A stretch of 33,843 nt of DNA from Phycisphaeraceae bacterium (GTDB lineage: Bacteria > Planctomycetota > Phycisphaerae > Phycisphaerales > Phycisphaeraceae). A program made the translations under genes and the position numbers. The DNA lies in NCBI GenBank assembly GCA_020851395.1, contig JADZCW010000059.1, positions 1-33,843 of the forward strand, read 5' to 3'. Numbering within the stretch: the stretch's first letter is position 1; each line of letters begins with the position of its first letter. The notes under the pieces were generated by a model. That model did no database searches, was not told the DNA's origin, and saw nothing but the letters and a program-made list of their open reading frames with translations. Shown piece by piece: positions 1-33,843 of the stretch.

Positions 1-41
1 CACGCGACGGATCGCACGCTTCCACAAGGACGAACGGAACC

Positions 42-950
42 ATGACACGCGAAACCAAGATCGGCCTCCTGGCGGGCATGGGCATCATCTTGCTGATCGG
101 GATCATCGTCAGCGACCTTCTGGTCAAACCCCCCCAGGACGTGCCGGCCCAGCTCCAGAGTTTCGCCGCCGGCGCCCAGGACAGCGTCAACAGCCGCATG
201 GCCCAGAGCTGGCGTCCCATGGGCGCGGCCCAGACCGGCGTGCAGACCGCCGCCCGGCCGATCCCCACCCCGCAGGAGCTTGAGAACCCCTCCGCCGCCA
301 GCTCCGTCGCTTCCACGGCGCAGCAGTACGCCCGGGACCTGATGGACCGGCAACCGATCCCCGCCCTGCGGCCGGAGGAGCCGGTCAGGACGACCACCTT
401 TGAGTCGGGGCGTCCGGTTGAGGCCCCCGTGGCACGCGACTCGAACCTGTTTGTGCCCGTCGAGCCTTCACCCATCACGAACCCGGGCACGCCGGTGAAC
501 CTCAACTCCGGCTCGGCCGCCGTCACTCCGACGCCCGCCGCCGCCACCCTCAAGACCGTCACCGTCGAGGCCGGTGACACCCTGGCCAAGATCGCCCTGC
601 GTGAGCTGGGCTCCAAGGGCCGCTACCACGAGATCTATGACGCCAACCGTGACCAGCTCCAGTCCCCCGACGCCGTGAAGCAGGGCATGGTCCTGAAGAT
701 CCCCGGCAAGACCGCAACGCCCGCCCCCGCCATCGTGCCCACGGCCCCGGTTGCCGTGCCGGTTGCGCCGCAGCCCGCCCGCACCTACACCGTCAAGACC
801 GGCGACACCCTCTTCGCCATCGCCCAGAAGACCCTCGGCAACGGTGCCCGCTGGAAGGACATCCTCGCGGCCAACGGCAAGACGCTCCGCAACGACGCCA
901 AGAACCTCAAGGACGGCCAGGTCCTGACGATTCCTTCCGCCAGCCGGTGA
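42..950 (+). CDS. LysM-domain protein (N-terminal hydrophobic segment, two LysM repeats)
   Basis: Hydrophobic N-terminus IGLLAGMGIILLIGIIVSDLL; two LysM-like blocks, VTVEAGDTLAKIALRELGSKGRYHEIYDANRDQL...GMVLKIP and YTVKTGDTLFAIAQKTLGNGARWKDILAANGKTL...GQVLTIP. Confidence 0.8.
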   Translation: MTRETKIGLLAGMGIILLIGIIVSDLLVKPPQDVPAQLQSFAAGAQDSVNSRMAQSWRPMGAAQTGVQTAARPIPTPQELENPSAASSVASTAQQYARDLMDRQPIPALRPEEPVRTTTFESGRPVEAPVARDSNLFVPVEPSPITNPGTPVNLNSGSAAVTPTPAAATLKTVTVEAGDTLAKIALRELGSKGRYHEIYDANRDQLQSPDAVKQGMVLKIPGKTATPAPAIVPTAPVAVPVAPQPARTYTVKTGDTLFAIAQKTLGNGARWKDILAANGKTLRNDAKNLKDGQVLTIPSASR

Positions 951-960
951 CGCCGCCCTG

Positions 961-1035
961 TAGGGCACGCATCCTGCGTGCCTTGACGTGTGAGCAAACC
1001 TCCACCCGATGACGGCACGCAGGATGCGTGCCCTA
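961..1035. repeat. REP/BIME-like pair: two palindromic hairpins forming a perfect 22-bp inverted repeat
   Basis: 961-982 TAGGGCACGCATCCTGCGTGCC is the exact reverse complement of 1014-1035 GGCACGCAGGATGCGTGCCCTA; each arm is itself a hairpin (GGCACGCA-3nt-TGCGTGCC). Confidence 0.85.
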
Positions 1036-1059
1036 CGCCAAAGCGGACGGTTGGGTGAC

Positions 1060-1449
1060 ATGCACCGCAAGCTCGGATTCCTGATCGCCTCGACGTTCCT
1101 TGTCGGCTCCCTGCTACTGGTCCTGCGCCAGCAGCAGTTCGAGGAGGCCCACCGGCTCGTCCGCGCCCACAAACAGATCGACCAGGCCCAGCGTGAACTC
1201 TGGCAGCTCCAGGTCCAGATCGCCGGTGAGCTCCAGCCCCAGACGTTGCGGCGGACGATCCAGACGCTGCCGGTGGAGTTCGAGCCCATCGTCGAGGACA
1301 TCCTCGCCGCCGATTCGACGCCGTCACTCCTGGTCGCCTCGGTCACGCCGGCCAAGCCCGAGCCCGGCGTAAGCCAGCCCGCGTCCAAGAAGGCATCCCC
1401 CGCCAAGAAATCCTTCAAGAAGCCCGCGGAGTCCAGCCATGGCCAGTAA
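1060..1449 (+). CDS. FtsL-like short membrane protein upstream of FtsI
   Basis: In-frame ATG at 1060 (MHRKLGFLIASTFLVGSLLLVLRQQQFEEAHRLV...) with one TM segment followed by a coiled-coil-like region; overlaps the start of the PBP gene. The ORF-track start at 1009 lies inside the REP hairpin and is unlikely. Confidence 0.55.
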   Translation: MHRKLGFLIASTFLVGSLLLVLRQQQFEEAHRLVRAHKQIDQAQRELWQLQVQIAGELQPQTLRRTIQTLPVEFEPIVEDILAADSTPSLLVASVTPAKPEPGVSQPASKKASPAKKSFKKPAESSHGQ

Positions 1450-3274
1450 GACGACTCTACCGGGGCTCCAGCCGGGCGACCGACTCGCCGGCCTGCGCCG
1501 CGTGGCCATGGAAGAGACCGAGACGCGCCAGCGAGGCGGCCGGTTCGCCGTCGTCGCCACGATCCTTGCCCTGACGATCACCCTCGGCTACGGCCTGATG
1601 GCCGCTCGCGTCATCCACCTCCAGAACAACCCCCCACGGCCTGTCGCCGAACGCGTGGGCATGCAGCACGGCACGATTCCCCTGATCGCTCGACGCGGCA
1701 CAATCCTGGACCGCAAGGGCCGCGTCCTGGCCTCGACCGGCGTGGCCTGGAAGCTCTTCGCTGACAGCCAGATTATCGAGGATCCGGTCGCATTCGCCCA
1801 GAAAGTCGGTCAGGAGCTCGGATACCCCGCCACGCCGCTGGCCAAGGCCATCATCGACAAACTCGGCAGCCGGTTCATCGTCCTGGACCGGCAGATGGAT
1901 GACGAAAAAGCCTCGAAAGTCCTGGACCTGCGCATCCCGGGCCTGGGCCGGCAGATGTACCTCGAGCGCCACTACCCCATGAAAAGCCTCGCCGGCCAGC
2001 TCATCGGCTTTGTCGGCACGGACGACAAGGGGCTCGAAGGGCTCGAACGCTACTTCAACACCGAACTGACCGCCACGCCCGGCCAGGTCGACTACGTCCG
2101 GGCCGCCAATCGTCGGCCGCTCTGGATCCAGCCCGCTGGTTACCAGCTCCCGCAGACGGCCACGGCCGTGCGCCTGAGCCTCGACGTCGCCATCCAGGCC
2201 ATCGCCGAGGAGGAGCTCGAGGCCGCCTGCCGCAAGTTCGAGGGCAAGTCCGGGCAGTTGATCGTGATGGATCCGAACACGGGTGAGATCCTGGCCATGG
2301 CCAACTACCCGTTCTTCGATCCGGGCTCCTTCGAGGACTCCAAGCCCGACGTCCGCCGCAACCGCTGCATCACCGACATGTTCGAGCCCGGCTCGATCTT
2401 CAAGCCCTTCGTCTGGGCCGTGGCCACCGAGCGAGGCACCGCTCGGCCGACGGAGTTGATCGACTGCCACAACGGCCTGTACGTCACCCCCATCGGCCGA
2501 CGCTTGCGCGACGCCCACCCCTACGGCCTGCTGACGTGGGAGGGCGTACTGATCAAGTCCTCGAACATCGGCATGGCCGTCGTCGGCCAGCGGATGGGCA
2601 ACACCGCCCTCTTCAACGCCATCCGAAGCTTCGGCTTCGGCCTGAACACCGGCAGCAAGCTCCCCGGCGAGTCCGCGGGCATGGTCCGGCCGTTGCGATC
2701 GTGGGGCCATTACTCCGAGACCAGCGTCCCGATGGGCCAGGAGGTCGGCGTCACGGCCCTTCAGCTTGTACGGGGCATGGCCATCCTGGCCAACGACGGC
2801 CAGACCGTCGTCCCGACCGTCCTGCTCAAGGACCCTGACGACCCGAGCATCCCCGAGCTGACCGTCCGCGAGCAGGTCATCAAACCCCAGACGGCCAAAC
2901 AGGTCCGCCAGGTCCTGCGTCGCGTGGTCGTCGAGGGCACGGGCCGGCAGGCAGCCAGTGAGCTCTACAGCATCTGGGGCAAGACAGGCACGGCCCAGAT
3001 CGCTGATCACAAGCGCGGCGGCTACCTCGAAGGCGCCTACGTCGGCTCGTTCCTCGGCGGGGCCCCGCTGGACCACCCACGCATCGTCGTCGGCTGCTTC
3101 ATCCACCGCCCCAATCCCTCCAAGGGTTACTACGGCGGCACCATCTCCGCGCCGGCGGTCAAGAACGTCATCGACCGCACCCTGATCTACCTCAACCAGG
3201 CCCCGGACCTCGAGCCCAAGGACAAGGACGTCAACGCTATCGACGAGGCCCTGATCGCCATGGACCGCGACTGA
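1439..3274 (+). CDS. ftsI: Penicillin-binding protein, FtsI/PBP2-type transpeptidase
   Basis: Single TM segment, dimerisation domain, SxxK (PGSIFKPF), SxN (SSNIGMA) and KTG (GKTGTAQ) motifs. Confidence 0.9.
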   Translation: MASKTTLPGLQPGDRLAGLRRVAMEETETRQRGGRFAVVATILALTITLGYGLMAARVIHLQNNPPRPVAERVGMQHGTIPLIARRGTILDRKGRVLASTGVAWKLFADSQIIEDPVAFAQKVGQELGYPATPLAKAIIDKLGSRFIVLDRQMDDEKASKVLDLRIPGLGRQMYLERHYPMKSLAGQLIGFVGTDDKGLEGLERYFNTELTATPGQVDYVRAANRRPLWIQPAGYQLPQTATAVRLSLDVAIQAIAEEELEAACRKFEGKSGQLIVMDPNTGEILAMANYPFFDPGSFEDSKPDVRRNRCITDMFEPGSIFKPFVWAVATERGTARPTELIDCHNGLYVTPIGRRLRDAHPYGLLTWEGVLIKSSNIGMAVVGQRMGNTALFNAIRSFGFGLNTGSKLPGESAGMVRPLRSWGHYSETSVPMGQEVGVTALQLVRGMAILANDGQTVVPTVLLKDPDDPSIPELTVREQVIKPQTAKQVRQVLRRVVVEGTGRQAASELYSIWGKTGTAQIADHKRGGYLEGAYVGSFLGGAPLDHPRIVVGCFIHRPNPSKGYYGGTISAPAVKNVIDRTLIYLNQAPDLEPKDKDVNAIDEALIAMDRD

Positions 3275-3399
3275 TCCGTCCGCTCGTCCGGCCGGTTGGT
3301 GCATCCAAGTTCCATCGAGTAATCTTTGCATTCCGCCGATCGCCCGTCCCCCTGACGGACGCGGCTCGATCACCACCCTTGATCGGACAGGAGCATTCC

Positions 3400-4491
3400 T
3401 TGCATCAGACCGCCTTCCACAGCCTGCACGTCAAGCACGGGGCCAAGTTCGTCGACTACTTCGGCTGGCAGCTGCCCATCATGTACAAGTCGATCCACGA
3501 GGAGCACAGGCAGGTCCGCACGTCGGCGGGCCTGTTCGATGTCTCGCACATGGGCCGGATCAAGATCACCGGCCGCCACGCCCGCCGGCTGCTCGAACGC
3601 GTCCTGACCCGTCGGATCACGGACATGGAGGAGATGGCCTGCCGGTACTCGCTGGTCTGCAACGAGCGCGGCGGCGTCATGGACGACGTGATCGTCTACC
3701 GCTACCCGGACTACTGGATGCTGGTGGTCAACGCGGCCAACCGCGAGAAAATCTTCGCCCACCTGCGGGCCAACGTCGGCGACCTGTCGGTTAAGCTCGA
3801 TGACTTCACGCTCAGCTCGGCCATGGTGGCTGTGCAGGGGCCCAAGGCGATGAGCTTCATCGGCGAGTTCTCCCGCGAGATCCCCACACTCAAACGTTAC
3901 CACTTCTGCCTTAAGAATCTGGTCATCATGAAGCTGACTGTCAGTCGGACGGGCTACACGGGCGAGGACGGCGTGGAGATCATCATGCCGGGCAACCTCG
4001 CGGCGATGGCGCTCAAGCTCTGGCTCAAGGACGACGACGAGTCCGGCGTGCTCAAGCCCGCGGGCCTGGGCGCACGCGACACGCTCCGCCTCGAGGCCGG
4101 CATGCCCCTCTACGGCCACGAACTCACCGAGGACATCGACCCCCTCTCAGCGGGTCTGAACTTCGCTGTGACGCTGGACAAGGACCAGATGGACCAGGGC
4201 GAGCCTTTCATCGGCCAGGAAGCCCTCAAGAAGATCGCCGCCGCCGGGCCCGCCAGGAAGCTCGTGGGCCTCAAGCTCGAGGGCAGACGGACGCCCCGTC
4301 AAGGCATGAACGTGCTGGCGGGCGACGCCGTGGTCGGCCAAGTCACCAGCGGCTGCCTGTCCCCCACACTCGAGTGTCCGATCGCGATGGCTTTCGTCCA
4401 GAGCGGCGCGACGCCCACGAGCATCGACTTCGGCAGCGAGAAGCTCGCGGCCCAACAGACACCGCTGCCCTTCTACAAGCGGCCGTCCTGA
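3400..4491 (+). CDS. gcvT: Glycine cleavage system aminomethyltransferase GcvT
   Basis: T-protein motifs (HGAKFVDYFGWQLPIMY, GLFDVSHMGRIKITG, SRTGYTGEDGVEI, LGARDTLRLEAGMPLYGHEL). TTG start at 3400 preceded by AGGAG. Confidence 0.92.
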   Translation: MHQTAFHSLHVKHGAKFVDYFGWQLPIMYKSIHEEHRQVRTSAGLFDVSHMGRIKITGRHARRLLERVLTRRITDMEEMACRYSLVCNERGGVMDDVIVYRYPDYWMLVVNAANREKIFAHLRANVGDLSVKLDDFTLSSAMVAVQGPKAMSFIGEFSREIPTLKRYHFCLKNLVIMKLTVSRTGYTGEDGVEIIMPGNLAAMALKLWLKDDDESGVLKPAGLGARDTLRLEAGMPLYGHELTEDIDPLSAGLNFAVTLDKDQMDQGEPFIGQEALKKIAAAGPARKLVGLKLEGRRTPRQGMNVLAGDAVVGQVTSGCLSPTLECPIAMAFVQSGATPTSIDFGSEKLAAQQTPLPFYKRPS

Positions 4492-4530
4492 CACCGAGTG
4501 TTGGCTGAATGATCGCGGAGAAAAGCCTGT

Positions 4531-5496
4531 TTAGGCGCTGCGACGACGGCGTGGGCTTGGCGGATCCGCCGCGACGGTGGTCGCCTCGGCGGGCTTCGTC
4601 CGGCGACGACGGCGCCGACCGGGCTCGGTGTCATGCTCCTTGCCGAACGGGTTGCGACTGTCGAGCCGCCGCCCAAGCTTCTCCAGGGCCTCGATCTCGA
4701 TCTGACGTACGCGCTCGCGGGTCAAGCCCACGCGTTGGCCCACTTCCTTGAGCGTCAGCGGGCCCTCGCCGTTGAGGCCGAAACGCAGCCGGAGGATGTT
4801 GGCCTCCCGCTCGTCGATGGCCTCGAGGAGTTTGCGAATCGTCTGCACGTCGTCGCGATTGACCATGTGCTCGTCGGGCATCATGTGCCGGTGGTCGTGC
4901 AGCATCTCGGCCAGGTCCATGCCGGTCTCGCCGTCCTTGGTCGGGGCGTTGCCCGTCTGGGCGGGTCGCTGGAACGCCCGCACGGCCTTGCGGATCATGC
5001 GGACCTTCTTGGGATTCAGCTGCATCACCTCGGCCAGCTCGGGCACCGAGGGCGATCGCCCGAGCTTCTCCTCGAGCTCCGCTGCGGCCTTCTTCCAGCG
5101 GGCGATCAGCTCGACCATGTAGGCCGGGATGTGCACGGGCTGGACGGCGTTGATCAGGGCTCGCTTGATCGCCTGCTTGATCCACCACGAGGCGTAGGTC
5201 GAGAAGCGAGCCCCCTGCTCGGGGTCGAAGGCCTCGACGGCGCGGAGCAAGCCGAGGTTGCCCTCCTCGATCAGGTCGATCAGGGGCAGGCCACGGTTGG
5301 CGAATCGCTTGGCGATGTTGACCACGAGGCGGAGGTTCGAGCGGACCATCTGTTCCCGGGCGGCCGGGCAGTTCTCGTGCATGATCTTCCAACACAGCTC
5401 CCGCTCCTGCTGCTGGGTCAGCAGAGGAGACGCGTCAATCTCCTTGAGGTACAACGCCAGCCCGCTTTTAATGGGGGAGCCACGCATCAAGCACAT
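4531..5496 (-). CDS. RNA polymerase sigma-70 family factor (RpoD/group 2-like)
   Basis: Region 2 (RSNLRLVVNIAKRFANRGLPLIDLIEEGNLGLLRAVEAFDPEQGARFSTYASWWIKQAIKRAL) and region 4 (LTLKEVGQRVGLTRERVRQIEIEALEKL). Confidence 0.92.
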   Translation of the reverse strand: MCLMRGSPIKSGLALYLKEIDASPLLTQQQERELCWKIMHENCPAAREQMVRSNLRLVVNIAKRFANRGLPLIDLIEEGNLGLLRAVEAFDPEQGARFSTYASWWIKQAIKRALINAVQPVHIPAYMVELIARWKKAAAELEEKLGRSPSVPELAEVMQLNPKKVRMIRKAVRAFQRPAQTGNAPTKDGETGMDLAEMLHDHRHMMPDEHMVNRDDVQTIRKLLEAIDEREANILRLRFGLNGEGPLTLKEVGQRVGLTRERVRQIEIEALEKLGRRLDSRNPFGKEHDTEPGRRRRRRTKPAEATTVAADPPSPRRRRSA

Positions 5497-5628
5497 CTGC
5501 CCCGATAGCTCAGAAGCCGCGGAAATACGGCCCGGGTCGGGGCGTCCTCTCCTGGGTATACGTCGGTCTTTTGGATGGAGTGCTTAAGGCCGGACGGTCG
5601 TGAATCGAAGAGCGGGCACCGTCGAAAG

Positions 5629-6630
5629 TTAGGGCAGGACGCCACGTTGGCTGACTTCCCACGCCACACCCGCGGCTCCGATAATCCCCGCGTCATTTCC
5701 CAACCTCGCGGGCACGATCGCCAACGTGTCAGCCGAGGCGATCCGCCACGTCCGCTCCCGGAAGGAGCGCCGGATGCGATCGAACATCCAATCACCAGCC
5801 AGGGCCATCCCGCCGGCGAAGACAATCATCTTGGGATCGAGCACGCGGGCCAGCGTGATGCACGTCCACGCCAGGTCATTGCAGACGCCCTGGGCCACCT
5901 CGACGGCCAGCACGTCGCCGGCCTGGGCGTGGTCGAACAGGTCCTTCGCCGTCGGCTCGGTGCACGATCGCAGCGACGTCGGCCGGCCGGTCTGGACAGC
6001 CTCCTTCGCTCGGCGAGCGGCGGCGTTGGCTGAGGCGTAGAGCTCCAGGCACCCCCGCTGCCCGCAGCCACAGGGCAGGCCGTCGTTGCCGGGATGCAGG
6101 ATCAGGTGCCCCACCTCGGCCGCCAGGCCGAAGCCGCCGTGCAGCACGCGGCCGCCGATGACGATCCCGCCGCCGACACCTGTGCCTAGCGTGAGCATGA
6201 CGAGCGGGTCCGGTGGCGAGGCATTGTGACCATCCCCGCGCCCCGCGCCGGCCCAATACTCGCCGAAGGCGGCCGCGTTGGCGTCGTTCTCGATCACGGT
6301 GGGCAGGCCCAGCAGATCGCTCATCCGCTTGGCCAGGGGGACATCGGTCCAGCCCGGCAAGTTGGGGGCGTTGAGAACAGCACCGTGGTCGAAATCGATC
6401 AGCCCCGGCGTACCGACACCGGCGGCGGCGATCGAGCCATGTCCAAGCGTCAGGCCGGCCCTCTGGGCGACCTCCCCCCCCAGCCGGGCGATCGCGGAGC
6501 AGACGGCCTCAAATCCGTCCTTGCCGGGCGTGGGGGCCGACCCCCGCGACAGCACCCTGCCGGCGTCATCAACGATGCCGGCCTTGATGTTCGTCCCCCC
6601 CAGGTCAATGCCGAGGTAATGCTTGGGCAT
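5629..6630 (-). CDS. ROK-family glucokinase-like sugar kinase
   Basis: N-terminal LGIDLGGTNIKAGIVDDAG; GTGVGGGIVIGGRVLHG; ROK zinc-binding signature GLPCGCGQRGCLELYASA. Confidence 0.88.
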   Translation of the reverse strand: MPKHYLGIDLGGTNIKAGIVDDAGRVLSRGSAPTPGKDGFEAVCSAIARLGGEVAQRAGLTLGHGSIAAAGVGTPGLIDFDHGAVLNAPNLPGWTDVPLAKRMSDLLGLPTVIENDANAAAFGEYWAGAGRGDGHNASPPDPLVMLTLGTGVGGGIVIGGRVLHGGFGLAAEVGHLILHPGNDGLPCGCGQRGCLELYASANAAARRAKEAVQTGRPTSLRSCTEPTAKDLFDHAQAGDVLAVEVAQGVCNDLAWTCITLARVLDPKMIVFAGGMALAGDWMFDRIRRSFRERTWRIASADTLAIVPARLGNDAGIIGAAGVAWEVSQRGVLP

Positions 6631-6760
6631 GGGTGATGACGCCTGTCAACAGGCTGGATTGTCCGCTGGCCGTCGAACCGGCGGGCGGGTGAAGAGACTA
6701 TGATAAATGGCCCCGGGGCTTTCCGCTCCGAGCCGTCCCACCCTTGCGAGGTTGACCCTG

Positions 6761-7708
6761 ATGCGCATCCTGCTCGCCAACCCCCGCGGCTTCTGTGCCG
6801 GCGTGAACATGGCCATCCAGTGCGTCGAAGAGGCCGTCAAGATCGTCGGCACGCCGCTGTACGTCTACCACGAGATCGTGCACAACCGCCACGTGGTCCA
6901 GCAGTTCGTCCGGCAGGGCGTGGTCTTCGTCGACGACATCGACGAGGTGCCGAGCCACTCGACGGTGATCTTCTCGGCCCACGGCGTCAGCCCCGACGTC
7001 CGCAAGCGGGCCAAGGGGCGCGGCTGCACCATGATCGACGCGACCTGCCCGCTGGTGACCAAGGTGCACATGGAGGCCATCCGCTACGCCCGCCAGGGTT
7101 ACCACATCCTGCTCGTCGGCCACGCCGGGCATGACGAGGTCGTCGGCACCGTCGGCGAAGCCCCGGGGGCCATCAGCATCGTCGAGTCGCCGGCCGACGT
7201 GGAGAAACTGCCCTTCACCGACGCCGACCCGCTGGTGTACCTGACGCAGACCACGCTGAGCATGGACGACGCGAACCTCATCATCGACGCTATCAAAAAG
7301 CGCTACCCGCACGTCAAGAGCCCGCCGAGCGAGGACATCTGCTACGCGACGACCAACCGCCAGCACGCCGTGCGCGATCTGGGACGCGACGTGGACGTGG
7401 TGCTGGTCGTCGGCTCGCGCAACAGCTCCAACTCGGTCCGCCTGACCGAGATCAGCCAGAACACCGGGACACGGGCCTACCTCGTCGACGACGTGAGTGA
7501 GCTCAGACACGAGTGGTTCGACGGCGTCGAGAACGTGCTGGTGACCGCTGGGGCCTCGGCGCCCGAGCACTTGGTGCGGGAGATCGTTGACAACCTTCTG
7601 ACCAAGCACGGCGGACAGGTCGAGGAACGCCACGTCGTCGAGGAGGACATGCACTTCGAGCTGCCGATCAGCCTGCGCAGGCTGCGCGAGCGGGCGCCGG
7701 TGCGGTAG
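6761..7708 (+). CDS. ispH: 4-hydroxy-3-methylbut-2-enyl diphosphate reductase
   Basis: MRILLANPRGFCAGVNMAI, VYHEIVHN, SAHGVSP, DATCPLVTKVH, GHAGHDEVVGTVGE motifs; ATG at 6761 preferred over the ORF-track start. Confidence 0.96.
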   Translation: MRILLANPRGFCAGVNMAIQCVEEAVKIVGTPLYVYHEIVHNRHVVQQFVRQGVVFVDDIDEVPSHSTVIFSAHGVSPDVRKRAKGRGCTMIDATCPLVTKVHMEAIRYARQGYHILLVGHAGHDEVVGTVGEAPGAISIVESPADVEKLPFTDADPLVYLTQTTLSMDDANLIIDAIKKRYPHVKSPPSEDICYATTNRQHAVRDLGRDVDVVLVVGSRNSSNSVRLTEISQNTGTRAYLVDDVSELRHEWFDGVENVLVTAGASAPEHLVREIVDNLLTKHGGQVEERHVVEEDMHFELPISLRRLRERAPVR

Positions 7709-7734
7709 GTGATTCGGCGGTGCCCGATCCCGGG

Positions 7735-8721
7735 TTACTGATCCAGGTCCACGATGTGCCGTGGATCGACCTTGAAATGACGCTCGATGATGAAGGCCGG
7801 GTCGAAGAGGCGGTCCTTGATCCGCCCCTCCTCGTCGCCGCCGCGCGGGTCACTCAGGCTCAGCGTCATCCGGGCGTTGAGCTGCGTCAGCCGTACCTTG
7901 ACCTGACTGGCCAGGTAGGGCCAGTCCTGGCTGTCGGACAGCCCCTTGGTGCGGACGCGCTGGGGGTGCGTCAGCTCGGACACGAGCAACGTCACGCCTT
8001 GGACGTCGTGCAGCTCGACGCGCTCGACCAGGCCATCAGCCTGCCGAAACCACGTCCACCACTGCCGTCCATCGGCGCCCGACACCGTCTTGAGGACCCA
8101 CGCCGCCTTGGACGTGTCCCAGTCGATCCGCAGTAGGTCGCCGACCGGTTGTGAGGACGACGCGGAGGCCGCTGCGGGGGACACGGTCACGGGATGTAGG
8201 CCCATCACACGGGCGAAATCACCCGGCGTGATCGGCAACGCGAAGTCGGTCAGCAGGGCGAACTTGTCGGGGCTGAAGCGCGCGTGGCGGCCGACGTAAG
8301 CCAACCGGGGGTCAGCCTGGGCATTGACGATCCAGTAGCGATCCGCGTCGGCCCCGAGCCAGAATCCCGTCTGCCCCGCCTTGCCGATGTCGGCCGCGAG
8401 CTTGTCGGCGTCGGCGAGCACCAGCGTGCCCTCGCCGCGCTCGAAGCGTGACTCCCCTCTCTCGTCCCGCCAGCGCAGCACGATCTCCAGCCGCGACCAG
8501 AGCCGGGTCATCTGCCCGGCACGCCAGTTGAATCGCTCGATCACCTGGGCGTTGGTCACGTCTTTGGGGCGAGGATATTCGCGGTCGAAAAGACCCCTGC
8601 CCCCCTTCCCCTTGCACCCGGTCAGCAGCAGGCCGCAGAGCAGGACCGCGAGAGCCGTCCGCCAACCCGACGAAGCTTTCGCATCCGATGGCCTACAGCT
8701 CGGCATCGAGGATCTCTCCAA
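7735..8721 (-). CDS. Hypothetical lipoprotein
   Basis: N-terminal signal with lipobox (LLCGLLLTGCKG); long ORF. The true start may be the Met at 8706. Confidence 0.65.
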   Translation of the reverse strand: MERSSMPSCRPSDAKASSGWRTALAVLLCGLLLTGCKGKGGRGLFDREYPRPKDVTNAQVIERFNWRAGQMTRLWSRLEIVLRWRDERGESRFERGEGTLVLADADKLAADIGKAGQTGFWLGADADRYWIVNAQADPRLAYVGRHARFSPDKFALLTDFALPITPGDFARVMGLHPVTVSPAAASASSSQPVGDLLRIDWDTSKAAWVLKTVSGADGRQWWTWFRQADGLVERVELHDVQGVTLLVSELTHPQRVRTKGLSDSQDWPYLASQVKVRLTQLNARMTLSLSDPRGGDEEGRIKDRLFDPAFIIERHFKVDPRHIVDLDQ

Positions 8722-9325
8722 GCTGCTCGATCACCTGCTGCGTCTTGGGCTCGTCCATCTGAGGGTTGAGCATCTCCAGCGGCCCGTCGGGCAGCTCGGA
8801 CGCCGGCGCGTCCTCTCCTGATGCTTCGGCCGACTTCGGCCGCACGCTGAGCATCCACCACTCGCGCGGCTCACCGCCGGCAGGGTCGTTCTCAGTCCGT
8901 GTGCCCTCATAACGCAGCACCTTCTTGCGCAGCAGGATCAACCCGATGACAAACCGGAACGCCAGCCGTTCCGGACGGGCGTCGTCCGCCAGCCGGGCGA
9001 ACAGCATCAGCAGCACGTGATCGTCGACGAAAATGCGCTTCTTCTGGTTCGGCTCGGGCACACGCGTCCGCCAGTAGCTGAACAGCCGAGGAGGGCGCTG
9101 GCCGGACTGCCACGCGTCGATGCTGACGTCCAGGCGTCTTAGGCCCAGCGCGTCGGCGTTGGGGACGTTCTTGCCCTGCTTGGGCGCGGCCTCGGGTTCC
9201 TCGGTCGGATCGACCTCCACCAACGTGGCCATGTAAGGCTGGCCGGGCTCGAGCGCGGCGCCGGTCAGGGCGCACTTGCCGGTGGACGAGCCGAGGTCGT
9301 AGGGCGTGGACTGAAACTGTGTCAT
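8693..9325 (-). CDS. Conserved hypothetical protein, possible small CxxxC-type start (STGKCALTGAALEPG)
   Basis: Long ORF in plausible codon usage between folD and the lipoprotein gene, same strand. Confidence 0.6.
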   Translation of the reverse strand: MTQFQSTPYDLGSSTGKCALTGAALEPGQPYMATLVEVDPTEEPEAAPKQGKNVPNADALGLRRLDVSIDAWQSGQRPPRLFSYWRTRVPEPNQKKRIFVDDHVLLMLFARLADDARPERLAFRFVIGLILLRKKVLRYEGTRTENDPAGGEPREWWMLSVRPKSAEASGEDAPASELPDGPLEMLNPQMDEPKTQQVIEQLGEILDAEL

Positions 9326-9359
9326 GGGTGGTTCACAAGGTCCATCGGTCGGTGGTGCA

Positions 9360-10247
9360 TCAGGTGGTTTCGCGGCCGGCGTCGGGCGATGCCAGGCCGA
9401 GCTGTCGCTCCGCTCCGAGCACGGTCTGCTCCATCAGGATCGCAAGCGTCATGGGCCCCACCCCGCCGGGTACGGGCGTGATCCAGCCGGCCCGCTCGGC
9501 CGCGGCCTCGTAGTCCACATCGCCGATACTGCCCTTGGGCCCGGGGTTGAAACCGGCGTCGAGCACCGCGGCCCCGGGCTTGATCCAGTCGCCCTGCACG
9601 AACTTCGGACGACCCACCGCGGCGACGACAATGTCCGCCTGCCGGACAACCCCCGGAAGGTCCTGTGTCTTGGAGTGGCAGATGGTAACCGTCGCATCCG
9701 CCGCCAGCAGCAGCCCCGCCATGGGCTTGCCGAGGATGGCGCTGCGGCCGATGACCACGGCGTGGCTGCCGCGCACCGGGATCTGATACGCCTCGAGCAG
9801 GCGCATCATCCCCGCCGGTGTGCAGGAGCCGAAGCCGGGCAGGCCGTAGAACATCCGGCCGAAGCTGTCGAACGTCACGCCGTCGACGTCCTTGGCCGGG
9901 TCGATGGCCTCGAACGCGGCTCGCTCGTCGATCTGCTTGGGCACCGGGTGCTGGAGCAGGATCCCATGCACTTGCGGGTCGCGCGACAGTTCGGTGATCA
10001 CGTCCACCAATTCCTGCGTGGCGGTCGTGTCCGGACGGGTAACCTTCTTCGACGCCAGCCCCAGCTCCTCGCAGAGTTTGACCTTGCGGGAGACGTAGCG
10101 CTCCGAGGCGAGATCATTGCCCACGAGCACAGCCGCGAGGCAGGGCCGCTGGCCCGTGCGCTCAACCAGGAGCCGGACGCGGGCGGCCACGGCCTGCTGG
10201 ATCTTGCCGGCCACGGCCTTGCCGTCGATGATCTTGGCGGTGGTCAT
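9360..10247 (-). CDS. folD: Methylenetetrahydrofolate dehydrogenase/cyclohydrolase
   Basis: FolD motifs VGNDLASERYVSRKVKLCEELG, GILLQHPVPKQID, KDVDGVT, VVIGRSAILGKPMAGLLL, PVPGGVGPMTLAILMEQT. Confidence 0.96.
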   Translation of the reverse strand: MTTAKIIDGKAVAGKIQQAVAARVRLLVERTGQRPCLAAVLVGNDLASERYVSRKVKLCEELGLASKKVTRPDTTATQELVDVITELSRDPQVHGILLQHPVPKQIDERAAFEAIDPAKDVDGVTFDSFGRMFYGLPGFGSCTPAGMMRLLEAYQIPVRGSHAVVIGRSAILGKPMAGLLLAADATVTICHSKTQDLPGVVRQADIVVAAVGRPKFVQGDWIKPGAAVLDAGFNPGPKGSIGDVDYEAAAERAGWITPVPGGVGPMTLAILMEQTVLGAERQLGLASPDAGRETT

Positions 10248-10280
10248 GGGGAGATTATACGGGGGAAGGCGGGGTCGATG

Positions 10281-10354
10281 AGCCCCACCTGGAAAGGTGG
10301 GGCCGGTATTGAAAAGAAACCTCTAGGACCAGCCCCACCTTTCCAGGTGGGGCT
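10281..10354. repeat. Second REP/BIME-like pair: two palindromic hairpins in inverted arrangement
   Basis: 10281-10303 AGCCCCACCTGGAAAGGTGGGGC is the exact reverse complement of 10332-10354 GCCCCACCTTTCCAGGTGGGGCT; each contains an 8-bp stem CCCCACCT/AGGTGGGG with a 4-nt loop. Confidence 0.85.
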
Positions 10355-10377
10355 GGAAAACTCTTACAATCTCCGCC

Positions 10378-11670
10378 ATGAAATCCGTGATTCTCTCGAT
10401 CGGCGACGAACTGGTGCTCGGGCAATCGCTCGACACCAATAGCGCCTACCTCGCGGCCAGGCTCGTCGCCCTGGGTATCGGCGTGCTCTACCACCAGACC
10501 GTCGCCGACGACCAGGCCGCCATCGCCATAGCGATCGAGCAGGCGGCCGCGGCGGCGGACCTGGTCCTGATCACCGGCGGCCTGGGCCCGACGGACGACG
10601 ACCTCACCCGCCAAGCTCTAGCCCAGGCGATGGACGTGCCCCTGGTGCTGGACGTGACAAGCGTCGGCAAGATCGAGGCCTTCTTCCAACGGCGCGGCCG
10701 GGTCATGCCCGAGAAGAATCGCGTCCAGGCCCTGCACCCCCAGGGCTCGGAGATGCTCGACAACCACGCCGGCACCGCCCCGGGGATCCGGGCGAAGCTC
10801 GGCAGAGCCACCATCGTCGTGGTCCCGGGAGTGCCCAAGGAGATGATGGCCCTCTACGACCACCACATCGCCCCCATGCTCGATGGCGTCGGCCCGCAGC
10901 GCGGCGTGATCCTCACGACCAAGGTCAACACCTTCGGCCTCGGCGAGAGCGACGTGGCTGAACGATTGGGCGTTCTCATGGATCGCCGGCGCAACCCGCT
11001 GGTCGGCACCACCGTCTCAGGCGGCGTCGTGGCCGTGCGTGTGCGAAGCGAATTCCCGATGCTCGACCAGGCTCAGCGCGAGATGGACGACACGCTCGAC
11101 CAGGTCGAGAACGCCCTGGGCGCGTTCGTCTATGGCCGCGACGAAGCCTCACTCTCCCAAGCCCTCCTGGACCTCTGCAAGCAACAGCGACGCACGCTCA
11201 CGACGGCCGAGAGTTGCACCGGCGGCTTGGTCGGCGCGATGATCACCGACACCCCCGGCAGCAGCGCCAACTACCTCGGCGGCTGGGTGGCCTATGCCAA
11301 CGCCTTCAAGCACGATCAACTGAGCGTTCCGGGGGAGATCCTCGAGCGCTACGGCGCCGTCAGCCGCGAGACCGCCCTCGCCCTGGCCCAGGGCGCCATC
11401 GAGCGTAGCGGCGCCGATCTCGCCCTCTCAGTCACCGGCATCGCCGGCCCTGACGGTGGCACGCTCGAAAATCCCGTCGGCCTGGTCTGGTTCGGCCTGG
11501 CCGCGGCCCCCCATCAGCCAGGCGGGAATGTTACCGCCCAGGCCTGGGCCGGCCGACTCGGCAGCGACCGCGAGACCATCCGCGACCGCGCCGCCAAGAC
11601 CGCCCTGCAGATCGCGCGGTTTCACCTGCTCGGCCAGCCCATCGAGCAGATCGTCTGGCTCACAAAGTAG
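10378..11670 (+). CDS. cinA: CinA-family nicotinamide mononucleotide deamidase-related protein
   Basis: N-terminal MoCF-like domain (SIGDELVLGQSLDTNSAYLAARL, ITGGLGPTDDDLTRQALA) and C-terminal CinA domain (TTAESCTGGLVGAMITDTPGSSANYLGGWVAYAN). Confidence 0.95.
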   Translation: MKSVILSIGDELVLGQSLDTNSAYLAARLVALGIGVLYHQTVADDQAAIAIAIEQAAAAADLVLITGGLGPTDDDLTRQALAQAMDVPLVLDVTSVGKIEAFFQRRGRVMPEKNRVQALHPQGSEMLDNHAGTAPGIRAKLGRATIVVVPGVPKEMMALYDHHIAPMLDGVGPQRGVILTTKVNTFGLGESDVAERLGVLMDRRRNPLVGTTVSGGVVAVRVRSEFPMLDQAQREMDDTLDQVENALGAFVYGRDEASLSQALLDLCKQQRRTLTTAESCTGGLVGAMITDTPGSSANYLGGWVAYANAFKHDQLSVPGEILERYGAVSRETALALAQGAIERSGADLALSVTGIAGPDGGTLENPVGLVWFGLAAAPHQPGGNVTAQAWAGRLGSDRETIRDRAAKTALQIARFHLLGQPIEQIVWLTK

Positions 11671-11759
11671 TAGAATGCCCCCGAAACCACCCCCGGATCA
11701 CCCCCGGGTCCGCAGCACCAGAACCGTGAACTGACTGGTTTTTCTCGCTGGAATCCGCT

Positions 11760-12536
11760 GTGTCCGTACCCCCACCCACGCCCGATCCCATCGCCGCTAC
11801 GCTGCCCCCCACGGGACGCATCGACATCCATGCCCACCTGATCCCGGGAGTCGATGACGGCTGCCAGACGATCGAAGAATCGCTGGCCTGTGTTCGGCTT
11901 CTGAAACAGAACGGCTACGTCGGAACCATCTGCACGCCGCACATGGCCTGGGTCGACGACCTGCCAGAGTGCACGCCGGCGCACGTCGCCGAGTGGGTCA
12001 GCCAGCTCCGCCGGCAACTCAAGGAGCACGGCGAGAACTACGCCATCTGGCCCGGCGGCGAGCTGCGCCTCTTCGATGGTGTGATCGACTGGCTCAAGCA
12101 GCACGGCGTGCCCACCCTCGCGGGCTCGCGCTGCGTCCTGACGGACATGTGGGAGACTCGCTGGCCCACGTACGCCATCCCCGCCTTTCGCTGGCTCCTT
12201 GACCAGGGCTACCAGCCCATCCTCGCTCATCCCGAACGGCTCAACTGCCCCGAGGAATTGCCCGCCCGCCTCGTCGAGGTGCAGGCCATGGGCGTCTGGC
12301 TCCAGGGCAACGCCAACTGTTTCACCGGGGCCGAGGGTTACCACGCCGACATCTTCGTCCGTCAGTTCCTGGCCGAGGGCAGGTACCGCCTGCTCGGCCT
12401 GGACATGCACCGCCCCGACACGCTGCCGTCTCGCTTCGACGGCCTGGACATCGCCCAGCGTGAGTCCGGCCCAAAACTCGTCAATGTGCTGACCATCACC
12501 GCCCCGCGTCGGGACATCTTCGGCCTCCGCGGCTAG
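11760..12536 (+). CDS. PHP-domain CpsB/YwqE-like tyrosine phosphatase
   Basis: IDIHAHLIPGVDDGCQTIEESLACVRLLKQNGYVGTICTPHM and ILAHPERL motifs; GTG start. Confidence 0.78.
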   Translation: MSVPPPTPDPIAATLPPTGRIDIHAHLIPGVDDGCQTIEESLACVRLLKQNGYVGTICTPHMAWVDDLPECTPAHVAEWVSQLRRQLKEHGENYAIWPGGELRLFDGVIDWLKQHGVPTLAGSRCVLTDMWETRWPTYAIPAFRWLLDQGYQPILAHPERLNCPEELPARLVEVQAMGVWLQGNANCFTGAEGYHADIFVRQFLAEGRYRLLGLDMHRPDTLPSRFDGLDIAQRESGPKLVNVLTITAPRRDIFGLRG

Positions 12537-12603
12537 ACGTCGGGCGCGGCAACCTCCTTGCGAAATGATCATGTTGCGGTAACCTCTGCCCTGGAGGATC
12601 GCA

Positions 12604-13383
12604 ATGAGCAAGCAACGACGCGTCGCCCTGATCACCGGTGGCAGCCGCGGCATCGGCCTCGGCGTGGCACGCGCCCTGGCGGGGGAGGGCTTCGCCCTAG
12701 CGATCAACGGGCGCCGGCGTGAGGATGACGTCCAGGCCGTGCTGGAAGAGTTCCGCAAGCAGTCCGTCCCCGTGATCTACTGCCAGGCTGACATCGCTGA
12801 TTCGCCCGCTCGTTCGCAGATGCTCGACGCCGTCCGGAGGGAATTCGGCTCGTTGCACGTCCTGGTCAACAACGCCGGCGTTGCCCCCGACGAGCGCCGC
12901 GACATGCTCGAGGCCACCGAGGAAAGCTTCGAACGGCTGATCCGCATCAACCTCCAGGGCCCCTACTTCCTGACGCAGAAGGCCGCGGCCTGGATGATCC
13001 AACAACGCCAGGCCGACCCCCATTGGCGCGGCTGCATTGTCAACGTCTCGTCGGTCAGCGCCGTCGTCGCCAGCCCGTCGCGCGGCGAGTACTGCGTCTC
13101 GAAGGCCGGCCTGAGCATGGCCACCCAGCTCTGGGCCGCGCGCCTCGGTGAGCACGATATTCCCGTTTACGAGGTCCGCCCCGGCATCACCCGGACGGAC
13201 ATGACCGAGGCGGTGAAGGAAAAATACAACGCCATGCTCGCCGCAGGACTGTGCGTTCAGCCGCGCTGGGGTGAGCCGCAGGACGTGGGCAGGGCCGTGG
13301 CCATGCTGGCCCGCGGTGATCTGGCCTACTCGACCGGTCAGGTCCTCACGGTCGATGGGGGGCTGACGTTGCGGCGACTGTGA
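12604..13383 (+). CDS. Short-chain dehydrogenase/reductase (FabG-like annotation)
   Basis: ITGGSRGIGLGVARAL, NNAG, YCVSKAGL, VRPGITRTDM, C-terminal TGQVLTVDGGLTLRRL. Confidence 0.9.
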   Translation: MSKQRRVALITGGSRGIGLGVARALAGEGFALAINGRRREDDVQAVLEEFRKQSVPVIYCQADIADSPARSQMLDAVRREFGSLHVLVNNAGVAPDERRDMLEATEESFERLIRINLQGPYFLTQKAAAWMIQQRQADPHWRGCIVNVSSVSAVVASPSRGEYCVSKAGLSMATQLWAARLGEHDIPVYEVRPGITRTDMTEAVKEKYNAMLAAGLCVQPRWGEPQDVGRAVAMLARGDLAYSTGQVLTVDGGLTLRRL

Positions 13384-13399
13384 CGGTGGGTGTCCCAAC

Positions 13400-14788
13400 A
13401 TGATCGACATCGACGACAACCTGAAGCCCAGCGACTTTGAGTCGGCGATCGCACGGATGTGGCAGGCGTCGGCGGCCAAGATCCTCGCCATCGACGAGCA
13501 GTTCCCCGCGGGCGCCGGCTCGCCTGTCTTCACCCGACAGGGCCGCTACACCGCCCGCGGCTGGACGGAGTGGACGCAGGGATTCGCTTACGGCTCAGCC
13601 ATCCTCCAGTTCGACGCCACCGGCGACGAAAAGTTTCTCTCGCTCGGCCGCGATCGCACGGTCGAGCGCATGGCCGGCCACGTCTCACACACCGGCGTGC
13701 ACGACCACGGCTTCAACAATGTCAGCACGTACGGCAACCTCCGTAGGCTGATGCTCGAGGGGCGGATCACGCGGGACGTATCCGAGCTGAGTTTCTACGA
13801 GCTGGCGCTCAAGGTCAGCGGCGCGGTGCAGGCGGCCCGCTGGACGGACCTGGGTGATGGTGCGGGCTACATCTACTCCTTCAATGGGCCGCACTCGCTC
13901 TTTGCCGACACGATCCGCTCCTGCCGGTCGCTGGCGATGGGGCACCTTCTCGGCCATGTGCTGATGGGTGAGCAGGATCGGCCAATCTCGCTGCTGGGAC
14001 GACTCGTCAGCCATGCCCGCACGACGGCGAAGTTCAATGTCTGGTACGGCGAGGGACGGGACCACTACGACCTGCGCGGCCGCGTGGCCCACGAGAGCAT
14101 CTTCAACCTCAATGATCGCTCGTACCGCTGCCCGAGCAGCCAGCAGGGATACTCGCCCTTCTCGACCTGGACGCGCGGCCTGGCGTGGATCATGCTCGGC
14201 TACCCGGAGGAGCTCGAATTCCTCGAGCATCGCACGGACGCCGACCTCGAACCCTTCGGCGGACGTGCCGAAGTCGAAGCCATGATGCTCCGAGCCGCCC
14301 GGGCGACCTGCGATTTCTACATCGACCAAACGCCGACGGACGGCATCCCCTACTGGGACACGGGCGCACCGAATCTACACCGCCTGAGCGACTACCTGCA
14401 CCGCCCGGCCGACCCGTTCAACGAGCACGAACCGGTCGACAGTTCCGCCGCCGCCATCGCCGCACAGGGGCTGCTGCGGTTGGGGGATTATCTATCCAGA
14501 CGAGGCGATTCCAGCGGCGGCCGTCGTTACACGCAGGCGGGGTTGACCGTCACGCGCCGCTTGCTCGAATACCCCTACCTGTCCACACGGCCAGACCACC
14601 AGGGCCTTCTGCTGCATAGCGTCTACCATCGGCCGAACGGGTGGGATTTCGTGCCGCCCGGGCGCTACGTGCCCTGCGACGAGTCGAGCATGTGGGGGGA
14701 CTATCACCTGCGTGAGCTGGCGTTGTACGTCGGCCGACAGGCACGCGGCCTGATGCCCTACCGCTTTTTTGGGCCTGCGGCACAGTGA
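13400..14788 (+). CDS. Glycoside hydrolase family 88-like unsaturated glucuronyl hydrolase
   Basis: (alpha/alpha)6-type protein with HTGVHDHGFNNVSTYGNL, HESIFNLNDRSYRCPSSQQGYSPFSTWTRGLAWIMLGY, DGIPYWDTGAPN, DSSAAAIAAQGLLRL motifs. Confidence 0.82.
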   Translation: MIDIDDNLKPSDFESAIARMWQASAAKILAIDEQFPAGAGSPVFTRQGRYTARGWTEWTQGFAYGSAILQFDATGDEKFLSLGRDRTVERMAGHVSHTGVHDHGFNNVSTYGNLRRLMLEGRITRDVSELSFYELALKVSGAVQAARWTDLGDGAGYIYSFNGPHSLFADTIRSCRSLAMGHLLGHVLMGEQDRPISLLGRLVSHARTTAKFNVWYGEGRDHYDLRGRVAHESIFNLNDRSYRCPSSQQGYSPFSTWTRGLAWIMLGYPEELEFLEHRTDADLEPFGGRAEVEAMMLRAARATCDFYIDQTPTDGIPYWDTGAPNLHRLSDYLHRPADPFNEHEPVDSSAAAIAAQGLLRLGDYLSRRGDSSGGRRYTQAGLTVTRRLLEYPYLSTRPDHQGLLLHSVYHRPNGWDFVPPGRYVPCDESSMWGDYHLRELALYVGRQARGLMPYRFFGPAAQ

Positions 14789-14804
14789 TTTTTCAGGAGA
14801 AGTC

Positions 14805-16256
<1,452 letters not shown>

Positions 16257-16267
16257 GACCGACCGAC

Positions 16268-16915
16268 ATGCCCCCCACACCCGACGAAATCTTGGCAGCC
16301 CTTGAGGGTCACCGGCTGGTGCCCGTGGTCAGCATCTCCGACGCGGCCGACGCCGCGCCCCTGGCCGAGGCCTTGATCGCCGGCGGTCTGCCCTGCATGG
16401 AGATCACCCTGCGCACCCCCGCGGGACTCGAGGCGATCCGCCGCGCGACAAAGGTCGCGGCCATGCTCGTCGGGGCCGGAACAGTGCTCGACGCCCTGCA
16501 ATGCCTCGCCGCCCACGAGGCCGGCGCGAGATTCATCGTCTCGCCCGGCTTCGATCCCGACGTGCTCGCCACCGCCACGGACCTGGGCCTGCTCTACCTG
16601 CCCGGCGTCGCCACGCCCACGGAGGTCCAGGCCGCCCGCCGGGCGGGATTGCGGGCGGTCAAGTTCTTCCCCGCCTCATCGTTCGGCGGCCCGGCAACGC
16701 TCAAGGCCTTCGCAGCCGTCTATCCCGACATGCGTCTGATGCCCACCGGCGGCATCACCCCCCAGAACCTGGCTGACTACCTCTCACCGCCGAACGTCTT
16801 CGCCTGCGGGGGCTCCTGGCTCGCGCCGGCCGACGCGATGCGCCGCAAGGCCTGGGACGAGATCGCCGCCCTGACGCGAGAATCGCGGCAGCTCCTGTCA
16901 ACCTCCTGTAAGTGA
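16268..16915 (+). CDS. eda: KDPG/KHG aldolase (2-dehydro-3-deoxy-phosphogluconate aldolase)
   Basis: LVPVVSISDAADAAPLAEALIAGGLPCMEITLRTPAGLEAI, VGAGTVLD, FIVSPGFDPDVL, VKFFPAS, MPTGGITPQNLADYL. Confidence 0.92.
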   Translation: MPPTPDEILAALEGHRLVPVVSISDAADAAPLAEALIAGGLPCMEITLRTPAGLEAIRRATKVAAMLVGAGTVLDALQCLAAHEAGARFIVSPGFDPDVLATATDLGLLYLPGVATPTEVQAARRAGLRAVKFFPASSFGGPATLKAFAAVYPDMRLMPTGGITPQNLADYLSPPNVFACGGSWLAPADAMRRKAWDEIAALTRESRQLLSTSCK

Positions 16916-16960
16916 ATCCCCCGGGCTCGGGCGCCTGCGATTGAAGCGTGAGAACAAAGA

Positions 16961-17155
16961 ATGGGAGCGGCAGGATTCGAACCCTGCCGGAAACCTTCGA
17001 AAAAGACCGGGGATGATGAGGGGTGCGGCGCGAAATCAGGCGCACCTGCTAAGGATCTCGAGGAAGACCCTGATTTAGAAGAGCTTGTGCGACGCTGGCC
17101 CTCTCTGCCGGCGGCTGTCCGCCGCGCGGTGGCTGCGCTCGTCGCTGCCTACTGA
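16961..17155 (+). pseudogene. Displaced C-terminal tail of the element integrase (rejoined in frame in the excised circle)
   Basis: ORF MGAAGFEPCRKPSKKTGDDEGCGAKSGAPAKDLEEDPDLEELVRRWPSLPAAVRRAVAALVAAY. Its first residues GAAGFEP are the att-core translation, in the same frame as the integrase end VGAAGFEPATKRL. Confidence 0.75.
16962..16983. repeat. attL core (duplicate of the tRNA-Met 3' end)
   Basis: TGGGAGCGGCAGGATTCGAACC, identical to 26158-26179. Confidence 0.93.
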
Positions 17156-17233
17156 GAACACCCGCGGGCCGGGTGTCCGGCTCGCGTTTCATACCCTGCC
17201 GGCCGCTCAGCCGGCGCAATGAGGAGAACGAAC

Positions 17234-17668
17234 ATGACGACGAACACGCACGTTTTTCCCAACGATCTTCGGAACTGTGATCCCGACTCGGCGGTTCTGC
17301 CCGAGGCCGAGCAGGCCGGCGCGCCGCCCTGCTCGGCGGATGAGGAGGTGGGCGACGACGTGGGAGCCGTCGAGGAGTATGGGGATGGAGTTGTGACGCT
17401 GGCGGCCGATGTCACGCCGGGCGGCGCGTCGGTAGTGATTCGTGCGAAAAACAGTGGCGGCGTGGAGGTGGCGGTGGTCAGCTTGACCGCATGGGCGGTA
17501 CGCCATATCGACGCATTATGCAAGCTCTACGAAGCGCATTCCGCATTGTTCACGCTTTACGATGATCTGGGAGCAGCGGGCGAGGATCGGGGGGAAGTCG
17601 CGGCAATTTCCGATCGGATGGAAGAGCTTGTCCACGATCTTAAGTCAGTTGTTTGTCAGCAGTTGTGA
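17234..17668 (+). CDS. Element-encoded hypothetical protein
   Basis: ATG at 17234 preceded by GAGGAG (about 17221-17226); 144 aa from this start, no recognisable domain. Confidence 0.6.
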   Translation: MTTNTHVFPNDLRNCDPDSAVLPEAEQAGAPPCSADEEVGDDVGAVEEYGDGVVTLAADVTPGGASVVIRAKNSGGVEVAVVSLTAWAVRHIDALCKLYEAHSALFTLYDDLGAAGEDRGEVAAISDRMEELVHDLKSVVCQQL

Positions 17669-17674
17669 CGCTAG

Positions 17675-17712
17675 GCCCGTCGGCGGGGAACCTCCGGCGG
17701 GCTATTTGAATA
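17675..17712 (+). terminator. Possible rho-independent terminator
   Basis: GCCCGTCGG (17675-17683) / CCGGCGGGC (17694-17702) stem with one G-T wobble, followed by the AT-rich TATTTGAATA. Confidence 0.4.
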
Positions 17713-17799
17713 AACAATGCTGCATAATTTCTACAGAGCACTGGATGGACATGACGACACAATAATTGTAGAGTTTCGCGAACACCCAGGAGCCCCACA

Positions 17800-18291
17800 A
17801 TGCGACACGGCATTTCCAGAGCTGGTTACGAGGCCATGTATGCCCCGGCTAAGGATTACCCCATCCATACCGAAGCAGCAGTGGTCGAGTTGCGATCACG
17901 TGGATACGACATCCGCGTGCCAGGGCTGCGCTACTTGCTGAAAAGCCAGCAGGTCGCCGGCCCTGCAGGCGAGGAGAGAAACTTTCAGTGGGGGCCAGAG
18001 GACATCGACCGGGTTGCGGACTGGCTCGAGGATGCCAAGCAGTTTGTCCCGACGGCGATGGCGAACTACGCCGAGTACCTCGACGGCGATCAAGTGGCCC
18101 AGGCGGAGGCGAAATTCTGCGCGGAAAACCCCTTGACTCCGCGCCTCATGGCCGTCAAAACGATCTTCCCAGGCCTCCCCGGACTCGGCATCCCCGGCCG
18201 CGTTGAGCTTCGAAAGATGACGCCGGAGGAAGAGGCCGAACTCGCCAAAGCCGCCGAAGCCGCGCGACGCGCCGGCAAGGGCGATTTTTAA
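17800..18291 (+). CDS. Element-encoded hypothetical protein immediately upstream of the capsid gene; possible MerR/HTH-like N-terminus
   Basis: 163-aa ORF, 2 nt from the capsid ORF; segment VVELRSRGYDIRVPGLRYLLKSQQVAGP...WGPEDIDRVADWL is reminiscent of a DNA-binding fold (weak). Confidence 0.6.
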   Translation: MRHGISRAGYEAMYAPAKDYPIHTEAAVVELRSRGYDIRVPGLRYLLKSQQVAGPAGEERNFQWGPEDIDRVADWLEDAKQFVPTAMANYAEYLDGDQVAQAEAKFCAENPLTPRLMAVKTIFPGLPGLGIPGRVELRKMTPEEEAELAKAAEAARRAGKGDF

Positions 18292-18292
18292 A

Positions 18293-20203
18293 ATGACCAT
18301 GACCCCCACAACGCATGCCCTGCAACTCTTGACCCTCCGGGCCGCCGCCGATGTTGCTGTAGACGTGGGCCAGGAGAAGAAGCTCCCGCGGGTCACGATT
18401 CAGGCGTATGGTGGCGGCCCGATGACGATCCCCGCGTGGGGCGTGGTGGTCGTCGACCTTGCAGGGATGGAGATTCCCGAGCAGATCGCGCTGCTGGTCG
18501 ACCACGAAAACATCCTCACCAAAGTTGCCGGCCACGGGCGCGCCCGCGTCGTCAAGGGTCGGCTGGTCGTCGAGGGCGAGCTGAGCGGGTCCAGCGAGGT
18601 TGTCGAGCAGATCGTCAACCTGGCCAGGAATGGCATGCAACTACAGGCCAGCATCGGCGCTCAACCGCTTGAGACTCGCACGATTGAGCCCGGAGAAAAA
18701 ATCAAAGTCAACGGACGCACTCAGACGCTGCCGCGCGGCGGGGTGCTCATCGTGCGAAGCCGGCTGAGAGAAACAAGCATTGTGGCGTTGGGGGCCGACG
18801 ATGAAACGTCTGTCCGCATCGCCGCGAAGCGTGAAACATCTTACGGAGAAACGAACATGGGCAAGGAAGTTCAGACCATCGACGAGCAGGCGATCCTGAG
18901 CCGCGAGCGGCAACGGGTGGCTGAGATCGACCGCCTCTGCGCCTGCGCGGCGCGGAGCGGTGTCGCGAGTGATGCGGTTGAGAAGGCGCGGGCCGAGGCC
19001 ATCGAGGGCAAGCTCGATATGGCCCAACTCAGCGCGAAGTTCCTCGATGCCGCGAGATCGCGCTTGGAGGCAATCCCCTTGATCCCTCGCCACCAGACGG
19101 TTTCAGCGGCGGCGGCGCTTGAGGGCGCTCTGCTTTGCCGGCTTGGCCGGTCCGACCTGGCCGAGAAATCTCTCGGCGCTGACGTTATGGAGCAATCCGC
19201 GAGAATCCGTGGAAGCTCTCTCCTCGACATCTGCGCGATGGCGCTCGCGCTCGACGGGCAATCGGTGCCGCACAACGACAAGAAGGGTCTGGTTCGGGCG
19301 TCGATGAGTACCGCCAGCCTGCCGATCGCGCTGGGCGGAGCCTTGGAAAAAATCCTCATCACGGGATTCAACGCGGCCGCGCCGTCGTGGAAGGGCTTTG
19401 CCGCGATCCGGTCGGTCAGCAACTTCCGCGAGCACCAAGCGGTCAGGCCGTCCGCGTCAGGCCGGCTTGAGCAGGTCGCGCCCGGGGGCGAGCTGAAGCA
19501 CGCGGCCCTGACCGAGTGGACGACGCCGCTCAAGGCGGAAACCTACGGGAAAATCGTGCGGGTCGATCGCCAGATGCTGATCAACGATGACATCGGCGTG
19601 CTTGACGAAGTGGCCTTCCAGCTTGGAAGAATGGCGCAGCGCACCCTGACCGACACGCTGTATCGTGGGCTTCTCGCTGCCGCCGCGACCCACTTCACGA
19701 CCGCCCAGAGCAACTACATCGAGGGATCGACGACGGCGCTCAGCCTCGACGCGCTCAGCACCGGCCTCGCGAGCATGAGGCGGCAGCGCGACTCCGATGG
19801 GCGCGAGATCGATGTCGTGCCGGCCGTGTTGCTCGTCCCGCCGAGCCTCGAAGCGACGGGCCGCGCGCTGCTGACGAGCGCGTTCACCGAAGACCCCTCC
19901 GCGACGTCCCCGCGACCGACCGGCAACCCAGTGGCCGGCGCGGCGCTGTCACTCGCTGTCGAGCCGAGGCTCGAGAATTCGTTGATCGCTGGGTACTCCT
20001 CGACCGCGTGGTATTTGTTCGCGGGGCCGGCTGATTCACCGTGGCTGGTTGGCTACTTGAACGGCCAGGAAAACCCGACGATCGAATACCACGGCCTCGA
20101 CAGTTCCACCGACACGCTGGGCATGACCTGGCGGGTTTACCACGACTTCGCCGTGGCCGCCGGCGATCCAAAAGCGGGCTTCAAGAGCAAGGGCGCCGCT
20201 TAA
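18293..20203 (+). CDS. Prohead protease/HK97-fold major capsid protein fusion (Mu gpT-like capsid domain)
   Basis: N-terminal protease-like block with conserved His (LLVDHENILTKVAGHGRARVVKGRLVVEGELSGSSEVVEQIVNLARNGMQLQASIG, candidate His/Ser pair), helical linker, then a capsid-like domain (KAETYGKIVRVDRQMLINDDIGVLDEVAFQLGRMAQRTLTDTLYRGLLA ... VVPAVLLVPPSLEATGRALL ... WYLFAGPADSPWLVGYLNGQENPTIEY). Confidence 0.85.
   Translation: MTMTPTTHALQLLTLRAAADVAVDVGQEKKLPRVTIQAYGGGPMTIPAWGVVVVDLAGMEIPEQIALLVDHENILTKVAGHGRARVVKGRLVVEGELSGSSEVVEQIVNLARNGMQLQASIGAQPLETRTIEPGEKIKVNGRTQTLPRGGVLIVRSRLRETSIVALGADDETSVRIAAKRETSYGETNMGKEVQTIDEQAILSRERQRVAEIDRLCACAARSGVASDAVEKARAEAIEGKLDMAQLSAKFLDAARSRLEAIPLIPRHQTVSAAAALEGALLCRLGRSDLAEKSLGADVMEQSARIRGSSLLDICAMALALDGQSVPHNDKKGLVRASMSTASLPIALGGALEKILITGFNAAAPSWKGFAAIRSVSNFREHQAVRPSASGRLEQVAPGGELKHAALTEWTTPLKAETYGKIVRVDRQMLINDDIGVLDEVAFQLGRMAQRTLTDTLYRGLLAAAATHFTTAQSNYIEGSTTALSLDALSTGLASMRRQRDSDGREIDVVPAVLLVPPSLEATGRALLTSAFTEDPSATSPRPTGNPVAGAALSLAVEPRLENSLIAGYSSTAWYLFAGPADSPWLVGYLNGQENPTIEYHGLDSSTDTLGMTWRVYHDFAVAAGDPKAGFKSKGAA
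18844..18859 (+). promoter_or_regulatory. Candidate internal ribosome binding site and in-frame ATG (18857) inside the protease-capsid fusion
   Basis: CGGAGAAACGAACATG; ATG at 18857 is in frame with 18293 (offset 564 = 188 codons) and falls between the protease and capsid domains. Confidence 0.5.
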
Positions 20204-20220
20204 TCTCAACTCCTCAGGGT

Positions 20221-20234
20221 CCCGCCTTGGCGGG
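20221..20234 (+). terminator. GC-rich hairpin just downstream of the capsid gene (terminator-like, no U-tract)
   Basis: CCCGCC-TT-GGCGGG perfect inverted repeat. Confidence 0.3.
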
Positions 20235-20414
20235 CGGGGCCGCGATCACTCGGCGGCGGCGGAAACGTCACCGTCGGGTTTAGCGGTGTGGAGCGAGCGG
20301 CCCGAGTTGCCGCTTGCCCCCGCCGATCAGATTCGCAGGTTCGGCAGTTCAACCCGGCAACAATCGACCGGCGCGATGTTCGGCGCGATCGGTCTATCGT
20401 GAGGAGTACACGCC

Positions 20415-20627
20415 ATGACCGGACTCGATGTCGGTGGCCAGGCCGCCCCGTTGCTCGTCAGCGAGCGAGAGGCCGCCAAGATGCTGGGGCTCTGCACCAA
20501 GACACTCTATTCGCTGCGACAAGCCGGCAAGCTTCCGACCGTGCGAGTCGGTCAGCGCGTGCTCTATGACCCCGCGGACCTCCGCGCGTTCATTCAGCGG
20601 CAGAAGGTCACGGGGGGTGCGGCATGA
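20415..20627 (+). CDS. AlpA/excisionase-like helix-turn-helix protein
   Basis: LLVSEREAAKMLGLCTKTLYSLRQAGKLPTVRVGQRVLYDPADLRAFIQRQK; ends overlapping the primase start. Confidence 0.82.
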   Translation: MTGLDVGGQAAPLLVSEREAAKMLGLCTKTLYSLRQAGKLPTVRVGQRVLYDPADLRAFIQRQKVTGGAA

Positions 20628-23596
20628 CACCCACCGAGCTTGTTTTGAGCCGACTCCCCGACGCCCGCCAGGCCGGCGACGGCTGGACCGCGCATTGCCC
20701 AAACCCCGAGCATGAAGACCGCCGACCATCGCTGTCCGTCACTGAGGGCTCCGACGGCCGCGCGCTTCTGCATTGCTTTGGCGGCTGTTCGACCGAAAAG
20801 GTAGTCGCGGCCATGGGGCTGAAAATGGCGAACCTGATGCCCCCCCGGCGCCAGATGGCGGCCAGACCAGCCGCGAAGCCCGCCCCCACGGCGCCCGCCG
20901 CGAGCAAGCCCAAGAAGACCCGAGAGGTTTACGCGACGGCCGAGGCCGCGATTGCGGCCCTCGAGCGCCACCGCGGCAAGCCGGCGGGTGTGTGGACCTA
21001 CTGCGACGCCCAGGGCGAGGCCGTCGGCGCGGTGCTCCGTTGGGACGGGCCGAACGGAAAGGACGTCCTGCCCCTGGCCCGGTCGGCCGAGGGCTGGAGC
21101 GTGGGCGCGATGCCCGCGCCCCGGCCGCTCTTCGGCCTGCCCGAGATCCTGGCCCGGCCCGGGGAACTGGTGGCCGTCGTCGAGGGCGAGAAGTGCGTCG
21201 ACGCGGCCCGGTCGATCGGCCTGCTGGCGACAACCTCAGCCGGCGGAGCGCAGGCCGCACGCAAGACGAGCTGGGAGCAGCTCGCGGGCCGCGAGGTGGT
21301 GATCCTGCCCGACCATGACACGCCAGGCGAGAAGTACGCGGCCGAAGTGGCTGAGATTTTGCGGGCGCTCACCCCGCCGTCCGTGGTGAAGATTGTGCGG
21401 CTGTGGGATCACTGGCCGGACCTGGCCGAGGGCGGGGACATCGCCGACGTGCTCGTCCTGACGGGTGGGGACGTCGAGGCCGTCCGGGCCGCGGTGCTCG
21501 AGCTGATCGCCAAGGCGCCGGCCGAGGAAGCGACACCGGCCGCACCGGCGACGGCGCCAGCGGACGCATCGGACGATGGCCGCGAGCGCCCTCCGACCCA
21601 AGCGGAAGAGCTGGTGGCGATGGCGCTCGAGCGCTACAGCTTCGCACGCACGCCAGCAGGCGAGGCGTTCGCGGTCCTGAAAGACGGTCCTAACCTGGCC
21701 GTGATGCTCCGGGGCTCATCCGACAGCCTGCGCGCCGCCCTGTCCCGCGAATACCGCCGAGCTTGCGGGCGTGTTCCGAGCAGTTCGGCCCTCGCCGATG
21801 CGGTGGTGGCGCTGTCGGGCGAGGCCCTCGAGGGCGAGCCCGAGGACGTCCGCCTGCGCGTCGCTGAGCATGAGGGCGGGATCGTCCTGGACTTGGGCGA
21901 CGCCACGGGCCGGGCGGTGGTGGTCAAGCCCGAGGGCTGGGCTGTGGTCGAACGATCGCCGGTTCTCTTCCGGCGAACGGCCCTGACCAGCGCTCTTCCC
22001 GAGCCCATCCGGGGAGGCCGGCTCGCCAACCTCCGCGAGCTGCTGAACGTGTCGGATGAGGGCTGGCCGCTCTTGAAGGGCTGGCTGGTCAGCGCGTTCA
22101 TGCCGGCGATCCCTCACCCGCTGCTGATGCTCGGCGGCCAGCAGGGCACGGGCAAGAGCACGGCGGCGCGGCTGCTGATGGGGCTGTCCGATCCCTCGCC
22201 GGCCCCGCTGCGAAGCGAGCCCCGCGACGCTGAAAGCTGGGCGGTGGCGTGTTCGGGATCGTGGGGGCTGGCCATCGACAACGTGAGCGGAATCTCCGGC
22301 TGGTGGTCTGACGCGCTGTGCAAGGCGGTGACGGGTGACGGGCTGGTTCGCCGAAAGCTCTTCAGTGATTCGGAGCTGTCGGTTCTCAGCTTCAGGCGCG
22401 TCGTCGTTCTGACCAGCATCGACGCCGGTTCCCTGAGGGGCGACCTCGGCGACCGCGTGCTCCTGGTCGACCTCCAGCCCATCCCAGACACCCAGCGCCG
22501 CACCGAGGCCGACCTCGACGCCCGCTACGCCGCGGCCAGGCCGGAGATCCTTGGCGCACTGCTGGACCTTCTGGCGGCAACGCTGCGAGAGCTTCCGAAC
22601 GTCCAGCTCGAGAACTCGCCCCGGATGGCCGACTTCGCGCGCGTCCTGGCAGCGGTGGACGCTGCGGACGATTCGGACGGTGCCTCTCTACCAACCTACC
22701 TCGCCCAACGTGGGCGCGTGGCGGAAGAGGTGGTCGAGGGTGACGCCGTGGCCCAGGCCGTCGCGTCGCTGGTCCGGCGGTGCGATGGGGCATGGTCGGG
22801 CTCGGCCTCTGACCTCTTGGCGGCCATCACGCCCTCGCCGGCGCCCCATGGCTGGCCCAAGTCGCCCCGTTCGCTGGCGGGGCGCCTGCGCCGCATCGTC
22901 CCTGCCCTGGCCACGGTGGGCGTTGTTCTCACCGAGGGCCGAGCGCCGGATCGTCAGAGAACAAGAACATGGAGAATTGAAGAGAGGGAGAAAGAATCGT
23001 CCGAATCGTCCGCATCGTCCAGAATCCTGGTTGGCGCTAGCGCCACGGCCGTTTTTGGTGCGGACGATTCGTCGGACGATTGCGGACGATCGGGCTCAAT
23101 CGTCCGCGAGCGGCAGGGCCTGCTGGTCCCCGATGAAGAGTTGGAGGGCGAGTTTGCGGACGATGCGGACGAAGCCGGACAGACGGAGAAAACCCATAGT
23201 CCTACCTTAACCAATGACACGCCAAACACTTGCGAGAAGTCGGACGATTCGGACGCAAAATCGCCAGCTTCATCTAAGGGGGTAGGGGTGACAATGCACA
23301 CGCCCCCTCAGTCGGTGGGGTGTGACGACACGACAAACGCCGGCGTGGACGTGGACGGTGCGGACGATCAATCACGGCCCCCCTCTATTCGATGGAGTCT
23401 GCCGCGACAGAGAACGGGTGAGTTGATCGGCAAGGCCCACCGAGCTGGCGACAGGGGAAGGGCTCGAGTGATTCGTCGCAAGTGGCGGGACGGCTTGGCC
23501 CGCGAGTTCCTGGCAGGGACCGACCCCGTAACTGCCGAGCTGAAGGTCGGCGCGATGATCTTGGACACGTTCGCCACCACAACGAAGGTAGGATAA
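20624..23596 (+). CDS. Primase-helicase replication protein (CHC2-like zinc finger + TOPRIM + P-loop ATPase)
   Basis: HCPNPEHEDRRPSLSVTEGSDGRALLHCFGGC zinc finger; VAVVEGEKCVDAARSIGLLATTSAGG...VVILPDHDTPG TOPRIM; LMLGGQQGTGKSTAARLLMGL Walker A; GLAIDNVSG Walker B-like; low-complexity C-terminus. Confidence 0.88.
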   Translation: MTPTELVLSRLPDARQAGDGWTAHCPNPEHEDRRPSLSVTEGSDGRALLHCFGGCSTEKVVAAMGLKMANLMPPRRQMAARPAAKPAPTAPAASKPKKTREVYATAEAAIAALERHRGKPAGVWTYCDAQGEAVGAVLRWDGPNGKDVLPLARSAEGWSVGAMPAPRPLFGLPEILARPGELVAVVEGEKCVDAARSIGLLATTSAGGAQAARKTSWEQLAGREVVILPDHDTPGEKYAAEVAEILRALTPPSVVKIVRLWDHWPDLAEGGDIADVLVLTGGDVEAVRAAVLELIAKAPAEEATPAAPATAPADASDDGRERPPTQAEELVAMALERYSFARTPAGEAFAVLKDGPNLAVMLRGSSDSLRAALSREYRRACGRVPSSSALADAVVALSGEALEGEPEDVRLRVAEHEGGIVLDLGDATGRAVVVKPEGWAVVERSPVLFRRTALTSALPEPIRGGRLANLRELLNVSDEGWPLLKGWLVSAFMPAIPHPLLMLGGQQGTGKSTAARLLMGLSDPSPAPLRSEPRDAESWAVACSGSWGLAIDNVSGISGWWSDALCKAVTGDGLVRRKLFSDSELSVLSFRRVVVLTSIDAGSLRGDLGDRVLLVDLQPIPDTQRRTEADLDARYAAARPEILGALLDLLAATLRELPNVQLENSPRMADFARVLAAVDAADDSDGASLPTYLAQRGRVAEEVVEGDAVAQAVASLVRRCDGAWSGSASDLLAAITPSPAPHGWPKSPRSLAGRLRRIVPALATVGVVLTEGRAPDRQRTRTWRIEEREKESSESSASSRILVGASATAVFGADDSSDDCGRSGSIVRERQGLLVPDEELEGEFADDADEAGQTEKTHSPTLTNDTPNTCEKSDDSDAKSPASSKGVGVTMHTPPQSVGCDDTTNAGVDVDGADDQSRPPSIRWSLPRQRTGELIGKAHRAGDRGRARVIRRKWRDGLAREFLAGTDPVTAELKVGAMILDTFATTTKVG
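22665..23368. repeat. Cluster of CGGACGAT/ATCGTCCG iteron-like 8-mers within the primase 3' region
   Basis: Exact copies at 22665(+), 22996(-), 23005(-), 23061(+), 23073(+), 23083(+), 23099(-), 23157(+), 23241(+), 23361(+); near matches at 23014 (ATCGTCCA) and 23166 (CGGACGAA). Confidence 0.8.
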
Positions 23597-23918
23597 AAGG
23601 TACTTCCCCGATGGGTGAGCGCGCCGACACCCTGCCGGGAACAGTCGCGCGGCGGGTGAATTTTTTACATGTTGCAGCGAGATACCGCCCCATGCCATCA
23701 AATGACGGCCCCACCATCCGAACGATGGCCAAGACGGACCCGACCCGGCCCGCTGACCACGGCCCCGGAGGGTGTCGACGGCCCGCCGCATACGCCCGCC
23801 AGGCCCGGACCCCAACGGGACGGCGGCGCCGGGCGTAGGCGACGACGGGCAAGGCAGGCCCCCGGTGGTGGCGTAAGGGCGAGAACTGGCCAGGCATGAC
23901 ATCGAACGAGGTAGACCC

Positions 23919-24152
23919 ATGACGAAGCGAGAGCGTGAAAAGGACGTCGCGGCTGAGCTGAGACAGGCCATCGCCCAGGCGAGGAAGGGCGGGCTGTCGA
24001 TCTACCGGCTGGCCAAGCTGTCGGGGGTTCGGCTGTCCGGCTGCCAGTTGATCGCGGCGGGGAAGACGATCCCCAGGCTGGACACCGCGGAAAAACTTGC
24101 CAAGGCCATCGGGTACACCTTGACATTGCACCATAATAAAGGTATAACCTGA
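23919..24152 (+). CDS. XRE-family HTH regulator
   Basis: LSIYRLAKLSGVRLSGCQLIAAGKTIPRLDTAEKLAKAIGYTLTL. Confidence 0.82.
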   Translation: MTKREREKDVAAELRQAIAQARKGGLSIYRLAKLSGVRLSGCQLIAAGKTIPRLDTAEKLAKAIGYTLTLHHNKGIT

Positions 24153-24216
24153 GGCGGGTAGACCTTCCCGCTCCGGCGGTTCACGTTGGACCGTCAGGCG
24201 GGGCCGAGGGAAAGCC

Positions 24217-24486
24217 ATGATGTTGACGGTGCGCCAGGTTGCCGAACGGCTCGCAATCAGCCCGGAAAGGGTGCGATACCTGATCGCCTACGGGCACCTG
24301 GCGGCAATCGATGTCAGCCCAAACCGGATCAGGCCACGGTACCGCATCGATGAGGCGGCCCTTCAGGACTACATCGAAAACGGTAGCCGGAAGGGTAGGA
24401 CGGGCTTTGAAAGTTGCCAGCGGACGCCCAATCGTGAGGCGATGGCCTTTGTCGAAGCGCTGATGTCGCGGAAGAGGAAGCGGTGA
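24217..24486 (+). CDS. Excisionase/MerR-like helix-turn-helix protein
   Basis: MLTVRQVAERLAISPERVRYLIAYGHLAAIDVSPNRIRPRYRIDEAALQDYIEN. Confidence 0.78.
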   Translation: MMLTVRQVAERLAISPERVRYLIAYGHLAAIDVSPNRIRPRYRIDEAALQDYIENGSRKGRTGFESCQRTPNREAMAFVEALMSRKRKR

Positions 24487-24884
24487 TGATCGGTCAGTGT
24501 CAATCACAGCCCGTGAGCAAGCCGAAGTCCGGGGACCGAGGGTCAAGAGGGCGACGTCCCGCGCTGGTTCTGAGGGTTGGCCCCTTTGACTATATGGTTC
24601 ATTTCGTCGATGGGCTGATCCGGCACAAGGGCAAGACGTGTGTGGGGCTGTGCGATAACGACGCCCACGAGATTCACGTCGCCCGCTGCGGCAGTGAGGC
24701 GCAACAGACCCAGGTGATTTTCCACGAGTACATGCATGCCTGGGTCTATCACTTCGGGCCGACGATGATGATGGATGAGGAGAGGATTTGCGACCTGTTC
24801 GGCCTGGCGATGACGCAGTTTGTGCGCGACCTCTCGATCGGCACGATCCCCATGCGACGCGTCCGACTTCCCATGACGAGGTGA
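24483..24884 (+). CDS. ImmA/IrrE-like HExxH metallopeptidase
   Basis: IFHEYMHAW (HExxH) followed by MDEERICDLFGLAMTQF; ATGA overlap with the upstream HTH gene. Confidence 0.65.
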   Translation: MMIGQCQSQPVSKPKSGDRGSRGRRPALVLRVGPFDYMVHFVDGLIRHKGKTCVGLCDNDAHEIHVARCGSEAQQTQVIFHEYMHAWVYHFGPTMMMDEERICDLFGLAMTQFVRDLSIGTIPMRRVRLPMTR

Positions 24885-24887
24885 ACC

Positions 24888-26198
24888 ATGGCGAGCATCG
24901 TAGACGATCCCAACGGCAGGAAGCGGATTCAGTTTGTCGCGGCGGACGGCCGGCGGCGGCAGGCGCGGCTGGGCAAGATGACCATGAAGCAGGCCGAGGC
25001 GGTCAAATTGCACGTCGAGCGGTTGATCGTCGCGCCGTTCTCGGAGCTGCCGCTTGACACGGCGCAATGGCTGGCGGGGCTCGAGGACACACTTCACGGC
25101 CGGCTGGCAGCGGTGGGTCTGGTCAAGCCCCGCAAGGCGAAGCGCGGCGGCGGGCTCAAGAAGTTCATCGACGACTATTTGGCCCAGCGGCCGGACGTCA
25201 AGCCGGGAACGATGATCGTCATGAGGCAGGCCGAGCGGCACCTTGTCCGATTCCTCGGCGAGGACACCGACCCGGCTGAGGTCACGCCGGCGGACGCAGA
25301 CGCCTACAGGGCTCACCTGCTGGGCGAGAGCCGTTCCAGGGCGACGGTGGCGAAGTGGTGCTACTACGCCCGTCATTACTTCGAGGTGGCCCGGCGGCGA
25401 AAGCTCCTCACTGAGAACCCCTTTGCCCATATCAAGGGGCAGGTTCACGGCAACCCGGCCCGACGGGTGTTCGTGCCGGCGGAGCATGCGCGGCGCGTGA
25501 TCGCGGCGGCACCAGACCCACAGTGGAAGCTGCTGATTGCCATGGCACGCTGGCAGGGCGTCCGAGTTCCGAGCGAGGTTGTGGACCTGCGATGGACCGA
25601 CGTGAACTTCGAGCTGTCGCGGCTCACGATCAGGGCGAGCAAGACGGCCCATCATGCCGACGGGGGTATCCGCGTGGTGCCGATCTTCCCCGAGGTCAGG
25701 CCCTATCTGCTGGACGTGTTCGAGCACGCCCCCGAGGGAGAAGCCCACGTCTTGCCGCGGTTCCGTGACGGCGGGATGAACCTACGGACCCAATTCAATC
25801 GGTACGTCGCTGCGGCGGGGCTGGCGCCATGGCCTAAGCCCTGGCAGAACATGCGGAGCACGCGGGCGACGGAGCTTGCGGACAAGTTCCCGAGCCACGT
25901 CTGCACGGCCTGGCTGGGGCACAACGAGGCGGTGGCGAACGAGTTCTACAGGCAAGTGACCGACGAGCACTTCACGCGTGCCGTGGCTGATGCGACGCCC
26001 ACGACCGTAGCCCATGACGCCGAGGCGGCGCGAAATCGGGCGCAGAATGCGTCGGAACTGGTCGGGACAGCCGAGAACGTCGAGAGGACCGGCGAAGAGA
26101 ATCAAGCGGATTTACCGACGCATTCTCATAAGTACCGATCAGTACATGACTTAGAAGTGGGAGCGGCAGGATTCGAACCTGCGACCAAGCGATTATGA
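24888..26198 (+). CDS. Tyrosine recombinase/integrase (integrated-form 3' end runs into the tRNA)
   Basis: N-terminal SAM-like and catalytic domains: RWQGVRVPSEVVDLRWTDV, SKTAHHADGGIRVVPI, NMRSTRATELADKFPSHVCTAWLGHNEAVANEFYRQVTDEHF; C-terminus VGAAGFEPATKRL is the translated tRNA antisense strand. Confidence 0.93.
   Translation: MASIVDDPNGRKRIQFVAADGRRRQARLGKMTMKQAEAVKLHVERLIVAPFSELPLDTAQWLAGLEDTLHGRLAAVGLVKPRKAKRGGGLKKFIDDYLAQRPDVKPGTMIVMRQAERHLVRFLGEDTDPAEVTPADADAYRAHLLGESRSRATVAKWCYYARHYFEVARRRKLLTENPFAHIKGQVHGNPARRVFVPAEHARRVIAAAPDPQWKLLIAMARWQGVRVPSEVVDLRWTDVNFELSRLTIRASKTAHHADGGIRVVPIFPEVRPYLLDVFEHAPEGEAHVLPRFRDGGMNLRTQFNRYVAAAGLAPWPKPWQNMRSTRATELADKFPSHVCTAWLGHNEAVANEFYRQVTDEHFTRAVADATPTTVAHDAEAARNRAQNASELVGTAENVERTGEENQADLPTHSHKYRSVHDLEVGAAGFEPATKRL
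26158..26179. repeat. attR core (within the intact tRNA-Met 3' end)
   Basis: TGGGAGCGGCAGGATTCGAACC, identical to 16962-16983. Confidence 0.93.
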
Positions 26199-26230
26199 GT
26201 CGCCCGCTCTGACCCCTGAGCTACGCTCCC
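26158..26230 (-). tRNA. tRNA-Met (anticodon CAT)
   Basis: Minus strand GGGAGCG-TA-GCTCAGGGGTCAGAGC-G-GGCGA-CTCATAA-TCGCT-TGGTC-GCAGG-TTCGAAT-CCTGC-CGCTCCC-A folds as a full cloverleaf; CAT could also be tRNA-Ile2, but the loop context favours Met. Confidence 0.95.
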
Positions 26231-26348
26231 GACGTGGCATGCACGACCAGGCGAGTTTAGCTTTCGGGAACGGATAATCCAAGCACGCGAGCGACGGGCC
26301 CTCACCCGCGCCGGGAAAGCGGCTGAAAACAGGCTCTGCGATGGCGGA

Positions 26349-27503
26349 TCACCGCCGATTTGCCGCCCCCGTCGGCCCCTGGGCCACCGATTGGTCGGCG
26401 ACGATGTGGATCGACGCCGTCGCCTCGTCGAAGGTCTGCGACTGCTGATCCGTCACGCGGACCTTGAGGATGTACTTGCCCACGCTCAGGCGGGCCGGCA
26501 GCTCGACCACCTGCACCACGAAAAAGTCCCGCCGGACGTTCCGTGACTCGTCCTGGATCTGCACCGCCGGCTGCTGCCAGACAGCCAGGCCATCGGCCTC
26601 GTTGTAGAGCGTCACCTCCTGCGTCAACTGCACGCGGTAGGCCTGCTCGCTGATTTTCCGCGACTGGAAGTGATCAAGCTCGACGTAGACGATCATCCGC
26701 GCCGCCCGGCCGACGAGCAGGGAAGTCGTGTCGATCGGGTCGTAGACGCCGAAGCTCTCGACGCGTTTGCAGAGCTCAAGCTTGCCGATGTGCAGGATCG
26801 GGGCATCGATCGCCTGCTCCGCCGCAGGGGGCGCCGCGGGCGTCGGTGGCACGGCATGAACAGCCGGGACGATCTCCGCGTCCGACGGGCTCGGGGGCGG
26901 CGTGGAGGCGGCGGCCACGATGGCCTGAAGCATCTGAGGGTTCGAGCTATTGACCATGGCCGCCCGTAATTGATCGAGCAGTCGCTGCTGCTCGGGCGTC
27001 AACGACGGCTCGGTGGCGGGAGATGTCTCGGCCGGCGTAGGCGCCGGCTCCGCGGCGGCGACCTGCTCGACGGCAGGAGGCGGCGGCGAAGCCTTGGGCT
27101 TGTCCCCCGCCACGGGCTCAAGCCAGAGCACCTGCGGAGAGGCCTCGGGCGTGTCCAGGTTGACGGTCGGCTCGTTGAGCCGCGCCAGGGCCTCACGCAG
27201 CCTGCGGGCCTGGGCGTCGGCCGCGGCCTGCGGATCGTTGGGATCGGTTGTGGCAGGGTCTGACGAGCGAGGCTCCGCCAAGGCCGTCTCGTCCGGGGCG
27301 ATGACCACGCTGCTGCCGGGCGTGGGGGGAGAGCTGGTGCACGCCGCCAGGACCAGGCCCGCCAGCGCCGTCATCAGACACACACGCAGATATCGGGGGG
27401 TGGATTGGGGGGTAGACACGTCCGTCGCCTCCTGCGAAGGGCTATGCCGAGTGGAAGGCACGTTCATCCTGAACGTCCGGGGGCCTGGCCATTGCAGGCT
27501 CAC
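26349..27503 (-). CDS. Ala/Pro-rich hypothetical lipoprotein
   Basis: LTALAGLVLAACTSS-like lipobox (ALAGLVLAACTS); low-complexity Ala/Pro linker then a folded C-terminal domain (ILHIGKLELCKRVESFGVYDPIDTTSLLVGRAARMIVYVELDHF...). The true start may be internal. Confidence 0.65.
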   Translation of the reverse strand: MSLQWPGPRTFRMNVPSTRHSPSQEATDVSTPQSTPRYLRVCLMTALAGLVLAACTSSPPTPGSSVVIAPDETALAEPRSSDPATTDPNDPQAAADAQARRLREALARLNEPTVNLDTPEASPQVLWLEPVAGDKPKASPPPPAVEQVAAAEPAPTPAETSPATEPSLTPEQQRLLDQLRAAMVNSSNPQMLQAIVAAASTPPPSPSDAEIVPAVHAVPPTPAAPPAAEQAIDAPILHIGKLELCKRVESFGVYDPIDTTSLLVGRAARMIVYVELDHFQSRKISEQAYRVQLTQEVTLYNEADGLAVWQQPAVQIQDESRNVRRDFFVVQVVELPARLSVGKYILKVRVTDQQSQTFDEATASIHIVADQSVAQGPTGAANRR

Positions 27504-28567
27504 CCCCGGGCTTCATCGGCCACTTGCACACAATAACATTCAAGATTCAGCATCGCCTCTCCCCGGCCCTGCTTGGTCCGCCGGTCGGCCTCCAGAACGG
27601 CTGTAAACCACGTCAGGACATCGTCTGTTTTGACTCGCCCCAGGGCATTGAAGAACAGCGCCTGGCGCGGCCCCCAGAGCTTAAGCTGCGGGGCGATCGC
27701 CGGAGGACGCAGGCCCTGGGCCATCATCACCGCGGCAAGGCTGAGCTTGCGCACCACGTCGGCCACGAAGTAATGCACCAGCGTCTCGGGCTGGCCCGAC
27801 AGCTCGACTAACTCCCGGAGCTTGACCAGCAGCGCTCCGACGCCTCCCCCGCAAGCCCCCCTGCCAGTACTGCCAGCCTGGATGAGCATGTTCAGAAAAG
27901 CGTCCTGCACGGCCCAGGCCTCCTCATCGCTGGACCGGCCGACGATCTGGTCGATCAGGTCCACGCTGATCGGCTGACTCGGTCCCGCCAGGGCAGAGAG
28001 CTTGGCCAGCTCGCTGTCGAGCCGCCCCAGGTCCCCACTGCCGAGACGGTTGACCAACTCGCCGGCGGAGGCTGAGGGCAGCTTGGCCTGATAGACGTCG
28101 ACAGCCCGCTTGGTGAGCCAGGCGGCGGCCTCGGCCCGCTTCATCGGATCACAGCGAACGATCGCCCCCCCCTGCTTCTCGATGAGCTTGTCGAGGTTGC
28201 CGCGGTTCCAGGTCTCGCTGCGCAGCACCAACACGGCCGAGTCCGACGGCGCCTGGGCGTAGCGCTCCAGGGCCTGGCGGTGGGTCTTGACGAAATCGGC
28301 GGCGGCGTCCACCACAACGATCTTGAAAGGCGACAACAGGCTGAGCGTGCGCAGCTCGTCAAAGACATCCGCCAGGCCGACCGTCTTGCCGTCAAACGTG
28401 ACCGGCTCGATCGGGCCATGCACTTTGGCGAAGTTCTCTCGGATCTCTTCAAGCCGCAGCCGCTGGAGCATCGGCTCGGGACCGACCAGGGCGTAGACGC
28501 GGCCCTGGGGACTCAGGGCCGTCGGGCCGGCGGCGGAGGCGGATCGGGTTGATCGGGCCGGTGGCAT
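27500..28567 (-). CDS. holA: DNA polymerase III subunit delta
   Basis: YALVGPEPMLQRLRLEEIRE, SLLSPFKIVVVDAAADFVKTHRQALERYAQAPSDSAVLVLRSETWN, LVNRLGSGDLGRLDSELAKLSALAG; typical delta-subunit organisation. Confidence 0.8.
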   Translation of the reverse strand: MPPARSTRSASAAGPTALSPQGRVYALVGPEPMLQRLRLEEIRENFAKVHGPIEPVTFDGKTVGLADVFDELRTLSLLSPFKIVVVDAAADFVKTHRQALERYAQAPSDSAVLVLRSETWNRGNLDKLIEKQGGAIVRCDPMKRAEAAAWLTKRAVDVYQAKLPSASAGELVNRLGSGDLGRLDSELAKLSALAGPSQPISVDLIDQIVGRSSDEEAWAVQDAFLNMLIQAGSTGRGACGGGVGALLVKLRELVELSGQPETLVHYFVADVVRKLSLAAVMMAQGLRPPAIAPQLKLWGPRQALFFNALGRVKTDDVLTWFTAVLEADRRTKQGRGEAMLNLECYCVQVADEARG

Positions 28568-28614
28568 GGGTCGATGTTAACGGCCGGGGCGTGTCGCGTC
28601 GAGACTTGTGGACG

Positions 28615-30048
28615 TCACGCCGCCCCGGAGAGCGCGGGCACGAGGTGTCGTGCGAGCTCAATGAGCAGGAAGAACGACGCGATATCCGCGAGGGTTGCGA
28701 CCATGGGCCCCGAGGCCATGGCCGGGTCGAGGCGGAGCTTGCGCAGCCCCAGCGGGACGATCCCTCCGAGCGTCACGGCGACGATGGAGTTGACCGCGAA
28801 GGCCACGCCGACGGCGATCGGCAGCCCGGAGATGTGGCTGCGGTAGACCCACGCCAGCCCCGCCAGCAGCAGGCCGATCACCAGCCCGTTGACGGCCCCT
28901 ACCACGATCTCCTTGAAGGCCACACGCAGCGTGTCGCGCGGGCGGATCAGCCCCAGCGTCAGCTCGCGGATCGAGACCGAGATCGACTGCTGAGCCGACG
29001 CCCCGCTCATCCCTGCGACCATCGGCAGGAAGATGGCCAACGCCGACAAACGCTGAATGACGCCCTCATGAAAGGCGATGATCGACGTCGAGCCCGCCAC
29101 CAGGGCGATGTTAGGCACCAGGAACATCAGCCGGTGCAGCGAGCGGGTGAACATCGGCTGCGATCGAAGCTCCTCACCGGTAACGATGCCGGCCGCACGC
29201 ATCAGCAGCCGGTCGGCCCGCTCGCCCAGGGCGGCCTGCACGGCCGCGCGGAGGACGACGCCCAGCAGCCGATCCTGTTGATCAACGACGGGCACGGCCC
29301 CGAAGGAGTGGTGGTCGAAGAAGGAGGCCAGGTCGTCGAGCGTGTCCGTGGCCCGGACGAAGCGCGGTTGAGTGATCATGATCGTGCTCAGCCGCGCCGA
29401 TCGCGGCGCCAGCAGCAGGTCGCGCAGCCGGACCACCCCCACGAGCCGACCAGCCTCGCCGGTGACGTAGAGGAACACCACCAGGTACTCGCTGAACTCC
29501 TGGGCGTGGGCCCGCATGTTGCTGATCACGTCGTCGACCAGCAGGTTCTGGTCGTAGTGCAGGTACTCGGTGACCATCAGGCCGCCGGCGACGTCGGGGG
29601 GGTAGCTGCCGAGGTTCCGGGCGTCGCGGGCGGCGGCCGGGTCCATCTCCTGGAGGATGGCCTGGGCGTCCTCATGGGTGAGCTCGGCCAGGATGTCCGC
29701 CTGGTCGTCCGAGTCCATCTCGTCGACGATGGCGGCCGCGGCCTGCGGCGAGAGCTCCTCGATGACGTCCGCGGCGTAGTCGTCGCTGAGGTGCTCCATC
29801 AGGTCGGCCGCAAGCTCCGGATCGATCATGCTGAACAGACGCGTCCGACGATCCTCGTCGAGCTGATTGATGGAGTAGGGGATGTCGGCCGGCACGAGCA
29901 GGTTCAGGAACATCGTCAGGTGCTCGGCGTTGCCCGAGTCGATGATCTCCTCGAGGGCCTGCCAGGGCTCGAGGCCCAGGGCCAGGCTGGCGCCACCGGC
30001 GTCGACCTCGGACGTCGGCTGGGGATCGGGCGTGGGCGTCTGGGACAT
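28615..30048 (-). CDS. mgtE: MgtE-family magnesium transporter
   Basis: MgtE N domain (LMEHLSDDYAADVIEELSPQAAAAIVDEMDSDDQADILAELTHEDAQAIL), CBS pair, TM domain (LPMVAGMSGASAQQSISVSIRELTLG). Confidence 0.93.
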   Translation of the reverse strand: MSQTPTPDPQPTSEVDAGGASLALGLEPWQALEEIIDSGNAEHLTMFLNLLVPADIPYSINQLDEDRRTRLFSMIDPELAADLMEHLSDDYAADVIEELSPQAAAAIVDEMDSDDQADILAELTHEDAQAILQEMDPAAARDARNLGSYPPDVAGGLMVTEYLHYDQNLLVDDVISNMRAHAQEFSEYLVVFLYVTGEAGRLVGVVRLRDLLLAPRSARLSTIMITQPRFVRATDTLDDLASFFDHHSFGAVPVVDQQDRLLGVVLRAAVQAALGERADRLLMRAAGIVTGEELRSQPMFTRSLHRLMFLVPNIALVAGSTSIIAFHEGVIQRLSALAIFLPMVAGMSGASAQQSISVSIRELTLGLIRPRDTLRVAFKEIVVGAVNGLVIGLLLAGLAWVYRSHISGLPIAVGVAFAVNSIVAVTLGGIVPLGLRKLRLDPAMASGPMVATLADIASFFLLIELARHLVPALSGAA

Positions 30049-30205
30049 GGACGATCCTCCTGAAAACAGCCAACCGCCGGGGTGACGCGGCACGGCGCGA
30101 CGTGCACGCCAGGGAGTCACGAGATGCGTCAGCGATTCTAACCCCTGGCGTGGTGGATCGCGGCGACGCGGACAGGAATAAATTCACCCGGGGAGCAAAG
30201 CAACA

Positions 30206-30225
30206 GCCCCCGACGGCGGGGGCTG
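30206..30225 (-). terminator. Hairpin terminator downstream of rplQ
   Basis: AGCCCCCG-ACGG-CGGGGGCT perfect 8-bp stem just past the rplQ stop; moderately T-rich on the minus strand after the stem. Confidence 0.6.
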
Positions 30226-30263
30226 GGATGCTCGGTTAGCGAAAGAGCGAACTGACCGGTTGG

Positions 30264-30848
30264 TCAGGCCCCGACGGGGGCGGCACTCTCGGCGGCAGGG
30301 GCACTTCCGGGGGCCTTACGCAGCTTGGCGGCGAACTCCATCCGCTTGTTGGCCTTGTTGCGCCGGCGGGAGTATTGGCCGGACACCTGCGGGCCCTCCT
30401 CGTTGCCGACGAGCTGGATCACGCACAGCTGCCCGCCGTCGCCGATGCGGTGGCGGGCCAGGCGGACAATGCGGGTGTAGCCGCCCTGGCGGTCCTTGTA
30501 CTTCGGGGCGATCTCGTCGAAGAGCTTCTTGACCACGCGGGGCCCGCGGATCAACTCGCCGTAGCGGTTGATCGTGTAGTCGGGCTTGTCCTCGGGGTCG
30601 ATGGCCTTGACGTCGAAGTCCACGAGGATCGGGTTGCCGATCGCCCGGATGACCTGCCGGCGGGCGTGCAACGTGCCACGCTTGCCCAGGGTGATCAGGC
30701 GCTCGACCAGGGGCTGGACGCTCTTGGCCCGGGGGATGGTGGTGGTGATCTGGCCGTGGGTCAGCAGCGACACGGCCATGTTCCGCCACATGGCGCGGCG
30801 GTGTTCGGTGTCACGGCTGAGCTTGTAACCGGCGATGTTGTGTCTCAT
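30264..30848 (-). CDS. rplQ: 50S ribosomal protein L17 with C-terminal extension
   Basis: MRHNIAGYKLSRDTEHRRAMWRNMAVSLLTHGQITTTIPRAKSVQPLVERLITLGK. Confidence 0.95.
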   Translation of the reverse strand: MRHNIAGYKLSRDTEHRRAMWRNMAVSLLTHGQITTTIPRAKSVQPLVERLITLGKRGTLHARRQVIRAIGNPILVDFDVKAIDPEDKPDYTINRYGELIRGPRVVKKLFDEIAPKYKDRQGGYTRIVRLARHRIGDGGQLCVIQLVGNEEGPQVSGQYSRRRNKANKRMEFAAKLRKAPGSAPAAESAAPVGA

Positions 30849-30904
30849 GACTGAACTCTTGCACGTTAGCCCGGCGGGGCCGGGTCATGATCGATACGGG
30901 TTTA

Positions 30905-31927
30905 TTATTCAGGGCTGGCGACCGGGGCCATCGGAGTCCGCAGCTCCTCGGGGAGCTCCATGCCCAGGGACAGGCTCATGTCCGCGAGCTTGCGCTTGAC
31001 CTCGCGGAGCGACGTCTTGCCGAACGAACGGACCTTCAAGAGGTCCTGCTCGGTATGCTGGACGAGTTCGCCGACGCTCTTGATGTTGGCCGACTCGATG
31101 CAGTTGCTCGCCCGCACGGACAGCTCCATCTCGGAGATGGGCATCTTGAGCTTGCGGATCAGGTCCTCCTCGATCTTGGCCGCGGCGGATGCCGACTCGC
31201 TGGCGACGGCCTGGCCGAGCTCGAAGTACTGCACGAAGGGGTTGAGGTGCTTGCGGAGGATCTTGCCAGCCTCGACCAGCGCCATCTCGGGCGCCACCGT
31301 GCCGTTGGTCCAGATCTCCAGCGTCAGCTTGTCGTAGTTGGTCTTCTGGCCGACGCGGGTGTCCTCGACCTTGTACCGCACGCGCTGCACGGGCGAGAAG
31401 ATCGCGTCGACGGGGATCCAGCCGATCTCCTGGTCGCCGCGCTGCTGGTACTGCTCGCTGGCAGGCATGTAGCCGCGGCCCTTGCCGACGACGAACTCCA
31501 TGTCGAACTCGATCTGCTTGGTCAGCGTCGCCAGCACCAGTTCCTTGTTGTGGATGGTGATGGAGGTGTCGGCCTCGATCAGGTCCGCCGTCACCTCGCC
31601 TGGGCCCTCGGCCTGCAGACGCATGGTCCTCGGCTCGTCGGACTCCATCGAGACGATCATGTTCTTGATGTTCAGGACGATGTCCGTCACGTCCTCCATC
31701 ACGCCCTCGAGGCTGGAGAACTCGTGGCTGGCGCCCTTGATGCGGACGGCCGTGACGGCCGATCCCTCGAGGCTCGACAGCAGGATGCGCCGCAGGCTGT
31801 TGCCGATGGTCGTGCCGAACCCGCGCTCGAACGGCTCGATGGTGAAGCGGCCGAACGTCGCGGTGTTGACCTCGGTGTCGGGCACGACACGACTGGGCAG
31901 TTCAAGTCCACGCCAACGCATTCGCAT
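30905..31927 (-). CDS. rpoA: DNA-directed RNA polymerase subunit alpha
   Basis: FTIEPFERGFGTTIGNSLRRILLSSLEGSAVTAVRIKG; alpha-CTD ELSVRASNCIESANIKSVGELVQHTEQDLLKVRSFGKTSLREVKRKL. Confidence 0.97.
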   Translation of the reverse strand: MRMRWRGLELPSRVVPDTEVNTATFGRFTIEPFERGFGTTIGNSLRRILLSSLEGSAVTAVRIKGASHEFSSLEGVMEDVTDIVLNIKNMIVSMESDEPRTMRLQAEGPGEVTADLIEADTSITIHNKELVLATLTKQIEFDMEFVVGKGRGYMPASEQYQQRGDQEIGWIPVDAIFSPVQRVRYKVEDTRVGQKTNYDKLTLEIWTNGTVAPEMALVEAGKILRKHLNPFVQYFELGQAVASESASAAAKIEEDLIRKLKMPISEMELSVRASNCIESANIKSVGELVQHTEQDLLKVRSFGKTSLREVKRKLADMSLSLGMELPEELRTPMAPVASPE

Positions 31928-32099
31928 AGTCAGGGCTCCGAATCCAGGTCAGCAGACCTTGTTGATCAAGGTGACTGTCGGGAATGGCGCTCCACGGTGG
32001 CGCTGCTGAGCCGCAGCCGGGGCTTCTTTTCCCGCAGGTGTGTCGATTCGTTCGGACGGCGATCCTCTTCCGACGCCCCCACTTCCGGGGGCGGGGGGA

Positions 32100-32477
32100 T
32101 TACACGCGGCGCTTCTTCCGGGGCCGGCAGCCGTTGTGGGGGATCGGGGTGCGGTCCTCGACGGCGGTGATCTTCAGGCCCGCTCGCTGCAGGGCGGTGA
32201 CGGCCGACTCGCGGCCGGCGCCGGCGCCCTTGACGCGGACCTCGACCTCCTGCATGCCGATCTTGCTCGCGGCGTTGGCGGCCTCCTCGGCCGCGCGGGT
32301 CGCGGCGAAGGGGGTGCTCTTGCGCGAGCCCTTGAAGCCGATCGTGCCGGCCGACGCCCAGGCGACGGTCTCGCCGTTGGTGTCGGTGATGGTCACCACC
32401 GTGTTGTTGAAGGTGGCCTTGACGTGGGCGATGCCGCGGGTCACGTGCCGGCGGATTTTCTTGGTCTTCTTAGCCAT
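32100..32477 (-). CDS. rpsK: 30S ribosomal protein S11
   Basis: [43 protein letters not shown]...[18 protein letters not shown]; start at [11 protein letters not shown] (32477). Confidence 0.97.
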
Positions 32478-32566
32478 GGGCGGGTCCGGGAGAGCAGTTG
32501 GGGTTTGGAATCGGGGCTGAGCCGGCCCTCGCCGCTCAGACAACCGGAGTCACCTTCCGGGGGGGG

Positions 32567-32947
32567 TTACTTGGCCTTGACCGCTTTCTTGGTCGCCACG
32601 GTCTTGCGGCGGCCCTTGCGGGTGCGGGCGTTGGTCTTGGTGCGCTGCCCGTGGCAGGGCAGGCCGCGGCGGTGGCGATCGCCGCGGTAGCAGCGGATGT
32701 CACGCAACCGGCCGATGTTCTGCGCCACCTGGCGACGCAGGGCGCCCTCGACGACGTGGTTGTTGTCAATGATGCCCGCGATCAGCGCCAGCTGATCCTC
32801 GGTGAGCTTGTTGGCCCGCGTCTGGCCGTCGATGTTGGCCTCGCGCAGAATCGCTTCCGCGTTGGATGGCCCGACGCCGTAGATGTAGCGCAGGGAGACG
32901 CGGATGGGCTTGTTGTCGGGGATGTCGACGCCGGCGATACGTGGCAT
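32567..32947 (-). CDS. rpsM: 30S ribosomal protein S13
   Basis: MPRIAGVDIPDNKPIRVSLRYIYGVGPSNAEAIL...CYRGDRHRRGLPCHGQRTKTNARTRKG. Confidence 0.97.
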   Translation of the reverse strand: MPRIAGVDIPDNKPIRVSLRYIYGVGPSNAEAILREANIDGQTRANKLTEDQLALIAGIIDNNHVVEGALRRQVAQNIGRLRDIRCYRGDRHRRGLPCHGQRTKTNARTRKGRRKTVATKKAVKAK

Positions 32948-33026
32948 GGGGTGCTCCTGCGAGGCTTGGCGGCCAGTTCGGCGACCGGGTCAGTCAGGAC
33001 TTCCCGGGCAAAACTTCCGAGGGGGG

Positions 33027-33140
33027 TTAGCCCTGGCGCTGCTTGTGCTTGGGGTTCTTGCAGATCACGCGGACGACGCCCTTGCGCCGGATGATCTTGC
33101 AGTTCTCACACATTCTCTTGACGCTGCTGCGAACCTTCAT
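33027..33140 (-). CDS. rpmJ: 50S ribosomal protein L36 (37 aa; below the ORF-track length cut-off)
   Basis: Reverse-strand translation [37 protein letters not shown]. Confidence 0.97.
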
Positions 33141-33191
33141 GATCCACCTCGTTCGTCGTTTCAATCCGTTCCGCCGGGTGTTCCGACGGCC

Positions 33192-33407
33192 TTAATGCCT
33201 GTACGTGATGCGGCCCTTGGTCAGGTCGTAGGGGCTGATCTCGACGGTCACCTTGTCGCCGGGGAGGATGCGGATGTAATGCATGCGCATCTTGCCGGAG
33301 ATGTGGGCGACCATCTCGTGGTTGTTCTCCAGCCGGACGCGGAACATGGCGTTCGGCAGGGCGTCGACCACCTCACCTTCGACCGAGATTTTTTCTTCCT
33401 TGCCCAT
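33192..33407 (-). CDS. infA: Translation initiation factor IF-1
   Basis: [70 protein letters not shown]. Confidence 0.97.
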
Positions 33408-33451
33408 GGGGTGCTTGTCAGCTGCTCTCCTGCGTCATCCGTCGGTCGTTC

Positions 33452-33843
33452 TTACCGTCCATCCGTCAGCACGTCGGCGCCGCCGGCCGTGACGGCGATG
33501 GTGTGCTCGTAGTGGGCCGAGGGTTCCCGGTCCACGGTGACGACGGTCCATCCGTCGTCGAGTTCAGCCACCTCGCGCGAGCCCCGGTTGCACATGGGCT
33601 CGACGGCCAGGACCATGCCCGGCCGCAGGTCGATGTCGTGCCGGACGAGGTCGGGCGACACGAAGTTCGGCACCTTGGGCTCCTCGTGGAGCTTGCGGCC
33701 GATGCCGTGCCCGACATACTCCTGAACCACGCCGAAGCCGGCCTGCCTGGCGTAGTTCTCCATCAGCCGGGCGATCTGGCTCCACTTGCGCCCGGGCCGG
33801 ATGTTCTCGACGGCGATGCGGAGCATGTGCTCGGTCACCCGGC
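33452..33843 (-). CDS. map: Type I methionine aminopeptidase (partial; N-terminus beyond window)
   Basis: VVQEYVGHGIGRKLHEEPKVPNFV, RPGMVLAVEPMCNRG, DGWTVVTVDREPSAHYEHTIAVTAGGADVLT. Confidence 0.93.
   Translation of the reverse strand, partial: RVTEHMLRIAVENIRPGRKWSQIARLMENYARQAGFGVVQEYVGHGIGRKLHEEPKVPNFVSPDLVRHDIDLRPGMVLAVEPMCNRGSREVAELDDGWTVVTVDREPSAHYEHTIAVTAGGADVLTDGR

What the first reader, a model, noticed from the sequence alone, without database searches (positions are those of the whole stretch)
22665..23368. Iteron-like array of CGGACGAT embedded in the coding sequence of the replication gene
Seen: ten exact copies of CGGACGAT or its reverse complement in ~704 bp, plus two one-mismatch copies. 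One subcluster has exact 9-bp spacing (22996, 23005, 23014). The same DNA word is read in different frames and orientations (GCG GAC GAT = ADD; TGC GGA CGA T = CGR; TCG TCC = SS; ATC GTC CGC = IVR), so the protein sequence is not what is being conserved. Naive expectation for an 8-mer on both strands in this span is far below one copy. Established: P4 alpha and SaPI Rep replication proteins bind short iterons at origins near their own genes. Inference: the replication origin lies inside the primase 3' end, and the S/D-rich low-complexity C-terminus is a by-product of that DNA-level constraint.
Basis: partly seen in the sequence, partly recalled or inferred. Interest (0 to 1): 0.82.

Follow-up and report, generated by a model that had tools for sequence, protein, structure and literature searches.

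The report
Replication-origin repeats inside the initiator gene
A small mobile DNA element appears to carry its replication start site as a row of 9-letter DNA repeats hidden inside its own replication gene, just after the part that encodes the DNA-reading domain, and distant relatives keep the place but change the repeat together with that domain.

Summary
The repeat is real. Ten exact CGGACGAT copies lie in 22665-23368; same-protein codon shuffles average 0.7 (max 6 in 5000). The words occupy five of six frame/strand classes, so DNA, not peptide, is conserved. Comparison supports the interpretation. Across 123 homologues the best 8-mer count is 5.8-5.9 in 500-bp windows at the end of the winged-helix (WH) codons and 2.2-2.8 elsewhere. 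Each lineage has its own word, usually spaced 9 bp. The array is usually inside the ORF, but after the stop in several phages and plasmids. Iteron similarity tracks the WH domain, not the helicase. In Actinobacteria 26 of 27 wing/iteron pairs agree. Two elements of one Microbispora strain are about 97% identical except for a swapped array. The helicase fold matches SaPI5 primase-helicase; the array is encoded in a disordered linker. Best reading: the WH domain binds its own intragenic iterons, which form the origin of a 9.2-kb integrated element. Origin-in-initiator is known (lambda O, pSK41), as are iterons just 3' of rep (SaPI). So this is a new variant of a known kind, in a helicase-WH family without a Pfam model. 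Binding and origin activity were not tested.

The parts
16962..16983 (.). attachment-site direct repeat, copy 1 (TGGGAGCGGCAGGATTCGAACC): left end of the ~9.2-kb element
   Evidence: 22-nt exact direct repeat with 26158-26179, equal to the 3' end of the tRNA-Met gene
26158..26179 (.). attachment-site direct repeat, copy 2, inside tRNA-Met (26157-26230, minus strand)
20624..23596 (+). primase-helicase / replication initiator ORF, 990 aa
   Evidence: phrog_6088 DNA primase 5.7e-26
20624..21568 (+). N-terminal zinc-ribbon and Toprim (DnaG-type) primase part
   Evidence: Toprim 9e-4 and Zn_ribbon_DnaG 8e-3, both below the Pfam cut-offs
21809..22744 (+). D5/SaPI-Rep-like AAA+ helicase part and linker helices
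   Evidence: predicted structure, most blocks pLDDT above 90; PDB fold matches 7ola SaPI5 primase-helicase 3.3e-7 and 8iqi AsfvPrimPol 3.1e-7
22745..22984 (+). winged-helix domain (H1-S1-H2-H3-S2-S3), predicted iteron reader
   Evidence: mean pLDDT 93.5, secondary-structure order; similarity tracks iteron similarity
22665..22681 (+). iteron pair: exact 22665, one mismatch 22674, 9-bp spacing
22996..23021 (-). iteron trio at 9-bp spacing: exact 22996 and 23005, one mismatch 23014
23061..23090 (+). three exact iterons: 23061, 23073, 23083
23099..23106 (-). exact iteron
23157..23173 (+). iteron pair at 9-bp spacing: exact 23157, one mismatch 23166
23241..23255 (+). exact iteron plus partial second copy
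23361..23368 (+). exact iteron, last of the array
23042..23395 (+). codons of the disordered linker (aa 807-924) that hosts most of the array
   Evidence: pLDDT below 50
23396..23584 (+). C-terminal helical module (aa 925-987), after the array
   Evidence: three helices, pLDDT 77-90; no Pfam match
22938..23034 (.). local AT peak (57% against 34% for the element), candidate melting site 1
   Evidence: not a family-wide signal
23169..23266 (.). local AT peak (53%) between iteron groups, candidate melting site 2
   Evidence: not a family-wide signal
18293..20203 (+). phage head protease-major capsid fusion of the same element
   Evidence: PF25209 4.6e-40; phrog_4523 9.5e-65
24217..24486 (+). excisionase-like HTH protein
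   Evidence: phrog_2907 3.3e-7; HTH_17 above cut-off
24888..26198 (+). tyrosine integrase
   Evidence: PF00589 above cut-off; phrog_1 2e-31

Best explanation
[quoted passage not shown] The initiator binds its own gene through a winged helix encoded directly upstream of the array: the recognition helix and wing read an 8-bp word plus one spacer base, giving 9-bp pitch. Several bound molecules would assemble the D5/SaPI-Rep-like helicase there, open nearby DNA, and let the fused Toprim primase start synthesis. The linker between the winged helix and a small C-terminal module tolerates almost any peptide, so its codons can carry the origin. Because reader and sites are neighbours, one recombination event can exchange specificity, and lineages diverge quickly in iteron sequence. 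Shown here: the array, its DNA-level conservation, its conserved position, 9-bp pitch, and coupling to the WH domain. Inferred: binding, melting and origin activity.
For: (1) The array exceeds same-protein codon nulls: 10 against 0.7, max 6; across 53 in-ORF arrays the observed mean is 8.0 against 2.7, and 49/53 exceed every null. (2) Metagene over 123 homologues: best 8-mer count 5.8-5.9 at the WH end against 2.2-2.8 elsewhere within 3 kb; at least 5 copies in 56-57% against 0-8%. (3) Words differ per lineage; 192 of 382 same-strand neighbours are exactly 9 bp apart, and 27 of 62 outside ORFs, so the pitch is a DNA property. (4) Position does not depend on coding: 591 of 747 sites lie in the ORF, the rest after the stop; phage L002 and plasmids pFP11 and pSTS2 have it downstream of the stop. 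(5) Coupling: iteron versus WH Mantel r 0.139 (1/500), partial 0.157 (0/500); versus helicase -0.004. In Actinobacteria GPKPK wing with AGCGTCCC 12/12, GNRSR with AGCACCC 9/9, GPAP with AGCGTCCA 5/6. (6) Two elements of one Microbispora strain are mostly 94-99% identical over helicase and WH, 52-57% over the array, 96% after it, with AGCGTCCA x13 against AGCACCCG x11. (7) Fold: WH pLDDT 93.5; helicase matches SaPI5 primase-helicase. (8) Relatives sit on autonomous plasmids, and pFP11 RepA is reported to bind its iterons (PMC3583192). (9) DUF3987 and VapE helicase loci of the same phylum mostly lack such arrays.
Against: No binding or replication data exist for this element. About a third of homologues show no clear cluster, including the close relative L010 and L019, L061, L064, L070, L071. 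No family-wide AT-rich peak lies at the array (median percentile 0.57). Plasmid GC skew does not point to it, and pH6Ac and pFP11 hold other, larger repeat clusters elsewhere. The wing/iteron pairs are few when counted as independent events: 3 on supported branches, sign test p 0.25. L078 has the GPAP wing with the AGCACCCG iteron. Linkage alone could carry wing and array together. The WH model alone has no significant PDB match.
Confidence: 0.83

Rival explanations
1. The array is a partition or incompatibility (centromere-like) site bound by the winged helix or another element protein, and replication starts elsewhere.
For: Iteron arrays also serve as centromeres in plasmids (general knowledge). 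Coexisting near-identical elements differ mainly there, which fits any incompatibility determinant. pH6Ac has another intergenic array upstream of the gene.
Against: No ParA/ParB-like gene was recognised among the window element's genes searched. The array follows the initiator's WH codons across phages, plasmids and integrated elements. pFP11 carries its ParA gene separately from the array.
Confidence: 0.07
2. The array is an operator through which the initiator represses a promoter (autoregulation or control of a downstream gene).
For: Winged helices are often repressors; iteron-type Rep proteins can autoregulate (general knowledge).
Against: It lies at the 3' end of the gene, with no promoter-like site in 22500-24300 by a sigma-70 scan. 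Ten or more copies spread over hundreds of bases in either orientation are unusual for an operator. The position is kept with different downstream genes.
Confidence: 0.04
3. Protein-level or mutational origin: a low-complexity S/D linker expanded by repeat slippage, with no DNA function.
For: The stretch is predicted disordered and partly tandem.
Against: The same word occurs on both strands and in 5 of 6 frame/strand classes. Same-protein codon nulls do not reproduce it. The pattern continues outside ORFs with the same 9-bp pitch. The words co-vary with the WH domain.
Confidence: 0.02

Closest known systems
SaPI/PICI pri-rep-ori module (SaPI Rep and its iterons)
   Same: AAA+ helicase with nearest solved folds including SaPI5 primase-helicase; predicted C-terminal winged helix; short iterons at the 3' end of or just 3' to the initiator coding part (PMC7581432, PMC6092414)
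   Different: Here the iterons are inside the ORF, in a linker before another module, at 9-bp pitch; two sets flanking one AT-rich region could not be established
pSK41 RepA_N plasmid origin
   Same: Rep boxes lie inside rep, and the codons under the origin encode a linker whose protein sequence is dispensable (PMC5703833)
   Different: Unrelated initiator: in pSK41 the N-terminal RepA_N domain binds and there is no primase-helicase
Phage lambda O protein and ori-lambda
   Same: Iterons in the middle of the initiator gene (PMC3985674)
   Different: Four 19-bp iterons and loading of host DnaB, against about 15 copies of a 9-bp unit and an own helicase
Streptomyces plasmid pFP11 RepA/iteron replicon
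   Same: Carries a 46%-identical helicase-WH relative and an array of AGGGACGC x9; RepA reported to bind iterons (PMC3583192)
   Different: Array about 550 bp after the stop codon; primase is a separate gene. That the relative is the RepA of the cited work was not verified
Phage P4 alpha protein
   Same: Toprim primase, helicase and winged helix that binds origin repeats (as described in PMC4234260)
   Different: Location of P4 origin repeats relative to the gene was not compared here; no sequence-level relationship shown

Membership tests
SaPI/PICI-type initiator with downstream iteron origin | D5/SaPI-Rep-like AAA+ helicase | tested here: met
   PDB fold match to 7ola (3.3e-7) and 7pds
SaPI/PICI-type initiator with downstream iteron origin | C-terminal winged helix that binds the iterons | tested here: inconclusive
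   Fold predicted with high confidence and coupled to iterons; binding not measured
SaPI/PICI-type initiator with downstream iteron origin | Iterons directly 3' of the initiator coding part | tested here: met
   Metagene peak at WH end in 123 homologues; here inside the ORF
SaPI/PICI-type initiator with downstream iteron origin | Two iteron sets flanking an AT-rich region | tested here: inconclusive
   Two AT peaks in the window array, no family-wide AT signal
PICI element | PICI gene set (int, regulators, pri-rep-ori, interference genes, terS) | tested here: inconclusive
   Integrase, excisionase-like and pri-rep present; no terminase recognised; capsid-protease present
RepA_N / pSK41 intragenic origin | Initiator with RepA_N DNA-binding domain | tested here: not met
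   No Pfam family for the ORF or for the helicase-WH-tail part
RepA_N / pSK41 intragenic origin | Origin repeats in codons of a dispensable linker | tested here: inconclusive
   Array falls in a predicted disordered linker; dispensability not testable here
Lambda O origin | Homology to lambda O and about 19-bp iterons | tested here: not met
   No O-like family match; 9-bp pitch
Iteron origin in general | Autonomous replication of the iteron fragment with initiator in trans | not testable with these tools
   Needs an experiment

The most novel reading that the evidence does not exclude
A large, so far unclassified initiator-helicase family in bacterial and archaeal plasmids, phages and integrated elements carries a swappable specificity cassette: winged-helix codons followed at once by cognate iterons inside the gene. 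Diversifying selection between coexisting elements drives fast switching of the iteron word, as in the two Microbispora elements.
Probability: 0.45. Interest if true: 0.76.

Novelty: new variant of a known kind. Interest (0 to 1): 0.62.

Why it matters
It gives a sequence-only way to locate the likely origin and the origin reader of many uncharacterised phages, satellites and plasmids: look right after the winged-helix codons. It explains odd repetitive tails (SSESSASS, PSQPSQ, GAPGAPG) in annotated primase/helicase proteins as DNA-level origins. The wing/iteron pairs form a natural data set for reading the recognition code of a winged helix and for testing how incompatibility groups arise, with a ready natural swap in one strain.

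Tried and rejected
Pfam and NCBIfam naming of the helicase-WH part: no curated family. PDB sequence search gave only P-loop noise, and WH-only PDB fold search nothing significant, although RepE54 and a Rep-DUE complex appear among the weak hits. GC skew of four plasmids to locate the origin: uninformative. AT-rich melting site as a family-wide feature: not seen. Independent-pairs sign test of wing/iteron coupling: too few supported pairs. A similar array in other primase-helicase families of the phylum (DUF3987, VapE): mostly absent, with L178 and L184 as exceptions. Alignment-wide genome-contig scan with A1 failed for lack of conservation and was redone with closer sequences. Paper searches for an intragenic-iteron description of this family found none in the held library; subscription journals are mostly missing, so this is weak evidence of novelty.

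Full report
WHAT IS IN THE WINDOW. The 990-aa ORF 20624-23596 has weak zinc-ribbon and Toprim primase matches at its N-terminus, PHROG primase matches, an AAA+ helicase part, a winged helix, and a tail. It lies in a mobile element: a 22-nt direct repeat at 16962-16983 and 26158-26179 equals the 3' end of a tRNA-Met gene at 26157-26230. Between the repeats are a head protease-capsid fusion, the primase-helicase, an excisionase-like protein and a tyrosine integrase. Nearest genomes are Phycisphaerae (same-family genome G246 has the contig length of L072).

OBSERVATION. CGGACGAT occurs ten times in 22665-23368 and twice elsewhere in the window. With the protein kept fixed, codon shuffles give 0.73 on average and never more than 6. 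The trio at 22996/23005/23014 is 9-bp spaced but its third member has a mismatch. In the host genome the word is scattered, not clustered.

HOMOLOGUES. Relatives were collected from viral contigs, whole genomes, and plasmids. For 123 loci with an intact winged helix, the best 8-mer count in 500-bp windows is 5.8-5.9 at the end of the winged-helix codons and 2.2-2.8 everywhere else within 3 kb. The loci are related to one another, so these are not 123 independent events. Sixty-three of 120 loci have five or more exact copies of their own word near the WH end. More loci have degenerate or more distant arrays, and about a third show none. Words differ: AGCGTCCC, AGCGTCCA, AGCACCCG, CATCGTCA, GGTGACGA, GATGTCAC, ACACCCGC, ACCGTCCG and others.

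DNA, NOT PEPTIDE. Half of same-strand neighbours (192 of 382) are exactly 9 bp apart, also outside ORFs (27 of 62). Sites occur in both orientations and in up to five of six frame/strand classes per locus. In 49 of 53 loci with in-ORF arrays the count exceeds all 60 same-protein codon resamplings. In phage L002 and plasmids pFP11 and pSTS2 the array lies after the stop codon.

STRUCTURE. AlphaFold2 gives a confident winged helix (mean pLDDT 93.5). In the longer model, the helicase and winged helix are confident, aa ~807-924 are disordered, and aa ~925-987 form helices. The array covers the disordered linker codons and the stretch just before them. The longer model matches SaPI5 primase-helicase, AsfvPrimPol, NrS-1 and poxvirus D5/E5.

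READER AND SITE CHANGE TOGETHER. Over 43 loci with helicases less than 85% identical, iteron similarity correlates with winged-helix similarity (Mantel r 0.139, 1 of 500 permutations; partial 0.157 controlling for the helicase, 0 of 500) and not with helicase similarity (r -0.004). The effect is small in size. In the actinobacterial clade, wing classes and iteron classes agree in 26 of 27 loci, although helicases across classes can be 93% identical (L074 against L140). The exception, L078, has a TRAAG recognition helix, which in this set always goes with AGCACCC; this was noticed after the fact. On the tree the supported independent pairs are too few for significance. Linkage of neighbouring DNA is therefore not excluded as the cause of co-transfer. 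Still, L075 and L078, two elements of one strain, are almost identical up to and again after the array, while the array itself is replaced.

PRECEDENTS. SaPI Rep recognises iterons directly downstream of its gene with its C-terminal domain (PMC7581432); PICIs share this (PMC6092414). In pSK41 the origin lies inside rep, and its codons encode a linker (PMC5703833). Lambda's origin lies in the middle of O (PMC3985674). pFP11 RepA binds iterons (PMC3583192).

WHAT IS SHOWN AND WHAT IS INFERRED. Shown by computation: array, non-chance, DNA-level constraint, conserved position, pitch, coupling, disordered linker. Inferred: that the winged helix binds the array and that replication starts there. No melting site could be assigned family-wide, and plasmid GC skew did not help.

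Noticed in passing
window 16962-26179: A ~9.2-kb element in tRNA-Met with capsid-protease fusion, primase-helicase, excisionase and integrase, but no recognised portal, terminase or tail genes: a possible minimal capsid-bearing satellite.
   Followed up: partly
helicase-WH family (alignments A1, A4): The helicase-winged-helix part, with 472 candidate loci in one genome collection, matches no Pfam or NCBIfam family above its cut-off.
   Followed up: partly
L075 and L078: Two elements in one Microbispora strain, about 97% identical DNA, with the iteron array replaced as a block inside the gene.
   Followed up: yes
L178, 3' end of the ORF: A DUF3987 protein with ATCGTCAC x5, partly 9-bp spaced, tail SLSSLSSLSS: a similar array in another helicase family.
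   Followed up: no
L184, around the ORF 3' end: GGGTGAAA x7, some at 11-bp spacing, at the end of a DUF3987-type gene.
   Followed up: no
L192 (pH6Ac) about 600-1100: An intergenic AACTTTGC array (7 copies, mostly 11-bp spaced) upstream of the replication gene, besides GGAGTACAT/GGAGGCG repeats in the gene's tail.
   Followed up: no
L191 (pFP11) about 1-700: A CTGAAGAC cluster of 16 copies, larger than the iteron array, near the end of the record.
   Followed up: no
C-termini of L075, L078, L113: These actinobacterial tails end in a CxxC...C zinc-finger-like module after the array, so the ORF is kept open through the array.
   Followed up: no
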